DNA from: Algoriphagus lutimaris
GTDB taxonomy: Bacteria; Bacteroidota; Bacteroidia; Cytophagales; Cyclobacteriaceae
Assembly (NCBI RefSeq): GCF_017051705.1
Contig: NZ_JAFIDJ010000001.1
Location: 744,001-808,000 of the forward strand
Direction of reading: 5' to 3'
DNA length: 64,000 bases
Shown: positions 1-64,000 of the stretch, in pieces
How the letters are laid out: every line of letters begins with the position of its first letter
How positions within the stretch are numbered: the stretch's first letter is position 1
The notes under the pieces: generated by a model
The model's input: only the letters and a program-made list of their open reading frames with translations
What the model was told of the DNA's origin: nothing
Databases searched by the model: none
Position numbers and translations under genes: made by a program

Positions 1-2312
1 TTGAGCAGCCCCATATCTATATTTTGCCAAATTAAATTGGCAGATAATCGGTTATCTAGCCATGTCTTCTTGATGTTAATACTTGGTAAGTAGAATCTAG
101 AGTCTACTCCTTGAGCAGTCACTCTTTTGGATAGGTAATTAAGGTTCCCTTGAATACTCCAGTTTTTTTGAAGTGTAAACGTTGTATTGATGGAAAAGGA
201 ATGAACCCAGCTGCTGGTATTGACTGGTTTATTGTCAAAACTACCCTCGATCGAATAATAGTACAAGTTCAGTCCAGCAAACAGTTTCCACCATTCGGTG
301 GGGAAAAGTTCGGCTCCCAAGTCAAATCCAGTAGATTTTCCGGTTCCTACATTGGAGTAAATTCGATTCAAAATGCTGTCATTGTAGACCGTATTTACCC
401 TGTTTACCAGGTTTTTTACTCGAGAATGGTAGGCTGTAGCATAAAAACTATTGGCATTCCAGGTTTTTACAATCCCCAATTCTACCTGATTGATGAATTC
501 AGGAAGTAAATTAGGATCTCCTTGTTCCAGTGTTTCGCTATGTTCCCTTTCCGGAAAGGGATTCATTTTGAACGTAGTGGTTCTTTCTACCCGCTGGCTG
601 AAATTTGCCTTGAATTGCAAACTTTCACTCAATGGAATCCCAATGTTTGCACTGATAAAAGGTCTGATAAAATCATACTGATAAACGGTGTCGATCATTC
701 CTGCTTGATCCTCCAAGTCAAATGATCTATCCATATGTTCTACCCGGACCCCAAATCCATAACTGTATTTTTCTGACTTTTTATCCAACTGTAAATATCC
801 TGCATGGATATTTCTTGTAAGATTCACACTACTTGAAAATTCAGGGATTACGTCAAATTCACCTGTTTCAATATTTTTTCTTTCGTAGAGAAAATCACCT
901 GTATGGTCCAAACTTCTGAATTGGTAACCCGTTAATAATTGTCCGATACTTAATGGTTTAAAACTGTAGTCAACATTGACTCTGACTCCGTGAAGTGGGT
1001 TATCGTTTGTGTTGTAATCTTCTTGGTACACCTTACTGAGGTCAGGATACCCTAGGTTCAAATTACTTGTAGGACCTCCCAACATGCTATATTCATAGAG
1101 GATTGAACTACTGATTTTGGAATCATTTCCGAAAGTATGGGCGTAATCTAAGCTACCCAAAGCCACATCCCCTCGTCGGCTTTGATCATTTGCATTGAAA
1201 TATTGAAATGTGTAAATCCTTTCTCCATTTACGATAGCATGATTGTCATCGTATAAAATGTCTGCAGTTCGAAGCTTGTCTCTGACAGCCCCATAAAATC
1301 CTAATGAGAAACTATTTGCGGCGTTAGGATTGAAACCTATGGTAAACCTTCCAGAATAATTTTTTTCATCAATACTTCTTTCTCCTTGCGAGGGGAATCT
1401 GGTAGTGGTATCACCTGAAATGGTATATACATCTCCTACACGCCTTCCGGCGATGTCGTTTCTTTGATAGCTTGCACCCAAAGAAATGTCCCATTTTCCT
1501 TTGAGGTAGTTTAAATTGAAATCTGCTCCATATCTTTTTGCTCGCTCAGCATTGCCATAATTTTCAATAGGAGGAAAACCTAATCTGGAATTGAATTGGA
1601 CATAAAGTCCATCTGCAGTTCCAGATTTGGTAATGACATTGATCATTCCTGCTTTGCCTTCTGAATCATACTGAGCAGAAGGTGAAGAGATCCAATCTAT
1701 TTTTTCAATACTATTTGCAGGCAATTGGCTTAAAAAGGAAATAGGATCTGATTGGATGGGTTTTCCGTTGAGCATAACTACAAAACCGCTTGTTCCCCGG
1801 ATGGTAATAGTACCCATCGCATCAATGGCTACCCCTGGTAAGTTTTTTAAAATATCACTGGCAGTTCCTCCTTGCGCTGCTTGAAAATTATCGGCAGCAT
1901 AACTCTGCTTCTCCAGTTGGAAATTGGTACTGAGCTTTTGTCCTTTTACTTCGATTCCTTCCAAGGTGGTTTCATCGGGTTCTAAGCTGATGATCCCAAA
2001 ATTTCTGTTCTCATTTTTTGCCAGATTAAAAATTAATGATTCTTTGGTTTGGTAACCAATAAAACTGACTTTTAAGAAATAGGACCCTGGTTTGAGTTTT
2101 TCAAGTTGAAATAGCCCGCCAACATCTGAAATGCTCCCATCGATCAAACTGCTATCAGTAGCTGAAAAAATTGAAATGCTACTATACTCCAATGGAATAT
2201 TGGTTTTTGCATCGTGAACAATTCCTGAAATACTGGACTGGGCAAACGAGACGAATGAGCCAAAAAACAGGTTAAGAAATACGATAAAACAAGGAAGGTC
2301 TAATCTTGACAT
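1..2312 (-). CDS. TonB-dependent outer membrane receptor (partial, C-terminus outside window)
   Basis: The minus-strand reading frame is open from the ATG at 2312 to the window edge, giving about 770 residues without the C-terminal end. A hydrophobic signal peptide ending near FVSFAQS is followed by a carboxypeptidase-like regulatory domain (roughly residues 28-110, with the motif GSYFLKVSFIGYQ). A plug domain follows (roughly 135-230), with SDILKNLPGV, ITIRGTSG and SIEKIDWISSPSAQYDSEG. The rest is rich in aromatic, alternating beta-strand sequence of the outer-membrane-barrel family. Such receptors import siderophores, vitamins or oligosaccharides using the TonB/ExbBD system. No SusD partner is visible, so the substrate cannot be named. 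The family call is firm; the substrate is unknown. Confidence 0.93.
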   Translation of the reverse strand, partial: MSRLDLPCFIVFLNLFFGSFVSFAQSSISGIVHDAKTNIPLEYSSISIFSATDSSLIDGSISDVGGLFQLEKLKPGSYFLKVSFIGYQTKESLIFNLAKNENRNFGIISLEPDETTLEGIEVKGQKLSTNFQLEKQSYAADNFQAAQGGTASDILKNLPGVAIDAMGTITIRGTSGFVVMLNGKPIQSDPISFLSQLPANSIEKIDWISSPSAQYDSEGKAGMINVITKSGTADGLYVQFNSRLGFPPIENYGNAERAKRYGADFNLNYLKGKWDISLGASYQRNDIAGRRVGDVYTISGDTTTRFPSQGERSIDEKNYSGRFTIGFNPNAANSFSLGFYGAVRDKLRTADILYDDNHAIVNGERIYTFQYFNANDQSRRGDVALGSLDYAHTFGNDSKISSSILYEYSMLGGPTSNLNLGYPDLSKVYQEDYNTNDNPLHGVRVNVDYSFKPLSIGQLLTGYQFRSLDHTGDFLYERKNIETGEFDVIPEFSSSVNLTRNIHAGYLQLDKKSEKYSYGFGVRVEHMDRSFDLEDQAGMIDTVYQYDFIRPFISANIGIPLSESLQFKANFSQRVERTTTFKMNPFPEREHSETLEQGDPNLLPEFINQVELGIVKTWNANSFYATAYHSRVKNLVNRVNTVYNDSILNRIYSNVGTGKSTGFDLGAELFPTEWWKLFAGLNLYYYSIEGSFDNKPVNTSSWVHSFSINTTFTLQKNWSIQGNLNYLSKRVTAQGVDSRFYLPSINIKKTWLDNRLSANLIWQNIDMGLL

Positions 2313-2458
2313 ATATCAAAATTACAATACTCCCCATTCATTATTATTTTTTTATTTGGTGAATGGTTCAAATTTCATTTGAATATTTTTAGAAACTCCC
2401 TTTTCCAAAACAGGATATTATTTAAGAAGTTGGTTTTTAGTAAGATCTTCACAATAAA

Positions 2459-2480
2459 ACCCAGGGTTTTGGCTCTGGGT
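2459..2480 (-). terminator. Possible terminator downstream of the malonate operon
   Basis: Read on the minus strand, a 6-bp stem (ACCCAG with CTGGGT) and a 10-base loop are followed by TTTTATTG. It lies beyond madM and the regulator remnant and upstream of the receptor gene, so it could end the malonate transcript. The stem is short, so confidence is low. Confidence 0.35.
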
Positions 2481-2566
2481 CAAATTGGTTTAGATTTAAA
2501 TTTATACCGATTGTTTACTGAGGTAAATCATTAGAAGTGATTAAAAAGGCGGCTTCGATAACCGCA

Positions 2567-2985
2567 ATGATGATGGCAGAAAATGAATGCCCATTGAATG
2601 TGCCATGAATGCTAAAGCGAAAGTGATTCCAAAACCTGCGTAAGCTTATTCCTTGAGGGATTTTGGAGAAAAGGGTAGAAGGAATACCAGGATTCTGAGG
2701 ATTTTCCAAAGTTTAATTCCTCTCTGAATTATTCATGAAAACTTGAGAGAAGCAACGGGAATTACAAATAGGATACTTTCCAAAGAATTAAGAGATTTTG
2801 AACTAAATCACCTGGTCGAAAGAAAGTTGTATGATACCTTTCCGGTAACTGTAGCTTACACAAAGACTGAATATGGGGAAACATTGAAAGGATTAATCGC
2901 ATCGTTCTATGAATGGGGAAGCAATCCAATAAAAATGAAATTAAACTATGAAAAAGAAGAGGAAAAAATCAATTCATCCCATTGA
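2567..2985 (+). pseudogene. Decayed HxlR-family transcriptional regulator
   Basis: The C-terminal half of an HxlR winged-helix regulator is readable at 2734-2985: ENLREATGITNRILSKELRD, then HLVERKLYDTFPVTVAYT and a terminal YEWG. This matches the family pattern for the recognition helix, the wing and the final WG. Upstream, a start at 2567-2575 gives MMMAENECP, and the family's N-terminal CPIE..MN motif continues only after a one-base shift. Further fragments resembling the middle of the domain are in other frames, with stops between. The segment is about 420 bases, close to a full HxlR gene of about 110-120 codons. I read it as a gene broken by several indels. A shorter product starting at TTG 2743 would lack most of the DNA-binding domain. 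Confidence 0.7.
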
Positions 2986-3744
2986 TTAACTGAAGAGCGT
3001 AAGGATATAATAGAATAGAGAAGGGCAAAGTAAACAGCCTACCCCTGTATAAAAGGTAGCTGTAACTGCTCCGTAAGGCACTAATTTCGGATCAGTTGCT
3101 GCAAGTCCAGCAGCCACCCCACTGGAAGTACCCATGATCCCACCATAGGCCATCGCTGATCCTGGAGATTCCAGCCCTATTTTTTTAGCCAGTATTGGGG
3201 TGAAAATAGTTACCGCAATGGTCTTTACTACTCCTGCTGCAATGCTCAGAGCAATAACTTCCGAACTTGCCCCAAGCGCCGCACCTGTTACTGGTCCTAC
3301 TATATAAGTACAGGCACCTGCTCCAATCGTGCACAAACTGACGGCATCTCGATACCCCCAAATCCAAGCGATTGCTACTCCGGAAACAAAAAAGATCAGG
3401 ATTCCGAAAAGCAAAGAAACCAATCCTAATATCCCTGACTTTTTAACCAAAAGAAAACTTGCTCCCATAGCCGTGGCTACTATCGCAAAGTCACGAAACA
3501 TGGAGCCACCCAAAATCCCAACTCCTTTGAAAATTTCAATATCTGCGATACCTTTTGAACCATCTGTAAACACACCTCCTATATATCCTAGAACCAAACC
3601 TAAAAAAATAGCGATGGCAGAACCAGGTATTCTTGAGTTTAGGAATTTCTTTGAAAATTGATCGGATAAAAAAGCTAGGATTCCGACCACCAGGAAGCCA
3701 ACTATCAAAGCATTTTTATCGATCACTTTTAGAAGTTCTTCCAT
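2986..3744 (-). CDS. madM: Malonate transporter subunit MadM
   Basis: The 252-residue protein is almost entirely hydrophobic, with about eight to ten membrane segments and glycine- and alanine-rich stretches (GTSSGVAAGLAATDPKLVPYGA near residue 205, CTIGAGACTYIVGPVTGAALG near 140). Length and composition match MadM, the larger subunit of the two-component MadLM malonate:sodium symporter. The gene starts 4 bases after the end of the MadL-like gene, and MadM is always found beside MadL in known systems. It lies downstream of a malonyl-CoA synthetase-like gene, so imported malonate would be activated directly. The substrate is inferred from family and context. Confidence 0.82.
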   Translation of the reverse strand: MEELLKVIDKNALIVGFLVVGILAFLSDQFSKKFLNSRIPGSAIAIFLGLVLGYIGGVFTDGSKGIADIEIFKGVGILGGSMFRDFAIVATAMGASFLLVKKSGILGLVSLLFGILIFFVSGVAIAWIWGYRDAVSLCTIGAGACTYIVGPVTGAALGASSEVIALSIAAGVVKTIAVTIFTPILAKKIGLESPGSAMAYGGIMGTSSGVAAGLAATDPKLVPYGAVTATFYTGVGCLLCPSLFYYILTLFS

Positions 3745-3748
3745 GCTG

Positions 3749-4105
3749 TTAATGCTTAAATGTTTTCATTAAGAAAGGGAAAAAAGCAAAACCCAAAATA
3801 ACAGGAAGGATTCCTACTAAAATGGCCAGGTTACCACTCGAAATCGCAGATTTAATATTCAGGCTGGCGGCCATCGCTATGACTACAGGGATGTACATTT
3901 TATTCCAGAAATCTATCCCTAAAATCATTTCAGCTTTCCACCAACCCTTTCTTTCAAAAACCTCTTTTAGAAGCATTAGAATCAACATGGCAAAACCAAC
4001 ACCACCAACATTGGAATTGATCCCCATTAATTTCCCGAGGAGTTCCCCTAACCATTGGCCGGTAATAAATGAAAAGGAAAGAATGGCAAGTCCGTAAATG
4101 ATCAT
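3749..4105 (-). CDS. madL: Malonate transporter subunit MadL
   Basis: The 118-residue membrane protein has about four hydrophobic segments. It begins MIIYGLAILSFSFITGQWLG and carries LLGKLMGINSNVGGVGFAML, the conserved MadL pattern of a glycine-containing loop after the first helix. Its length is normal for MadL. The start follows the ligase stop by 5 bases and the stop precedes madM by 4 bases, so the three genes should be cotranscribed. With MadM it should form an inner-membrane carrier taking up malonate with sodium ions. Confidence 0.85.
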   Translation of the reverse strand: MIIYGLAILSFSFITGQWLGELLGKLMGINSNVGGVGFAMLILMLLKEVFERKGWWKAEMILGIDFWNKMYIPVVIAMAASLNIKSAISSGNLAILVGILPVILGFAFFPFLMKTFKH

Positions 4106-4110
4106 AGGTG

Positions 4111-5586
4111 TTAGAATAATTTCTTTAATTCATTTTTAGTCACTTTGCCCATGGCATTACGGGGTAGATCATCGAGGATCAAATATTTTCTTGGTGTCTT
4201 ATAAGCAGGCATTCGCTCTCTCATCCATTTAGATAGTTGTTCCAGGTCCATGTTTTCGGAAGTGACCAAAGCAGCAACGATCAATTCTCCCCATTCCTCA
4301 TTAGGTATTCCGATCACTCCACAGTCCTTAATAGAAGGGTGTTTTCTCAATACTTCTTCAATTTCGAGGGCAGAAATTTTGTATCCTCCGGATTTGATGA
4401 TGTCGATTGAGTCCCTTCCCAGGATTCGGTAGTAGCCATCATCCAGAACTGCGATGTCTCCGGTCTTGAACCAACCATCGGGAGTAAAGCTTTTTTGTGT
4501 GGCCTCGGGTTTACCCCAATATTCTTTAAAAACAGAAGGTCCCTTGATGTGAATTTCTCCGGGTTCACCCGATTTAACTAGTTTTTCATCTTCATCTAAA
4601 AGGCAGAGTTCTACCCCTGGTAAAGGCTGACCAATATGACCTGCTCGTCGTTCTCCATCGTAAGGATTGCTGACTGCCATTCCTATTTCTGTCATGCCAT
4701 AGCGCTCCAATAAATAATGTCCAGAAATCTCTTTCCATTTTTCCATGACAGAAACTGGCAAAGCAGCAGAACCAGAAATCATTAAACGGAAGGATTCCAT
4801 GCATTTTTTTAATTCAGCTTGCCTTTCAGGATTATAGCTTTCAAATTCTGAAATGAGTTTGAAGTAAATGGTGGGGACGGCCATGAAAACATTGAGTTTG
4901 CCCGCTTCGAAAATTTCAAAGACCTTTTTGGCATCAAATGGATTTAAAAACTCTACCGTAGCTCCGGACCAAAGGGCGCAGCATAGCACATTGATGATTC
5001 CATGAACATGATGAAGGGGTAAAAGCTCCAAAATGTAATCTTCCGAATTCCAAGCCCAAGCTTTCACTAAAGTACTGATTTGAGACTCTAAATTGGCATG
5101 GGTGGTTAAGACTCCTTTGGGCAAAGAGGTGGTGCCAGAAGTATAGAGAATCATTGCCCCCCTTTCTTTTCCAATTTCAGGAAGAGGCTTTGCCTTCCTA
5201 TTCTGCATTTCTCCTAAAGCTATGAATTTGATTTCTTTATGGTTTCTATAAGGTTGAAGAATGGTTTCATATTCAGGACCTACAATCAGAAATTTAGATT
5301 GCGTATCCTCAATGACGTACTGTAATGAAGGAAAGGGGTAGCTAATGCACAGTGGAACCGCAATTCCTCCGGCTCTCCAGATTCCCCACTGAACAGCCAC
5401 ATAATCAAATCCGGGAGCCACCATAAAAGCTACTCTTTCTTGATGGAGGTCTTTGCTTTCACCCAATAAAAAATTGGAAATCTGCTCGCTCTTTTCTAAT
5501 AATTCTTGATAGGAATATTTATTTGGCCCTTCAACGATGGCAGTTTTACTTGGAGTTAGCTTTGCTTTTTCAAACAGATGAAGCAT
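4111..5586 (-). CDS. matB: Malonyl-CoA synthetase-like acyl-CoA ligase (MatB type)
   Basis: A 491-residue ANL-superfamily adenylate-forming enzyme. The phosphate-binding motif LYTSGTTSLPKG is near residues 147-158, LLPLHHVHGIINVL near 190, the adenine-binding YGMTEIGM near 297, the hinge GWFKTGD near 370 and the catalytic-lysine segment PRNAMGKVTKNEL at the C-terminus. The HHVHG and RNAMGKV patterns fit malonyl-CoA synthetases (MatB, ACSF3) better than acetyl- or long-chain-acyl-CoA ligases. It would make malonyl-CoA from malonate, CoA and ATP in the cytoplasm. It is first in an operon with madL and madM, which supports malonate as substrate. No malonyl-CoA decarboxylase is in the window. Confidence 0.85.
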   Translation of the reverse strand: MLHLFEKAKLTPSKTAIVEGPNKYSYQELLEKSEQISNFLLGESKDLHQERVAFMVAPGFDYVAVQWGIWRAGGIAVPLCISYPFPSLQYVIEDTQSKFLIVGPEYETILQPYRNHKEIKFIALGEMQNRKAKPLPEIGKERGAMILYTSGTTSLPKGVLTTHANLESQISTLVKAWAWNSEDYILELLPLHHVHGIINVLCCALWSGATVEFLNPFDAKKVFEIFEAGKLNVFMAVPTIYFKLISEFESYNPERQAELKKCMESFRLMISGSAALPVSVMEKWKEISGHYLLERYGMTEIGMAVSNPYDGERRAGHIGQPLPGVELCLLDEDEKLVKSGEPGEIHIKGPSVFKEYWGKPEATQKSFTPDGWFKTGDIAVLDDGYYRILGRDSIDIIKSGGYKISALEIEEVLRKHPSIKDCGVIGIPNEEWGELIVAALVTSENMDLEQLSKWMRERMPAYKTPRKYLILDDLPRNAMGKVTKNELKKLF

Positions 5587-5645
5587 ATAAAATCAGGAGT
5601 ATTGTTATTGTTTCAAATTGAAATATAGAATCAAAAGCTTCAATA

Positions 5646-5681
5646 ATAAAAAAACACGTCATAGGAATTTCCATGACGTGT
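5646..5681 (-). terminator. Rho-independent terminator of the M1 peptidase gene
   Basis: A 9-bp perfect stem (ACACGTCAT at 5654-5662, ATGACGTGT at 5673-5681) is followed on the minus strand by a run of T residues. It lies about 50 bases after the stop of the M1 peptidase gene and before the ligase gene, so it separates the two minus-strand transcription units. Confidence 0.8.
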
Positions 5682-5732
5682 GAAATTTTACTTGAATGGG
5701 TTAGATCTATATATCTTTTTTAGTTTAGTTTT

Positions 5733-7424
5733 TTACCTGCCAGAAATATTCATCATCCCAACATAAAAATTTGTATCAACAGACAATCTTTCAACGCCAG
5801 TATCCAAATCTATACTTGCCCATCGGGTAGTGGGTTTTAACCAAAGCTCTTGACCTGTGTTAAATTTTATTTTAACGGGCATGTCAAAAGTCATTAAGGA
5901 ATTTTCCCATCTGAAATTTAATTTATTTCCTTCCAAGTAGTAGCTAAAAATTGGAATCCTTACATCTCTCAAATATTGGTCAAATACGGAAGATAAATTG
6001 ATGTTTGCTTGGGTGCTGATGTATGTTTCGATCTGATTACTGGTAACTGTCTGGTGGTAAAACTCCTGATTTAAGCCTCTCAGAATCTGTCGCCATTTTT
6101 CATCGTCATTCACTAATTGTCGAATCGTATGAAGCATATTTGCTCCCTTGTAATACATGTCTCCAGAACCTTCTTGATTGACTCCATAAGGACCTATGAT
6201 AGGAATGTCATTATTAATGTTTTTACGGGTTCCCAAGACATAATCTCTGCTGGCTTCTTTTCCATAATAATAGTCAAGAAAAAGATTTTCTGAGTATGCA
6301 GTAAAGCTTTCGTGAATCCACATATCTGCCACATCCTTGTAAGTGATGTTATTGGCAAACCACTCATGTCCTGATTCATGGATAATGATAAAATCGAATT
6401 TTAATCCCCAGCCAGTTCCGCTTAGGTCCCTTCCTAAATAACCATTCGCATAATTGTTTCCATAAGTCACTGAACTCTGATGCTCCATCCCTAGGTAGGG
6501 AGTTTCCACTAATTTGTAACTATCCTCATAGAAAGGGTAGGGACCAAACCAGTATTCAAAAGCTTTCATCATCTTTGGGGCATCTTTGAATTGACTTTTT
6601 GCTTTTTCTAGATTTTCGCGCAGGACATAATACTCCATATCCAATATGCCTTTCTCCCCTTCGTATTTGTCGAAGAAATGGACATAATCTCCAATATTGA
6701 TATTGACTCCGTAGTTATTGATCGGATTTTTTACTTCCCAATGATAGGTCTTGGTTTTTGCCTTTTTATTATGTTCTGTTTTGATCAATCTGCCATTGGA
6801 AACATCCATTAGATTTTCTGGAACTTCTACTGAGATCAACACCCCTTGATCCGGCTCATCTGCAGCATAGTCTTTATTTGGCCACCAGATACTAGCTCCT
6901 ATACCTTGATTTGAATTTGCTATAAATGGAAGTCCATTACTGTCCTGACTCCAGGTCAACCCACCATCCCAGGGAGGTCGAACAGCTATAACTGGTGAAC
7001 CTTCAAATTGTAGTTCTACTTGGTAGCTTTTGCCTATCTCCTGAGGTTCTTTAATATTGATTAGATAAGAGTAGCCATCTTTTATGAAGGAAAGTTCCTT
7101 GCCATTTTGGACTGCATTGATAAGAACCATCGGCTCTTGCAATTCAATTTGAAACCGCTGTGATTCTGAAATAACTTGATAAGTTACCGTATTGGAACCT
7201 TTGATAGTTTTGGTTTCAGGGGCAACTTTGATGTCTAAATGATAATGTTTTAAATCCCACCAAGCCCGGTCTTTTGTATTACTTCCCCGAAGCGTGTCTT
7301 GATGTGTAAATTCTTGGGAAGATCTAAAAATTTGTGCTTTTACTTCATTTGTCAGTAGAAATATGAAAGCTAGAAATGATATAGCTTTTGCAAGTTGGAT
7401 GTTGAAGAAGTGAAGTTTATGCAT
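5733..7424 (-). CDS. Secreted M1-family zinc aminopeptidase
   Basis: The 563-residue protein has a signal peptide (hydrophobic 12-28, cleavage near VKAQ). The M1 zinc site HESGH (about 348-352) is followed by the third ligand in MWIHES, 18 residues on, and preceded by the substrate-recognition motif GMEH (about 309-312), a variant of GAMEN. The catalytic tyrosine is probably in DMYYKGANML. It should remove N-terminal residues from peptides outside the cytoplasm. It is shorter than the 850-residue PepN type because it lacks the large C-terminal helical domain, which is usual for secreted Bacteroidota members. It is transcribed alone, with its own terminator. Confidence 0.92.
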   Translation of the reverse strand: MHKLHFFNIQLAKAISFLAFIFLLTNEVKAQIFRSSQEFTHQDTLRGSNTKDRAWWDLKHYHLDIKVAPETKTIKGSNTVTYQVISESQRFQIELQEPMVLINAVQNGKELSFIKDGYSYLINIKEPQEIGKSYQVELQFEGSPVIAVRPPWDGGLTWSQDSNGLPFIANSNQGIGASIWWPNKDYAADEPDQGVLISVEVPENLMDVSNGRLIKTEHNKKAKTKTYHWEVKNPINNYGVNINIGDYVHFFDKYEGEKGILDMEYYVLRENLEKAKSQFKDAPKMMKAFEYWFGPYPFYEDSYKLVETPYLGMEHQSSVTYGNNYANGYLGRDLSGTGWGLKFDFIIIHESGHEWFANNITYKDVADMWIHESFTAYSENLFLDYYYGKEASRDYVLGTRKNINNDIPIIGPYGVNQEGSGDMYYKGANMLHTIRQLVNDDEKWRQILRGLNQEFYHQTVTSNQIETYISTQANINLSSVFDQYLRDVRIPIFSYYLEGNKLNFRWENSLMTFDMPVKIKFNTGQELWLKPTTRWASIDLDTGVERLSVDTNFYVGMMNISGR

Positions 7425-7559
7425 GTATAGGTTTACTTTTAAAGGTTGAAATTAAGCATGATCTATAGAATTTAAATCGAGGTTTTATTTTTTAGGGAAA
7501 ATTTAAGTTTGTAAGCTGAATTAATACAATTAGTTTCAAGTTTAGAAAATTGTCCTTTA

Positions 7560-8474
7560 ATGAAAATCGTATTTTTTACCCAAAGTAATTGGTGCATTCC
7601 AACCATTCAACATTTCAAAGATATTTACGAAGTTGTAGGTGTAGTTTCAAAAACTAATCATCCTAATTCAAATGAATTTTTGCTTGAATATTTGAAAGGA
7701 GAGGATATCCCCGTTTTTAATTGGCAAAGTTCTGATTTGGAATCCTTGTCATCCAAGCTTTTGGAACTTCAAGTAGATGTGGGTATCAGTTTTGGTTTCT
7801 CTTATAAAATTCCTGCGAGTGTATTTAAAAGTATAAAAGAGGGGGTATTAAATGTGCATTTTGGAAAACTACCGGAGTTTGCTGGACCTGACCCTTTGTT
7901 TTGGGTGATCAAGAATGAAGAGAAAGTAGTAACGATTAGCGTCCATAAAATAAATCAGAAGTGGGATTCCGGAGAATTATTGGTTGAGTTTCCTATTCCT
8001 GTTTTTCCAGGAGAACCTTATGGTTTATTAGCATCTCGACTTTCTGTTTCTTTTCCAAGTAAACTGGAATCCTACTTTTCCGGTCAAATTCAATTTGATC
8101 GAAAGCCCATCGAAGAAAACCTTGAGCCTAAGTCTAAGCCTACTGACGAGATATTAACTATAGATTGGAAAAAGCAGAGAGCAGATGAGGTGGAGGCTTT
8201 GGTAAATGCATCAAATCCTTCTTATGCTGGAGCCATCACTAGTTTTAGAGGTAATCCAATTAAAATCTTGGAAGTAAGTCCTGCTGATGTAAATATTACC
8301 GGAATTTTTGCACCAGGCTCCATAGTTTATGCTGATCCCAATTACGGGATATTCGTTCTATGTGCAGACATGAAGTATTTAAGAATAAATATTTTACAGT
8401 TAGAAGGCACTATAATTTCTGGACAAAAATTAGCGGCAATGGGAGTGAATACCTATGAAAAATTTGGTGTTTAG
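7560..8474 (+). CDS. Formyltransferase-family protein (methionyl-tRNA/sugar formyltransferase-like)
   Basis: A 304-residue protein with the formyltransferase fold. The N-terminal Rossmann part starts MKIVFFTQS, the catalytic segment NVHFGKLPEFAGPDP (about residues 98-112) supplies the Asn and His of the N-x-H pair, and WDSGELL (about 137) supplies the Asp. A C-terminal domain follows. The classical SLLP motif of Fmt is changed to GKLP and the N-terminus is divergent, so I doubt it is the housekeeping Fmt. These enzymes move a formyl group from 10-formyltetrahydrofolate to an amino group on Met-tRNA or on an amino sugar. It precedes the tail-collar and adhesin genes on the same strand, after a 184-base spacer, so a role in modifying a surface glycan or the neighbouring proteins is possible but unproven. 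Confidence 0.72.
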   Translation: MKIVFFTQSNWCIPTIQHFKDIYEVVGVVSKTNHPNSNEFLLEYLKGEDIPVFNWQSSDLESLSSKLLELQVDVGISFGFSYKIPASVFKSIKEGVLNVHFGKLPEFAGPDPLFWVIKNEEKVVTISVHKINQKWDSGELLVEFPIPVFPGEPYGLLASRLSVSFPSKLESYFSGQIQFDRKPIEENLEPKSKPTDEILTIDWKKQRADEVEALVNASNPSYAGAITSFRGNPIKILEVSPADVNITGIFAPGSIVYADPNYGIFVLCADMKYLRINILQLEGTIISGQKLAAMGVNTYEKFGV

Positions 8475-8622
8475 ACTGTCTTTACCAGTATGATGTATAA
8501 TTTTTTAATTAATAGTTGAATCGTAACACAATAAATAAGATATTAGCTAATGTATTAACTTTTACGTTATTGAATATTTTTGGGATTGCCAATTTTTTTT
8601 CTGATTTTTCTTAAGAATTGAG

Positions 8623-8656
8623 GTTAATATTTTTAATTGAAGTTAATATTTTTAAT
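8623..8656 (+). repeat. Short tandem repeat upstream of the Tat-signal gene
   Basis: The 15-base string GTTAATATTTTTAAT occurs at 8623-8637 and again at 8642-8656, a 19-base period ending just before the ATG at 8659. It could be a regulator site, part of the leader, or simply low-complexity AT sequence. Confidence 0.5.
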
Positions 8657-8658
8657 AA

Positions 8659-9414
8659 ATGGATGTTAGGAGAAGGAAGTTTGTACAAAAAGTCTCGTTA
8701 GTTTTTGGAGCTGTTTCTATTCCTGGATTAAGTTGGGGTATGGGATCCAAGGAAGTTGTAAAAGATACAAAGTCCATTATCCATGTAGGATTAAAGACGT
8801 TGAAGTTTTTTAAGGGAGGAGATTTAGAGTCTAACCAATCCTTGGAGTCAGGACTTACGGTACTTACCCATGTAAGGAATTTTAATTTTTCGGAATTTGG
8901 ATCAAAAAAGATGCTTGATGCTTTATTGTATGGAGGTAATGCAGAGTTAATTGCCAATGAACCAGAATCTTCTGATCTCCCGTGGGTGAATTCCAATTTG
9001 GATGGGAACCCCGAGTTTGTAAAAGACTATCTGATCACGAATAGAATTGGAAAAAAAGTGGGGATTCTAGGTATCGATTTTGAAAAATCCTCTAGAAATA
9101 TAGACGAGACTATTCGATTTGTAAATAAAAAGGCAGACTTTTTAAAGCAGGACTTAGGATGCGAGCAAGTCTATTGCTTATTGACAGATCCAAAGTTAAA
9201 AGATTCTAATAGTTCATGGGAAGGTGTGCTTTCCAAGAGTGATCAAGTGGATGTTTTCTTTGCAACCTGTGCTTCTGCGATAACCAATAATTTGTGGGTT
9301 TTTCCAAACTTAAAAGGAAGACAGACTTTATTAAGTATTCAATCTGAAAGAGAAGAAAATAACTCTGAAATAGAATTGAAAGAAAGTGTAATCAATACCT
9401 TTAAAAAGGATTAA
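8659..9414 (+). CDS. Tat-signal protein resembling a catalytically dead 5'-nucleotidase/metallophosphatase
   Basis: The 251-residue protein begins MDVRRRKFVQKVSL, a twin-arginine-type signal followed by a hydrophobic stretch to about residue 24. The part from about 105 to 215 resembles the metallophosphatase domain of secreted UshA-like 5'-nucleotidases: LPWVNSNLD, then GKKVGILGIDF, LKQDLGCEQVYCLL and VDVFFATCAS. These correspond to FPFINSNY, IKIGVFGVGI, LKKDEKCDFVICLSH and IDLIIGGHTHT. The metal ligands of the family (the D-x-H, G-N-H-D/E and G-H-x-H motifs) are absent, and the protein is about half the usual length. The resemblance is from memory of the family and needs a profile search. 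It lies 65 bases before the first tail-collar gene, on the same strand. Confidence 0.5.
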   Translation: MDVRRRKFVQKVSLVFGAVSIPGLSWGMGSKEVVKDTKSIIHVGLKTLKFFKGGDLESNQSLESGLTVLTHVRNFNFSEFGSKKMLDALLYGGNAELIANEPESSDLPWVNSNLDGNPEFVKDYLITNRIGKKVGILGIDFEKSSRNIDETIRFVNKKADFLKQDLGCEQVYCLLTDPKLKDSNSSWEGVLSKSDQVDVFFATCASAITNNLWVFPNLKGRQTLLSIQSEREENNSEIELKESVINTFKKD

Positions 9415-9479
9415 GAATTTGGATTTTTTCCGATTTAAAATACTAAGAATAAATTTTCATTCATTAAACAATTTTTAAT

Positions 9480-10022
9480 ATGGAACCGACTATAGGGGAA
9501 ATCAGACTATTTGCTGGGAATTTTGCTCCAAGATCATGGTCCTTTTGTAACGGTCAATTATTGGCAATTGCACAGAATCAAGCTTTGTTTTCAATTTTAG
9601 GAACTATTTATGGTGGCGACGGTAGAACCACTTTTGCATTACCTGATTTGAGGGGTAGAGCACCGATTAGCCCTGGTCAAGGCCCTGGTTTATCTTCTGT
9701 CAGTCAGGGGCAAAGAGGTGGAGTTAATTCTGTGAATTTGACCATACAAAATCTGCCGAATCATAACCATACCTTAAATGTTCAAAATGCTGCTGGTACA
9801 AGTGCTTCCCCAGCCCTTAAGGTGTCCGCTAATGCACAGGTACAACTTGAAAGAGGCGGGGATGTATTTAATGTAAATTCCTTTGGGCCTACCCCAAATG
9901 CCACAATGGGGGCTAACTCAATAGGATCTACAGGAGGGAGCATTCCTGTTTCTGTACAAAATCCTTTTTTAGGCATCAATTATATAATTTGTTTATATGG
10001 CATATTTCCTTCTAGGAATTAA
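9480..10022 (+). CDS. Phage tail collar domain protein (microcystin-dependent protein family), copy 1
   Basis: A 180-residue protein starting MEPTIGEIRLFAGNFAPRSW with the tail-collar core F.CNGQLL.I.QN.ALFSILGTIYGGDGRTTFALPDLRGRAPI (residues about 22-64). A Gly/Ser/Asn-rich middle with QNLPNHNH (about 90) follows, then the conserved end NPFLGINYIICLYGIFPSRN. This is the length and layout of the MdpB-like family, which shares the collar domain of phage short tail fibres. There is no signal peptide. It is first of three tandem paralogues. No other phage genes are nearby, so this is not a prophage. The biological role of this family in bacteria is poorly known. Confidence 0.9.
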   Translation: MEPTIGEIRLFAGNFAPRSWSFCNGQLLAIAQNQALFSILGTIYGGDGRTTFALPDLRGRAPISPGQGPGLSSVSQGQRGGVNSVNLTIQNLPNHNHTLNVQNAAGTSASPALKVSANAQVQLERGGDVFNVNSFGPTPNATMGANSIGSTGGSIPVSVQNPFLGINYIICLYGIFPSRN

Positions 10023-10054
10023 ACTTGAATCGCACCTTTAAAATAATTATACAA

Positions 10055-10072
10055 AAACTTAAATTTTTAGAA
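10055..10072 (+). repeat. Leader sequence duplicated before tail-collar copies 2 and 3
   Basis: The 18 bases AAACTTAAATTTTTAGAA lie directly before the start codon of copy 2 (10055-10072) and recur at 10643-10660 before copy 3. This suggests the leader was duplicated with the gene, or that it is a shared translation-initiation or regulatory sequence. Copy 1 has only a loosely similar AT-rich leader. Confidence 0.6.
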
Positions 10073-10073
10073 T

Positions 10074-10616
10074 ATGGAAGGAATGATAGGAGAGGTAAGA
10101 ATTTTCGCTGGAAATTTTCCTCCGAGATCTTGGGCTTTTTGCAATGGTCAATTATTAGCTATTGCTCAAAATTCCGCATTATTTTCGATTTTAGGCACCA
10201 TCTACGGTGGTGATGGAAGAACGACTTTTGCTTTACCGGATCTGAGAGGTAGAGCTGCAATTAGTCCAGGAACTGGTCCAGGGCTTCCAAATATCCCTCA
10301 AGGTTCAAGATCTGGATCGGAGCAAGTTACGTTAACGGTTCAAAACCTACCAAGCCACAACCACCAATTGAATGTCAGTAATGGAGCTGGAACAAGTGCT
10401 ACACCAGTAGGTAATTATCCTGCGGCATCCTCTGTTCAAGTGGAACGAGGAGCGGCACCACATGATGTCAATGCCTATGGAGCAAGTCCTACATCTACTA
10501 TGGCTTCAAATGCGATAGGGAATTCAGGAGGTAATATTCCATTCAATATTAGAAATCCCTATTTGGCAGCGAATTACATTATTTGCCTACAGGGGCTTTA
10601 CCCTTCAAGAAATTAA
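10074..10616 (+). CDS. Phage tail collar domain protein (microcystin-dependent protein family), copy 2
   Basis: 180 residues, colinear with copy 1. The start is MEGMIGEVRIFAGNFPPRSW, followed by the same collar core through GRTTFALPDLRGRAAI, then QNLPSHNHQL and the end NPYLAANYIICLQGLYPSRN. The variable stretch is about residues 95-150 (VGNYPAASS to YGASPTS), as expected if this part is an exposed tip. The gene lies 51 bases after copy 1 and 45 bases before copy 3, so the three are probably one transcript. Equal lengths suggest the proteins could build a hetero-oligomeric fibre; this is inference. Confidence 0.9.
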   Translation: MEGMIGEVRIFAGNFPPRSWAFCNGQLLAIAQNSALFSILGTIYGGDGRTTFALPDLRGRAAISPGTGPGLPNIPQGSRSGSEQVTLTVQNLPSHNHQLNVSNGAGTSATPVGNYPAASSVQVERGAAPHDVNAYGASPTSTMASNAIGNSGGNIPFNIRNPYLAANYIICLQGLYPSRN

Positions 10617-10661
10617 TAACTCTTAAAGTCATTTGAATCATTAAACTTAAATTTTTAGAAC

Positions 10662-11204
10662 ATGGAAGGTACAATAGGAGAAATCAGGATGTTTGGAGGG
10701 AATTTTGCCCCTAGAACTTGGGCGTTTTGCAATGGCCAACTCTTGCCTATATCTCAAAATACAGCATTATTTTCAATCATAGGAACCATTTATGGGGGAG
10801 ACGGAAGAACGACTTTTGCCTTGCCGGATTTAAGAGGTAGAACAGTGATTGGCCCTGGGGCGGGGCCCGGACTATCTGATGTTCGACAGGGAGCAAGAGG
10901 TGGGACTGAGTCAGTGACTCTTTCGACTCAAAATATGCCAAGCCATTCACACACTTTAAATGTGAGTAATGCTGCTGGAACAACCTCTTCACCTGCGAAC
11001 ACTTATTTAGCAAATTCTCAAGTTCAAATAGAGCGAGGAGGTGATACATTTGATGTCATGTCCTATGGATCTACAGCTAATAGTACCATGGGGGGGAGTG
11101 CAATTGGGAATTCTGGAGGAAGTATTCCAGTGAACACTCGAAACCCCTACTTAGGTATATATTATATCATTTGCCTTCAAGGAATATTTCCATCTAGAAA
11201 TTAA
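10662..11204 (+). CDS. Phage tail collar domain protein (microcystin-dependent protein family), copy 3
   Basis: 180 residues again. The start is MEGTIGEIRMFGGNFAPRTW, with the collar core through GRTTFALPDLRGRTVIGPG, QNMPSHSHTL in place of QNLPxHNH, and the end NPYLGIYYIICLQGIFPSRN. It is last of the triplet. A hairpin (11212-11237) follows directly, and after 68 bases the giant surface protein gene begins. All three copies keep the same conserved blocks and vary in the middle, which argues that all three are functional and not decaying. Confidence 0.9.
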   Translation: MEGTIGEIRMFGGNFAPRTWAFCNGQLLPISQNTALFSIIGTIYGGDGRTTFALPDLRGRTVIGPGAGPGLSDVRQGARGGTESVTLSTQNMPSHSHTLNVSNAAGTTSSPANTYLANSQVQIERGGDTFDVMSYGSTANSTMGGSAIGNSGGSIPVNTRNPYLGIYYIICLQGIFPSRN

Positions 11205-11211
11205 ATAGCTG

Positions 11212-11243
11212 CCGGGTAGACAGGGATGTTTACCCGGTATTTA
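11212..11243 (+). terminator. Hairpin between tail-collar copy 3 and the giant adhesin gene
   Basis: A 7-bp stem (CCGGGTA at 11212-11218 with TACCCGG at 11231-11237) is followed by TATTTATTTA. The T tract is interrupted, so it may be a weak terminator or attenuator reducing read-through from the collar genes into the adhesin gene. Confidence 0.5.
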
Positions 11244-11272
11244 TTTAAAAGAAAAGTTAACACCTCTATACT

Positions 11273-14200
11273 ATGAATACTTTTACTGCTCGATATTTAC
11301 TTTTACTCCCTTTCTTGATAGGGATTCATATTTTTAGTCAAGCCCAGACCACCGTTACTTTTGACGAAATTACTACTGCCTCCCATCTTTCCTTAAATGG
11401 AACAAATACTTATGATAATTCAGGGGTCAGGTTTCAAATCTTTTCTGGATCCAATAGCAATGCGAATGTAAGTTCCACTGACAATGGTTTTAATGGTACC
11501 AAAGCACTCGATGATACTAATTTAACTATAGGGGGTGTTACCGGTTGGAAAATCACCAAGGTGGATGCCTCTGATTTTCAATTCATCAGCATTTGGTTGC
11601 AAAATGGCTGTAATGATTGTTCTGCATCTGGTACTGTCAAAGCTTACAAGGATGGAAGCCAGGTTGGGTCAACCGTAAATGTGAATTTTGACAGTGGGAC
11701 AAATGGTGTTAAAAATTTTGTTGCTAATCCTGATTTTTATAGTGTTGATGAGATTAGAATTGAAGGCGTTGATCTCTATGTCTATATAGATAATTTCACT
11801 TTTGGAAGTCCTTACACACCAGTGGACGGAGATCCTCCTGTAGTTTCAAGTATTTCCCTCGTGGGTACTCCTTTAACTACAGCTACCTCAGTAAATTACA
11901 CAGTTACTTTTTCGAAGAATGCCAAAAATGTTACCTCAGATGATTTTGATTTAACTACTGTTGGTACTATTGGTACGGTAGGTGCTGTGACGGGTTCCGG
12001 GACTACTTATAACGTAGCTGTAAATGGAATTGATGGAGAAGGAACTATTCGGTTGGATCTAAAAGCAGGTACGGATATCGCGAATGATGATGATGTCACA
12101 GGAACTCCTGCCTTTACTTTAGGCCAAATTCATAACGTCGGAGAGTGTTTTGTTGAAACTTTTGAAACTGAAACCGATGAGTCTACTACTTTTAGTGGTA
12201 ATGGATTAACCTTTACTTTGGGCACTGGACTGAAGATTGAGAAAAGATTAGGTTTCGGTGCAGGTCCTTCCAATGGGTATATTGCCAATAATTTTACGGC
12301 GGGTACTTTTTCAGTTTCCAGTGGGACGGAGTTTACCATGAAAACCATTGATTTGTTTCTTTCAGACCTAAGCAATGGAAACAACCCCACTGGAACAGGG
12401 ACTTTGGTCATCACCGGTAAAAAAGGAGGAGTTGATCAATTTACCATTACCAAAACAACAGGTTTCCCAACAAATACTGCAATCAATAACGGATTTTTCA
12501 CCCTTGATTTTGCTACCGAGGGACCCGCAAATTATAGGGATACGAATGTGGATGAGTTGGTATTTACCATCAGTGATGGATTTATTGAACTTGCCATTGA
12601 TAATATGAATTTCTGTGAGGCCGCTCCTGATGTTGATTCAGATGCGCCTGCTGTGAACAGTATTTTAAAGGTGGGTAATCCAATTTCTACTGCTACCTCG
12701 GTAGATTTCCAAGTTACTTTTGATGAAAATGCAAATAATGTAACCATTGATGATTTTGATTTGATTAGAACAGGAACGGCCACAGGTGCCATCACTGGTA
12801 TAAGTGGTTCAGGTTCTGTTTATACTTTAAGTGTGACAGGTATCTCTGGGGAAGGTTCTATTCAGGTAAAACTCTTGGCAGGAACCGATATCGCCGATGC
12901 CTTAGGAAATACACCTCCATTTGAATATGTCAATGGTGAGTTGCATTTGGTAGGTGCATGTTATATTGAGAATTTTGAAACTTTCTTGGACGGAGTTACT
13001 TCCTTTACCTCAAATGGGGTAGACTTTACCTTGGGAGGAAATTGGGCTGTGAATGTCAGAAATGGCTTTGGGATTAATAGTTCAGATGTATTTGTCGAAA
13101 ATACAGGAGCCGGAACTTATACGCTAAGTAACAGTGAACCTGTTAGATTTAGTAAAATCGCATTCTTTTTATCTTCTGAGGCTGTTTCCAATCCAAATCC
13201 TACGGATGATGGTACGCTTACCATTAGAGGAATTAGAAATGGAGGGACTGTTTATACCATCACCAAATCCTCTGGATTCCCTACTGACTTTTCTTCAAAT
13301 AATGGATTCTTCTATATTGATTTCTCTACTGAAGGGGGTGCAGACAATTCCGGAACTTTTGTGGATGGGTTAGAAATTGAAATGGGAGGTAGTTTTGTCT
13401 ATTTAGCTTTGGATAATCTTCAGTTCTGTTCTGATTATTCTCCACCTACTGTTTCATTGTCAGTTACTCCTGTCTCTAAATTAGAAGGTACAACTACTCC
13501 GAATACGATAACGGCAACGCTTTCTCAAACATCCACAGAAAATGTAACTGTTAATTTAGGGTTCAGTGGAACTGCAACGGGAAGTGGAGTGGATTATTTT
13601 CTAAGTGCCGCCTCAATAACTATTAATGCCGGAAATACATCAGGGTCTATTACGTTAACCAATGTGCCAGATGTGCTATACGAGAGAGACGAGACAGTAA
13701 TCATAGATGTTACAGGGGTCATCAACGCAGATGAAGACGGAACTCAGCAGGTGACTTATACCATCACAGATGACGACCCTCAACCAACTGCTACCTTGGA
13801 GGTATTGGGTATTTATAATCCAATTACCGATGAAAGTGGTGGTCAAGCTTATGTTCGGGCAATTATAGATGCTGTTGCAGGAACGACGGTAACGGTACCT
13901 CTATCATTTAGTGGAACAGCATCAGGAGGTGGTACGGATTATAGCATTACCGGCTCTACCATCACGCTTTCAGCTGGAGAAATCATGGATAGTATCCGTG
14001 TAACTTCTCAATTTGATGGCATTGAGGAAGGGAATGAGACGATTATCATAGATATGGGTACACCTACGAATGCTACTGAGGGAACTCCAAATCAAGTGAC
14101 CATTACGATTATCGATGAAGATGCGACTCCGCCAACTGGTTACTCAGTTTCCATCGATCAGAGTGTTATTAATAGCGTAAATGAAACTGCAGCTAGTTTT

Positions 14201-17200
14201 ACATTCGCTGGTGCTGAAGTGGGAGCTATCTACAATTATGAATTCACAAGTTCTGGAGGAGGAACTGCTGTTTCAGGATCTGGTACAATAGCTACTGCTT
14301 CAGATCAAATCACAGGAATTGATTTAAGTGGGCTGGGCGATGGTCTCATCACCTTATCAGTATCTTTAGAGGATGGCTTTGGTAATGTAGGCTCTCCGGC
14401 CACGGATACAAAAAATAAGGATACTGTTGTACCAGCTGGATATGCTGTAGCCATTGACTTATTGGGAGAATCTCAGATAAATGTGATCAATGAGACCATC
14501 ATAGAATTCACTGGAACAGGATTGGAAGTAGGGGCAACCTTGAATTACTCATTTACAAGCAATGGAGGAGGTACTCCGGTATCTGGAACCGAAGTTGTTT
14601 CTACTGCCAATCAGACATTTAATAATGGAGGAGCAGGTTATGACCTTTTAGGATTATCAGATGGGATAGTAACCCTCACAATTTACTTGGTAGATCCTGC
14701 AGGAAATCAGGGAGCAAATGCTTCTAATACTGCAGATAAGGATTCGAATCCACCTACAGCGCCATCTACCCCAGATCTTGTCGCTGGCAGTGATTCGGGT
14801 ATTAGTGATACTGATAATATCACCAATGATGTAACTCCAACGTTTGTAGGGACAGCTTTACCAAATTCTACTATTACTCTGAATAGTAGTTTGGATGGGA
14901 ATGTGGGTACAATTCCTGCTGATGGATCGGGCAACTGGTCAATTACTTCTTCGACTTTGTCTTCAGGAATTCATACCATTACTGCTACTGCTACTGACCT
15001 TGCTGGCAATACAAGTCCTTCTTCTCCAGGACTACTAGTAACTATTGATATCTTGGCTCCAACTCCAATTTTGATAAATGGTTTAGCACTCCAATTGGAT
15101 GTGAATGGTAATACGCCAACGATTTTACCAACTGACCTATTAGCTAGCCCGATCACAGATGATTACTCTTCATCCGGAAATATTCAATTAGCATTAGATA
15201 AAACTGATTTTAATTGTTCCGATGTTGGAATTAACAATGTTACGGTAACCGCAACGGATCAAGCTGGGAATTCTGATTTCGCAGTCACAAATGTTTTAGT
15301 TCAAGATTTGATCGGACCAACAATTTTGGCGAAGCCATCTATTACTTTAAATGTGAGTGCATTTGGAACTGTAAGTCTGACCCCTGCAATGGTCGATGAA
15401 GGCTCTTCAGATGCCTGTGGAATCTTATCACAAGTATTGAGCAAAACTATTTTTGATAGAAATGATGAAGGAATAAATAATATTACCTACACCGTTACTG
15501 ATGTAAATGGCAATCCATCCCAAGTAAATGTAGAAGTGACTATTGCGGTGGTTCCGAAAGTATTGAATATTACCGTGGATGCAGGTCAGAGCAAAGTGTA
15601 TGGCGATGCGAATCCTGTGTATACCTTCACTGCCACAGGCTTTGAAGCCGGAGATGATGAGAACATCCTTACGGGATCTTTATCTAGAGCCTCTGGGGAG
15701 AATGTCGGAACATATGCTATTCAATTAGGAACCCTTGATGCGGGTCCAAACTATTCCATCAACTTTACTCCTGCGAATTTTGAGATCACTCCTGCTACAT
15801 TGGAGGTCACTGCTTTTGCAGGACAAAGAAAGGTCTATGGCAATGTGGATCCGACCTTTGCCTTTTTTGCCTTAGGTCTTAAAAATGGGGATTCAGGTTC
15901 CATATTCTCAGGTCAATTAACTAGATCGCCAGGCGAGGATGTGGGCTTCTATGCGATTAGCCAAGGAACTTTGAGTGCCGGAGACAACTATATCATCAAC
16001 TTTAACTCTTCAGATTTTGAAATCACACCTGCTACCTTGGATATCACAGCAGATGCTGGCCAGACCAAGCTTTATGGTGCAGCTGATCCAGTATTCACTT
16101 ATTCAGTGAGTGGACTGAAGAATGGGGATACAGAATCGGTCATCTCAGGGACTCTGACCAGAATAGCGGGCGAAGATGTGGGTACGTATGCGATTCAGCC
16201 AGGAACAATCGATGCAGGATCTAATTACACCATTAACTTCACCTCTGCAGACTTTGAAATCACTCTTGCAACCTTAGATATTACTGCCGAAGCCGGTCAG
16301 ACCAAGGTGTACGGAAATTCAGATCCAATATTTACCTATCAGGTATCCGGTTTACAAAATGGCGATACTGAGGCAGTCCTTAGTGGAGTACTGGCCAGAG
16401 CAGTCGGAGAAGATGTGGGTACCTATGCAATCAATCAAGGTACCCTGGATGCGGGTTCCAATTATACGATCAATTTTACTGGAGCTGATTTTGAGATCAC
16501 TCCTGCTACCTTGGATATTACTGCCGATGCCGGTCAGACCAAGGTGTATGGAGATGCTGATCCGGTATTCACTTATACCGTGAATGGACTCAAAAACGGG
16601 GATACCGAAGCTGTAATTACAGGTGCTCTAATTAGAATAGCCGGAGAGGACGTAGGAAATTATGCGATTCAACCAGGCACCATAGATGCAGGTTCAAACT
16701 ATACGATCAACTTTAACTCTTCAGATTTTGAAATCACACCTGCTACCTTGGATATCACAGCAGATGCTGGCCAGACCAAGGTATATGGTGAAGCTGATCC
16801 AGTATTCACGTATTCAGTGAGTGGATTGAAGAATGGGGATACAGAATCGGTTATCTCAGGGGCTCTGATCAGAATAGCGGGTGAAGATGTGGGACTGTAT
16901 GCGATTCAGCCAGGAACAATTGATGCAGGATCTAATTACACCATCAACTTCATCTCTGCAGACTTTGAGATTACATCTGCAACCTTGGATATTACTGCCG
17001 ATGCCGGTCAGACCAAGGTGTACGGAAATGCAGATCCAATATTCACCTACCAGGTATCCGGTTTACAAAATGGCGACACCGAGGCAGTCCTTAGTGGATT
17101 ATTGGCCAGAGCAGTAGGAGAAGATGTAGGAACCTATGCAATCAATCAAGGTACCCTGGATGCGGGCTCCAATTATACGATCAACTTTACCGGAGCTGAT

Positions 17201-19453
17201 TTCACTATTACGCCTCGAACGTTGAGTATTGTAGCTAAACCGAATCAGGCTAAAGTTTATGGCACTGCTGATCCAGTCTTTGCGTATACTGCTTCAAACT
17301 TTGGTAATGGAGACAATACCTCTGTATTGACAGGTGCATTGAGCAGAGTAGCAGGGGAGGATGTTGGATTGTATGCAATTACCTTGGGTAGTTTGGATGC
17401 AGGAAGCAACTATATCATTGACTTTACTTCAGCAGACTTTGAGATTGCTGAGAAAGTACTAGATGTGGTGGCAGATGCTGGACAAGGTAAAGTCTTTGGT
17501 ACAGCTGATCCGGTATTGACCTATCTGGTTTCTGGTTTTGAAAATGGAGATGATACAAGTGTTCTAACGGGTGCACTTGTAAGAGCCTCTGGTGAGAATG
17601 TGGGAAGCTATGCAATTAGTCTTGGCACCCTGGATGCAGGAAGCAACTATGCCATCAACTTTACAGGCGCAGACTTTACGATAAGCAAAGCAATGATCGT
17701 TGGAATTACCCTTGAAGATGGAAACTTTGTGTATGACGGCATTTCCAAGTCACTTTCAATAAGCGGAGTTGTTCCTTCTGGTACTGCTGTGACTTATACT
17801 AACAACAGCAGAACAGATGTAGGAAGTCAGGAAGTTACTGCTACCATTTCCGGTTCAAATTACAATTCGCTGGTGCTGACAGCAGATTTAACGATTTCAC
17901 CTGCTACGATTATTGGAATCACTCTCGACGATGGAAGCTTCGTGTATGATGGTACTTCTAAGTCCCTATCAATAAGTGGAGATCTTCCTACTGGAGCTGA
18001 TGTTACTTATACTAACAACAGTAGAACTGAAGTGGGAAGCCAGGAAGTAACGGTTACTATCAGTGGTTCAAACTATACTGCCTTTGACCTGACCGCCGAA
18101 TTGTCTATTACTCCTGCAACACTAGAAATAGTGGCAGATTCCGGACAAAGCAAACTGTATGGCGAATCTGATCCTGAGTTGACCTATTCTGTTGCTGGAT
18201 TTGGAGAAGGTGATGATGAAAGTATCTTGACAGGTACTCTTGAAAGAACTGCAGGTGAAAGTGTAGGTATGTACGAAATTCTTTTAGGGTCTCTCAATGC
18301 AGGTACCAATTACCTCATTGACTTTACAGGTGCAGAATTCGAGATTATCAGTGGTGATACCGATGGTGACGGAGTTCCAGATGAAGTAGAGGAAGAACAA
18401 GGAACGGATCCAGAAGATCCAATGGATTATCAAGATTTGGACGGGGATGGAGTTCCAGACTTTGTCGAAGATGAGCAGGGAACAGATCCTTCAAGTTCCG
18501 GAGATTACTTGGATACTGATGGAGATAAAGTTCCTGATTATGTAGAAGAGCAGCAAGGAACAGATCCGGATGATGCAGAGGACTTCCCAGATGAAGATGG
18601 AAATGGTATTCCTGATTATGTGGATGACAAAGCCGTAGTTGAATTTGTAGATCAGACGTTGGAAGCATTGTGGGGCACAGAAGTAGGAGATCTAAAAGTT
18701 CCAACAGAAGTGGTAGGAATCACTTCAGAAGGAGTGGTGGTCAACTTCCCTGTGATCTGGGATCTCAATGGATATGATCCATTGGTATCAGGTACCGTGA
18801 ATTATTTGGGAACGGTGGAATTACCAGATGGGGTGTTTAATCCTCAGGAACTTCAGCCTGTCTTGGAGCTTTCAGTACTAGCTAAGCCTGCTCCAACTGA
18901 TGTAACCTTAAGTGAAAATAGCTTCGTTGCAATTCCAGCTGTATTCTTCCAAGAGATAGGTGTGTTCACTGTGGTAGATCCTACTGATGATGTACATACT
19001 TTAAGCTTGCCTGAAGGGGTTCAGGACAACGATTACTTCGAAGTGATAGATGGTATTCTGTTCTGGAGCAGTGCAGGTAGAGCACAGGGTGAGACCCAAT
19101 TTACCATTACTCTTCAAGTAATAGACCGAGGAGGAAATGTATTTGAGAAATCCTTCCAGATCACAAGACAGAGAACTCCTCTAGGTCAGTTAGATGTTCC
19201 AAATACATTTACACCGAATAATGACGGAGTGAATGATACATGGGGAGTTCCTGCCTTGAGGTATTACCAAGGAGTGAGGATCTCTATCGTGGAAGTAGGA
19301 GGTAATAGGGTGTTCTATACTGAGAACCCAGATATCCGTTGGGATGGCACCTTCGATGGTAAAGAGTTACCTGTTGGAGCTTACTTCTGGATTATAGAAG
19401 TGGCAGAAACAGGTGAGGTGAGAAGAGGTGTATTGAACCTGTTAAAACAATAG
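11273..19453 (+). CDS. Giant multidomain surface protein with MBG repeats, TSP3 repeats and T9SS type B sorting domain
   Basis: 2726 residues with a signal peptide (1-25, ending FSQAQ). The order is: an unassigned beta-rich N-terminal domain (about 25-180); two alternations of an Ig-like domain and a jelly-roll-like domain (about 186-720); two Calx-beta domains (about 723-950); Ig-like domains (about 954-1425); nine MBG domains of exactly 79 residues (1431-2141); two 71-residue YDG-type repeats; a tenth MBG domain; an acidic TSP3-type calcium-binding region with DTDGDGVPD repeats (about 2361-2452); Ig and cadherin-like modules; and a C-terminal gliding-motility/T9SS type B domain beginning NTFTPNNDGVND. 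It should be exported by Sec, moved across the outer membrane by T9SS and displayed as an adhesin. A PorP/SprF gene follows, the usual partner of type B cargo. Confidence 0.92.
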   Translation: MNTFTARYLLLLPFLIGIHIFSQAQTTVTFDEITTASHLSLNGTNTYDNSGVRFQIFSGSNSNANVSSTDNGFNGTKALDDTNLTIGGVTGWKITKVDASDFQFISIWLQNGCNDCSASGTVKAYKDGSQVGSTVNVNFDSGTNGVKNFVANPDFYSVDEIRIEGVDLYVYIDNFTFGSPYTPVDGDPPVVSSISLVGTPLTTATSVNYTVTFSKNAKNVTSDDFDLTTVGTIGTVGAVTGSGTTYNVAVNGIDGEGTIRLDLKAGTDIANDDDVTGTPAFTLGQIHNVGECFVETFETETDESTTFSGNGLTFTLGTGLKIEKRLGFGAGPSNGYIANNFTAGTFSVSSGTEFTMKTIDLFLSDLSNGNNPTGTGTLVITGKKGGVDQFTITKTTGFPTNTAINNGFFTLDFATEGPANYRDTNVDELVFTISDGFIELAIDNMNFCEAAPDVDSDAPAVNSILKVGNPISTATSVDFQVTFDENANNVTIDDFDLIRTGTATGAITGISGSGSVYTLSVTGISGEGSIQVKLLAGTDIADALGNTPPFEYVNGELHLVGACYIENFETFLDGVTSFTSNGVDFTLGGNWAVNVRNGFGINSSDVFVENTGAGTYTLSNSEPVRFSKIAFFLSSEAVSNPNPTDDGTLTIRGIRNGGTVYTITKSSGFPTDFSSNNGFFYIDFSTEGGADNSGTFVDGLEIEMGGSFVYLALDNLQFCSDYSPPTVSLSVTPVSKLEGTTTPNTITATLSQTSTENVTVNLGFSGTATGSGVDYFLSAASITINAGNTSGSITLTNVPDVLYERDETVIIDVTGVINADEDGTQQVTYTITDDDPQPTATLEVLGIYNPITDESGGQAYVRAIIDAVAGTTVTVPLSFSGTASGGGTDYSITGSTITLSAGEIMDSIRVTSQFDGIEEGNETIIIDMGTPTNATEGTPNQVTITIIDEDATPPTGYSVSIDQSVINSVNETAASFTFAGAEVGAIYNYEFTSSGGGTAVSGSGTIATASDQITGIDLSGLGDGLITLSVSLEDGFGNVGSPATDTKNKDTVVPAGYAVAIDLLGESQINVINETIIEFTGTGLEVGATLNYSFTSNGGGTPVSGTEVVSTANQTFNNGGAGYDLLGLSDGIVTLTIYLVDPAGNQGANASNTADKDSNPPTAPSTPDLVAGSDSGISDTDNITNDVTPTFVGTALPNSTITLNSSLDGNVGTIPADGSGNWSITSSTLSSGIHTITATATDLAGNTSPSSPGLLVTIDILAPTPILINGLALQLDVNGNTPTILPTDLLASPITDDYSSSGNIQLALDKTDFNCSDVGINNVTVTATDQAGNSDFAVTNVLVQDLIGPTILAKPSITLNVSAFGTVSLTPAMVDEGSSDACGILSQVLSKTIFDRNDEGINNITYTVTDVNGNPSQVNVEVTIAVVPKVLNITVDAGQSKVYGDANPVYTFTATGFEAGDDENILTGSLSRASGENVGTYAIQLGTLDAGPNYSINFTPANFEITPATLEVTAFAGQRKVYGNVDPTFAFFALGLKNGDSGSIFSGQLTRSPGEDVGFYAISQGTLSAGDNYIINFNSSDFEITPATLDITADAGQTKLYGAADPVFTYSVSGLKNGDTESVISGTLTRIAGEDVGTYAIQPGTIDAGSNYTINFTSADFEITLATLDITAEAGQTKVYGNSDPIFTYQVSGLQNGDTEAVLSGVLARAVGEDVGTYAINQGTLDAGSNYTINFTGADFEITPATLDITADAGQTKVYGDADPVFTYTVNGLKNGDTEAVITGALIRIAGEDVGNYAIQPGTIDAGSNYTINFNSSDFEITPATLDITADAGQTKVYGEADPVFTYSVSGLKNGDTESVISGALIRIAGEDVGLYAIQPGTIDAGSNYTINFISADFEITSATLDITADAGQTKVYGNADPIFTYQVSGLQNGDTEAVLSGLLARAVGEDVGTYAINQGTLDAGSNYTINFTGADFTITPRTLSIVAKPNQAKVYGTADPVFAYTASNFGNGDNTSVLTGALSRVAGEDVGLYAITLGSLDAGSNYIIDFTSADFEIAEKVLDVVADAGQGKVFGTADPVLTYLVSGFENGDDTSVLTGALVRASGENVGSYAISLGTLDAGSNYAINFTGADFTISKAMIVGITLEDGNFVYDGISKSLSISGVVPSGTAVTYTNNSRTDVGSQEVTATISGSNYNSLVLTADLTISPATIIGITLDDGSFVYDGTSKSLSISGDLPTGADVTYTNNSRTEVGSQEVTVTISGSNYTAFDLTAELSITPATLEIVADSGQSKLYGESDPELTYSVAGFGEGDDESILTGTLERTAGESVGMYEILLGSLNAGTNYLIDFTGAEFEIISGDTDGDGVPDEVEEEQGTDPEDPMDYQDLDGDGVPDFVEDEQGTDPSSSGDYLDTDGDKVPDYVEEQQGTDPDDAEDFPDEDGNGIPDYVDDKAVVEFVDQTLEALWGTEVGDLKVPTEVVGITSEGVVVNFPVIWDLNGYDPLVSGTVNYLGTVELPDGVFNPQELQPVLELSVLAKPAPTDVTLSENSFVAIPAVFFQEIGVFTVVDPTDDVHTLSLPEGVQDNDYFEVIDGILFWSSAGRAQGETQFTITLQVIDRGGNVFEKSFQITRQRTPLGQLDVPNTFTPNNDGVNDTWGVPALRYYQGVRISIVEVGGNRVFYTENPDIRWDGTFDGKELPVGAYFWIIEVAETGEVRRGVLNLLKQ
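15563..17695 (+). repeat. Tandem array of nine 237-base MBG-domain repeats with a 711-base higher-order duplication
   Basis: Nine consecutive units of 237 bases (79 codons) encode the pattern AGQ.KVYG.ADPVFTY, NGD, GEDVG.YAI, LDAGSNY.INF, FEITPAT. Units 3 and 4 (from 16037) and units 6 and 7 (from 16748) are far more alike in DNA than other pairs, exactly 711 bases apart. The near-identity begins in the last part of units 2 and 5 (15995 and 16706) and fades near 16490 and 17200. This indicates a recent three-unit duplication or gene conversion inside the array. Confidence 0.9.
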
Positions 19454-19468
19454 AATAAGACTGAATCT

Positions 19469-19507
19469 GGGTGACCGAGAAGCGAAAATCTTGGTTGCCC
19501 AATTTTT
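19469..19507 (+). terminator. Hairpin between the adhesin and PorP/SprF genes
   Basis: A 12-bp stem with some G-T pairs (19469-19480 with 19489-19500) and an 8-base loop is followed by AATTTTTAAA. It may act as a partial terminator that sets the ratio between cargo and PorP/SprF partner transcripts, or stabilise the adhesin mRNA. Confidence 0.5.
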
Positions 19508-19525
19508 AAACATTTCAATTTTGCA

Positions 19526-20488
19526 ATGAAAAAGAATATCAGAAATATCGCAATGGTTTTTTTAGTCCTTTCAGTAGCACTAACTGCAGAGGCTCAGTCG
19601 AGAAAACACATCTCCAATTTCAGCCATTTTCAAAGTTACTTCAACCCTGCATTGACAGGGTATGAAGGGAGTACAATCCGAGGTTTTGTAAGAAATCAAT
19701 GGTCAGGATTTGAAGGAGCTCCTAAGACTTATTTTATTTCTGCAGAGCTAGACTTTGGAGAATTGGCAGGAGAGGAAGATCCAGCATTGATGGGTAAGAA
19801 TGCAGTGTCGGCAAATATGTTATATGACACCTATGGAGCATTTAGAGAAACTGAATTATTGCTTTCATATGCTTCTAGGGTCAGATTGACCGAACGCCAT
19901 AACTTACGATTGGGGGTTGGATTAAACTACCAAAGTATAAGACTAGATGGGAATTCTTTGACAACTGAAGAACAAAATGACCCCACCTTGGGACAATATA
20001 TTGGTCAGTTTTCAAATATGAATGTGGTAGACTTTAATCTAGGTATCGCTTTGACCCATGCCAAATATTATGTTTCCTACGGAATGCATAGAGTAGCAGG
20101 AGGTAAGATTACTTCTGGAGATGAGTTTATGGATGGCTACCCAACAGCGATCATGGTTCAGGCTGGTTATAGAGAATCTATAAGCGAAAATTTAGGTGTA
20201 ATCTTTAACGCATTTTACAGGAGCCAGAAAGACATAAAAGATAATCTGGAATTTAATTTGAAAGCCCTTTTGATGGATAGGGTATGGGTTGGAATGGGCC
20301 ATAGAATAAACTATGCTACCAATGCACAATTAGGAATCTTGACCAACAGGCTTAGAATCGGTTATCTATATGAGTTTTCAACAGGAGGAGCATATAATTT
20401 GCCAGGCAACACTCATGAGTTCACTGCTGTATTTAACCTATTCCGTGACAACAACAGAAGGTCTGACAATCAAGTCCTGATTTGGTAA
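19526..20488 (+). CDS. PorP/SprF family type IX secretion membrane protein
   Basis: 320 residues with a signal peptide (hydrophobic 9-22, cleavage after AEAQ). The family's N-terminal signature FSHFQSYFNPALTGYEG is followed by RGFVRNQW. The body is an outer-membrane beta-barrel pattern with a terminal FRDNNRRSDNQVLIW. In Flavobacterium johnsoniae, SprF lies downstream of and is needed for delivery of the adhesin SprB; many type B cargo genes have such a partner. Here it follows the 2726-residue type B cargo by 72 bases, so it most likely serves that protein. Confidence 0.92.
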   Translation: MKKNIRNIAMVFLVLSVALTAEAQSRKHISNFSHFQSYFNPALTGYEGSTIRGFVRNQWSGFEGAPKTYFISAELDFGELAGEEDPALMGKNAVSANMLYDTYGAFRETELLLSYASRVRLTERHNLRLGVGLNYQSIRLDGNSLTTEEQNDPTLGQYIGQFSNMNVVDFNLGIALTHAKYYVSYGMHRVAGGKITSGDEFMDGYPTAIMVQAGYRESISENLGVIFNAFYRSQKDIKDNLEFNLKALLMDRVWVGMGHRINYATNAQLGILTNRLRIGYLYEFSTGGAYNLPGNTHEFTAVFNLFRDNNRRSDNQVLIW

Positions 20489-20505
20489 GAATTAGAAAAC
20501 ATCTC

Positions 20506-20542
20506 AAAAAAATAGGCCCAATAATTTTGGGCCTATTTTTTT
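20506..20542. terminator. Bidirectional terminator between PorP/SprF and GH25 genes
   Basis: A nearly perfect inverted repeat (AAAAAAATAGGCCCAA at 20506-20521 against TTGGGCCTATTTTTTT) works on both strands. The end of the GH25 reading frame, including its stop at 20533-20535, is inside the stem. It serves two convergent genes. Confidence 0.88.
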
Positions 20543-21284
20543 ACCACTTCAAATGGTTTGGAAGGATTGTATAAATCATGATCTACTTGTCCAACAGCAC
20601 CTTCAATAGTACCTCTTTCAGATCTTTGCCAGATTAACCAACCTTTTTCATTCCAAGTTTTTGGTATAGTTGGCTGCTTGACTCCATATTCTGCAATCCA
20701 TAAATTATAATTTGAGAAATTTTCATGTGTTAAATACAGATCTCCAAAGACGTGATTGGTATAAATAATGGGCTTTACTCCAAGTTTAGATTCTACATAG
20801 TTTAGCCATTTTAACACTTCGGATTGAAAAGTTGTAGTATTGATTTCGCCTTTTATTCCAGCTTGTTCTAGATCCAAAACTGGAGGCATATCCCCGGACC
20901 ATAATCAATAATATTGACAAAAAGTTCTGCTTGTTCTAAAGCGTCTGCATCCGAGGTGAAAAAATGATAGGAACCATGTGCTAACCCATTTTGATGAGCT
21001 CCAATTTTGTTTTCGGCATAATCAGGATCTTTAAAAGTTTTTCCTTCCGAAGCTTTATCATAAACAAATGTGATCTTTGCTTCTTTTACCTTTGACCAGT
21101 TGACATCACCTTGGAAATGGGATACGTCTATGCCTAATATCTGTGTAGTTTTTTTGACTTCAATACTATCTGATACTTGTATAGGCTTTGGAATATTCTC
21201 TTGGACAGTATTCTGTTCTTTTGAACAAGACCATACCAATAGTGAAATTAAAACCAAAGAAGTTGTTCTATTAAGGTAATTCAT
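20533..21284 (-). pseudogene. Glycoside hydrolase family 25 lysozyme lipoprotein, frameshifted
   Basis: Two overlapping minus-strand frames make up one GH25 protein. The first part (21284-20868) has a lipoprotein signal (LISLLVWSC) and GIDVSHFQGDVNW, KASEG and GSYHFF. The second (20889-20533) continues with PPVLDLEQ, KPIIYTN, NLWIAEYG, WLIWQRS and VDHDLYN. Catalytic Asp and Glu are present across the two parts. The frame changes near 20890, by the GGGG run after YGP; one base appears to be missing. A sequencing error in the short homopolymer is possible, otherwise this is a recent knockout. The intact enzyme would cleave peptidoglycan. Its start codon overlaps the stop of the upstream membrane gene (ATGA), so they were coupled. 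Confidence 0.85.
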
Positions 21285-22165
21285 GATTTGGTAATTTTTT
21301 GAATCGATTCAAGTTTTTTATCAATTTCTTGAAGAGGCTTATCAAATTGAAACAAACGCTGAAGAACTAGCGACATGAGGTACCAAAATAGTATCGGTAA
21401 TATTCCAAAGATAATGAGGATGTTACTCATTAAAGAAACTGCTAGCTTTAAGCCATGATGGCCTGCAAACCTCAAGACATCCAGTAGGTCATTTCCAGCT
21501 TGATCAACATCATCTACTATAGATTCCCCTAAATGGATTGCATCATCTTCCACTTTATCAAAAAGGTTGAGCCTCCCTTTGTTTTTGGATTTTTGGTGAG
21601 CTTCCAATGTGTCTAAAGTAGCTTTGTGAAGCTCCTTTTTACTAGTGATTGAATCTTTAGTAGCGGATAAACTTGATTTTAAGTCGGAGCCTAAATCCAA
21701 TTCCATTTGGCTAGACAAACTAGATAAAAATTGAGTGTAGATACCTAAGCCAGGTGTAATTAATAGACCAAGTATTAATAAGTTTTTACAGGTGCTTTTT
21801 GTATAGTTAGTAAATAATCCTAAAAAGCTTAATACCAACACTAATTTAAATATCCACCATTCACTCAGCTTTAAAATTCCCAATTATAGAAGCATTAATA
21901 AATCAGCAAAATTTAAGTAGGTCAATAATTTGTCAAAATCATTTTGATACGTATGAGCCCATGATTTGAGGAATGGGATGTTTTCAGCTAGTGGAATGGT
22001 CAGTGTTTCAATTTCTTCTAATAAAATGATGCTTTCGGAGATTTCTTTAGAAGCTTTATCCTCGAATGATATTGCACTATTATAAAAAGGATTAAAGAAG
22101 GATAATACTATTAAGACTCCTGAAAATAGATATGTAAAAAACCCTTTTTTTAAAAAAATCATCAT
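21281..22165 (-). pseudogene. Membrane protein of unknown family interrupted by an in-frame stop
   Basis: One minus-strand frame from the ATG at 22165 is interrupted by TAA at 21884-21886 and continues in the same frame with TTG GGA ATT to a stop at 21281. The pieces are 93 and 200 codons; joined they give a 294-residue protein. It has an N-terminal hydrophobic segment (about 10-27), two hydrophobic segments around 105-150, a charged soluble stretch (about 160-235) and a membrane helix (about 245-270), ending in a predicted coiled region (EIDKKLESIQK). I do not recognise the family. The second piece may be translated alone from TTG 21883, but the hydrophobic context across the stop suggests a nonsense mutation. 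Confidence 0.6.
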
Positions 22166-22225
22166 TAAGAGGTATTATGGGCAAAATAGATAAAACAAAT
22201 GAGTGTTAACTATATTTTATTATTT

Positions 22226-22846
22226 CTAAACTGAAATTAACTTAAAATGATAATTAGATTGTTCTTTTTTTTGCCAGGTTATTTCTTTACTTAATTGATA
22301 AAATGCTTCTAATAAATAGGCATTGTCAATTTGACCGGCATCAATAGCTTTATAACCTATAAGTTCTATCAGCCTCTTTACTCGCAATTTTTCAATAGTG
22401 CCTTCTCCACAAAAATAAGTCTCCTTAATTATTCCAAGTATATCTGATTTCGGGTAATCCAACCCAAGGTTATTAAATGCTTTGAAAACAAGGTTATTAG
22501 GAGCTGATCTTTTGATGGTAGCGGTATTTGATTGATTATTAGTATCTAAACAATACTTGTTATTGGTACAATCTATAATCAATTTATCTTCCAAATCCAC
22601 TTTCTCTAGTGCAATACAAATATCTTTTAGATAGTCATTTTCACAACATATAAGAATAATATCAGATTGGATGATAGCTGATTCATAGGGACAAATCCGG
22701 TCAAAAAATTTATTTAATATTTTCCATTCAGTAATTTCAGTATCAAAATCACTTCTAACTCCAAAAACTACTTGTATTCCTGCATCAATATACTTTTTAC
22801 CTAAAGTTCTGGACAGGTTGGTTCCTCCTAAAATTCCTAATTTCAT
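22226..22846 (-). CDS. NAD(P)-binding oxidoreductase of the F420-dependent NADP reductase type
   Basis: 206 residues. The N-terminus MKLGILGGTNLSRTLGKKYIDAGIQVVFGVRS is a Rossmann motif (GxLGGTxxxxxxG) followed by the VxxGxRS segment that binds the NADP 2'-phosphate in the F420H2:NADP oxidoreductase and YrdC-like reductase family. ILICCEND (about 65) and LIIDCTNNKY (about 93) match further conserved strands, and FKAFNNLG (about 123) matches the segment contacting the second substrate. Bacteroidota generally lack F420, so the true substrate is unknown. The gene is single, AT-rich, and follows a long AT-rich spacer. Confidence 0.8.
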   Translation of the reverse strand: MKLGILGGTNLSRTLGKKYIDAGIQVVFGVRSDFDTEITEWKILNKFFDRICPYESAIIQSDIILICCENDYLKDICIALEKVDLEDKLIIDCTNNKYCLDTNNQSNTATIKRSAPNNLVFKAFNNLGLDYPKSDILGIIKETYFCGEGTIEKLRVKRLIELIGYKAIDAGQIDNAYLLEAFYQLSKEITWQKKEQSNYHFKLISV

Positions 22847-23132
22847 AATTGGCTTACAATATGGGTGAGTTATGATAGCCTTTGAAATCGAAGAAATTAT
22901 TAACTCCTAGAATTAAAGATTTGCTATAAGATTTCAATAGGAAAGTCTAAAATCTAAGAGTAATATCGGAATAATCAAAATTTTATTTGGAAAAAATACT
23001 ATTGTAAATATGAAATGCAAATGTTATTGTTTGATATTCATATAGTGTTACATAAAAATTATTTTAATTTTTTAAATTAATCAATAATAAAGAAATTAGT
23101 AGCTGAGATAATCTTTATAAATTATTGAATTA

Positions 23133-23792
23133 TTAGATATTAAAATCTTCTTCCCATAAGCGAAAGCCTCCTTTAAAGGCGTTTTGATTGGTCCCTAGTC
23201 TACAACCTTCAGGTACATAGGATAATAATTTAGAATTCCCTCCCCCTAATAATATATCATCAGGTTGAAATACATGTGAGAATTTTTCGATGCAATTATT
23301 GACATGTTTCTCCCATTTTTTTGAGCCACTTTTATTTAGAAACTCTTTTCCAACATAATTTTCAAAAGTCCCTTTTTTATAAGGTAAATGACCAGCTTCC
23401 AAAGGAATAATCGTCTTGTTAACAACCATTGCAGTGCCTAAACCAGTACCGAACCCAAGAAATAGTAATTTTTTATTTTCATAACCCCCAAGGGCTTGCA
23501 TGGCAGCGTCATTTATTAGCTTTACTGGGCAGCTAAAGGCTCCTTCAAAATCAAACCTTTTCCAGCCATCTCCCAAATTGACAGGTTCTGTTATTACTTT
23601 GTTATCCTTTACGATTCCAGGAAAACCTATTGATACCACATCGTATTTCCAGTTGGATGCATTTTCTTTGATAAGAGGAATCATTTCCTCTGGAGAAAAA
23701 TTATTGCCTGAAGGTATTTTTATTCTATCAGGCTGACCGGTTGCTAAGATCTTTATATTGGACCCTCCGACGTCTATAACTAATATATTCAT
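23133..23792 (-). CDS. ROK-family sugar kinase (polyphosphate glucokinase-like)
   Basis: 219 residues. The phosphate-1 motif DVGGSNIK (about 7-14), VSIGFPGIVKDNKV (about 55), the catalytic Asp region LINDAAMQALGG (about 94) and the phosphate-2 motif GFGTGLGTAMV (about 117) identify a ROK-type kinase. The short length and ELEAGHLPY-like segment PLEAGHLPYKKG match polyphosphate/ATP glucokinases of the PPGK type, where AGHLPY replaces the zinc-binding EIGH region. It should phosphorylate glucose or a related sugar in the cytoplasm. It is a single gene in an AT-rich region. Confidence 0.85.
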   Translation of the reverse strand: MNILVIDVGGSNIKILATGQPDRIKIPSGNNFSPEEMIPLIKENASNWKYDVVSIGFPGIVKDNKVITEPVNLGDGWKRFDFEGAFSCPVKLINDAAMQALGGYENKKLLFLGFGTGLGTAMVVNKTIIPLEAGHLPYKKGTFENYVGKEFLNKSGSKKWEKHVNNCIEKFSHVFQPDDILLGGGNSKLLSYVPEGCRLGTNQNAFKGGFRLWEEDFNI

Positions 23793-24011
23793 GCTTAAAA
23801 TATGAATTCTCCTAATGAGAACTGGGTTTTGCTTTTTAGGTGATCTCTTTATTTAAATGATTAATAACCAATGTTATATGGGTGAAAAGGGTTTGCTTTA
23901 TAAGCAGGATCACTTTCTTTCATAATTAAAGATAATCAATAATATTTTTTAGACGACGGTGAATTCTCAAAAGAATCATCAATTTTATGCAGTTTAATTC
24001 AATCATTATTT

Positions 24012-24476
24012 ATGGAATCGTCCTTTAAATCTGTCTTCTATCAAGATTTTTTTAATTACAATCACCAAACTAATTTAAAATTGGTGGCTTCTTATGAATC
24101 ATTATCAGGTCAATTAAGTCCAAAAATCATTGAATTATCTTGCCATATTATGAATGCTCATACTATTTGGAATGCAAGGCTAAAAAGTATTCAAGACCCT
24201 TGCAAACCCTGGGATTTATTCCCAATAGAAAAATTTGCAGAAAAGGATCAATCGAATTTTGAGTCCACCATGGAAATTCTCCATCAAGTTGATCTGGATG
24301 TAAAGTTTAAGTATAAAAATTCTATGGGGAAATCTTTTGAGAGCTATGGAAGTGACGTGCTTACTCATATTGTAAATCACTCCACCTATCATAGAGGGCA
24401 AATTGCTATGCTCATGCGTGAACTTGGATTAGAGCCTTTACCTTCTGACTTTATCCAATTCAAAATTCAAGATTGA
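24012..24476 (+). CDS. DinB-family metal-binding protein
   Basis: 154 residues with the DinB/YfiT four-helix layout. The first His is in SCHIMNAHTIWNARL (about 44), and the last pair in HIVNHSTYHRGQIAMLMRELG (about 120-140), the family's C-terminal HxxxHRGQ. Members bind a divalent metal through three His residues and act in thiol transfer or as damage-inducible proteins of unclear activity. This is unrelated to DNA polymerase IV, which shares the gene name. It is a single gene. Confidence 0.88.
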   Translation: MESSFKSVFYQDFFNYNHQTNLKLVASYESLSGQLSPKIIELSCHIMNAHTIWNARLKSIQDPCKPWDLFPIEKFAEKDQSNFESTMEILHQVDLDVKFKYKNSMGKSFESYGSDVLTHIVNHSTYHRGQIAMLMRELGLEPLPSDFIQFKIQD

Positions 24477-24681
24477 TTCAAGAGAAAGAAGAATGAAATT
24501 CCCCAATTTGTTACTTTAATTCTAAGAAGATGAATGGTAAACTTAGTTTTAAGATTTCTTCAGTTCTGTTTATCAACTGTAAATCAGGTATTTATATTTA
24601 TAGTTAGGAAGATAAGGTTTTAGGCATGACTTGTGAACTATTAATAGTAAATAAATTAGTTTACTAAAAAAAATAGAAATT

Positions 24682-24873
24682 ATGAGTTCATTTAAAGATA
24701 AAACAAAAGGAAATTGGAACGAGATTAAAGGTAAAATCAAGGAAGAATATGCTGAAGTTACCGATGATGATCTTTTATTCGAAGAGGCACAAGAAGACCA
24801 ATTGATAGGAGTTATTCAAAAAAAGACCGGTAAAGCCAAGGAAGAAGTGAAAAGTTTTATTGATAAATTATAA
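24682..24873 (+). CDS. CsbD-family stress protein
   Basis: 63 residues: FKDKTKGNWNEIKGKIKEEY, then LLFEEAQEDQLIGVIQKKTG and a C-terminal KEEVKSFIDKL. This is the CsbD pattern of a small, highly charged helical protein induced by general stress. Length is normal. A strong terminator follows 22 bases after the stop. Function in the family is not established. Confidence 0.9.
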   Translation: MSSFKDKTKGNWNEIKGKIKEEYAEVTDDDLLFEEAQEDQLIGVIQKKTGKAKEEVKSFIDKL

Positions 24874-24894
24874 TAGTCTTCCAGATAAAGAAAA

Positions 24895-24928
24895 AGCCCT
24901 GTGACATTCAAATCACAGGGCTTTTTAT
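24895..24928. terminator. Bidirectional terminator between csbD-like and histone H1-like genes
   Basis: A 10-bp perfect stem (AGCCCTGTGA at 24895-24904, TCACAGGGCT at 24913-24922) with an 8-base loop, flanked by A and T runs. It serves two convergent small genes. Confidence 0.9.
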
Positions 24929-24933
24929 TGGTT

Positions 24934-25113
24934 TTACTTTGCAGCGTTCTTCATTGCAGTAATTTCTGCTCTGATTTCCTGTGCAAGATTTTTAATAGCT
25001 TGCATACCGTTTCTCACTCTGGTACCTGCAGCTTTGTTACCTCCCTCATAGAATTTTTCAAAATCTGATTCTAGAGAATTAACCAGGTCTTGCATTTCTT
25101 TAAATCTGCTCAT
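24934..25113 (-). CDS. Histone H1-like DNA-associated protein (Hc1-type)
   Basis: A 59-residue minus-strand gene starting MSRFKEMQDLVNSLESDFEKF, then YEGGNKAAGTRVRNGMQAIKN and AQEIRAEITAMKNAAK. This is the short histone H1-like protein common in Bacteroidota, with the conserved GNKAAGTRVR core. It is helical and moderately basic and is thought to coat or compact DNA. The gene is just under 60 codons, so length cut-offs tend to miss it. The start is preceded by an A-rich leader and the stop sits close to the shared terminator. Confidence 0.88.
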   Translation of the reverse strand: MSRFKEMQDLVNSLESDFEKFYEGGNKAAGTRVRNGMQAIKNLAQEIRAEITAMKNAAK

Positions 25114-25437
25114 AATAGCTTTTTGTTTAAAATTGTAATATTAGGTTGACGGGCAAATGCTGCCATAGAGTAATAATAGCAACTTTAAAGCCCTTTATGA
25201 AGCCTTTTTCAATTGATTTTTGAGTTTTTTTCTATTTGCCTAAATATTAGACAAATAAATATAACTATCTAAAGATTTTTCTGTCTAAGACAGTGTTTTG
25301 ATTTTCCTATTTCCCATCTAGAGCTTATAATAAACTTTTTGAAGTTCACACAAAATCATTTATTACATGACTTGTGGCTTCTTTTAACCTTGCAAAATTT
25401 TAGTTTTCTTGCGCAAGCAAATTTTTAATCTCCTCTA
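25114..25437. other. AT-rich intergenic region with divergent start sites
   Basis: About 320 bases separate the histone-like gene (leftward) and the MATE gene (rightward). It presumably holds both promoters. I see no open frame with coding character, no RNA gene and no strong hairpin. Confidence 0.6.
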
Positions 25438-26820
25438 ATGAGTATTTGGAATCTGATTAAAGAGGCAATACAAGGGAAAGAACAAGATTTCACTAAGCTC
25501 TCACTTAAAACAGCCATTTTTGTTTTAGCCATCCCCATGATTTTGGAGATGATGATGGAATCTTTGTTTGCAATTGTTGATATATTTTTTGTTGCCAAAT
25601 TAGGCGAAAATGCAATCGCAACTGTTGGCCTAACTGAATCCGTCATTATCATTGTTTATGCGATGGGATTTGGGATTAGTATGGCGGCCACGGCTTTGAT
25701 CGCAAGAAGGTTTGGTGAGAAGGAATATCATGAAGCAGGAGCAGCTGCATTTCAGCTCTTATTAGTAGGAGGAACAATCGCAGTATTTCTGGGGCTGATA
25801 GGATGGGTTTTTGCCCCGGATATTTTGGGGTTGATGGGGGCTGAAGCTGATGTGATTGAAACTGGAGTTGGTTTTACGAGAGTGATTTTTGCCGGGAATA
25901 TTGCCATCATGCTTTTATTTCTATTGAATGGAGCATTTAGAGGAGCAGGTCAGGCACATCATGCCATGAGATCACTTTGGATTTCCAATGGTTTTAATAT
26001 GATTCTGGACCCACTTTTTATTTTTGGAATTGGGAGCTGGCAAGGTTGGGGCTTAGAAGGAGCTGCAATCGCAACTACATTAGGTAGGTCTTTGGGGGTG
26101 GTTTATCAATTGTATCACCTTTTTAATGGAAAACATAGGTTGACTATTTTAAAAGAGAATATTAAGGTCTCTTGGGCTATCATAAAAAAAATCATGGATA
26201 TTGCTATAGGGGGAATGGGACAATTTTTGATTGACTCTGTCTCCTGGATCGCGTTGACCAGAATGAATGCGGAATTTGGTTCTGCCTCTTTGGCTGGATA
26301 TACCATTGCATTTCGAGTTTTAATGTTTACTCTCATGCCAGCTTGGGGATTATCTGGGGCAGCTGCAACATTAGTGGGACAGAACCTAGGAGCAAAGAAA
26401 GTGGAACGAGCTGAGAAATCGGTTTGGCTCACTACTAGATATACTGTGATTTTTATGGGCTCTGTTACCGGTATTTATCTACTGTTTCATCAACAGTTGG
26501 CAGGCTTCTTTACGGATATTCCTGAGGTAAGAGATATTGCTGCCCAAGGCCTTTGGGTAATCGTTTTAGGCTATGTGTTTTTTGCGGTTGGTATGGTTCT
26601 TACCCAGGCATTTAATGGAGCAGGTGATACTAAAACTCCCGCTTACATCAATATAGGTGTACTTTGGTTTTTAGAGGTACCCTTGGCTTATTTTCTTGCA
26701 TTTCCATTTGGTTTAGGCTATTTAGGTATTTTCATTGCAATTTCATTTGCCCATTCATTTCATGCAGTAGTTGCCTTGTATTTCTTTAAAAAAGGAAATT
26801 GGAAGAGAGTTAAGGTTTAA
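25438..26820 (+). CDS. MATE-family multidrug/metabolite efflux transporter
   Basis: 460 residues with about 12 membrane helices in two similar halves. Landmarks are IPMILEMMMESLFAIVDIFFV near residue 34 (the MATE first-helix pattern with P, E and D), ALIARRFGEKEYHEA near 95, FRGAGQAHHAM near 167 and AATLVGQNLGAKKVERAEKSV near 313. MATE carriers export drugs or metabolites in exchange for sodium ions or protons. It is a single gene with a normal length; substrate cannot be told. Confidence 0.92.
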   Translation: MSIWNLIKEAIQGKEQDFTKLSLKTAIFVLAIPMILEMMMESLFAIVDIFFVAKLGENAIATVGLTESVIIIVYAMGFGISMAATALIARRFGEKEYHEAGAAAFQLLLVGGTIAVFLGLIGWVFAPDILGLMGAEADVIETGVGFTRVIFAGNIAIMLLFLLNGAFRGAGQAHHAMRSLWISNGFNMILDPLFIFGIGSWQGWGLEGAAIATTLGRSLGVVYQLYHLFNGKHRLTILKENIKVSWAIIKKIMDIAIGGMGQFLIDSVSWIALTRMNAEFGSASLAGYTIAFRVLMFTLMPAWGLSGAAATLVGQNLGAKKVERAEKSVWLTTRYTVIFMGSVTGIYLLFHQQLAGFFTDIPEVRDIAAQGLWVIVLGYVFFAVGMVLTQAFNGAGDTKTPAYINIGVLWFLEVPLAYFLAFPFGLGYLGIFIAISFAHSFHAVVALYFFKKGNWKRVKV

Positions 26821-26929
26821 TTACCTCTTCTTTTTTTCTTTGCACAACAGACAGTCAAGGATGGCCATTTGAAATTTTACTTAAATTTCACCTTTTGCAT
26901 TATGTAGATTTAGAAATATAATATTTGAA

Positions 26930-28348
26930 ATGGGGCTTGAACAGAATAATTCAAAAGAATTTCAATACAACCAGCGCTATATTTGGTTAATCAGTCTGAC
27001 TGCAGCGCTTGGTGGTTTTTTGTTTGGTTATGATTGGGTAGTAATAGGAGGTGCCAAACCCTTTTATGAGCCTTATTTTAATATTACCTCCACCAGTGAC
27101 CAAGGGTGGGGGACAAGTTCTGCCTTGGTGGGGTGCATGGTGGGTGCAATTCTTTGTATTATCCTTAGTGATAAATTAGGAAGGAAAAGATTACTGATAT
27201 TCTCTGGATTTTTATTTTCTCTTTCTGCGCTGGGCACTGCTTTGTCTGAGACTTTCTGGTGGTTCAATGCCTATCGAATTGTAGGGGGTGTGGCCATGGG
27301 AATCGCCCTAAACCTTTCCCCTCTTTACATTGCAGAAATTTCTCCTTCTGAAAAGCGAGGAATGTTTGTCACGATCAATCAATTGCTGGTCATGGTGGGA
27401 GTTCTTTTGGCCCAGATATGTAATTGGCAAATTTCTTTGATAGATACCAGTTTACCGGAGAACGCAAGTTTTGAAGTTATTGCTGCGAGTTGGAGTGGTC
27501 AGATGGCTTGGAGATGGATGTTTGGTGCTGAAATAATTCCTGCATTATTGTTTTTTCTATTGATGTTTTTAGTACCTGAAAGTGCACGTTGGTTAGTAAA
27601 GAATAATCAGGTGGTCAATGCTAAAAAAGTATTGGAAAAAATAGGAGGTAAACAATATAGTGATGTGGCTATAGCCGATATCCAAAATACACTTCATGAG
27701 GGAGATTTAGGAAAAGTTCACTTTAGGGATTTGTTGAAAAAACCACTTCCTAAATTGATCGGAATTGGGATCTTCTTGGCTTTCCTTCAACAATGGTCTG
27801 GAGTAAATGTAGTGATCTATTATGCCGCCGATATTTTTCAGGCGGCAGGATATAATCTGAAGCAGATGATGCTAAATATTGTGGTAATAGGAGGCGTCAT
27901 GGTTTTATCTGTATTCATCACCATTTTTACAGTAGATCGTTTTGGGCGGAAAAATCTTTTATTAATTGGTACCGGAGCAATGTCCATTCTGTATGGCTTA
28001 ATTGGTTATTCTTTTTCAGTAGATCAGGGAGGCTGGGTAATAGTTCTTTTAGTGTTGACAAATGTGATGTTTTACTCCTTTACATTAGCTCCACTTTTAT
28101 GGGTGGTGTTGTCTGAAATTTTTCCAACCAGAATTCGAGGCGCAGCAATTTCCATTGGAGCCTTAGCACATTGGTTGGGGAATTTTACACTAACTTATTT
28201 TTTTCCTGCCATCAAGGAAAACCTTGGTTGGGCAAATAACTTTTGGCTATATGGACTTATTTGTGCATTTGGTTTTGTAGTCGTGTATTTGGTTTTACCG
28301 GAAACCAAGGGAAAAACATTAGAACAATTAGAAAAGGATTTAAATTAA
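26930..28348 (+). CDS. Sugar porter MFS transporter (XylE/GLUT-like)
   Basis: 472 residues with 12 membrane helices. GGFLFGYDWVVIGGAKP near residue 32 is the first-helix sugar porter motif, DKLGRKRLLI near 84 the loop 2-3 motif, YIAEISPSEKRGMF near 126 the PESPR-like PETGR segment of helix 4-5, VPESARWLV near 222, QQWSGVNVVIYYAADIF near 286 and the C-terminal PETKGKTLEQLE. Residues QQWSGVN and the helix 10 WVVLSEIFP match proton-coupled xylose/glucose carriers. It should import a monosaccharide. No sugar operon surrounds it; the GH32 gene is 3.5 kb away. Confidence 0.92.
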   Translation: MGLEQNNSKEFQYNQRYIWLISLTAALGGFLFGYDWVVIGGAKPFYEPYFNITSTSDQGWGTSSALVGCMVGAILCIILSDKLGRKRLLIFSGFLFSLSALGTALSETFWWFNAYRIVGGVAMGIALNLSPLYIAEISPSEKRGMFVTINQLLVMVGVLLAQICNWQISLIDTSLPENASFEVIAASWSGQMAWRWMFGAEIIPALLFFLLMFLVPESARWLVKNNQVVNAKKVLEKIGGKQYSDVAIADIQNTLHEGDLGKVHFRDLLKKPLPKLIGIGIFLAFLQQWSGVNVVIYYAADIFQAAGYNLKQMMLNIVVIGGVMVLSVFITIFTVDRFGRKNLLLIGTGAMSILYGLIGYSFSVDQGGWVIVLLVLTNVMFYSFTLAPLLWVVLSEIFPTRIRGAAISIGALAHWLGNFTLTYFFPAIKENLGWANNFWLYGLICAFGFVVVYLVLPETKGKTLEQLEKDLN

Positions 28349-28568
28349 AATAGGTTGGTAGAAATTCGGGTTTTTGCTGAGTGTAGTGATCAATTGGATT
28401 TAAAAATTGAATGGGAACAATTGAATGAGTTGATGAAATAGGTGCCAGTTTTTGATTTTCTTTATGATACTGAAAGTTGAATAAGCACTTTATATATTTG
28501 ATTTCCATCTTAATCTAAAACTATGATAGGTCGTTTTATTTGCCTTATTTTGATTCAGATTTAAGCTT

Positions 28569-29030
28569 ATGAGTAATAACGATATCTTCCGAAGCCTGCG
28601 CTATACCTTTGATATTAATGATTTTTTAATGATTGAAATTTTCGGGTTAGCCGGACAAGAAGTGGACAGGCCCACTGTTTCAAATTGGTTGAAAAAGGAT
28701 GATGACGAGGATTTTAAACCATTATATGATAAAGATCTCGCCGCATTTCTAAACGGATTTATTATTCTAAAAAGGGGTAAAAAGGACGGGAACGATCCTG
28801 TAAATGAAAAAAGTCTAAGTAATAATCAGGTCCTTCGAAAATTGAAAATTGCCTTGAGCTTAATAGATGAGGATATGTTGAAAATGCTAAAGGCAGTTAA
28901 TTTCAGACTTTCCAAACATGAATTGAGTGCATTCTTTAGAAACCCTACTCAAAGCCAATACAGGGATTGTAAGGATCAGGTATTAAGAAACTTTTTGAAA
29001 GGGCTTCAAGTTACCTATCGCCCAAGTTGA
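28569..29030 (+). CDS. DUF1456 family protein (YehS-like)
   Basis: 153 residues made of two copies of the DUF1456 unit. The first is NNDIFRSLRYTFDINDFLMI with the end FLNGFIILKRGKKDG; the second is NNQVLRKLKIALSLIDEDML with FLKGLQVTYRP. Each predicts as a small helical module. The function is unknown. Its last 16 bases overlap the 3' end of the convergent YwbE gene. Confidence 0.88.
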   Translation: MSNNDIFRSLRYTFDINDFLMIEIFGLAGQEVDRPTVSNWLKKDDDEDFKPLYDKDLAAFLNGFIILKRGKKDGNDPVNEKSLSNNQVLRKLKIALSLIDEDMLKMLKAVNFRLSKHELSAFFRNPTQSQYRDCKDQVLRNFLKGLQVTYRPS

Positions 29031-29245
29031 TCTTCCTCAGGGAAGACTTCTTTAACTCTTCCTACTTCTCCGGTATCCAACATGACTTTAATCCCATGAG
29101 GATGAGTAGGAGAACTTGTTAATATTCTCTTGACAAAACCTTCAGTAATTTCACCTGTTCTTTGATGATGTTTCTGTACAATGGTCACTTCATCTCCAAT
29201 TTGGATGTTTTTTCGAATGTTGCCTGGTAGAGAATTTTTTTCCAT
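29015..29245 (-). CDS. YwbE family protein
   Basis: The family core starts NIRKNIQIGDEVTIVQKHHQRTG and goes on to GFVKRILTSSPTHPHGIKVML and GEVGRVKEVFP. This is the YwbE pattern, a small beta-rich protein of unknown function. I place the start at the ATG at 29245 (76 residues), because an upstream ATG at 29266 adds seven hydrophobic residues not seen in the family. It ends inside the DUF1456 gene on the opposite strand. Confidence 0.85.
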   Translation of the reverse strand: MEKNSLPGNIRKNIQIGDEVTIVQKHHQRTGEITEGFVKRILTSSPTHPHGIKVMLDTGEVGRVKEVFPEEDQLGR

Positions 29246-29376
29246 TCTCAAAAATACTAGTACCATGGAGATAAATAAGCGGTTTTTGTTTAAAAATGTT
29301 GCGTTAAGGACCGGGGCAACGTCATTATTTATACCCTATAAAAAAATAGAATTAGTTATTTTTTTAATTATTCAGG

Positions 29377-29790
29377 ATGAATCAAAAATTACTTTTTTTA
29401 GGAATGATAGTGCTATCAATTTACGGTTGTAACCAAAACAATGAAATGAGACCAATAAAGGAATTAGTTGGACCTTATGAATTTAAAATGGAGAAAGTTG
29501 GTAAAAACCACGAAATAGACTTTGTTGACAGGTTGCAATTCAAATCAGTGGGTATTGTCTATGGTGAAGGGATTTCTAATATATCCGGCACAAATCAGGT
29601 TTTAGGATATCGCTACTACTTTAATGGTTCCTATAAAATTGAAGATGGGGTTGTGAATATTATAGAAACAGATGCTTTCCAAATTGATGATGAGGATTCT
29701 TTCTTTAGCCTAAAAGATAATCTGATCTATAAGGATGGTAACCAAGTCTGGGATCAACTTTTGAAAAAGATAATTACAAGGAGCTCCTGA
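29377..29790 (+). CDS. Small lipoprotein, paralogue 1 of 3, with a shifted C-terminus
   Basis: 137 residues with a lipoprotein signal (LGMIVLSIYGC). The middle (LGYRYYFNGSYKIEDGVVNI, about 70-90) matches the two genes that follow. From about 29757 the similarity continues in another frame: TFEKDNYKELLKICSPYTNC ends at a stop at 29844-29846, and matches the paralogues' NYTELHFICPPNSIC and DYQELIYICPPNALC. The gene therefore has a frameshift near 29745-29757 (or a sequencing error there), and the original end was 29846, ten bases before the next gene. As read, the product loses the conserved cysteine pair. The function of the family is unknown. Confidence 0.75.
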   Translation: MNQKLLFLGMIVLSIYGCNQNNEMRPIKELVGPYEFKMEKVGKNHEIDFVDRLQFKSVGIVYGEGISNISGTNQVLGYRYYFNGSYKIEDGVVNIIETDAFQIDDEDSFFSLKDNLIYKDGNQVWDQLLKKIITRSS

Positions 29791-29855
29791 AGATTTGTTC
29801 TCCTTATACCAATTGTTTTAAAATTACAGATAGGAAAATTTATTAATTGTCGATC

Positions 29856-30329
29856 ATGAAAAGAAATATTGCTATAGTGATGTCCTTCATGGCTATTTTA
29901 TTTAGCTGTAAAAATGAAGACGATGAATTAAATCCGGGTCAAGCGATACTGGGAATCTATCAAAAGACAGATAGAGATTTGAGTGATGAGTTGGACTTCG
30001 TAAGAAGGATAGAATTGAAGCAGGGGCAGCAAGTTGTAGCTCAAGGTACAGTTAAAAATAAAGGGGAGTCCGCAACTTTGGGTTTTCAATATTATTATGA
30101 AGGAACCTATAAGTTAGAAGGCAAAGTAGTAGTTATAAATTTTACAAAGACATTTCATTTAACTGATCCAGACATTTCTTATTTACCAAAAGATGAGCTT
30201 CCAGAAGTAAGTAGAGAATTCTTCTTTGAGGATAGATATAAAGTGTCGGACGATTATCAGGAGTTGATCTATATCTGTCCTCCAAATGCCTTATGTGTTC
30301 CACCTACTCCTTTCGAGAAAATAAATTAA
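29856..30329 (+). CDS. Small lipoprotein, paralogue 2 of 3
   Basis: 157 residues from ATG 29856 (a TTG at 29847 is less likely). The lipoprotein signal is MSFMAILFSC. After a charged spacer comes a beta-rich domain with FVRRIELKQGQQVVAQG, LGFQYYYEGTYKLEGKVV and a C-terminal YICPPNALC. It resembles lipocalin-like or small barrel lipoproteins only in general; I do not recognise a named family. It should sit on the outer membrane facing the periplasm or surface. It follows paralogue 1 closely. Confidence 0.8.
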   Translation: MKRNIAIVMSFMAILFSCKNEDDELNPGQAILGIYQKTDRDLSDELDFVRRIELKQGQQVVAQGTVKNKGESATLGFQYYYEGTYKLEGKVVVINFTKTFHLTDPDISYLPKDELPEVSREFFFEDRYKVSDDYQELIYICPPNALCVPPTPFEKIN

Positions 30330-30348
30330 GTTTTGGTGAAATGGGTTT

Positions 30349-30386
30349 AAGGCTGTTTTTATGTTTAAAGGCAGCCTTCATTTTTT
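30349..30386 (+). terminator. Terminator after lipoprotein paralogue 2
   Basis: Stem AAGGCTG (30349-30355) with CAGCCTT (30372-30378), a 16-base loop and a run TTTTTT at 30381-30386. It would separate paralogues 1 and 2 from paralogue 3. Confidence 0.55.
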
Positions 30387-30442
30387 ACAAGCCTTCTAAT
30401 TTTCAGTAAATTAACGTAGCTTTTAATCTAAGTCTATCCAAA

Positions 30443-30907
30443 ATGAGATTTCAGCTTCTTCTTATATTGATGTTTTCTGCTGTTTTTTTTGCTTGTAATC
30501 AACAAAAAGAAGAGATGCTTCCTATTCAACCTGAGTTAGGTAAATACCAATTGGAATTGAAAGGAAATACATTTGATCTGATCCACACCATTGAATTAAA
30601 ACATAGTGGCAATGTGCTTGGATGGGGGATTATTAAGAATGCAGGTGATTCAAAAGATTTAGGGTATAGCTATTATTTCTCCGGGGTATATACCTTGGAG
30701 GATGGTGTGGTTTCAATTTTTCAAGAGTCCTATTTCCAAGTAGGTGAAGCTGGTAAACAATACGATTCCAAGGAAATGCTGGTGTTAGTCCAAACAAGAT
30801 CTGCAAGTTCTGATTATAGCATCAAGTCAAATTATACAGAGCTTCATTTTATTTGTCCACCTAATTCAATTTGCTTACAAGACCGTGTTTTTAAACGAGT
30901 AGATTAA
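30443..30907 (+). CDS. Small lipoprotein, paralogue 3 of 3
   Basis: 154 residues with a lipoprotein signal (MFSAVFFAC). Shared features are LIHTIELKHSGNVLGWGII, LGYSYYFSGVYTLEDGVVSI and the C-terminal HFICPPNSICLQ, the two Cys probably forming a disulfide. It has its own spacer and likely its own promoter. Family unnamed. The pattern of three diverged tandem copies suggests a local lineage-specific expansion. Confidence 0.8.
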   Translation: MRFQLLLILMFSAVFFACNQQKEEMLPIQPELGKYQLELKGNTFDLIHTIELKHSGNVLGWGIIKNAGDSKDLGYSYYFSGVYTLEDGVVSIFQESYFQVGEAGKQYDSKEMLVLVQTRSASSDYSIKSNYTELHFICPPNSICLQDRVFKRVD

Positions 30908-31098
30908 ATAAGTCAACTTTGATTGAAGAATTATGTTAATAAACACTTTAAGAAACATCCATTATTGGGTATTTGAAGCGATTTTTTAAATGTTTAGTTT
31001 AGGGTCTTTTTTTCAAAAAGTTTCTTGATTTTTATAGTATTTAACTCCTGTTTAACAGTGCTTTCAATAGAAAGATCGAAAACAAGACATTTCAAATT

Positions 31099-31347
31099 TT
31101 AATTGTCCTGAGGAATGTTCAACAATAAATTGATCAGATCTTTGGGAGTGTTCACCTGGCCAAGTAGCTCATCTTGAAGGATAATATGCAGCTGATATTC
31201 CAATTCGAAAATGAGACCGTTAATAAAGATCGGATCCATTTCTAGTTGTTGAATAAAGTCGGCATTTTTTTGTTGGCCGGAAAGGTTGATTCCGTAGGAA
31301 TGAAAAACTTCAACAGCTTTTTTTAGTAGAGTAAATTGTTGGTTCAT
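31099..31347 (-). CDS. Acyl-carrier-protein-like protein without the phosphopantetheine serine
   Basis: 82 residues with the length and four-helix spacing of an acyl carrier protein. ADFIQQLEMDPIFINGLIFE (about 29-48) aligns with the ACP stretch F.DDLGADSL..VELVM.LE, and the end VNTPKDLINLLL matches helix 4 (I.TV.D...YI). The DSL serine that carries phosphopantetheine is replaced: the positions read DPI. If the alignment is right it cannot be a normal acyl carrier and may be a scaffold or regulator. It is alone, with a long spacer upstream. Confidence 0.55.
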   Translation of the reverse strand: MNQQFTLLKKAVEVFHSYGINLSGQQKNADFIQQLEMDPIFINGLIFELEYQLHIILQDELLGQVNTPKDLINLLLNIPQDN

Positions 31348-31934
31348 AGTAATTAAATTATAGGTAGGAGGTATTAGTTTTTTTAATTGACATTTAATAC
31401 GAAGATTTTGATCTCGTGGATTACTTTTTCAAAATTAATTGTTGCTAAATGAAGTAAAAGGTAATATTTGTCACGTAAGATAAACTTTGAAGTGGTCTAA
31501 AATAAGGTAAAATTTTGAGAAGAATTTAGGTGAAAAAAATGCTCTAGCCAAAGGAAGAGTGCATTTTTGACATAATCCATGAAGCATTTTTAATCGAACC
31601 AATTCCGTTTTTGTGAACGATTATGGTGTCTCAAAAAGATTAGTTTTTAATTCTATTCTGTAAAATGTGAAGCCATTTGCTTGCAGACCTTTCTGCCGTT
31701 AATGCAGATGCTAATTTGTTATCATAGATCTCCAGCATTTTCAGGAAGTTTGGAGTCTATGAATTGAATTTTTATCCCAACCCAGTCTACCACCTCGATT
31801 TTTGATCTCCCCATTTTTTTTAGATGGCGATGTTCATGAAGACTGATTATAGAAGTTCTTGATGCTCATTCCTTAGGTCTAATCCTTCCAAAACGCCCTC
31901 CATAAAAACCTAAGAATCAAGATGCTTAATCCAC
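31348..31934. other. 587-base region without an intact gene; possible gene remnants on the minus strand
   Basis: No convincing complete gene is present. On the minus strand two short stretches have protein-like composition: near 31875-31900, GFYGGRFGRIRPKE followed by a stop, apparently out of frame with the hydrophobic GLSILIL just upstream; and 31640-31756, which contains TPNFLKMLEIYDNKL and ends at a stop. They could be the decayed ends of lost genes. The right-hand part should also hold the promoter of the ACP-like gene. Confidence 0.35.
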
Positions 31935-33419
31935 CTATTTTTCTAATGAGAATAATTTTGCATTTTTTAGATTTTCTGATAATTCTACTTCTTTCCAAGG
32001 ACTATTAGGAAATAAGATAGAAGTCATCACTAGCTCACCCTGATTCACAAAAACTTCTACGGAATGCGCATCTAGAAAGATTCTTAAATTCTTGGCTGGC
32101 CAACTCATGGGAGCGGAGTGAATGGCTGCAAAATCAGGGTCGAAGTCTGAAATTCCAGCATTGGTTCGATCAATTGAGAGCAAGCCGTTTTCCCTTGTGA
32201 TACGAAACTGTTCTCCCAATTCATTCCTAAAGTGGATAAAGAATGGTTCCTCATTTTCTATATCCACAGTAAGTTCTGTAGCAACAGAAGGCAATCCAGA
32301 TTGATATTCAATTTCATAGGAGGATTTCCTCAGCTGGTTTAATTCTTTGACAGGTTCGGATTTAAGTAATAAAGTGCCATCTACGTCAAATAAGCTTAAA
32401 CTTCTGGGAATTGTCATTGCAGACCTCCATTTTTTGGTAGGCACATCCTGTGCGTATAACCAATTACTCATCCATCCAATCAATACCACTCTGTCTTGAT
32501 TGGATGGAATATTATTCCAGGTTACCCCCGCATAATTATCTGGGCCATAATCCATCCATCTGATCATGGTGTCATCTGGAGTAAAAATTCCTTCTTCAAA
32601 ATCTCCGATGAAATATTGTGTTGCCGAACCTTTTTGTGGTCCTCCAGGATTGATACTTACCAATAAAACATATTTAAGTTCTCCAGAAGGGGTCTTTAAT
32701 GGAATTAAGTCTGGACATTCCCAAACCCCTCCATGCGCACCGACCCTTTTTCCAAACTCGCCAATCTTTTCCCAATCAATAAGATTGATTGATTTATAGA
32801 ATTCAATATGATCCGATACGGCTAAGGTCATCAACCAATGCTCTTCGCCATCATTTCCTTGGAATAACTGGACTTTAGGGTCCCTGAAATCCCTAGATCC
32901 AAGATTGGGTAACACAGGATTGCCTGAAAATTTTTCCCAAGTTCTACCCTTGTCTAAGGAGAAGGCTATTCCTTGGCTTTCTACGTCTATCAATCCACTT
33001 TTTTCTTTTTTAGGGTCATGGTAGGTGAATATCGCTACAATAGGAGGGGTTTCCTCAGTTCCTAAACCAGAGCTATTCTTAGAATCTACTACCGCCGAAC
33101 CAGAAAATATATACCCTAGGCTATCTGGTTCCAGAGCGACATTAAGATGCTCCCAATTAGTTAGATCGCGGGAAACTGCATGTCCCCAATGCATGGGCCC
33201 CCAAACCGTACTATCAGGATAATATTGGTAAAATAAATGATATTCCCCATCCATGTAAAACATGCCATTGGGATCATTCATCCATGAAGACTCTGGGGTA
33301 AAATGATACACAGGACGAAATTGTTCTCCTGAGGAAGGCTGAAAAACAATCGGTTTTTCTTTTTGGCAGGAACTAAAAAGAAGTATAGTTAGTAGGAGGT
33401 AGAATTGGATGTTTTTCAT
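31935..33419 (-). CDS. Glycoside hydrolase family 32 lipoprotein (fructan hydrolase/invertase)
   Basis: 494 residues with a lipoprotein signal (TILLFSSC). The GH32 triad is intact: WMNDPNG with the nucleophile Asp (about residues 46-52), SRDFRDPKV with the transition-state Asp (about 178-186) and WECPDLIPL with the acid/base Glu (about 238). A beta-sandwich C-terminal domain follows. It hydrolyses terminal or internal fructose bonds of levan, inulin or sucrose, outside the cytoplasm. It starts 6 bases after the GT1 gene, so both are probably cotranscribed. No SusCD pair or fructokinase is adjacent, so it is not an obvious fructan locus. Confidence 0.93.
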   Translation of the reverse strand: MKNIQFYLLLTILLFSSCQKEKPIVFQPSSGEQFRPVYHFTPESSWMNDPNGMFYMDGEYHLFYQYYPDSTVWGPMHWGHAVSRDLTNWEHLNVALEPDSLGYIFSGSAVVDSKNSSGLGTEETPPIVAIFTYHDPKKEKSGLIDVESQGIAFSLDKGRTWEKFSGNPVLPNLGSRDFRDPKVQLFQGNDGEEHWLMTLAVSDHIEFYKSINLIDWEKIGEFGKRVGAHGGVWECPDLIPLKTPSGELKYVLLVSINPGGPQKGSATQYFIGDFEEGIFTPDDTMIRWMDYGPDNYAGVTWNNIPSNQDRVVLIGWMSNWLYAQDVPTKKWRSAMTIPRSLSLFDVDGTLLLKSEPVKELNQLRKSSYEIEYQSGLPSVATELTVDIENEEPFFIHFRNELGEQFRITRENGLLSIDRTNAGISDFDPDFAAIHSAPMSWPAKNLRIFLDAHSVEVFVNQGELVMTSILFPNSPWKEVELSENLKNAKLFSLEK

Positions 33420-33425
33420 GGAGAT

Positions 33426-34694
33426 TTATTCTTGGGTAATTTCTTTAATATTTTTTTCGATTAGCGCCTCACTGATCATTCTATTGGCTACTGCATTGGC
33501 TTGCGTTTTAAATTCTTTTTGATTCCAAAATTCTAATAAAGCTTTCTCGAAATTATAGGATGTAATGTTATGAATGCTGGGCCCTTGTGGCCCTAAACCT
33601 CTTTTTAAGATAACCCTATTACAGAAATATTGGTCGACGATATGAGGAATAATCAACTGTACACAACCATTGATAGCTGCATGATGGGTAGTACCTGAAC
33701 CTCCATGATGAATCATCCCGTACATTTTTGGCAATACCCAATCATAAGGTATTTGGTTTACATAAAATATTAAATCCGAATCTATATTTATTTTTTCAAG
33801 TCCCCCCCAAGAAAGATTTACAATCGTGGGGATTCTATGTTTGATCAACAAGTTGATAAGAAGTTCTGAATATTTCTTCGGGTTTGGGTTCGTCATGGAA
33901 CCAAAAGTCAGAAGAACGGCCTTGGGGTTCTTCTCAATCCACTGGTTCAACCCTGGGTTTATTTGGTAAGTTTTAATTTGGTTTCTGAAAAAATATCCAG
34001 TGATTTTAGCTGTCTTAGGCCAATAATCTGGAAAGGGGAACAGGCTAGGAGAAATCGTATATAGTGTTCTTAATTGATTGGATTCAAACTGATTCAAAGT
34101 ATTTGAATTAATTTCAATCTTAGGAAAATCACCGTAATAAGGTTTAAGTAATCTTTTCATCACCCGATGTCTGACCCCATTGACAAATCGATAGGATTTT
34201 AGGTTCCACTTTTCGGAGAAAGGTTTCCATTTGGCTAACCCTATGTGAGGGAATTCTTTGACTTGATGAATTAAGCAGGGGATTGGAGAAAGAAGCATGA
34301 ACTTTCTAGGGTTAGCCATTGCTCCCAAATAATGATATAGGGCTTTGGCATGAAATAAAACTTTATCAGGATTTATTTCTTCCAATGCCTCTTTTTGTTG
34401 CTGAATGATCAATTTCTGAATTTTCAGAGAGTTCATTATCAAATTTAAATATCCTTTCAGTTGTTTAAAAGAGCTCCCTCCACCCATTACTGCTTTTCCA
34501 CTTTGACTCTCCAGCATTTCTAAAAAGCCCTTGTCAAAGCCCAAAAAAGAGTAGCCCAATGCTTCGGTCATCTTTCGGAATTGTTCAGGGAACTGACAGG
34601 TTATTTCATGTCCAGCATTTTTTAAAAATTCAGCCTGCGCTAAAAATGGTTCTATGTCTCCTCTGGTTCCCATGGAAACTAGTAGAATTTTCAT
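33426..34694 (-). CDS. GT1-family glycosyltransferase (UGT/rhamnosyltransferase-like)
   Basis: 422 residues from the ATG at 34694 (an ATG at 34718 is possible but adds an unlikely N-terminus). MKILLVSMGTRGDIEPFLAQ is the UGT N-terminus, and the donor-binding segment is MIHHGGSGTTHHAA (about 328-341) followed by IPHIVDQYFCNRVI. This matches enzymes that glycosylate sterols, macrolides or lipids using UDP- or dTDP-sugars. Divergent from and 72 bases away from rmlA, so a dTDP-sugar donor is plausible. The acceptor is unknown. Confidence 0.88.
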   Translation of the reverse strand: MKILLVSMGTRGDIEPFLAQAEFLKNAGHEITCQFPEQFRKMTEALGYSFLGFDKGFLEMLESQSGKAVMGGGSSFKQLKGYLNLIMNSLKIQKLIIQQQKEALEEINPDKVLFHAKALYHYLGAMANPRKFMLLSPIPCLIHQVKEFPHIGLAKWKPFSEKWNLKSYRFVNGVRHRVMKRLLKPYYGDFPKIEINSNTLNQFESNQLRTLYTISPSLFPFPDYWPKTAKITGYFFRNQIKTYQINPGLNQWIEKNPKAVLLTFGSMTNPNPKKYSELLINLLIKHRIPTIVNLSWGGLEKINIDSDLIFYVNQIPYDWVLPKMYGMIHHGGSGTTHHAAINGCVQLIIPHIVDQYFCNRVILKRGLGPQGPSIHNITSYNFEKALLEFWNQKEFKTQANAVANRMISEALIEKNIKEITQE

Positions 34695-34766
34695 GTCATT
34701 TTTTAAAATGTAATGCAATCTGTAGTTTTGTCACCTCAATCTACTTTTGATTTTTATATTTTCTAT

Positions 34767-35630
34767 ATGAAAGGAATCATTTTAGCAGGAGGGTCTGGAA
34801 CCAGATTATACCCTTTGACCATATCGGTAAGTAAGCAGCTCATGCCAGTTTACGATAAACCAATGATTTATTATCCTCTTTCTGTCTTGATGATGGCTGG
34901 GATAAAAGATATTTTAATTATTACGACTCCCGATGATAATGCAGCATTTGAAAAGCTATTAGGAGATGGTTCACAAGTGGGTTGTAACTTTCAATATGCA
35001 GTTCAACCGAGTCCTGATGGATTAGCTCAGGCATTTATCATTGGAGAGGAATTTATTGGGAAAGATAAAGTGGCTTTGATTCTTGGAGATAATATTTTTT
35101 ATGGGTCTGGATTACATAAGACCCTTCAAGAAAACACAGATCCTCAAGGAGGAGTAGTTTTTGCCTATCATGTGAATGATCCCCATCGTTATGGCGTGGT
35201 TGCTTTTGATGAGGACCAAAAGGCTATCAGCATAGAGGAAAAGCCAGCTGAGCCTAAATCAAACTATGCAGTACCAGGATTGTATTTTTATGACAATAGA
35301 GTGGTTGAGATTGCTAAGAGCATCAAACCAAGTCCAAGAGGTGAATTGGAAATTACAGATATCAATAATGAGTATTTAAAAAATGGTCAGCTTCAGGTTG
35401 CAATTTTAAATAGGGGAACTGCTTGGTTGGATACCGGTACCCATCAGTCCTTGCTTCAAGCGGCTCAGTTTGTAGAAGTAATTGAGGAACGACAGGGACT
35501 TAAGATCGGGTGCATTGAAGAGATCGCTTATCGGAACGGCTTTATTGGAAAAGAGGAGTTACTAAAACAAGCAGATAAGCTTGGAAAGAGTGGGTATGGA
35601 GCATATTTGAGGAAGCTGGTAGCCATCTAA
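34767..35630 (+). CDS. rmlA: Glucose-1-phosphate thymidylyltransferase
   Basis: 287 residues from ATG 34767. The motif [18 protein letters not shown] is the nucleotidyltransferase signature, [20 protein letters not shown] follows, and LGDNIFYG (about 108) binds the metal. It makes dTDP-glucose from dTTP and glucose 1-phosphate, the first step to dTDP-rhamnose and other deoxysugars. The other rml genes are not in the window. An in-frame upstream ATG at 34713 adds 18 non-conserved residues. Two matches to the Bacteroidota -7 consensus TAnnTTTG lie upstream (34723 and 34742) without a clear -33 partner. Confidence 0.95.
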
Positions 35631-35636
35631 AAAAAA

Positions 35637-35670
35637 GGGATTGAATCAAAATAGATTCAATCCCTTTTTT
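35637..35670. terminator. Bidirectional terminator between rmlA and the M14 peptidase gene
   Basis: An 11-bp perfect stem (GGGATTGAATC at 35637-35647, GATTCAATCCC at 35654-35664) with a six-base loop, flanked by A8 and T6. Confidence 0.92.
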
Positions 35671-35701
35671 GTTGGGAATAAGATTAGATATGTTTCTAAG
35701 A

Positions 35702-38473
35702 TTATTTCAAATGATTCCAGTTGATCAAGGCATTCCAAACCAGTGGGGCATCATGGTGATTTAAATACCTGTGAAGAGGGTCAAAGGTGAATGCCAATAC
35801 ATTTCCTTTTCCAACAGGAACTTTAAAAATAGATCCATGACCAATAATGGTTTGTTCATTTCTAACCATCCCGGATCTCACATAAGGAACATCTTTTCCA
35901 CTCTCTTCCTTCTTTTCCTCTACTTTTTCTTGATCAGGTTTGCCCATGATGGGCCCTTGATAAGCTAGCTCGTCTTTCAAAGGCTTAGTTCCATATTGTA
36001 AGAGCATCATATCTCTATCCTTTAGATCTACTCTATAGAGAGGTCCATTACCTCTGAAAATTGGAAAGGTTTCCGGGAATCCATATAAGACAGGACTTTC
36101 TGATTGCTTTATTTTTACTGTCACTACCGAGCCAGGGTGAAATAAACCAGAAGCTGAATAAGAATCCAAGTTTCTTACAATTCCAGTTTCTGCCACCATG
36201 TTAGTAGAATTGTCCAAAGTGATAACAACTCCTCCTTCTTCCACAAATTTTTTCAAATTGTCCATTCCGGCAAAGCCAGGTCCTCCTGTGATGTCTGGAG
36301 AGGAATCAGGATATCCGTGAGAAGGATACTCAGCTGTCTTTGTAAAAGGTAAAGGACCAAACTCTGTAGTTACTCCATGAATAAAGTTTGATCCATTTCC
36401 GCGAGCCCTAGGAACTAAAATCACATCAAATTTATCTTTCAATCCTCCTGCCTTTAAATCATCCTTGTCTATGGAGGTGTAAGGAATTCCTCTTTGTTCA
36501 AATGTATACCTAGACCAACCCTCATCTTGGGTATTGAACCAGGTATGGTAAATAGCTACTTTTGGCAAAGTCACTTCATGAACCTCATTAGAATCAGGTG
36601 TTAGACTACCTTGAATTAAGTCTAGTCCAAATTCCCCAGCGATTTGATCGGCTTGTTTGTTAGATATTCCTTTAAAATAGACTGAACCTTTGGGAAGTGT
36701 GTCAGAATCTAAAATGAATTCATTTTCTATGATTTGAATGCTTGCATTTTGATTTTCCTTTTTTAACCAATACAAAGCAGGTAAAACGGTGTTTTGAGCT
36801 TGATAAGCTAGAAAATAATTTTTTCCATTGCCTGAAATAGCTCCCTGATAAACCGCATCTTCACTTAGTAATTCGAGGTCTTGATCGTTATAAGCAATGC
36901 TATCGGATTTCTCAACTTCCACCCCGTAGAGGTACCCCAAAGTCCATGCAATGTCATCATATGGAGGGAACTTTGCCTCTTTAGGATATTTTTGTTCGGT
37001 TAATAAATTGTATGCAAGGTTTCGATAAGGTTGGTCCATCAACACCACATAATCTCCTTTATTTTCTCCTGAAACAACTTGATGAACTTCAATATATTGT
37101 GCACGTAGTTGATTTGCCAAATAAGCAGCCATGGCAGGATCTTTCTGCTCCTTGGGAATAATAAAGGCTTTTGGTCCTTCAGTTTTCCCTTTTTGGATGG
37201 AATTCACTCCTTTTTGGTAAAAATTCTTTAAAAGCTGTTCTCCATTATGAGCTGCATAGGTCAAAGAGGCCAATACCCCCGCCTGCATGTAATTGACATT
37301 GTTTCTGGCTGACCAATAAACTTTTTCTGTTGGTGGATCTGGTCTATACCACTCTCGACTGGTAGCGGGATCTCCAGCATATCTGGCGTTGGAGAGGTCT
37401 CTCATATAAGTGTTGGCTCCAGCATTACCAAACGTTTCATAGAACCTACCATTGGAATTATGATTATTTGCTACCCATATGCCATAACCAGGCCACCAAC
37501 CATCATAAAATGCCCAAGTAAAAGCTCCAGGCATACCCTGACCTGCAAGACTGGCAATATCACTATTTGCCATAATTTGCCATTCACTGATGGTAATAGG
37601 ATCCACTTGCTCATTATAGGGGCCTGTACCCGTAGAAATGTATAAAAGAGGTACAGACTCATGTAAATCAAGCATAACCAAAGGGTGCCATTCAAAGAAT
37701 ATCTTGAAAATCCCTTTGGTAATTCCCTGTGATACTTGCAGACCATCTCTGTTATTGTCATGGAAAACATATTTTCCCCAATAGGGAGTGGAGCGAGGAA
37801 AACCATCATCCCATTCCGTTCTTGCTTTGGTATATCTATGGTACCAATCTACCTGTTTATCTCTTCCGTCCGGTTCAGAAACAGGATTGATCAATAAAAT
37901 GAGGTTTTCTCTGATATTTTTGATTGCCTCATCCTCACTGGTTATTAAACGATAGGCTAATTCCATCAACATTTCGGGCGATCCCATTTCTGTGGAATGC
38001 ATCCCCCCATTCAAATAATATACAGGCTTGGAATCTGCGATAATAGCTTTTGCTTCTTCAGAAGTTGTAATCCGAGGATCGGCCAATTTCGAAAGTTGGC
38101 TTTTATAATGATCCAGGCGATTCATGCTCTCATCTCCACCAATAATGACCATATAAATAGGTCTGCCTTCCTCAGTGGTTTCAACTTGCTCTATGCTTAG
38201 ATGCGGGGATTTTTCTGCCAATAACTGGTAATAGCCATATATTTCCTTTGTCCCATGCATGATGCCTGGTGAACCAATGATTTGTCCAAAATGCTTTTTG
38301 GGTGAAGGGATTTCTGGATGATCAATAATTCCTAAAACGGAGGAAGGTAAAAACCTTGGGTCCGTGGTATACTCTTGGATTTTTGCATGATACTCCTCGT
38401 CAATTTTTTGAGCAAAAAGAGCTTGACATGCCAGTAAACCAAGAAGCAGACCCGAAAAAAAACGTGTCTTCAT
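35702..38473 (-). CDS. Secreted M14-family zinc carboxypeptidase
   Basis: 923 residues with a signal peptide (ending ALFAQ). The zinc motif HSTEMGSPEM (about residues 158-167) matches HxxE of M14 peptidases, the third His is in the HEWHPLVMLDLHES region (about 262-275), and a region around 340-350 (GRFYETFGN) probably holds the catalytic Glu. The C-terminal half (about 530-920) is a long accessory region that includes a GATase1-like segment (VAIYHTWFNTQDEGWSRYTF). It probably trims C-terminal residues of peptides outside the cell membrane. Monocistronic; convergent with rmlA. Confidence 0.9.
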   Translation of the reverse strand: MKTRFFSGLLLGLLACQALFAQKIDEEYHAKIQEYTTDPRFLPSSVLGIIDHPEIPSPKKHFGQIIGSPGIMHGTKEIYGYYQLLAEKSPHLSIEQVETTEEGRPIYMVIIGGDESMNRLDHYKSQLSKLADPRITTSEEAKAIIADSKPVYYLNGGMHSTEMGSPEMLMELAYRLITSEDEAIKNIRENLILLINPVSEPDGRDKQVDWYHRYTKARTEWDDGFPRSTPYWGKYVFHDNNRDGLQVSQGITKGIFKIFFEWHPLVMLDLHESVPLLYISTGTGPYNEQVDPITISEWQIMANSDIASLAGQGMPGAFTWAFYDGWWPGYGIWVANNHNSNGRFYETFGNAGANTYMRDLSNARYAGDPATSREWYRPDPPTEKVYWSARNNVNYMQAGVLASLTYAAHNGEQLLKNFYQKGVNSIQKGKTEGPKAFIIPKEQKDPAMAAYLANQLRAQYIEVHQVVSGENKGDYVVLMDQPYRNLAYNLLTEQKYPKEAKFPPYDDIAWTLGYLYGVEVEKSDSIAYNDQDLELLSEDAVYQGAISGNGKNYFLAYQAQNTVLPALYWLKKENQNASIQIIENEFILDSDTLPKGSVYFKGISNKQADQIAGEFGLDLIQGSLTPDSNEVHEVTLPKVAIYHTWFNTQDEGWSRYTFEQRGIPYTSIDKDDLKAGGLKDKFDVILVPRARGNGSNFIHGVTTEFGPLPFTKTAEYPSHGYPDSSPDITGGPGFAGMDNLKKFVEEGGVVITLDNSTNMVAETGIVRNLDSYSASGLFHPGSVVTVKIKQSESPVLYGFPETFPIFRGNGPLYRVDLKDRDMMLLQYGTKPLKDELAYQGPIMGKPDQEKVEEKKEESGKDVPYVRSGMVRNEQTIIGHGSIFKVPVGKGNVLAFTFDPLHRYLNHHDAPLVWNALINWNHLK

Positions 38474-38579
38474 GGGGTTTAAAATTGGTGGTGGATAATT
38501 CTATTCAAATAAAAAGTTAAGCTTTTTCTAATGGATGAATAGGTTCCTCATGTAAAAAATAAAAAATGTTGATAGGGGA

Positions 38580-39602
38580 CTATTTTTTTATCAGTTGTTC
38601 CAAGCTAATTCTTAAGATCTGTCCCATGTTATGGCAGCTTAAAAACTTTTCGTTGGAATAATGCTTCGCCAAATCCTTCTTCAAGGAATCGATGTTTTCT
38701 GGCAATGAAATTTTGTCATGCTCCATTGCCCTCAGGATATCATCAATTCCTTTTTGCGAGGATCTTAATCGGTGTGCAATCAGTGCCCTCTCTTCTTTTT
38801 GATATTGATGCATTGACTCAGGGGTGATGTATTTCATCCCTAGCTGGATCAACATGTTGTTTTCTTTAAAATACTGCGGTAGGTAGATGGATTTTTTTCC
38901 TTCGTATGATTGCTGGTCAAAATCTATGGCCCGGATTCTATAATGGGTTTCCTCAAAATCGGGTGTGACGTCAATCACGAAATTAGCGGAATGCATGTCT
39001 CCCAATAATCTCACAAAACATCGCTCATTGAATTTGACAAACTCCTTAGCAAGGCGAATAGGATTTAAATGCGAATCTTCCATATGTATTCGCATAAACT
39101 TATCACCTGGGATACCGGCAATATGTTCTTCTATCAAGGTGTTTTGATGGACTAAATAACTTATCCTATTTGGAGAAAGTAGATGCTCCAGCTCCAGTCC
39201 ATATACCCGGGATGCATCTGCATTTTTAATGTAAAAATAGTCAAAGTTGTCATTGATTCTGTTGACTATTCTCACCCGAAATGGCTGTGTATTTCCATAA
39301 ATACATAAATCAATTCGGTCTACATATAGGTGTTCCATGACTGACATGTCTCCACCTGCCTTCAACAGCGCATAGATCTTCTTAACATTTAAATGAATTT
39401 CCTCCCTGTCAGACTGATCATAAAAAACGGTTTCCCACAAGGTGTCTTGGTCCTTGGAATCATACAAGGCGATAGAACTGGAATAACGGAGAAGCTCATG
39501 GTAATGGATAGGAATATCCACCTCTCTGGAGTATTTGATCAAATACCTTCTTAAGCCAGGACTTATGGGATATATCTTCTTCTTTTTACTGATTAAAGCC
39601 AT
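38580..39602 (-). CDS. Unusual kinase-fold (APH-like) protein of unknown substrate
   Basis: 340 residues. The pair LLGDMHSANFVI (about 199-210) and RAIDFDQQSYEG (about 225-236) matches the catalytic loop (GDxHxxN) and the metal-binding DFD of aminoglycoside/choline-type kinases. LIEEHIAGIPGDKFM (about 153) would correspond to the hinge strand (E.I.G.P), and the N-terminal part resembles a small lobe, although I cannot point to a clear catalytic lysine. No family name comes to mind. It is the last of three tightly packed genes (4 bases after the DUF3817 stop), so its partner or substrate may be one of these proteins or a small membrane-linked molecule. Confidence 0.55.
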   Translation of the reverse strand: MALISKKKKIYPISPGLRRYLIKYSREVDIPIHYHELLRYSSSIALYDSKDQDTLWETVFYDQSDREEIHLNVKKIYALLKAGGDMSVMEHLYVDRIDLCIYGNTQPFRVRIVNRINDNFDYFYIKNADASRVYGLELEHLLSPNRISYLVHQNTLIEEHIAGIPGDKFMRIHMEDSHLNPIRLAKEFVKFNERCFVRLLGDMHSANFVIDVTPDFEETHYRIRAIDFDQQSYEGKKSIYLPQYFKENNMLIQLGMKYITPESMHQYQKEERALIAHRLRSSQKGIDDILRAMEHDKISLPENIDSLKKDLAKHYSNEKFLSCHNMGQILRISLEQLIKK

Positions 39603-39605
39603 AGG

Positions 39606-39923
39606 CTATAAATCTACGTGTTGACTTTTCTTTAGATTTCTGTCGAAAATAAAAGGTCCAAATGGCAAAACAGAGGCGATTAGAGCGAAAAAGGTTCTAC
39701 TGAATCCCCATTTTAATTTATGGGCAGTAGGAAAAACTGTGTAGATATAAATAATGAATAATAAGCCATGAGCCCAACCTACTACTTTCACAGCCATAGG
39801 CATGTCCAGCATGTATTTCAATGGCATGGCAATCAGTAAAAGGACAAGAAAAGAAATGCCTTCAATAAGGCTGATCCATTTAAATCTTCTGGCCCAAGTG
39901 TGCTGTTCTGGAGTTAAGCTCAT
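39606..39923 (-). CDS. DUF3817 membrane protein
   Basis: 105 residues from ATG 39923: RRFKWISLIEGISFLVLLL, then AMPLKYM, VKVVGWAHGLLFIIYIY and LPFGPFIFDRNL. This is the DUF3817 (YdzA-like) pattern of three membrane helices with WISLIEGIS and VGWAHG motifs. An upstream ATG (39959) overlaps the previous gene and is less likely. Start follows the previous gene's stop by one base. Function is unknown. Confidence 0.88.
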   Translation of the reverse strand: MSLTPEQHTWARRFKWISLIEGISFLVLLLIAMPLKYMLDMPMAVKVVGWAHGLLFIIYIYTVFPTAHKLKWGFSRTFFALIASVLPFGPFIFDRNLKKSQHVDL

Positions 39924-39924
39924 A

Positions 39925-40512
39925 TTATTTTTTAATGTTAAAAAGGATTTGAAGGGCATTCCAAAGTTTGCGCTTCATTGTATTATCGTCTGCGATTTGT
40001 CCTAAGGCATCTGCAAATAAGTATTGGGTTTCCTGGTCTGTAAATACTTCATATGGAATCGCGGGAACGGAATTGACAGGGTGCTTAATTTTACCGAACT
40101 TCAGAATAATATGCGCATTCAATGCTTCAAATTCATCTAGAGTTCTGTCTTCTAAGATGGAGGAGGAGACCAAGCCAACTTCATTCATGGAGTGACCAAC
40201 AGCATTGATCATTTTGACCAACATGTTCATTACTTCTTCAGATAAATCATCCTCTTCGTGCACAATCAATAGTCCTTTTGTAAAATTACCTTTTACTTGG
40301 ATAGGAGGTAGGTCTTCTTTAGTAAGTTCAGTACTGCTGGGAGTTGATTCGTATGTTTCCTGAGCCTCTTTGACCGAACGGTTTGGAGCTTCAAGACTGG
40401 AAGTCTGATCTGAAATTGATTGTTGATCTTTCAATTTTTTGGCATCTTCTGGCAATAAGAATAGGTCTTCTTCCAGAAAAAACTGAAGTTCTTGGAGACT
40501 TAAATTTTCCAT
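39925..40512 (-). CDS. Acidic two-part protein of unknown function, first gene of the kinase-fold operon
   Basis: 195 residues. A short helical N-terminus (LSLQELQFFLEEDLFLL, 4-20), an acidic Ser/Thr-rich linker (about 30-70) and a folded C-terminal part (about 72-195) with alternating hydrophobic stretches (FTKGLLIVHE, VSSSILEDRTL, AHIILKFGKI) and a final helical ALQILFNIKK. This could be a Rossmann-like domain, but I do not recognise the family. Its stop lies one base before the DUF3817 start, and no gap separates the three genes; a terminator at 40544 isolates the operon from the thioesterase gene. Confidence 0.7.
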   Translation of the reverse strand: MENLSLQELQFFLEEDLFLLPEDAKKLKDQQSISDQTSSLEAPNRSVKEAQETYESTPSSTELTKEDLPPIQVKGNFTKGLLIVHEEDDLSEEVMNMLVKMINAVGHSMNEVGLVSSSILEDRTLDEFEALNAHIILKFGKIKHPVNSVPAIPYEVFTDQETQYLFADALGQIADDNTMKRKLWNALQILFNIKK

Positions 40513-40543
40513 GTGGGAAATTGGTCAAAAATCAGTTGTTAGC

Positions 40544-40576
40544 AAAAAAAGAAAGGACAAATACTTCTGTCCTTTC
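40544..40576 (-). terminator. Terminator of the acyl-CoA thioesterase gene
   Basis: A 9-bp stem (GAAAGGACA at 40551-40559, TGTCCTTTC at 40568-40576) followed on the minus strand by T7. It also has a T run on the plus side. Confidence 0.85.
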
Positions 40577-40584
40577 TTAATTTT

Positions 40585-41112
40585 TTATTTGGTTCCTGGC
40601 AAATTGAAGATGGATTTCAATTCCACTGCATCTTCAGGTTTCATTCTTTGGGAAAGCACTAGACGAAGTTGTCGTCTTCTTAGTGCGCCTTCATAGTGCT
40701 CTATTTCTTCTTCCGTTTCGGGAACTACTTCAGGTACTTCAATGGGTTTTCCATTTTGATCCACTGCTACAAATGTGAAAAATGCCCGGTGTGTCATGAT
40801 TTTTTTGTTGGCAGGGATATCTTCGGCAACCACTTCAATAAATACTTCCATAGAAGAATTAAATGCCCTGGTCACTTTTGATTTTAATGTGACTACATTT
40901 CCTAATGCAATAGGTTCTTTAAAGGAGATACTATCCGCGGAAGCAGTCACCACGATTCTATTTGAATGTTTTTGAGCAGCTATGGCAGCGACTACATCCA
41001 ACCAATGCATCAATTTACCTCCCATTAAGTTATTCAAGGTGTTGGTGTCGTTTGGAAGAACCATCTCAGTCATGATGGTTGCAGACTCTTTAGCAAATTT
41101 TTTCTTAGCCAT
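40585..41112 (-). CDS. Acyl-CoA thioesterase, hot-dog fold (YciA/ACOT type)
   Basis: 175 residues. PNDTNTLNNLMGGKLMHWLD (about 20-40) is the YciA/ACOT hot-dog signature with the conserved Asn-containing loop and Asp. The C-terminal SISFKEPIALGNVVTLKSKV (about 67-85) and FFTFVAVD (about 118) match the last strands. It cleaves acyl-CoA to free acid and CoA in the cytoplasm. Transcribed alone. Confidence 0.93.
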   Translation of the reverse strand: MAKKKFAKESATIMTEMVLPNDTNTLNNLMGGKLMHWLDVVAAIAAQKHSNRIVVTASADSISFKEPIALGNVVTLKSKVTRAFNSSMEVFIEVVAEDIPANKKIMTHRAFFTFVAVDQNGKPIEVPEVVPETEEEIEHYEGALRRRQLRLVLSQRMKPEDAVELKSIFNLPGTK

Positions 41113-41213
41113 AGGATTAATTTTGCCTTAAAAATATATATAAAATTTTGAAAAAAGTAATTCAAGTAAATAAAACAGAATAAAATTCTGAATTTAAGTT
41201 AAATTGAGTTGAG

Positions 41214-41873
41214 CTACCTCTTCCAACCTTCTTTGCCCAGTAAAGGGACAAAAGCAAACCAATCGAATTCTTCACGGACTATTTGTTTTTCGGATTTTTT
41301 GGTCAATCTCAGCATGGTTTGCCTTCTTCGGTCTCCTACAGGAATGACTAAAACACCTCCAACTTTTAATTGTTTTAATAAGGCATCAGGAACGATTGGA
41401 GCTCCTGCGGTGACTAATATTTTGTCGTAGGGGGCATGTTGGGGTAATCCTTCAGATCCATCTCCATAGAATAGGTTCATATGAATTCCAAGTCTTCCCA
41501 AAAATCGTTTGGTCCCTTCATAAAGCTTCTTTTGATACTCTATTGTATAGACCTCTGCTCCTAAAAGATGAAGGATACTTGCTTGGTATCCAGAACCAGT
41601 TCCGATTTCTAGTACTTTATCTCCTTGTTTAATGTTCAGTAACTCCGTTTGAAATGCTACTGTATAAGGTTGGGAGATAGTTTGTCCTTCTCCTATTGGA
41701 AATGCCTTATCTTCATAGGCGTGTGAGATCAGTGCGGAGTCAAAGAAAAAATGGCGGGGTAAATTATTTATCGCCTCCAAAACACTTTCACTTTTGATTC
41801 CTTTTTCCCTGAGCAAAGCAACTAACGCTTTTCGTTTGCCTTTGTGGAGGTAGGTATCTTCTAGTTTCAGCAT
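41214..41873 (-). CDS. pcm: Protein-L-isoaspartate O-methyltransferase
   Basis: 219 residues. GEGQTISQPYTVAFQTELL (about 57-75) is the isoaspartate-binding Pcm motif, VLEIGTGSGYQASIL (about 86-100) is SAM motif I, and YDKILVTAGAP (about 150) motif II. It methylates isoaspartyl residues in aged proteins with S-adenosylmethionine so they can return to Asp. Length and motifs are complete; single gene. Confidence 0.95.
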   Translation of the reverse strand: MLKLEDTYLHKGKRKALVALLREKGIKSESVLEAINNLPRHFFFDSALISHAYEDKAFPIGEGQTISQPYTVAFQTELLNIKQGDKVLEIGTGSGYQASILHLLGAEVYTIEYQKKLYEGTKRFLGRLGIHMNLFYGDGSEGLPQHAPYDKILVTAGAPIVPDALLKQLKVGGVLVIPVGDRRRQTMLRLTKKSEKQIVREEFDWFAFVPLLGKEGWKR

Positions 41874-41988
41874 TTTTGAATGTGTTAATTTAAATTCTGT
41901 GATCGAAGATAAAAGAATAATTGGCTTAATTTGAACTCTTAAATTGCAATTTTTGCTTACTCATTGAAAGCCCGAAGTTTAAAAAAAC

Positions 41989-42585
41989 ATGTTTACAGGA
42001 ATCGTAGAATCTTTCGGAACCATCAAGAAAATCACAACAGATGGCACCAATGTTCATTTTGATTTGGAATCGACTTTAAGTTCTGAATTAAAAATAGATC
42101 AATCTCTTGCTCACGATGGAGTTTGCTTAACAGTAGTGGAAACCACTCCGGATTCCTATCGAGTAACTGCAATTGATGAAACCATTCAAAAGACTAATTT
42201 ATCCCAATGGTCCGAAGGTAAAAAGGTGAATTTAGAGCGTTGTATGCCTTCTAATGGACGTTTTGACGGTCATATTGTCCAAGGGCATGTGGATCAAATT
42301 GGAGTGGTGAAAAATATCTCTGATCAGGATGGAAGTTGGTTATTTGATATAGATTATGATGACAGCCTGGGTAATATTACAGTAGAAAAAGGATCAATTA
42401 CCATCAATGGTACCAGTTTGACCTGCTTTAATTCAAAACCAGGCAAGTTTTCTGTAGCTATTATTCCTTATACCTATGAATTTACCAACTTCCATCAGCT
42501 TCAAATTGGTGATGTTGTAAATTTGGAATTTGATATCATTGGAAAATATATCGCTAGAATAGTGAAGGGTTACCCTAATTCTTAA
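41989..42585 (+). CDS. ribE: Riboflavin synthase alpha chain
   Basis: 198 residues with the internal duplication of riboflavin synthase: MFTGIVESFGTIK and HDGVCLTVVE in the first half, HIVQGHVDQIGVVK and INGTSLTC in the second. Each half is one beta-barrel. The enzyme dismutates two molecules of 6,7-dimethyl-8-ribityllumazine to riboflavin in the cytoplasm. No other rib gene is adjacent. A strong terminator follows. Confidence 0.96.
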   Translation: MFTGIVESFGTIKKITTDGTNVHFDLESTLSSELKIDQSLAHDGVCLTVVETTPDSYRVTAIDETIQKTNLSQWSEGKKVNLERCMPSNGRFDGHIVQGHVDQIGVVKNISDQDGSWLFDIDYDDSLGNITVEKGSITINGTSLTCFNSKPGKFSVAIIPYTYEFTNFHQLQIGDVVNLEFDIIGKYIARIVKGYPNS

Positions 42586-42602
42586 TCGAAATTAAGAATA
42601 AA

Positions 42603-42641
42603 AAAGGGCTGAAATCTCTAGTGATTTCAGCCCTTTATTTT
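42603..42641. terminator. Bidirectional terminator between ribE and the FGE-like gene
   Basis: An 11-bp perfect stem (GGGCTGAAATC at 42606-42616, GATTTCAGCCC at 42623-42633) with a six-base loop, flanked by A and T runs. Confidence 0.9.
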
Positions 42642-42651
42642 TTTAAAATGT

Positions 42652-43743
42652 TTATTTCAAACTTAGTGTTTTGGTTTCGGGATCTTTCACACATCTAAAC
42701 CCGACATTCGAAGTTCCAGAATCAAAGGCTTGCCCTTGTCTTGCAGAAGGTCTATAGTTGACACAATAATTTGCTGCACAAAGGTAGGATCCTCCTTTTA
42801 TTACTCGTTCCATCGCGTATGGATTGTCAGGGTTATAACAAGGGTTCATTCCCTTATCTAATTTAGGCGCTTGTCCGGCCAGTCTAGCGTACTTCAAAGC
42901 ATCATACCAATCATCAGTAAGTTCCCAAACATTCCCGATCATATCGTATAGGCCAAATGTATTTGGAGCAAATGATTTTACTGGTGAGGTACCAATAAAC
43001 CCATCATGACCGAGATTCTCATTGGGGAAATTCCCCTGAAATGTATTTGCAAGATGTTGACCATTAGGAGTTAATTCATCTCCCCAGGCAAACCGCTTTC
43101 CATTCATTCCTCCTCTTGCAGCAAATTCCCATTCAATTTCTGACGGTAATCTTTTTCCAGCCCATTCTGCATATGCAACTGCATCTTCATAAGAAATATG
43201 AACAACAGGATGATTCTCTCTGCCAATGATGTCTGAGTCAGGGCCTTCTGGATGCTTCCAGTTGGCTCCATTTACCCAAACCCACCAAAGTGATATGTCT
43301 TGCAAAGGGACTGGATAAGGAGGAGGAGAGAATACCATGGATCCTGCTACCAAAACTGATTCATCTGGTTTTGGTGTGCCTGGAGGTAATTGTTTTTTTA
43401 ACTCTTCCCATTCCGGTTTTCTCTCTGCTACTGTAACGTAGCCAGTTTCATCCACAAACTTTTTATATTCTGCATTGGTCACTTCATGGGTGTCCATCCA
43501 ATAGCCCTCAACCTTTAAGTTTACAGCTGGCTTTTCAGCAGCATATGCATCGGCTTCATTTGTTCCCATCACAAACTCACCACCTGGAATCCAAACCATT
43601 CCATCGATCTTTTCTGTAGGTATGGGTGCTTCTGAAACTACCAGTTTTTCTTCATTTTGAACAGCAGTTTCTTTTTGCTCACATGAGGAAAAGGAGAAAA
43701 CGATGCCGGCAAGAAGTGGTAAACATTTTTGATAATAATTCAT
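42652..43743 (-). CDS. Formylglycine-generating enzyme-like lipoprotein (SUMF1 family)
   Basis: 363 residues with a lipoprotein signal (GIVFSFSSC). The FGE/SUMF1 domain covers about 48-358: MVWIPGGEFVMGT, DTHEVTNAEY, HPVVHISYEDAVAYAEWAGKR, PSEIEWEFAARGG, GNVWE and, near residues 315-335, GGSYLCAANYCVNYRPSARQ. The last has both copper-binding cysteines in the C-x4-C spacing of true FGE, in contrast to many SUMF1-domain proteins lacking them. Real FGE oxidises a Cys in sulfatases to formylglycine. No sulfatase gene is in the window. Some Bacteroidota relatives (GldJ/GldK) are motility lipoproteins, but they lack this cysteine pair. Confidence 0.88.
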   Translation of the reverse strand: MNYYQKCLPLLAGIVFSFSSCEQKETAVQNEEKLVVSEAPIPTEKIDGMVWIPGGEFVMGTNEADAYAAEKPAVNLKVEGYWMDTHEVTNAEYKKFVDETGYVTVAERKPEWEELKKQLPPGTPKPDESVLVAGSMVFSPPPYPVPLQDISLWWVWVNGANWKHPEGPDSDIIGRENHPVVHISYEDAVAYAEWAGKRLPSEIEWEFAARGGMNGKRFAWGDELTPNGQHLANTFQGNFPNENLGHDGFIGTSPVKSFAPNTFGLYDMIGNVWELTDDWYDALKYARLAGQAPKLDKGMNPCYNPDNPYAMERVIKGGSYLCAANYCVNYRPSARQGQAFDSGTSNVGFRCVKDPETKTLSLK

Positions 43744-43810
43744 ACGTAATTCTTTGATACAGGAAAAGTAAGAATAATCAAATAAAATCGCAGGGGATTA
43801 ATGGATTCAT

Positions 43811-44827
43811 TTATTCTTCCTGGGTTGAAATGGACTCCATATTTATACGAACCTTCCTTCTTAATTTGTTGAAAAACTGCCTTCTTTCTTTTTCACCCAC
43901 CTTACTGATTTGTGTCGATTTTTTGATCAGATTTTCCAAGTTTTGAAACATAGATTTGTTAAAAGCCACGTCTGAAGTACCCATAAAATAAATCACGTTG
44001 TAATTCAGGTAGGTGATTTTATTGTCATCTAATTCAGCAAAAAATGTATTATCACCTAATACGAATTCATTGACATAAAAATAGTAGTCCGCGCTTTCAT
44101 CCGTGGGTTGACCACCTAATGGGAATTTCTTCCCAAATTCCGCCATTTTTTCTAAATGGTTGATCACTTCTAATAGGCAAGTGTAAAGTCGAATGGTAAG
44201 AGATGGATCAGTGATGATTCCCATCTCATGGTAAAGATTGATTTGGCGGATTGTGGTGTTGATGCCTTCAATATTCCAGATTTCTGTGGAATTTACATTG
44301 TTGTAGGCCTTTAAAATCTTTCTTGTTATCTCCTCGAATTCCCGATAGGAATGTTCTTCAAGTGAAAAAGTTGAGTCGGCAACATCTGGGCTAAACAGGA
44401 TGGATTTTTTCCAAAAGAAGAATTTAAAAGCTGCTAATTCCTTATGGTAATAATGATACCAAGGGGGCATGTCCTTTAAAAGAAAATAAATATGCTTTTT
44501 TGAAAATGAGTTGACCATTTCGAGCTGGTAAAGCACATCTTGCATCCAGGATAGGAAATTGTTTTTTTCTAAATTATTTTGGTTCGTTTGGAATAGAATG
44601 GAGCTTGTTCCATTGCTAAAAATTTTGTCAATGGATACATTAAATTTTTGACTCAAAAGAAAGAGCTCGTGGTAGTTTAGTAATTTTTCTCCTCTAATTC
44701 TTCTGTAGGCACTATCAACGCTGATATCAATAGTTTCTGCTACTTCATCCACTAAGGAAGAATAGGATGGGATTGAATTTTTTAAGGCTTGAAAAAATTG
44801 AACTTGTGATTCTAATCCTAATTTCAT
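43811..44827 (-). CDS. Helix-turn-helix transcriptional regulator (BetR-like N-terminus)
   Basis: 338 residues. The N-terminal part (about 20-70: LVDEVAETIDISVDSAYRRI, then GEKLLNYHELFLLSQKFNVSID) is a helix-turn-helix like BetR/Xre types found in Bacteroidota. The remainder (about 90-330) is mostly helical, with aromatic-rich segments (PPWYHYYHKELAAFKFFFWKK) and no recognisable ligand domain; it may bind a small molecule or partner protein. It is flanked by AT-rich spacers and no gene is cotranscribed, so its targets are unknown. Confidence 0.75.
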   Translation of the reverse strand: MKLGLESQVQFFQALKNSIPSYSSLVDEVAETIDISVDSAYRRIRGEKLLNYHELFLLSQKFNVSIDKIFSNGTSSILFQTNQNNLEKNNFLSWMQDVLYQLEMVNSFSKKHIYFLLKDMPPWYHYYHKELAAFKFFFWKKSILFSPDVADSTFSLEEHSYREFEEITRKILKAYNNVNSTEIWNIEGINTTIRQINLYHEMGIITDPSLTIRLYTCLLEVINHLEKMAEFGKKFPLGGQPTDESADYYFYVNEFVLGDNTFFAELDDNKITYLNYNVIYFMGTSDVAFNKSMFQNLENLIKKSTQISKVGEKERRQFFNKLRRKVRINMESISTQEE

Positions 44828-45033
44828 GTTCTAACCAATTAAAATAGTTCTTAGTATGCCTAGAATATGATTAAGTTAATAAAAAATGGATAATTATTAG
44901 AAATTATTCAAATCATATTTATGAATTTAAAATGGTGTTTTTAGTATGTTTAATTTTCATTTTAAAACTTATTGGTATACTTATTTTTTAATTGATCATA
45001 TATTTAAATCACCTAAGATAATCTGTTTATAAC

Positions 45034-45786
45034 TTAATTTACTTTTTTGTTTAGGATAAAGGAATATCCAAGACTGAATTGTCCTACGCCTCCTCCTTGC
45101 TGGATTAATCTGCCATATTCTACTCTCCAAGCATATTTATTAAGATCCTTACTGAATGCTAACCCTAAATTGGTAGTAAGATTATTTCCACAATCTTCAC
45201 ATAATGAAAATATATATTTAGGTGCAATGGTGATTTCAAATTTGTCTTGAACAACTGGTTGCGTAAAAAATAAAGTAGGTTGTAACTGCCATATTCCCCC
45301 TTGAGTGGTTGTTCCAACTGGGAAGAAGAATGAAATTCGATCAGGAATTATTCCAATTTTAGGACCTACTCCTAAAATGAATGTGCCTGAGTCTTCAACT
45401 CCATTTAACCATAGATATTCTAGCCTTCCTCTAATATCAATATTTTCTGAGAGCCCTATCCCAAAATTTATTCCTGTATGTGATGCTCCTTTATCTTCTG
45501 AGTTCGCACCGGTATTGGTATAATATGGAGTTCCTTCAAAATTTCCTTTTTTTAATGTTCTGGCACTTTGTAAATCTGAAAACACCGGAACGCAAGAAAC
45601 CAAGAAGCTCATAATTAATGCAGTTGTTAAAGTTGAAGAAATTGATCTAAACAATAATCTAAATCTTTTTAAGTAGTCGGCTTTTTTATTGATCCGTCTG
45701 AAATAAACCTTCCAAAAAGTTTGGGAATTCATTGCAGTTATATTTGAGATGGGTAATTTGACCAATTTATTTTCTGAAGTTTTCAT
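45034..45786 (-). CDS. Outer-membrane beta-barrel-type lipoprotein of unknown function
   Basis: 250 residues. A lipobox (LIMSFLVSC) near residue 65 is followed by VPVFSDLQSARTLKKGNFEG, a motif seen in small Bacteroidota outer-membrane barrel proteins, and then beta-strand repeats (INFGIGLSENIDIRGRLEYLW, GVGPKIGI, ITIAPKYIF, FSLGYSFIL) with a terminal aromatic strand. A 60-residue N-terminal extension before the lipobox is long, so the true start is probably a downstream Met such as in MSFLVSC. A related C-x2-C pair (LCEDCGNN) is near residue 196. Function is unknown. Confidence 0.7.
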   Translation of the reverse strand: MKTSENKLVKLPISNITAMNSQTFWKVYFRRINKKADYLKRFRLLFRSISSTLTTALIMSFLVSCVPVFSDLQSARTLKKGNFEGTPYYTNTGANSEDKGASHTGINFGIGLSENIDIRGRLEYLWLNGVEDSGTFILGVGPKIGIIPDRISFFFPVGTTTQGGIWQLQPTLFFTQPVVQDKFEITIAPKYIFSLCEDCGNNLTTNLGLAFSKDLNKYAWRVEYGRLIQQGGGVGQFSLGYSFILNKKVN

Positions 45787-45986
45787 GGCTTTTTTTAAGA
45801 GAATTTACCTCTAATTGAGACTTAGATCAAGCTGAAAATCACTTCTTTTTTTAAAATAATTTCTGAATTCTTACCAATTCATATGTTTTAGAAGAATCAT
45901 TTATTTCTTAATGCAAAACTTCAGGATTAAGGGGTTGCAACTATTAAAAATTGCCATAAATAAATTCTTGTATATAGAAAGTTTAA

Positions 45987-46014
45987 ATGAAAAAAGCGGC
46001 ATTTAGCCGCTTTT
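45987..46014 (-). terminator. Terminator of the ferritin gene
   Basis: A stem (AAAAGCGGC at 45992-46000 with GCCGCTTTT at 46006-46014) and five-base loop are followed on the minus strand by TTTTTTC. It lies 35 bases after the ferritin stop. Confidence 0.85.
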
Positions 46015-46048
46015 GAGTTCTTGATTATTGTTGTTTTATCAAGGGTTT

Positions 46049-46594
46049 CTATTCACCTGGTTGAATCGAAGCATCGTGAAGTTTTCCTAGCTCTTGATCA
46101 ATTGTCCATAAGCCAACACCATCTTCACCGATTATGTCAAATAATTCCAATGCTCTTCGGGACATGGTTTCCTCTTCTCTTTGTTCAGTAACATACCATT
46201 GCATAAAACTAAATGTTGCAAAATCCTTTACCGTAAAGGCATGATCCACTATGGTATTAATAGCTTTGGTTACTTTAATTTCATGCTCTAGAATTAATTC
46301 AAAAACTTCCCTTAAAGAGTTGAAATTGTGGCGAATATCTGTGATTTCTGGCTGGTAAGCATGACCACCGGCTTCATTGATATACCTAAATATTTTCATC
46401 ATGTGCATCCGCTCTTCATCCGCATGGGTATACAGGTATTTTGCTGCATTTTCGTAGCCCATCATGTGACACCATGAAGCCATGGAAAGATAGTAAGCAG
46501 AGGACTTACCTTCCATTTCCACCTGTTTATTTAGTAGTTTTTCAGTATCAACCAGAAGTGAGCGTTGTAGGGTAACTATTTCTTTTGCTTTCAT
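46049..46594 (-). CDS. ftnA: Bacterial non-heme ferritin
   Basis: 181 residues from ATG 46594 (MKAKEIV); an in-frame ATG 30 codons upstream is less likely. The four-helix ferroxidase ligands are visible: E and QVEMEGKSSAYYLSMASW (about 19-36), HADEERMHMMKI (about 52-63), LILEHEIKVTKAIN (about 99) and MQWYVTEQREEE (about 130). It oxidises and stores iron in a 24-mer shell. It carries a terminator and is not in an operon. Confidence 0.92.
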   Translation of the reverse strand: MKAKEIVTLQRSLLVDTEKLLNKQVEMEGKSSAYYLSMASWCHMMGYENAAKYLYTHADEERMHMMKIFRYINEAGGHAYQPEITDIRHNFNSLREVFELILEHEIKVTKAINTIVDHAFTVKDFATFSFMQWYVTEQREEETMSRRALELFDIIGEDGVGLWTIDQELGKLHDASIQPGE

Positions 46595-46695
46595 TGTTTC
46601 AAATTTTGTCTTAGTGTTTAAACTAAATTTACAACATTCAGTTTCCGTAAACCAACCTTTTGAAGCAATTTGGAATTGTTTCAATTTAAAATAGC

Positions 46696-48042
46696 TTATC
46701 TGTTCGATGGGGTTGGGAAAACCGGAAGTGACTCAGCTCCATCATCTCCCACAGCTTGTACTGCAAAGAAATAATTGTCTTTGGAGTAAGGAAGAGTCAT
46801 CGTAGTTTCTGTTGTGAAAAATTTCTTTTCCCACATAGGTGAAGAAGTCTCCCTCATCAAAACATAATATCCTTTTGCCTTTCCTATCGCAGGTTTTTCC
46901 CAGACCAATGTCGAAGAATTACTCAAGCCTCTCACACTGATTTGAACCTCTTCGGGTTGTGCAGGAGCAGAAGCCAAAGTGGCAAGACTTGCTACATTGA
47001 CTGCAGAAACTTTACGTAGGTATTCAAAATCCATGAACTCAGGTAAGTCACCATATTGAATGCCATTTTCTACTCTTACGTTTTCATGTTGGTGATAGAA
47101 ATTTTCATTCATTTCGGAGATCCTGATCGCAGTAAATCCATTTCTGGCAAAGGCAGTTTGGTCTCCACCCCTTAAAAATCTATCGGCTCTATAAATCAAT
47201 TTAACTTCGAATTGGTCCACATATCGCTCTCCAATCTCTTTGACATATCGCGCCAATTGTCTTGACTTACTATCATTCTCTGCACCAGTGTAGCGTCTGA
47301 TTCTTGCCATCTCTTCTGTTTCATTCGCTGGGATGGTTTCAGAAAAGACCCGCATTTTAAGATTGTCTTTGATCAAAGTACCAGAGGAACTACTGTTTCC
47401 AATAATATCATTGTTTAAGACTGCCCCGATATTCCATCCTTGTTCGGTTGCTTTGTCAGCCAGATAAGTTGCCCCTTTCAATCCTTCTTCTTCTCCGGTA
47501 AAAGCTACAAAAAGAATGGTGGCTGGAAATTCCCTTGAGGCCATGACACGAGCCAATTCAATTACTGCTGCTGTTCCACTACCATCATCATTTGCACCTG
47601 GTGCAATTCCTTCTTTGTCCATCACATCTTTATTTCTAGAGTCCATATGTCCGGAAATAATGAAAATGCGTGGATCATTCGGGTCAGTACCTTTTAAGGT
47701 AGCGATGACATTGGCTGCAGGAGCATCTTCTTTGATTCTTCTGTCATCTGCAGGAATTACAAAATTTTCAATTTCTGCGGTCATTCTTCCGCCTGACTGC
47801 TGGGCGAAAGAATTAAACTTGGAGAGTACATAGTTCTGAGCAGCAGGCATTCCATTTTCAGGATCTGTATTTAGGGTATGTCTCGTATCGAAAGAAGCCA
47901 GTTTTCTAACATAACTCTCCAATGAGTCTGAGGAAACTTCAGAGACCATTTTTGCAATTTCCGGATCTCTATTGATGAGGGTTTGTGAAAAAGCTTCGGA
48001 ACTGATAAAAATCAGTCCTATCCCAAGTAATATTTTATTCAT
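46696..48042 (-). CDS. Secreted M28-family aminopeptidase with a C-terminal fibronectin-like domain
   Basis: 448 residues with a signal peptide (ending SEAFSQ). Zinc ligands of M28: SGHMDSRN (His, about 132), GANDDGSGTAAVIELA (Asp, about 150-165), FTGEEEGLKGA (Glu pair, about 187) and a final His in HQHENVRVENG (about 320). An Fn3-like module (about 360-448, VQISVRGLSNSSTLVWEKP) may bind substrate. It should cleave N-terminal residues from peptides in the periplasm or outside. Alone, divergent from the DinB operon. Confidence 0.92.
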   Translation of the reverse strand: MNKILLGIGLIFISSEAFSQTLINRDPEIAKMVSEVSSDSLESYVRKLASFDTRHTLNTDPENGMPAAQNYVLSKFNSFAQQSGGRMTAEIENFVIPADDRRIKEDAPAANVIATLKGTDPNDPRIFIISGHMDSRNKDVMDKEGIAPGANDDGSGTAAVIELARVMASREFPATILFVAFTGEEEGLKGATYLADKATEQGWNIGAVLNNDIIGNSSSSGTLIKDNLKMRVFSETIPANETEEMARIRRYTGAENDSKSRQLARYVKEIGERYVDQFEVKLIYRADRFLRGGDQTAFARNGFTAIRISEMNENFYHQHENVRVENGIQYGDLPEFMDFEYLRKVSAVNVASLATLASAPAQPEEVQISVRGLSNSSTLVWEKPAIGKAKGYYVLMRETSSPMWEKKFFTTETTMTLPYSKDNYFFAVQAVGDDGAESLPVFPTPSNR

Positions 48043-48109
48043 GTTTGGTATATGTTTTAGGGTTCGTCTAAATTTATCCTATATAATTGTGAAACAAATC
48101 AACTTTTAC

Positions 48110-48625
48110 ATGAAGACAATAAACCAACCGAATAAAGGTGATTATTCTGATTTTTTTTCCACCTATTTAAATTTAGTAGCTGGTGAAAATTTTGAAGTAT
48201 TGATTTTGGATCAAATCAAATTGATCCATGAATTGTTTCTATCGAAAGATCGTAAATGGGCTGAAACTGCTTATGATGAGGGCAAATGGACTCCAAAAGA
48301 AGTACTTGGACATATCATCGATACCGAGCGGATTATGACATTCAGGGCCTTATGTTTTGCGAGAGGAGAAGAATCCGAATTACCAGGTTTTGACCAAGAT
48401 CCTTATGTGTTGAATGCAAAGTTTGGAGCTGTTCCTTTACTGGATTTATTGGAAGACTTTAAGATTCAACGAATGGCGATGCTTTCCATGCTGAAAACAC
48501 TACCGGAGGACAGTTTAGATACGATGGGTAAAGCCAGTGGAAATCCTATTACACCAAGAGCATTATTTTGGATTATTCCAGGTCATTTTATGCATCATTT
48601 TAATATCCTAAAAACAAAATATTAG
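48110..48625 (+). CDS. DinB-family protein
   Basis: 171 residues from ATG 48110, with upstream codons rejected because they lie in the divergent M28 gene's leader. The N-terminal His is in PKEVLGHIIDTERIMTFRAL (about 63-82) and the C-terminal pair in FWIIPGHFMHHFNILK (about 155-170). Of the DinB_2 (YfiT-like) type, putatively metal-dependent. The stop lies three bases before the phzF-like start, so these are cotranscribed. Confidence 0.88.
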   Translation: MKTINQPNKGDYSDFFSTYLNLVAGENFEVLILDQIKLIHELFLSKDRKWAETAYDEGKWTPKEVLGHIIDTERIMTFRALCFARGEESELPGFDQDPYVLNAKFGAVPLLDLLEDFKIQRMAMLSMLKTLPEDSLDTMGKASGNPITPRALFWIIPGHFMHHFNILKTKY

Positions 48626-48628
48626 GTC

Positions 48629-49423
48629 ATGAAAATACCTATTGCTATCGTTGACGCATTTACAAATAAACCTTTTGGAGGGAATCCAGCGGCGGTATGC
48701 TTACTGGAAGAAAGTATTTCTTCAGATGAGATGCAGAAAATTGCCATGGAGATGAATTTGAGTGAAACCGCTTTTGTAGAAAAGACAGAAGATGAAGGTC
48801 ATTTTAATTTACGTTGGTTTACCCCTACCTTAGAAATAGATTTGTGTGGACATGCCACACTGGCTTCTGCCTTTCATATGACACATGCGGGATGGGCCTT
48901 TCCTGAAGAAGAAATTCATTTTAATACCAAAAGTGGGGAGTTGAAAGTAACGGTTAATGGGGAATGGATTGAAATGAATTTTCCTTTGATCCCAACTTTT
49001 TCTGAACCACATCCATATTTTAAAGAAGAGTTTTTTGGAAAACGAATTGTAGGGATTTCAGAGTTGAGAAAAAATTGGATTATTGAATTAGAGGATTCAG
49101 ATGCAGTAAAAAGTGTAAAACCTGATATGCTGGTCATAGCTCGAAACTCAGAAGAGGGAATAATTGTTACAGCAAAAGGGGATTCACCTTTTGATATTTG
49201 CAGTAGATTTTTTGGACCAAATGTGGGAGTCGATGAGGACCCAGTAACAGGATTTGCTCATTGTGCTTTGATGGATTATTGGTATCAAAAAACAGGAAAA
49301 TTTACTTTGCATGCCTTTCAAGCCTCTAAAAGAGGAGGGGAGCTTCGTTTAGAAAAACAGGATGATCGAGTAATTATTAGAGGGCAGGCTGTTCAAGTTT
49401 TAATAGGAATGTTAGATTTATAA
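48629..49423 (+). CDS. PhzF-family isomerase
   Basis: 264 residues. VDAFTNKPFGGNPAAVCLLE (about 7-26) and the catalytic Glu in MNLSETAFVEK (about 39-49) are the PhzF signatures; the second half repeats GNVGVDEDPVTGFAHCAL (near 201). PhzF proteins isomerise or epimerise small molecules; the name comes from phenazine synthesis, but no phenazine genes are here, so no such product should be assumed. Middle gene of a three-gene operon. Confidence 0.93.
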   Translation: MKIPIAIVDAFTNKPFGGNPAAVCLLEESISSDEMQKIAMEMNLSETAFVEKTEDEGHFNLRWFTPTLEIDLCGHATLASAFHMTHAGWAFPEEEIHFNTKSGELKVTVNGEWIEMNFPLIPTFSEPHPYFKEEFFGKRIVGISELRKNWIIELEDSDAVKSVKPDMLVIARNSEEGIIVTAKGDSPFDICSRFFGPNVGVDEDPVTGFAHCALMDYWYQKTGKFTLHAFQASKRGGELRLEKQDDRVIIRGQAVQVLIGMLDL

Positions 49424-49424
49424 T

Positions 49425-50126
49425 ATGAACCCTACAGCGCTAGTTGGTAAAAAGTCCGTAAGAAAGGCCTTTAAGAACTTTACCGAATATTGGCTCACTG
49501 ATGCTAGTTTTGGATTATTATTATTAATCCTGGTGTTTTCGGTCTTTATCTTACCCATATTAATAGAATATGGTAGAGTACATTTCATTTTTGTTAATAC
49601 CGTATTTTTATTTCTGTTTTTCACGGGTATTTGGTCCTCTAGGCATAGAGGTATGATCTTACTGACCTCTCTTTTGTTTTTTACCCAATTGGGATTGAGA
49701 TTACTAAGATTCAGTGACTTGGATTTTGAGTTTTATTTATCGGAAAGGATTGTAGGTATTCTTAATATGTTGGTATTTATATTCCTAAATATCAGGCTGT
49801 TATTTAGGGATAGGGAGGTTAATATCTATCGGGTAATTGGGGCTATCAATGTTTATTTGTTAGTAGCCATCTTGGGAGCATTTGTTTTCGAAATTGTGCA
49901 TTTAATTACTGGAGTAGGTGTTGAAGGTTTACCTACATTGAAAGGAGTTGATGAGGATTATGCAGAATACATCTATTTTAGTTTAGTATCCCTTACTACA
50001 GTAGGTTTTGGGGATCTTTATCCAAATCATGTACTTACAAAAATGCTGTCAGTCTTTTTATCAACTGTTGGTATTTTATATCCAGCAGTAGTCATTGCCA
50101 GACTGGTAGGAGCCAGTAAGAACTAA
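49425..50126 (+). CDS. Two-transmembrane-pore potassium channel family protein
   Basis: 233 residues with several membrane helices (about 28-50, 55-75, 78-95, 105-125, 135-160) and a C-terminal pore module: SLTTVGFGDLYPNHVLTKM (about 189-207), the selectivity filter being TVGFGD, then the inner helix (about 205-230, GILYPAVVIARLVG). It lacks a cytoplasmic RCK domain. It should be a potassium channel with an extended voltage-sensor-like N-terminus. Starts two bases after the phzF-like stop. Confidence 0.88.
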   Translation: MNPTALVGKKSVRKAFKNFTEYWLTDASFGLLLLILVFSVFILPILIEYGRVHFIFVNTVFLFLFFTGIWSSRHRGMILLTSLLFFTQLGLRLLRFSDLDFEFYLSERIVGILNMLVFIFLNIRLLFRDREVNIYRVIGAINVYLLVAILGAFVFEIVHLITGVGVEGLPTLKGVDEDYAEYIYFSLVSLTTVGFGDLYPNHVLTKMLSVFLSTVGILYPAVVIARLVGASKN

Positions 50127-50215
50127 TTCATTTCTCTCGTCCATTGGTGTAATTTTCTAGTTAATTTCTGAGAAGGAATGGTACTTTTAAAGTAAATAAT
50201 TACACCACTTACCTT

Positions 50216-51697
50216 ATGAGAAAATTAGTTTTATCCTGCCTGTTGATGTTTTGCATCAGTTTCACTTGGGCTCAGACAGAGCGTCATATTGAAATAGAGT
50301 CAAAGGTAGAAAGCACTCACGAAACCACAATTAAAGGAAAAAAAGTCCCTTACAAAGCTACAGCTGGAACGCAACCAGTGTGGAACGAAAAAGGTGAACC
50401 GATCGCATCTTTATTTTATACCTATTACGAGAGAACTGATATTTCCGATAAGACCACAAGGCCATTGGTGATCTCTTTTAATGGAGGTCCAGGTTCTGCT
50501 TCTATTTGGATGCATTTAGCCTACACAGGTCCAGTAATTTTGAAAATTGACGATGAAGGATATCCGATTCAGCCTTATGGAACCAAATCCAACCCAAATT
50601 CAATCTTGGACGTGGCTGACATTGTTTATGTAGATCCGGTAAATACTGGGTATTCTAGAATCGTTGATCCAGAAACTCCAAGATCTACCTTTTTTGGAAT
50701 CAATTCAGATATTAAATATTTGGCAGATTGGGTAAACACTTTTGTGACTCGCCAAGGAAGATGGGCTTCTCCAAAATATCTCATCGGTGAAAGCTATGGT
50801 ACCACTAGAGTAGCAGGCTTGGTTTCCCAATTACAAAACGCACACTGGATGTATTTCAATGGTGTGATTTTGGTTTCTCCTACGGATATGGGAATCGAAA
50901 GAGGGGGGCCAGTTAAAATGGCGAATTACCTTCCTTATTATGCTGCAACAGCGTGGTATCATAAGGCATTGGACTCGGATCTTCAAAGCAAGGACTTAGA
51001 TGATATTTTACCTGAAGTGGAAGCGTTTGCCGTGGATGAATTATTACCAGCGATGGTGAAAGGTGGAAAATTAACCGCTTCAGAAAGGGATGCTATTGCT
51101 ACCAAAATGGCTCATTATTCAGGCTTGAGTAAAAAAGTGATTTTAGAACATAACTTAATGGTTCCTACCAATTTCTTCTGGAAAGAATTGTTAAGGGATC
51201 AGGGAATGACGATTGGTCGTTTGGATAGTAGGTACAAGGGTATTGATAGAGCTGGTACAGGTTCCAGACCTGATTTTGATCCTGCTTTGACTTCTTGGAA
51301 TCATGCTTTTGCTCCAGCATTTAATATTTATGCCAAGGAAACTTTGAAGTATAAGACAGATCTTACTTATAATCTTTTCGGACCTGTCCACCCTTGGGAT
51401 AGATCCAATGAAAATACGGGATACGATTTAGCAACTGCTATGCGTCAAAATCCATATTTGCATGTTATGGTTCAATCTGGTTTATATGATGGTGGTACCG
51501 ACTTTTTCAATGCAAAATATAGTATGTGGCAAATGGACCCTACAGGAGAGTTGGCAGATAGATTGTCTTGGATTGGTTATAGAAGTGGCCACATGATGTA
51601 TCTGAGAGCGGAAGATTTAGAAACTTCCAATGAGGATATCAGACAATTTATTGAAAAGTCTAAGGTGGCTCCGAATATGCCTGCTAAGTACGAATAA
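50216..51697 (+). CDS. Secreted S10-family serine carboxypeptidase
   Basis: 493 residues with a signal peptide (ending FTWAQ). FNGGPGSASIWMHLAYTGPV (about 88-107) is the oxyanion and substrate segment, GESYGTTRVAGL (about 191-202) holds the nucleophile Ser, GLYDGGTDF (about 423) the Asp and YRSGHMMYLR (about 459) the His. It releases C-terminal residues from peptides, probably in the periplasm. Monocistronic with its own terminator. Confidence 0.94.
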   Translation: MRKLVLSCLLMFCISFTWAQTERHIEIESKVESTHETTIKGKKVPYKATAGTQPVWNEKGEPIASLFYTYYERTDISDKTTRPLVISFNGGPGSASIWMHLAYTGPVILKIDDEGYPIQPYGTKSNPNSILDVADIVYVDPVNTGYSRIVDPETPRSTFFGINSDIKYLADWVNTFVTRQGRWASPKYLIGESYGTTRVAGLVSQLQNAHWMYFNGVILVSPTDMGIERGGPVKMANYLPYYAATAWYHKALDSDLQSKDLDDILPEVEAFAVDELLPAMVKGGKLTASERDAIATKMAHYSGLSKKVILEHNLMVPTNFFWKELLRDQGMTIGRLDSRYKGIDRAGTGSRPDFDPALTSWNHAFAPAFNIYAKETLKYKTDLTYNLFGPVHPWDRSNENTGYDLATAMRQNPYLHVMVQSGLYDGGTDFFNAKYSMWQMDPTGELADRLSWIGYRSGHMMYLRAEDLETSNEDIRQFIEKSKVAPNMPAKYE

Positions 51698-51714
51698 CTG
51701 TTCCTTTGAAAAGG

Positions 51715-51747
51715 AAGGGTCTGAAATTTTTCAGACCCTTTTTTTAT
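51715..51747 (+). terminator. Terminator of the S10 peptidase gene
   Basis: A GC-rich stem (GGGTCTGA with TTCAGACCC, 51717-51738) and short loop is followed by T7. It reaches the stop of the convergent gluQ gene. Confidence 0.88.
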
Positions 51748-52634
51748 TTCTGTTCAATAATTCCAAGAGAATTTTTGAAGTCTTCAAAATTAGAAAGTGG
51801 GGTTTCTGATTTCATTAGATCTCCAAGAATTTGATATAAATCACTTGGCTTTTTTCCTTCTTTTCTCAAATATTGAATGGAGGTAGCTCCTTCAGATTTT
51901 GATAATTTTACATTTTTTGGACCTTTGATCAATGAGTGATGAAAGAAAGTGATCTCATTAAATGAATTGTTACCTAAAGATTCAGCGAGCACTTTTTGAT
52001 CTAAAGATGAACTGAGTAAATCTTTGCCCCGAATAATAAAATCGACTCCAAAGTGAATGTCATCAACCACTGAGGTAAGTTGATATGCTGGTAGGCGGTC
52101 TTTTTTTCGAACCATAAAAAACGCTCCATCTTCTGGTAGCGTATAGGTTCCTTCTAAATTTGGATACTCTTTGATTTTAATAAAATCTGTGTTGAATGTA
52201 TTGTATCTCCATGCTGTATCCATTTTGTCCAAAGGAATTCTTCTATCCAGACAATACCCTAAATAATATCCGGAAGAATCTAATTGCTGTATCCTTTTTC
52301 TAGTACAGTCACAGGAGAATAAGACCTTTTGGTTTCGAAGGGTTTCCAAAGCATCCAAGTAAGAATTCATTCGATGGATCTGAGACCAATCTGATTCAAA
52401 TTCCTTCAGGTTTTTGGGGCCTATGTCATAGGAGATTTCCATAAAGTCCAAGGTGTCAAATATGTCCTGAACATATTCTTGCCTATATCGGTCCCTGTCC
52501 AAATCGTCTATTCGTAATAATACCTTGCTTCCATGTTTTTCTGACAGGGCTTTGGTGATCAAAAACGAATAGAGGTTGCCTAAATGTAGAAAACCACTCG
52601 GAGTAGGGGCTAGACGGGTAAGCTTTGTGTGCAT
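51744..52634 (-). CDS. gluQ: Glutamyl-Q tRNA(Asp) synthetase-like protein
   Basis: 296 residues, the length of GluQRS and much shorter than GltX. The ATP motif is PTPSGFLHLGN (about 11-21), KLSKSEG is near 245, a zinc-type pair is in FSCDCTRKRI and GYYLGYC (about 108-128), and the anticodon-binding domain is missing. GluQRS places glutamate on the queuosine base of tRNA-Asp. Bacteroidota often have this gene as a divergent form. Single gene, divergent from the DUF6503 gene. Confidence 0.88.
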   Translation of the reverse strand: MHTKLTRLAPTPSGFLHLGNLYSFLITKALSEKHGSKVLLRIDDLDRDRYRQEYVQDIFDTLDFMEISYDIGPKNLKEFESDWSQIHRMNSYLDALETLRNQKVLFSCDCTRKRIQQLDSSGYYLGYCLDRRIPLDKMDTAWRYNTFNTDFIKIKEYPNLEGTYTLPEDGAFFMVRKKDRLPAYQLTSVVDDIHFGVDFIIRGKDLLSSSLDQKVLAESLGNNSFNEITFFHHSLIKGPKNVKLSKSEGATSIQYLRKEGKKPSDLYQILGDLMKSETPLSNFEDFKNSLGIIEQK

Positions 52635-52671
52635 TCCACCAAATTAGCTAGATTGCTAAAAAAAATCATCA

Positions 52672-53337
52672 ATGAATATAGTTGTAAAATCACTTTTTTT
52701 CTTTTCTCTGGCAACTGTTACATTTTCATGTGATCATAAGGTTCCAACAACTGGAGAAGAGCTCGTTCAACGTGCTATTAAATACCATGATCCTAAAGGA
52801 AATTGGGATAATTTGAAGGCTACTTTTATCATGAAAGATAGTCTGCCTCCAGGTAGGAATTCAAGGTCTTATGAGTTTTACTTGGATAACTCTAACTCTA
52901 AGATGACTTATACTATTGAAGGATTAGAATATCAGGTCATGAGTGATTCTTTAGTGATTTTAATGGGTGAAATTTCCAAAGACCGGGCATTGAGAATGAG
53001 GAATTATTATACTTACCTATGGGGTTTACCAATGAAATTGAATGATCCGGGTACTTTTATCGAGAAGGAAATTCGTAAGGAAATAGTAGATGGAAAAGAG
53101 TACTTGGTGGCCAGAGTACCTTATGAAGATGATCAATGGTATTTTTATTTTGAACCCGAGACTTATAGAATGGTTGCCTATAAATTTTATAAGGATGAAC
53201 CCAATCAAGTAGGTGAAATAATCTATTTAGAGGGGGAAAAGGAGTTTAATGGGATTAAAATTCCAGCCAACCGAACTTGGTATAGAACTGAGAAACCGGA
53301 ATTTCTAGGGGTAGATATGCTTCAGGAAATAAAATAA
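52672..53337 (+). CDS. DUF6503-like lipoprotein
   Basis: 221 residues with a lipoprotein signal (FSLATVTFSC). The motif AIKYHDPKGNWDNLKATFIM (about 30-50) and later DDQWYFYFEPETYRMVAYKFY (about 152-172) match the Bacteroidota DUF6503 type, a LolA-like beta-sheet fold by appearance. Function is unknown; such proteins are probably outer-membrane lipoproteins. Confidence 0.75.
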   Translation: MNIVVKSLFFFSLATVTFSCDHKVPTTGEELVQRAIKYHDPKGNWDNLKATFIMKDSLPPGRNSRSYEFYLDNSNSKMTYTIEGLEYQVMSDSLVILMGEISKDRALRMRNYYTYLWGLPMKLNDPGTFIEKEIRKEIVDGKEYLVARVPYEDDQWYFYFEPETYRMVAYKFYKDEPNQVGEIIYLEGEKEFNGIKIPANRTWYRTEKPEFLGVDMLQEIK

Positions 53338-53404
53338 CCTGTTTTAGGTTAATTAACGGGATTCATTTTTGGGGTTCCATAAACTGAAATATCTTTGGAT
53401 CTTT

Positions 53405-54136
53405 ATGAAATCCATAACAGTTACATGTTTCTTATTGCTGCTCGTAAAAGTAGCGTTGGCCCAAGTTTCCTATTCAGGGAATGTGTTGGATGCCAATGAT
53501 AAAAACTATGTGGAAGGTGTTTTGGTCGAAGTAATAGGTAAGGAAGATACTGACTCAACTAATGTAAGAGGTTATTTCAATGTACAGGCACAGGCTGGAG
53601 ATACTCTGAGAATTACTTACCCGGGCTTTATTGAGCAAAATCTTGTATTGTCTTCAGAACGATTTTTACAGATTCAAATTCAGGATAGAGCCAGACTTTT
53701 ACCCACTTTTGAGGTGAAAGCCGAGCCATATTCTTTTAGGTTCAAAGATGGTAAACTGGTTTTGGTGGATCCAAATGAGGAAGCCTCAACTTCTAATAAA
53801 GGTCAGGTGACAGCCGGATATCGTGATTCTCCTGAGGGAGGAATTGCAATTGCGGGTGCGATTTCCTATTTCACAAAGAAATCTAGGAATGAGAGGGAAT
53901 ATGCAAAGAAACTGGAATACCTGAAGCGTCGAGCGGGGTACTTACAAGTAGTGGATTCTGATTCTGTCAGAAATATATTAAAGGAGGATTATAATTTAGC
54001 CAATGATGAGTGGGATCCTTTAATTATAAAATTCAATCAGATGCATGCCCATCATGAGTTTTTAGATTGGTCAATGGAACGAGTATATGACAGATTAAAA
54101 GAATTTATAGAATGGGAAAAAGACTGGTCTAATTAA
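53405..54136 (+). CDS. Secreted protein with a carboxypeptidase-regulatory-like N-terminal domain
   Basis: 243 residues from ATG 53405, with a signal peptide (ending KVALAQ). The domain about 20-105 matches the CarboxypepD_reg-like fold: VSYSGNVLDANDKNYVEGVLV, DSTNVRGYFNVQAQAGDTLR and ITYPGF, as in the N-terminus of TonB receptors. Downstream, about 110-243, is a charged helical part with no recognised family and no barrel, so it is not a receptor. Its 3' end overlaps the convergent DUF4442 gene by four bases. Confidence 0.78.
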   Translation: MKSITVTCFLLLLVKVALAQVSYSGNVLDANDKNYVEGVLVEVIGKEDTDSTNVRGYFNVQAQAGDTLRITYPGFIEQNLVLSSERFLQIQIQDRARLLPTFEVKAEPYSFRFKDGKLVLVDPNEEASTSNKGQVTAGYRDSPEGGIAIAGAISYFTKKSRNEREYAKKLEYLKRRAGYLQVVDSDSVRNILKEDYNLANDEWDPLIIKFNQMHAHHEFLDWSMERVYDRLKEFIEWEKDWSN

Positions 54137-54639
54137 CTTTTCCTTTTGAAAGACCAAGTAATAAAAAACTTGGCAACTAAATCACCTTCCTGATTCTTTC
54201 CTTTTGTAATCAAGCATATTTGGTCTGTTTGCCCGACTTTTAATTGCTCAATTAATTGATTTAATTCTAAGCCTTGTTCACAAGTAAAGGTGATTTTTTG
54301 GTCCGCCTTTTTAGTGTATTCTGCTTTAAAATCCACCACCAGCATACTAAACTTTCCTTTGCCAGCTAGAGCAAGTTGGCATAAAAGCCCCGTACTTAAT
54401 TCACCCGCTCCTGCAAGTGCAGCAAAGTAGATGGATTTAAATGGGTTTTGTGTTCTCCAAAAAAATGGAATGGTCACTTCACATTTTTCCAAGGTCAATG
54501 TTTTGACTCCTAGCTTCCAAAAAACTGCAGATGGTAATTTAAAAAGCATCCCCCACCAAAAAATAAATGGGTTTCCCATCTTTCTTATATAAGCTTTAGC
54601 TGCAGGGTTTAATTCGAGTTTGGAGCTTTTAATACTCAT
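54133..54639 (-). CDS. DUF4442 hot-dog protein (thioesterase-like)
   Basis: 168 residues from ATG 54639 (a TTG at 54642 is possible). PSAVFWKLGVKTLTLEKCEVTI and NPFKSIYFAALAGAGELSTGL match DUF4442, a hot-dog fold related to acyl-CoA thioesterases, with AGELSTG in the place of the active-site loop. The exact reaction is not known. Convergent with the preceding gene. Confidence 0.88.
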   Translation of the reverse strand: MSIKSSKLELNPAAKAYIRKMGNPFIFWWGMLFKLPSAVFWKLGVKTLTLEKCEVTIPFFWRTQNPFKSIYFAALAGAGELSTGLLCQLALAGKGKFSMLVVDFKAEYTKKADQKITFTCEQGLELNQLIEQLKVGQTDQICLITKGKNQEGDLVAKFFITWSFKRKS

Positions 54640-54733
54640 CAAATGAAAATTTTTTATTTAAAATAGTCAAAAAATATTTAGTATTGAATCTGGTATTCTG
54701 TTTGAAAATAGAATGAGTAAAATAAGCATCAAA

Positions 54734-55525
54734 ATGAAAAAAATAGCATTAATATTTGGAATCGGTCTCATTACCTATGCCTGTGCAAAAGTACCTTTAA
54801 CTGGTCGTTCTCAGCTTGCATTGGTTTCAAGCGAAGAAATTCAGCCTTTAGTAAATGAGCAATACGACCAAGTTTTGGAAGAAAGCAAGGTAGTAACCTC
54901 TACAGCTGATGGGCAAAAAGTGCTTAAAGTGGGAAATAAAATGGCGAAGGCAGTGGAAGAATATTTGCGTTCTTCGGGATATGACGAATTAGCAGATGAT
55001 TTTAGCTGGGAATTTAACTTATTGGAAAGTGATCAAGTCAATGCTTGGTGTATGCCTGGAGGAAAAGTTGCTTTTTATACTGGTATCATGCCCATTACAG
55101 AAACCGAGACTGGGATTGCTGTAGTTATGGGACATGAAATAGCCCATGCAGTAGCGGCCCATTCCAGAGAAAGAATGTCTAATGGGTTGGTAGCTAATTT
55201 CGGAGTTGGTCTACTTTCTTCTGCGATTGGACAAAACCCAACATTAACTCAAGCGATATTTCTACAGTCTGTGGGTATTGGTAGTGAATTAGGAATGTTA
55301 AGTTTCTCTAGAAAACATGAGACTGAAGCGGACCAATTAGGTTTGACGTTTATGGCCATAGCTGGATATGACCCGAGAGAAGCTCCGATTTTCTGGGAAC
55401 GTATGCAAGCACAAAGTGGGGGAGAGGCCCCTCCAGAATTTTTATCCACTCACCCGGATCCAAGCAATCGAATTAAAAAGTTGAATGAATGGATGCCTCA
55501 GGCATTGGAATTTTATAAAAAATAA
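54734..55525 (+). CDS. M48-family metalloprotease lipoprotein
   Basis: 263 residues from ATG 54734 (an upstream ATG at 54713 adds seven residues). Lipoprotein signal GIGLITYAC. The zinc motif is GHEIAHAVAAHSRE (about 132-145), and the third ligand is in ETEADQLGLTFMAIAGYDP (about 197-215). Like Oma1/BepA/LoiP, such proteins degrade misfolded outer-membrane or envelope proteins in the periplasm. Monocistronic with a strong terminator. Confidence 0.92.
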   Translation: MKKIALIFGIGLITYACAKVPLTGRSQLALVSSEEIQPLVNEQYDQVLEESKVVTSTADGQKVLKVGNKMAKAVEEYLRSSGYDELADDFSWEFNLLESDQVNAWCMPGGKVAFYTGIMPITETETGIAVVMGHEIAHAVAAHSRERMSNGLVANFGVGLLSSAIGQNPTLTQAIFLQSVGIGSELGMLSFSRKHETEADQLGLTFMAIAGYDPREAPIFWERMQAQSGGEAPPEFLSTHPDPSNRIKKLNEWMPQALEFYKK

Positions 55526-55528
55526 AAA

Positions 55529-55560
55529 ACAAAACCCGGAGAATTCCGGGTTTTGTTTTA
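55529..55560. terminator. Bidirectional terminator between M48 and exonuclease genes
   Basis: An 11-bp stem (ACAAAACCCGG at 55529-55539, CCGGGTTTTGT at 55546-55556) with a short loop; the T run following on the plus strand and A run on the other allow both directions. Confidence 0.88.
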
Positions 55561-56364
55561 TCTATTCGTAAATCCTCTCAGTTTTACCTGAGTTAATTTT
55601 CTCTTGGTGTCCAAAGGGAAATCACCTCTCATCATCCAATCATAATATCCAGGCTCCTCTTTAAAAACTTGTTCTATAGGTTTTCCTTTATGTTTCCCAA
55701 AGTTGAAGACTTCTTCACCTTGGGAATTAAAAACAAACCTACCTGCTAAATCCACCATTTTTTCGTTCACCAAATCATGGATTTTTTTCATGTCGTTTTC
55801 AAATACCCCCAACTTATTTCCTTGAAGATCAATTGCCTCTTCTCCAACATATCTTTCAACCTGTGATTTGAAGACATCCATGGTGGCTAAGGTATCTGCT
55901 TCAGCACTATGGGCATTTTCCAACGTCTTTCCACAATAGAATTTGTAAGCAGCGGTTAAATTACGCTTTTCCATCAAGTGGAATATCTTCTGGGCATCCA
56001 GTAGGTTTCTTTTATCTAAATCAAATTCAATCCCTGCTCTTAAAAATTCTTCAACCAACAATGGAATATCGTATTTCAATACATTGAATCCTGACAAATC
56101 GGATTGGCCAATAAACTGATGCACTTCCTTCGATAAATCTTTAAAGGAAGGCTCATTCTTGACATCCTTGTCATAAAGGCCGTGAATTAAGGAGGCTTCC
56201 AATGGAATAGGGATTCCAGGATTAACTCTTCTGGTATAGATTTCCTGACCTCCATCTGGATTTAATTTGACAATGGAAATTTCCACAATTCTATCTGTAG
56301 AAATATTGGTACCTGTCGCCTCCAAATCAAAAAAAGCAATGGAGTTTCTTAGATTTAATTTCAT
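55558..56364 (-). CDS. 3'-5' exonuclease of the DnaQ/ExoX type
   Basis: 268 residues. The DEDD exonuclease core has Exo I FFDLEATGTNISTDRIVEIS (about 12-31), the IHGL motif at about 63 and Exo II in GFNVLKYDIPLLVEEF, with a His/Asp pair in AHSAEADTLATMDVF (Exo III, about 150-165). The C-terminus (about 220-250, FNFGKHKGKPIEQVF...YDWMM) is the exodeoxyribonuclease X-like domain. It cuts single-stranded DNA from the 3' end, in repair or RNA primer turnover. Cytoplasmic; single gene. Confidence 0.93.
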   Translation of the reverse strand: MKLNLRNSIAFFDLEATGTNISTDRIVEISIVKLNPDGGQEIYTRRVNPGIPIPLEASLIHGLYDKDVKNEPSFKDLSKEVHQFIGQSDLSGFNVLKYDIPLLVEEFLRAGIEFDLDKRNLLDAQKIFHLMEKRNLTAAYKFYCGKTLENAHSAEADTLATMDVFKSQVERYVGEEAIDLQGNKLGVFENDMKKIHDLVNEKMVDLAGRFVFNSQGEEVFNFGKHKGKPIEQVFKEEPGYYDWMMRGDFPLDTKRKLTQVKLRGFTNR

Positions 56365-56422
56365 TTTTTGTTTAATTATTTATACTCGCTTTTTTCTGAA
56401 GCGATCAATTAATCCTTCTTAA

Positions 56423-57784
56423 TTAATTGAATTTAGCTTTTAATTCAGTTAAATCCATATTGTCATAATTTCCTGAAGACATGAGCAACAGATTGGTGTT
56501 GGAATAATCCTGATTCAATAAGAATTCTTTTAATTGATTACTATCCGTAAAAAGCTTTAAATCTTCACGTTCAAAACCTTTTCTTAAGGTTGGCTCATCC
56601 ATTAATTCCAGCTTTTTTAATGCAGCAGCATGGGGATTTAGGTAAATTACCGCAATATCAGCGGCATCCATTGTACCCGCATAATTAGGTAGAAAATCTT
56701 TATTTAAGGAAGAGTAGGTATGAAGTTCTTGTACTGCGATTAAAGTCCTTTCAGGAAACTGTGATTTTACTGCATTGGTAGTAGCCTTTAATTTGGATGG
56801 TGCGTGAGCAAAATCCCTGAAGATCGTAGATTGCTCATTTCCAGCGATTTTTTCTTGCCTTTTTGCAGCTCCTGTAAAACTCTGGATGGAAGTATAAAAC
56901 TGCTGTTTAGTTAATCCAAGAGATATACAAATATTCATTGCCCCCTGCAAATTTTGAAGATTGTGCTCTCCAAAAATTTGAATAGGGATCAGATCATTTT
57001 CAGTCTTTAAGAAAGTTTTTCCTCCTTCAATCGTGGCAGGATGTGCTTTATAAGGTGTTTTCAAAGATTTGATTTCAACTTTTTTAGCTGCCTCTTTGAC
57101 CAAAATGTCGGAGTCGCAATAAATCAATTCTCCAGATTCGGGAGTTTTTTCCATCAAATTGCTAAACTGAACTTTGTATTCTTCAAAATCAGGGAAGACA
57201 TTAAAGTGATCCCAAGCGATGCCACTTACCAGTACGATATCATGTTTGTAATGGAAAAACTTGGGTGTTCTATCCAAAGGAGATGTGAGGTATTCATCTC
57301 CTTCAATAATAATGATAGGGGCATCCGAAAGCCGTACCATTAGGTTAAAGCCTTCAATTTGGGCGCCAACTAAATAATCGAAATCCACCTTTTGGTCTTT
57401 CAACACATGGAGTATAATGGAGGTAATAGACGTTTTTCCATGAGATCCAGCGACTACCACCCGCTTTTTCTTTTTGCTTTGATTGTAGATGAATTCCGGG
57501 AAAGAATATACTGGAATGCCTAACTCCTGAGCTTTTATTAATTCCGGATTATCGATTCGGGCGTGCATTCCCAAAATGATGCCGTCTAATTCTGGAGTTA
57601 TTTTATTTGGAAACCAACCGTATTGGTCTGGAAGAATACCTGCTCGTTGCAACCTTGTTTTGGAAGGTTCATAAATTTCATCATCGGATCCAGTGACTTG
57701 ATATCCCTTTTCAACAAGTGCCAATGCAAGATTATGCATCACCGCTCCTCCTATAGCAATGAAATGATATTTTTTCATAAACAT
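56423..57784 (-). CDS. mpl: Murein peptide ligase (UDP-N-acetylmuramate:tripeptide ligase)
   Basis: 453 residues with the three Mur ligase domains: the Rossmann start FIAIGGAVMHNLALALVEKGYQVTGSD; the P-loop GSHGKTSITSII (about 109-120); GDEYLTSPLDRTPKF (about 160) with FNVFPDFEEYK; and the C-terminal HTYSSLNKDFL. The DEY, not DEL, in the middle motif is typical of Mpl as opposed to MurC. It rejoins recycled tripeptide to UDP-MurNAc in peptidoglycan recycling. No other mur or recycling gene is adjacent. The start is ATG 57784, with a second ATG at 57778. Confidence 0.93.
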   Translation of the reverse strand: MFMKKYHFIAIGGAVMHNLALALVEKGYQVTGSDDEIYEPSKTRLQRAGILPDQYGWFPNKITPELDGIILGMHARIDNPELIKAQELGIPVYSFPEFIYNQSKKKKRVVVAGSHGKTSITSIILHVLKDQKVDFDYLVGAQIEGFNLMVRLSDAPIIIIEGDEYLTSPLDRTPKFFHYKHDIVLVSGIAWDHFNVFPDFEEYKVQFSNLMEKTPESGELIYCDSDILVKEAAKKVEIKSLKTPYKAHPATIEGGKTFLKTENDLIPIQIFGEHNLQNLQGAMNICISLGLTKQQFYTSIQSFTGAAKRQEKIAGNEQSTIFRDFAHAPSKLKATTNAVKSQFPERTLIAVQELHTYSSLNKDFLPNYAGTMDAADIAVIYLNPHAAALKKLELMDEPTLRKGFEREDLKLFTDSNQLKEFLLNQDYSNTNLLLMSSGNYDNMDLTELKAKFN

Positions 57785-57917
57785 TGGTTTCAGTTTTTCA
57801 TTTAATACTCAAACTTAAAAATAAAAGTCGGGTGCTTAGACCATAACGATTCTTAAATGAAACAATTTTTTGAGGGCGGTTCTTTTTAATTAATTTCGGG
57901 CTCTATTTGAGTTTTTT

Positions 57918-58601
57918 ATGCTAGAAGATAAGTACGCCTACCTCTGCCTTGCGCTTATGTATATGGTTGCCTGGGCAATTGTTTATTGGAAAAACCCATG
58001 GAAAAAGGGGATGATAAAAGTTGGAGCTGTAGGAGGTTTGATGGGAATTGTGGCCGAAGTCTGGTATTTCCGTGATTATTGGAGACCACCTACGCTTTTT
58101 GGGGAAGGGATTGTAGGAATCGAAGATTATATCATAGGTTTTGCCCTATTTGGTGTAGGTGGATATATTCACTCTTCATTTACAAAGAGAGAAATCGACT
58201 ATTCCAGACAAACCAAGGCCAAGAATAAGGAATTTTTCTACATGTTTTTAATTGCCTGTGCAAGTTTGACGGTTTTTAGTATTGGATTTGGGATTCATTC
58301 TGGATACGTTACATTTCTGACCTTTTTTATCCTTTCAGTTTACATATGGATACAAAGGCCAGATTTGATTGAATTATCCTTGATTTCAGCTTTTGCTACT
58401 TTGGGAATCACCCTCTTGATCTATTATATCAATTTCAACTTGCTCTTCCCACATTTTTGGGATACCTATGGGATGCTGGATGCTCCTATATTAGGTGTTA
58501 AAGTATTTAATATTCCCCTTTCTGAAATGCTGTGGCACTTTTCCTGGGCCATGCTTTGTAGCATGTTTCGAGGATACAGAAATGGTGTTTATTATAAATA
58601 G
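57918..58601 (+). CDS. Membrane protein resembling lycopene cyclase (CrtY/CarR type)
   Basis: 227 residues with about seven membrane helices. FRDYWRPPTLFGEGIVGIED and IPLSEMLWHFSWAML resemble the RDYW.PP..FG..L.G.P.E/ED and IPIEEILWYFSW signature pairs of heterodimeric lycopene cyclases (CrtYcd, CarR/CarA types) and of related carotenoid ring-forming enzymes. If so it may act in the inner membrane on a carotenoid. No other carotenoid gene is in the window and I could not find the PEPxxE-type motif exactly. The relation needs profile confirmation. Confidence 0.5.
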   Translation: MLEDKYAYLCLALMYMVAWAIVYWKNPWKKGMIKVGAVGGLMGIVAEVWYFRDYWRPPTLFGEGIVGIEDYIIGFALFGVGGYIHSSFTKREIDYSRQTKAKNKEFFYMFLIACASLTVFSIGFGIHSGYVTFLTFFILSVYIWIQRPDLIELSLISAFATLGITLLIYYINFNLLFPHFWDTYGMLDAPILGVKVFNIPLSEMLWHFSWAMLCSMFRGYRNGVYYK

Positions 58602-58703
58602 AAAAAATATTTAGCAAGGCTTGATTTTTGTGGCTTTTCATTGTTGATAAGTCTGGCAAAACTTGTTTAAAACTCGTGGTCAGAAGACCCTACATTTGTT
58701 ACT

Positions 58704-60284
58704 ATGACTGAGAAAAGTACCAACCCTCGATATTCCCGAAAAAACCAAAATTCAAGCGCTCCCAATATGTTGGGGAAAGTGCCTCCTCAAGCGGTAGATC
58801 TTGAGGAAGCCGTATTAGGTGCTTTGATGCTCGAAAAGGATGCATTGACCAATGTGATCGATATCCTGAAGGTAGAGAGTTTTTATAAAGACGCACATAA
58901 AGTGATCTTCCAGGCAATCTTGGATTTGTTTACAGACAGTCAACCCATTGATTTGCTTACTGTAACCAATCAGCTAAGAAGAAATGGGGCACTGGAAATT
59001 GCTGGGGGTGCATTTTATGTCACTGAACTTACTTCCAAGGTAGCCTCAGCGGCAAATATTGAATACCATGCTAGGATTATCACTGAGCAATCCATCAAGC
59101 GTGAGATGATTCGTATTTCCTCAGAGATCCAAAAAGATGCCTATGAGGATACCACCGATGTATTTGAGTTACTGGATAAGATGGAGCAATCCTTGTTTGA
59201 AATCTCAGAAAAGAATATTCGAAAGAATTATTCTGATATGAAATCTATTATGCGGGAGGCTATCATAGAACTGGAGTCCCGAAGAGATCAAAAAGATGGA
59301 TTAACTGGGGTGCCTTCTGGCTTTACTGCATTGGATAGGGTGACCTCTGGTTGGCAGAAATCTGATTTGGTAATTATAGCTGCCCGTCCTGCAATGGGAA
59401 AAACAGCTTTTGTACTTTCTGTTTTAAGAAATGCCGCGGTAGACCATAATAAACCAGTGGCTATTTTCTCTCTGGAAATGTCCTCGGTTCAGTTGGTAAA
59501 TCGTTTGATCAGTTCCGAAGCGGAGTTGGATTCAGAGAAAATTAAAAAGGGATCTTTAGAAGAGCATGAATGGGCACAATTGGTACATAAAACAGCTAAA
59601 TTATCCAAAGCACCTCTTTTTGTCGATGACACTCCGGCTTTGTCTATTTTAGAGCTTCGTGCAAAGTGTAGAAAATTGAAAGCCCAGCACGATATTCAAA
59701 TGATTGTTATTGATTATTTGCAATTGATGTCTGGTGATTCCAAAGGTGGTGGTGGAGGTAACCGTGAACAGGAAATTGCGAGTATTTCAAGGGCATTAAA
59801 AAAGATTGCAAAGGAGTTGAGTGTGCCTGTAATTGCCTTGTCTCAGTTATCAAGAGCGGTAGAGACCCGTGGAGGGGATAAAAGACCTCAACTTTCAGAT
59901 TTGAGAGAATCTGGTGCGATTGAGCAAGATGCAGATATGGTAATGTTCTTGTATAGGCCAGAATACTATGGTATTACAGAAGATGAAGAACATAATTCTA
60001 CACAAGGAGTGGGGGAAGTTATTATTGCAAAACATAGAAATGGTTCCTTGGATACTGTAAAACTTCGCTTTATCGGTCGCTATACGAAATTCCAGGATTT
60101 GGATCATTTCGGGGGAGCTCCTGCCGTAAACCAACCTATATATGGTTCAAATTTCTCTAAACAATCATCCGGTATTTCTTCTTTCGATTCGGGACAAACC
60201 ATCAAAATGCAGAGTAAAGCAAACAATGACTTTGATGATACAGATGACCTATTGAATCGACCAAATTCTCCAATTGATTTTTAA
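58704..60284 (+). CDS. dnaB: Replicative DNA helicase DnaB
   Basis: 526 residues. The N-terminal primase-interaction domain (about 28-130: PPQAVDLEEAVLGALMLEKDAL) is followed by the RecA-like core with Walker A (IIAARPAMGKTAF, about 226-238), SLEMSSVQLVNRL, Walker B in MIVIDYLQLMSG (about 333) and SQLSRAVETRGGDKRPQLSDLRESG (about 378-400). The replicative hexameric helicase unwinds at the fork. It is spaced 8 bases from the next gene and therefore likely cotranscribed with it. A TACATTTG string 6 bases before the ATG resembles the Bacteroidota -7 box but lies too close to the start to be convincing. Confidence 0.97.
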   Translation: MTEKSTNPRYSRKNQNSSAPNMLGKVPPQAVDLEEAVLGALMLEKDALTNVIDILKVESFYKDAHKVIFQAILDLFTDSQPIDLLTVTNQLRRNGALEIAGGAFYVTELTSKVASAANIEYHARIITEQSIKREMIRISSEIQKDAYEDTTDVFELLDKMEQSLFEISEKNIRKNYSDMKSIMREAIIELESRRDQKDGLTGVPSGFTALDRVTSGWQKSDLVIIAARPAMGKTAFVLSVLRNAAVDHNKPVAIFSLEMSSVQLVNRLISSEAELDSEKIKKGSLEEHEWAQLVHKTAKLSKAPLFVDDTPALSILELRAKCRKLKAQHDIQMIVIDYLQLMSGDSKGGGGGNREQEIASISRALKKIAKELSVPVIALSQLSRAVETRGGDKRPQLSDLRESGAIEQDADMVMFLYRPEYYGITEDEEHNSTQGVGEVIIAKHRNGSLDTVKLRFIGRYTKFQDLDHFGGAPAVNQPIYGSNFSKQSSGISSFDSGQTIKMQSKANNDFDDTDDLLNRPNSPIDF

Positions 60285-60292
60285 ATGATTTC

Positions 60293-61291
60293 ATGAAGGC
60301 AATTACACTGAATAGTAAAACATTAGGAAAACTGTTATTGACTGACGTTCAAGACAGGGGTTGTGAATCAGGAGAGGTGAAAGTTGGCATCAAAGCCGCA
60401 GCTTTGAATCACCGGGATGAATGGTGCAGAAAAGGCCTATATCCCAATATTCAAGACGGTATAATATTGGGTTCAGATGGTGCAGGTGTTGTATTGGAAG
60501 TAGGGGACAGCGTTAACCTTAATCTGGTTGGAAAAGAAGTGATCATCAATCCTGCTATCAATTGGGGGGACCGGCAAGAAGTTCAATCCAAGAATTTTGA
60601 GATTTTGGGAATGCCTAGAAATGGGACTTTATCTGAAAAGGTCATCGTACCGGCAGATCGAATAAAATTAAAACCAGAACACTTAAGTTTTGAAGAAGCG
60701 GCAGCGTTGCCATTAGCAGGTCTTACTGCTTTTAGGGCCTTATTTTACCAAGGTCAGGTGAAAAAAGGAGATTCAGTCCTTATTACGGGTTTTGGAGGTG
60801 GAGTAGCCCAATTCGCATTTCAGTTTGCCTTAAATGCCGGTGCCAAAGTATATGCAAGCAGTAGTAAACAAAATAAACTGGATTTAGCCAGAAAGTTAGG
60901 AGCGTTAGACGTTTTTGATTATACGGAGGACAATTGGACTCAACTAGCATTAGAATCCTCTGGAGGTTTCGATTTGATTGTTGATAGTGCTGCAGGAGAT
61001 GCATTAAATAAACTGATCGAAGTTGCGAAGCCGGGGGGAAAGATCGTTTTTTATGGAGCTACAAAAGGGAACCCCTCTGAACTCACTGCGAGAAAGATTT
61101 TCTGGAATCAACTCAAACTGATAGGTACAACGATGGGCTCTGATCAAGATTTCGAAAATATGGTTCAGTTTGTCAAGGACAATAAAATTAAACCCATTAT
61201 TGATCAAGTATTCTCTTTTCAGGAAGCTATTCAGGCTTTTGATAGAATGAAGGAAGGGGAGCAAATGGGAAAAATCGTTTTAACACCTTAA
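60293..61291 (+). CDS. Zinc-type alcohol dehydrogenase/quinone oxidoreductase-like protein
   Basis: 332 residues of the MDR superfamily. GroES-like part with ALNHRDEWCRKGLYPNIQDGII (about 37) and GSDGAGVVLEVGDSV, and the NAD(P)-binding GFGGGVAQFAFQFALNAGAKVYA (about 164-186) with the GxGxxG variant. The catalytic zinc ligands are altered, as in zeta-crystallin or quinone oxidoreductases, so I do not call a dehydrogenase activity on a particular alcohol. It ends overlapping the convergent 161-residue gene by four bases. Probably cotranscribed with dnaB. Confidence 0.9.
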   Translation: MKAITLNSKTLGKLLLTDVQDRGCESGEVKVGIKAAALNHRDEWCRKGLYPNIQDGIILGSDGAGVVLEVGDSVNLNLVGKEVIINPAINWGDRQEVQSKNFEILGMPRNGTLSEKVIVPADRIKLKPEHLSFEEAAALPLAGLTAFRALFYQGQVKKGDSVLITGFGGGVAQFAFQFALNAGAKVYASSSKQNKLDLARKLGALDVFDYTEDNWTQLALESSGGFDLIVDSAAGDALNKLIEVAKPGGKIVFYGATKGNPSELTARKIFWNQLKLIGTTMGSDQDFENMVQFVKDNKIKPIIDQVFSFQEAIQAFDRMKEGEQMGKIVLTP

Positions 61292-61773
61292 TTTTCTTCA
61301 TAGGTTTCTCCAAATTCCTTTTGAGCTATTCTATATATCTCATCCTTTTCAGGAGGAGTAACTAAGTAATCTCCGACTCTTAAAACTGTCAGCTCTTTCC
61401 AAGGAGCTTCAAATTTTAGGATGTCTGGATCACCAAATTTTGAAAGATGATCTTGTGTTATTTTTATTGCCAAAATGGTACCTTTGGGTTGATAGCAACC
61501 CCATCCATTTTCTAAAGATTGGATAAAGTCGTATTTCTTTTCAAAAACCTTAGGTTTGATCAAATACTGCTCAGAAGAAGAAGTTTGATTTTCTACCAGC
61601 CAATCTCCTTGTTGAGCTGTGTTTTGGGTTTCATCACCGTCATTGGTTCTGGTAATGATTAATGTGCCAGGAACTGCCTTTTTAGCTTTGATTAAGGTTT
61701 TCTTTTTAAAAGTCCGCCCATCACTTTCAATGATAGGTAAAAAAAAGTTAAGCATATCCCGTTGTGTGATCAT
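61288..61773 (-). CDS. Conserved protein of unknown function
   Basis: 161 residues. The last part (WKELTVLRVGDYLVTPPEKDEIYRIAQKEFGETYE) has the rhythm of a conserved beta-strand domain, and earlier NDGDETQNTAQQGDWLVENQT contains a repeated GD(Y/W)LV element, so there may be two related motifs (at about 57 and 133). I do not recognise a named family. Cytoplasmic by sequence, no signal. The gene overlaps the convergent oxidoreductase by four bases. Confidence 0.7.
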   Translation of the reverse strand: MITQRDMLNFFLPIIESDGRTFKKKTLIKAKKAVPGTLIITRTNDGDETQNTAQQGDWLVENQTSSSEQYLIKPKVFEKKYDFIQSLENGWGCYQPKGTILAIKITQDHLSKFGDPDILKFEAPWKELTVLRVGDYLVTPPEKDEIYRIAQKEFGETYEEN

Positions 61774-61923
61774 GATGAAAATCTTTTGATTGAAAAATTT
61801 GATAGTCTTAATTTAGTCATTTGGCTTTAAAATTATAGGCGTAGAATTTTAATCACATAAAAAATAAAATAAAGATAAAGCGTAAGAGAAAACCTTGTCT
61901 AAAGTAAAATTTAGAGTGCTAAA

Positions 61924-62256
61924 TTAATCTAGGTCATTTTCGAACAGAAAATTTTGGTAAGCATTTTTTAATTCTTGTAAGGTTTTTATTTCCTGTTTTT
62001 CTTGTGCAAGTGTTATTCCTTTTTCGAAAGTTTCCTTTGCTTTTTCCAATTCTTCCCGTTCTGAGAAAAAGGATGCTGCCGTGTAATACGTTGGTAAATA
62101 GGCTTCAAAGGAGCTTAAAAGTTTAATAAAGTATTTTTCTGCTTCATTTGGATCGACAGAAAGGTATTCAATCGCAAGTGCATACCAGTTGAATGGGTTT
62201 TCCGGTTCTTCTTTTGCGTACTCTTTCAATATTTCCAACCGATCTAAATTGCCCAT
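61924..62256 (-). CDS. Small TPR-repeat protein
   Basis: 110 residues of helix pairs: EEPENPFNWYALAIEYLS, DPNEAEKYFIKLLS and ELEKAKETFEKGITLAQ, the W...LA..Y and A...F..AL patterns of tetratricopeptide repeats (about three units). Such small proteins bind partner proteins. No signal peptide. It is divergent from the etf genes, 74 bases away. Confidence 0.85.
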   Translation of the reverse strand: MGNLDRLEILKEYAKEEPENPFNWYALAIEYLSVDPNEAEKYFIKLLSSFEAYLPTYYTAASFFSEREELEKAKETFEKGITLAQEKQEIKTLQELKNAYQNFLFENDLD

Positions 62257-62330
62257 GATTTGTTTTTTTAATTAGCTGTAGACTGTTAATTTCACACGAA
62301 ATAAATCGAAAATAATCTAATTCTAAACCA

Positions 62331-63068
62331 ATGAAGATTCTTGTTTGTATCACACATGTTCCAGATACGACCTCTAAGATTCAGTTTACTGCCGATAATA
62401 CGAAATTTGATACTACAGGAGTACAATTTATCATAGGTCCATATGATGACTATGCTTTGGCAAGAGCTGTTGAATTAAGAGATCAAACTGGAGGTAAACT
62501 TACAGTACTAAATGTTGGAGAAGCCGAAACGGAGCCTACTTTAAGAAAGGCTTTGGCGATCGGTGCAGATGAAGCGATTCGGGTGAATACCGCTCCAAAA
62601 GATTCCTTTTACGTTGCCAAACAAATTGCACATTATGCTGCTGATGGTAATTATGATCTCATACTAATGGGTAGAGAATCCATTGATTTTAATGGGGGAA
62701 TGGTTCATGGTATGGTGGGTGAGCTTTTGGGAATGCCCTCTTTCTCCCCGGTAATGAAATTAGATCTGAATGGGAATTTAGTGACTATGGCTAGAGAAAT
62801 TGAAGGAGGAAAAGAGACTTTGGAAGCGAGTCTTCCATTGATTGCTGGATGCCAAGAGCCTATTGCAGAATGGAAAATTCCTAATATGAGAGGAATTATG
62901 TCTGCTAGAACGAAACCATTGAATGTAGTGGATACAGTAGAGGTGGCAACACAAGCTGAAGCTACCACTTATGAACTTCCACCTGCCAAAGGTGCTGTTA
63001 AATTAATCGATAAGGATCATGTGGGAGAATTGGTGAAACTCCTCAAGAATGAAGCAAAAGTGCTTTAA
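62331..63068 (+). CDS. etfB: Electron transfer flavoprotein subunit beta
   Basis: 245 residues: MKILVCITHVPDTTSKIQFT, GPYDDYALARAVELRDQTGG, GRESIDFNGGMVHGMVGELLGMP and PNMRGIMSARTKPL, the diagnostic ETF beta segments. The last is the arginine-rich PNI/M.R.IM.A.. signature. With EtfA it carries electrons from acyl-CoA and other dehydrogenases to the quinone pool. etfA begins 35 bases downstream. Confidence 0.96.
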   Translation: MKILVCITHVPDTTSKIQFTADNTKFDTTGVQFIIGPYDDYALARAVELRDQTGGKLTVLNVGEAETEPTLRKALAIGADEAIRVNTAPKDSFYVAKQIAHYAADGNYDLILMGRESIDFNGGMVHGMVGELLGMPSFSPVMKLDLNGNLVTMAREIEGGKETLEASLPLIAGCQEPIAEWKIPNMRGIMSARTKPLNVVDTVEVATQAEATTYELPPAKGAVKLIDKDHVGELVKLLKNEAKVL

Positions 63069-63103
63069 TTTATTATCATTAATAATTTGTAAATCAAGAA
63101 TTT

Positions 63104-64000
63104 ATGTCAATTTTAGTATATATAGAACAGGCAGAAGGAAAAGTTAAAAAAACGAGTTTGGAGGCAGTTTCATTTGCGGAAGCATTGGCGGCCAAAACGG
63201 GTGAAGGGGATGTCGTAGCAATTGCCTTAGGTACGATTTCAGCTGATGAATTAGCTGGTATAGGGACCGCAGGAGCTTCAAAAGTACTTCATGCTTCGGA
63301 TTCAAAACTTGATTCGGGTGTGATCCAGGCCCATGCTTCTGCTATTGCACAAGCCTTCACTTCTGTTGGAGCAAAAACATTAGTCTTAGCCAAATCTTCT
63401 TTAGGAGATGCGGTAGCGGCAAGGTTAGCGATCAAATTGGACGCAGGCTTAGTATCAAATGTGGTTTCTTTGCCATCCACGGATCAGGGGTATGTGGTGA
63501 AAAGAAGTATTTTCACAGGAAAGGCATTTGCAGAAACTGAATTAAAAACAGAGAATAAAATTCTTGCGATCAAGAAAAATTCTGTTGATCTTAAAACAAA
63601 TGGAGCTCAAGCTGCTGTAGTACCTTTTGAAGTTTCTCTTTCTGATTCAGATTTTGCTTCAAAAATTACTTCTACAGAAAGGGCTACCGGGGAAGTGTTA
63701 TTGCCTGAAGCAGATATAGTCGTTTCTGGAGGAAGAGGAATGAAAGGACCTGAAAACTGGGGTATGCTTGAGGATTTAGCAAAAACATTGGGTGCTGCTA
63801 CGGGATGTTCCAAGCCTGTTTCCGATATTGGTTGGAGGCCACACCATGAACATGTGGGCCAAACAGGTGTAAAAGTAGCTCCTAGTTTGTATATAGCAAT
63901 AGGAATTTCAGGAGCTATTCAACATCTTGCAGGAGTTAATTCATCCAAATGCATTGTTGTTATTAACAAAGATCCTGAAGCTCCATTCTTTAAAGCAGCT
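63104..64000 (+). CDS. etfA: Electron transfer flavoprotein subunit alpha (partial, cut by window edge)
   Basis: The frame is open from ATG 63104 (MSILVYIEQAEGKVKKTSLE) to the edge, about 299 residues. FAD- and AMP-domain landmarks are VSGGRGMKGPENWGMLEDLA (about 208-227), GATGCSKPVSDIGWRPHHEH, GQTGVKVAPSLYIAIGISGA and INKDPEAPFF near the end. Only the last 15-25 residues should be missing. Forms the heterodimer with EtfB; the pair is cotranscribed. Confidence 0.96.
   Translation, partial: MSILVYIEQAEGKVKKTSLEAVSFAEALAAKTGEGDVVAIALGTISADELAGIGTAGASKVLHASDSKLDSGVIQAHASAIAQAFTSVGAKTLVLAKSSLGDAVAARLAIKLDAGLVSNVVSLPSTDQGYVVKRSIFTGKAFAETELKTENKILAIKKNSVDLKTNGAQAAVVPFEVSLSDSDFASKITSTERATGEVLLPEADIVVSGGRGMKGPENWGMLEDLAKTLGAATGCSKPVSDIGWRPHHEHVGQTGVKVAPSLYIAIGISGAIQHLAGVNSSKCIVVINKDPEAPFFKAA

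Follow-up and report, generated by a model that had tools for sequence, protein, structure and literature searches.

Tandem tail-collar proteins beside a formyltransferase, a Tat-signal protein and a giant type B T9SS cargo in Algoriphagus lutimaris, and similar gene sets in distant bacteria

RhiB, encoded in the Rhizobium rhiABC(D) operon and grouped with COG4675 ("microcystin-dependent protein"), is a bacterial tail collar protein that has been linked to plant interaction in passages of two reports (PMC13133039; PMC6969944). We liken it to the proteins studied here by description, not by sequence, and its operon differs: it is a quorum-sensing operon with RhiA, RhiC and RhiD, and those same passages name no acyltransferase or giant adhesin (PMC13133039; PMC6969944). 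In Acaryochloris MBIC11017, the collar genes AM1_3688-3690 and the acetyltransferase gene AM1_3686 (known here by description alone) are described as co-induced, and orthologues of 3686-3689 as induced together in Acaryochloris MU13, in passages of a third report (PMC11633204). No description of the cassette analysed below was found in the open-access literature searched.

The locus lies in a 64,000-nucleotide stretch of the Algoriphagus lutimaris genome (contig NZ_JAFIDJ010000001.1), here called the window. Similar gene sets turn up again in distant groups of bacteria, where they may build an unrecognised attachment device. If so, a cassette whose usual annotation across several phyla is "tail fiber protein" would itself be a surface system and phage receptor-binding heads would have been used repeatedly for adhesion; a post-translational protein formyltransferase would be added, and pseudoenzymes would gain a role as Tat carriers.

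Layout of the locus and its collar proteins

The locus comprises seven genes, all on the forward strand and spanning 7560-20488 (Table 1; ORF coordinates checked in the window, genes called by a simple ORF rule), where a sequence-only reading of the same DNA had counted six. Other parts named in that reading were recovered: the formyltransferase-like enzyme (FT) that leads the locus matches both Formyl_trans_N and Formyl_trans_C, each of the three tandem collar proteins matches Collar PF07484 at 98-104 bits (cut-off 24), and ORF and Pfam/NCBIfam matches agree on a 2726-residue type B T9SS cargo with MBG, Calx-beta and TSP3 repeats. The hairpins placed at 11212 and 19469 were also confirmed, and they suggest separate transcripts. 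An Rfam search for a riboswitch or other RNA element at the locus gave no match.

Table 1. Positions of genes and other features of the locus in the window
Feature	Position	Strand	Basis
Formyltransferase (FT), collar-linked subfamily	7560..8474	+	Formyl_trans_N + Formyl_trans_C (Pfam/NCBIfam)
Tat-signal protein, from a 5'-nucleotidase N-terminal domain, metal ligands lost	8659..9414	+	Comparison of relatives
Collar protein 1, 180 aa, T4 gp12-like receptor-binding head, without signal peptide	9480..10022	+	Collar PF07484
His-x-His motif, collar 1	9762..9770	+	Aligned with T4 gp12 H-K-H
Collar protein 2, 180 aa	10074..10616	+	Collar PF07484
His-x-His motif, collar 2	10356..10364	+	Aligned with T4 gp12 H-K-H
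Collar protein 3, 180 aa, used for structure model	10662..11204	+	Collar PF07484
His-x-His motif, collar 3	10944..10952	+	Aligned with T4 gp12 H-K-H
Terminator-like hairpin, collar 3/giant gap	11210..11239	+	Fold z -3.7
Giant surface protein, 2726 aa	11273..19453	+	Calx-beta, Big_13, 10 MBG_2, TSP3, type B T9SS sorting domain
CHU_C / TIGR04131 type B sorting domain (giant residues 2641-2721)	19193..19435	+	Pfam/NCBIfam
Terminator-like hairpin, giant/SprF gap	19468..19501	+	Fold z -3.4
PorP/SprF outer-membrane protein, partner of type B cargo	19526..20488	+	PorP_SprF, 207 bits

Across the 4.7-Mb genome, a threshold of E 0.001 returns these three collars and no other Collar match. The structure search covered the collar alone: the predicted structure of collar 3, a weak monomer model (pLDDT 69), matches T4 gp12 (1ocy) at E 1.4e-4, and the His-x-His motif aligns with H-K-H of 1ocy. 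In a gp12-like head this motif lies at the trimer axis and has a zinc role. Of 363 collars at least 150 aa long, 338 have P-x-H-x-H. For the wider comparison, 80 of 158 relatives were examined, loci were retrieved from the 57 collar-carrying genomes other than the f35 genomes G081, G169, G176, G259, G263, G283 and G298, and 8 of the 71 plasmid records with a collar match were viewed.

Of the 39 collar loci with a GNAT acetyltransferase, 36 carry three collars, neither more nor fewer. In these triplets, collar positions 1-3 can be explained by 5 changes over 93 rows, against a possible minimum of 2; they are old paralogues whose order has been preserved. FT-type triplets need 15 changes over 41 rows and are largely lineage-specific duplicates; a fixed heterotrimer is therefore unsupported for the window. 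One locus (L178) has a fusion, a single 547-aa ORF that contains three whole collar domains.

Acyltransferases linked to collars

The window FT keeps the N-x-H and D-x-G residues in addition to both formyltransferase domains, and it scores far below the equivalog cut-off for methionyl-tRNA formyltransferase (fmt) (102.9 vs 201.5 bits). The converse linkage of FT and GNAT to collars was tested in 247 genomes drawn across Bacteroidota. An FT-subfamily profile, built from collar-adjacent FTs, gave 11 matches of at least 199 bits (next-best 157), every one of them 24-1235 bp from collars (the window counted; one on the other strand). A GNAT profile gave seven matches of at least 118 bits (next-best 66), all overlapping collars or sitting at most 1259 bp away. 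Among 58 relatives, 8/8 FT-subfamily genes, with the window's own included, lie within 1.5 kb of collars. Two FT genes, in loci L034 and L048, are loosely linked, more than 4 kb away. The sequence-only reading had let its grouping stand or fall by FT genes occurring without collars, and in both samples (8/8 and 11/11) they adjoin them. The grouping is not chance. Another formyltransferase match lies elsewhere in the window genome (C1:1418906).

FT alone is found in 50 of 162 collar loci and GNAT alone in 39, with 73 carrying neither and none carrying both; the GNAT acetyltransferase takes the place of FT in other collar loci. Start residues were rejected as a clean marker of FT versus GNAT loci, there being too many exceptions, and FT loci L133, L134, L200, L202 and L204 also hold collars starting MSTEPF. 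In Deinococcus ficus, one glycosyltransferase lies 8 kb from the collar locus.

Export signals on the collars bear on what these enzymes modify. Tat- or Sec-like signals were found on collars in 13 of 59 sampled loci, and FT or GNAT is present in 0/13 of these vs 18/46 of the others (p 0.006, shared ancestry ignored and signals read partly by eye). The script's signal rule alone gives 1/15 vs 17/44 (p 0.024, shared ancestry again ignored). L195, with a clear Sec-like signal, was counted as signal-bearing, and L198 (collar start MDGTIGE) was counted by eye as signal-less; the script flags it because its ORF runs on upstream.

Signal-bearing collar loci that lack both enzymes, and FT and GNAT subfamilies that occur solely beside collars in the 247 genomes (11/11 and 7/7), argue against a reading that we consider rather unlikely, in which FT or GNAT modifies a non-collar target, for example the giant or a sugar of the cell surface, while members of the island share regulation, not chemistry. 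Such a reading would fit the occurrence of Formyl_trans domains in sugar formyltransferases, together with the match of the window FT to the ArnA model, the hydroxylases, methyltransferases and Peripla_BP_6 protein that likewise cluster near collars, and the incomplete separation of FT and GNAT loci by start residues, but no glycosyltransferase or nucleotide-sugar enzyme was seen among the 30 recurring neighbour clusters (judged by eye; ten scanned).

Tat-signal protein, giant and phage context

Both FT and the Tat protein accompany the collars as conserved partners. The Tat protein of the window has no family match of its own in Pfam/NCBIfam and was identified through relatives, as a degenerate 5'-nucleotidase that fits the Tat-signal pseudoenzyme first proposed. 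One relative (L206) has CD73 and bacterial nucleotidases among its matches, with E values down to 8e-8; of five others scanned, four have no Metallophos match and one a match below cut-off. At what we take to be the 5'-nucleotidase motif positions, the metal-binding motifs are gone from P0002 and incomplete in L206, L201 and L082 (read by eye), and the window protein is a nucleotidase remnant of which the N-terminal domain alone is left. A structure model of it (pLDDT 45) was too poor and went unused. Nucleotidase-like proteins occur in 8 of 58 relatives, always (8/8) directly upstream of collars. R5, R6 and F8 are invariant in 14/14 members, with R-R-x-F supplying three of the six invariant columns; the window protein has a twin-arginine motif and a hydrophobic stretch, as expected of a Tat substrate, and the genome has TatC (209.8 bits). 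Tat-like proteins make up 47 of 781 near ORFs vs 9 of 744 far ORFs (home-made Tat rule, shared ancestry ignored), and only 34 of 162 collar loci have a small Tat-like neighbour at most three genes away. The Tat signal of L048 and the label "unrelated" for Tat partners were judged by eye.

The giant has 10 stretches of MBG_2 and two of Calx-beta, together with Big_13, CHU_C and TSP3_bac (25.2 bits, cut-off 25), and matches TIGR04131 at 54.5 bits (cut-off 35); the genome has T9SS machinery (SprA_N, 521 bits), as a type B cargo requires. In a phylum sample, T9SS-sorted ORFs number 36/330 near collars and 11/345 far from them (p 1e-4, shared ancestry ignored); the two sorting-domain models derive from giants next to collars, and it is chiefly in this sample that the near/far comparison is a fair one. 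PorP/SprF adjoins 10/14 type B giants vs 0/74 type A giants (with an SprF model derived from eight type B loci). It is thus the adjacent type B partner of the giant, as had been claimed, and was rejected as a part of the collar cassette, since SprF follows the sorting type. Taken as a whole, the sequence-only reading erred on the gene count and on the role of SprF in the cassette; the grouping is genuine and extends further than it guessed, and its domesticated collars and dead nucleotidase stand.

Domestication of the collars, outside any prophage context, is supported by the genome search: the window genome, 99.98% complete, yields neither a Phage_sheath_1 nor a Phage_base_V match at E 0.001 or better, and a scan of ten window proteins close to the locus gave no tail or capsid family. 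On these results and the lack of other Collar matches, a prophage or tailocin remnant was rejected for this genome, and the collars look like bacterial genes. Contractile sheath genes are nevertheless enriched in collar genomes (Phage_sheath_1, 30/57 vs 31/190, p 1.3e-7, shared ancestry ignored), and a passage of PMC11633204 puts a sheath gene and a baseplate gene of Acaryochloris MU13 in one induced list with the collars. Both would suit collars that act as receptor-binding tips, supplied in trans, of a contractile injection system, tailocin or prophage whose genes lie elsewhere. This is improbable in view of the window genome itself, of the 5/11 FT genomes and 4/7 GNAT genomes with no sheath match, and of phage collars that are less than 40% identical among the 30 matches listed and mostly single copies, because they fall at 428 places in 388 phage records. 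It is very improbable that collars are decoys or blockers, released to sit on the phage receptors of kin cells and protect them from phage. Their fold, that of a phage receptor-binding head, fits such a role; against it, large surface-type proteins are the enriched companions of collars.

A possible adhesion device and its relation to known systems

The locus would be one version of a surface cassette that is widespread and has a core of one to three collars. The collars would represent the head with which a phage short tail fibre binds its receptor, detached from any phage, and they probably trimerise round His-x-His, as hetero-oligomers in loci with three differentiated paralogues. Signal-less collars would be modified by an acyltransferase dedicated to them, FT in the window and GNAT in other loci, most simply by cytoplasmic N-terminal capping. 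The folded collars could then exit via Tat, carried by the adjacent Tat-signal partner, which here would be a dead 5'-nucleotidase whose signal and fold are the reason for its retention. The giant with its repeats, exported by T9SS with SprF, would form a stalk or matrix beside the heads, and the heads beside it could bind a surface, a polymer or a neighbouring cell.

This whole model, an acyl-capped and domesticated phage receptor-binding head that is exported with a Tat partner and acts beside an adhesin, is tentative and somewhat short of an even chance. Synteny, converse linkage, the order of GNAT-locus paralogues, the fusion, active-site decay and the relatives with export signals are observed; we infer the trimer, the capping, the Tat hitch-hiking and joint adhesion, in which a collar fibre would work with the adhesin. 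Against the model stand the 73 of 162 collar loci without FT and GNAT, the low number of loci with a small Tat-like neighbour, the two loosely linked FT genes, the overlap in collar start residues, the weak collar structure model, the sheath enrichment in collar genomes and the two hairpins. The broader proposal of a new class of surface device (a stand-alone phage head with a post-translational N-terminal formyl or acetyl cap from its own acyltransferase, exported folded by hitch-hiking through Tat on unrelated and often dead-enzyme carriers, with a giant adhesin delivered by the host's secretion system) we regard as unlikely.

Each part can be set beside a known system. The T4 short tail fibre gp12 has the collar domain in common, with a fold match over 190 alignment columns (1ocy) and the aligned His-x-His; unlike gp12, the window collars have no shaft, are stand-alone tandem proteins of 180 aa beside an acyltransferase, and belong to a genome without baseplate or sheath genes. 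With T9SS type B cargo and PorP/SprF pairs, the giant shares its CHU_C/TIGR04131 domain and an adjoining SprF, and differs in adjoining collars and FT. The XrtH-processed "midcut"/tandem-95 giants of Pseudomonadota likewise lie beside collars; 8/10 match tand_rpt_95, 1/10 the midcut model and 1/10 IPTL_CTERM, and their Pfam matches include no T9SS sorting domain. Methionyl-tRNA and sugar N-formyltransferases have both domains and the active-site residues in common with the window FT, which forms a separate, collar-linked subfamily below the fmt cut-off. The 5'-nucleotidases and metallophosphatases are matched by the L206 relative, whereas the window protein is the N-terminal domain alone with its metal ligands lost. 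Any novelty lies in the cassette as a whole; all of its parts are members or descendants of known protein families.

The collar cassette and its linked enzyme

A surface locus on a single strand had been read from the sequence of the window, and the strand holds, but the gene total is seven rather than six (table). The large repeat surface protein (the giant, 2726 aa) is bordered by two stable hairpins, where that reading had also placed hairpins. Each of the three collars (PF07484 proteins resembling T4 gp12) is 180 aa long, the other two sharing 66 and 72% identity with the first, and across the whole genome (4.7 Mb, 99.98% complete) this trio provides the only Collar matches at E 0.001. The neighboring split glycosyl hydrolase 25 gene suggests a frameshift.

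Features and locus lists from the window and the compared collar loci (L numbers)
Feature	Sequence	Position	Strand	Content
Surface locus	Window	7560-20488	+	Seven genes in order: formyltransferase (FT), Tat-signal protein, three collars, giant, PorP/SprF
Split glycosyl hydrolase 25	Window	20533-21284	-	Two overlapping ORFs carrying separate halves of PF01183
Collar fusion	L194	9379-11112	-	577-aa Sec-signal protein, repeated NxAIG-type motifs fused to partial collar domain
Tat-like collar N-termini	L179, L180, L181, L182, L184, L221			
Sec-like collar N-termini	L189, L190, L194, L195, L213, L228, L229			

Collar relatives occur in 158 stretches of named genomes, and the best 80 were examined: 50 from Bacteroidota (two are Ignavibacteria by title) and 30 from elsewhere. 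In this set, FT lies within three genes of the collars at 33 of the 50 Bacteroidota loci and at none of the others; a GNAT acetyltransferase takes that place at 27 of the 30 non-Bacteroidota loci and at none in Bacteroidota. Two further FT genes, in L034 and L048, are more loosely linked (>4 kb). In Bacteroidota, FT often precedes the collars and the giant follows them; in another frequent order the collars come first, then a Peripla_BP_6 protein, FT and the giant. Outside the phylum a giant often comes before three collars, which are followed by a small protein, GNAT and a gene for DUF6916.

FT without collars was part of what, in the sequence-only reading, would have made the grouping chance. 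With profiles that, for FT and GNAT alike, were derived from collar-adjacent genes, all eight FT-subfamily genes in 58 relatives, window included (at least 82 bits; remaining matches at most 60), were within 1.5 kb of collars, and all 11 in a phylum sample of 247 Bacteroidota genomes (at least 199 bits; next best 157) were 24-1235 bp away, one on the other strand. All seven GNAT-subfamily genes in that sample (at least 118 bits; next best 66) overlap collars or sit within 1259 bp. Collars without either enzyme are common, because collars are present in 57 of the 247 genomes. None of the 162 compared loci holds both enzymes, a mutual exclusion for which shared ancestry accounts in part. One genome (G260) has two separate cassettes (L211 and L212), one of each type.

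Other genes recur beside collars. A 2OG-Fe(II) oxygenase, an Asp/Asn beta-hydroxylase and a small HEAGH-motif protein appear in varied combinations (L048, L052, L053, L055, L074, L080), a further hint of protein modification. Peripla_BP_6 proteins (22 ORFs; L045, L053, L058, L078, L131 and others) often fall between collars and FT; none of four inspected by eye showed a signal, and the Deinococcus one has a Tat-like N-terminus.

Plasmids carry the cassette as well (71 records with a collar match, eight of them viewed). GNAT and three collars occur together in Paenibacillus (opposite strand: an Ig-like gene of 4.8 kb), Deinococcus ficus (2.7-kb gene, collars, substrate-binding protein, GNAT), and Aminobacter and Comamonas (genes of 12.5 and 11.8 kb, respectively); on a Spirosoma plasmid, three collars are accompanied by FT and a gene of 4.5 kb. 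In an unannotated Pseudoalteromonas record, GNAT was found by sequence scan. There are counter-examples: an Aliiroseovarius plasmid has one collar and no adjacent acyltransferase, and another Deinococcus plasmid has three collars with no GNAT annotated.

Collar copies and giants

Exactly three collars are present in 36 of 39 GNAT loci. In a tree of three-collar loci (built by a fast method, with stars on 25 of its 148 inner branches), positions 1, 2 and 3 of GNAT loci change 5 times over 93 rows (minimum 2) and those of FT-type loci 15 times over 41 rows, and all 12 Algoriphagus rows plus one L074 row form a single starred 13-row set. Based on these changes and that set, the GNAT positions look like old paralogue lines and their ordered trio looks old, while the window trio seems to have arisen within its own lineage. 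In one Bacteroidota genome, three complete collar domains share a single ORF of 547 aa, consistent with one assembled unit. Collar genes are arrayed in tandem in L035 (12 copies) and L067 (13 copies).

Because the models for sorting by type IX secretion (T9SS) were built from collar-adjacent giants, the phylum sample (59 loci tested) is the fairer near/far test: T9SS-sorted ORFs make up 36/330 near collars vs 11/345 far (p 1e-4), and ORFs of at least 1000 aa 26/330 vs 6/345 (p 2e-4). One or the other is within three genes of the collars at 41 of these loci, and an ORF of at least 1000 aa is found at 20 of the 30 non-Bacteroidota loci. Of 14 type B cargos, 10 have SprF beside them, compared with none of 74 type A. 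Among non-Bacteroidota giants (L029, L032, L036, L040, L042 and others), 17 of 20 have Cys among the last six residues, often as ..SCPx or ..ACPx. Near its N-terminus, a consensus built on ten of them has an internal hydrophobic PIP-x-LG stretch resembling an XrtH site; such giants may represent an undescribed sorting arrangement.

Tat-signal neighbors and possible collar export

The window Tat protein had been called a dead nucleotidase. It matched no family in domain-family scans; a five-row profile of its family retrieves nucleotidase (E 0.0019), and a longer relative in L206 matches 5'-nucleotidases (E down to 8e-8). Five other relatives gave one Metallophos match below cut-off and none in four. 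Across 14 members six columns are invariant, three of them the R-R-x-F of the Tat signal, and the nucleotidase motifs have decayed. The relatives' matches together with this decay identify the protein as a degenerate 5'-nucleotidase.

Relatives of this protein lie at most 250 bp upstream of collars in all eight genomes holding one (58 relatives). Near collars, other lineages have different Tat proteins: Aquimarina and kin carry a 194-aa family, L188 and L212 a family of 221-223 aa, L048 and L052 proteins of 197-202 aa, and a DUF6916 protein in a Tat form also occurs. Tat-like N-termini are found in 47/781 ORFs near collars vs 9/744 far, and a small Tat neighbor in just 34 of 162 loci. The window collars have no signal; collars could be exported by hitch-hiking on the adjacent Tat-signal partner.

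Collars have their own export signals at 13 of 59 phylum-sample loci (table), judged partly by eye, and FT or GNAT is present at none of these vs 18/46 others (p 0.006). The script's signal rule alone gives 1/15 vs 17/44 (p 0.024), the single case being L198, whose upstream extension was judged spurious. Leaving L195 among the signal-less gives 0/12 vs 18/47 (p 0.012), and dropping eight odd loci 18/39 (p 0.004). This exclusion is consistent with an enzyme whose target is the native N-terminus in collars lacking a signal, and a lineage effect is a possible alternative. Collar start residues differ by type (M-E-G vs M-S/A-E-P), with exceptions.

Relation to phage tails and published collar proteins

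For window collar 3, the AlphaFold model is of no more than fair quality (pLDDT 69, pTM 0.44), as may be expected for an obligate trimer. Foldseek placed T4 gp12 entries on top with this model (1ocy over 190 columns, E 1.4e-4, but rmsd 18.8), and a profile alignment pairs the conserved collar H-x-H with gp12 H-K-H; P-x-H-x-H is present in 338 of 363 collars. The His-x-His motif of gp12 is a zinc-binding site on the trimer axis. Identity to phage collars is below 40% in all 30 rows listed, bacterial relatives reach 66%, and phages mostly have a single copy. No tail or capsid family was found in ten window proteins scanned around the locus.

Some collars may serve contractile systems, because collar genomes in the phylum sample are enriched for sheaths (30/57 vs 31/190 others, p 1.3e-7; 21/46 once eleven family-f35 genomes, whose collar matches are mostly short, are excluded from the collar set). 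However, a genome-wide profile search found neither sheath nor baseplate-V match in the window genome, and of the 11 genomes with FT, 5 lack a sheath match, as do 4 of the 7 with GNAT.

In the open-access literature searched, no paper was found on DUF6916 or on tail collar combined with formyltransferase and adhesin, with adhesin and GNAT, or with type IX secretion, and the claim of novelty for the cassette is limited to that search. In Acaryochloris marina MBIC11017 under low far-red light, the 35 most induced genes include the three collar genes AM1_3688-3690, AM1_3686 (a putative acetyltransferase), AM1_3684 and AM1_3687 (log2 3.2-4.0); orthologues of 3686-3689 are likewise induced in strain MU13 (log2 2.6-3.4), whose list also has one sheath and one baseplate gene (PMC11633204). 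Section 6 of that paper tabulates the collar-region genes without author comment there. The closest published bacterial collar protein found is RhiB of Rhizobium (PMC13133039, PMC6969944).
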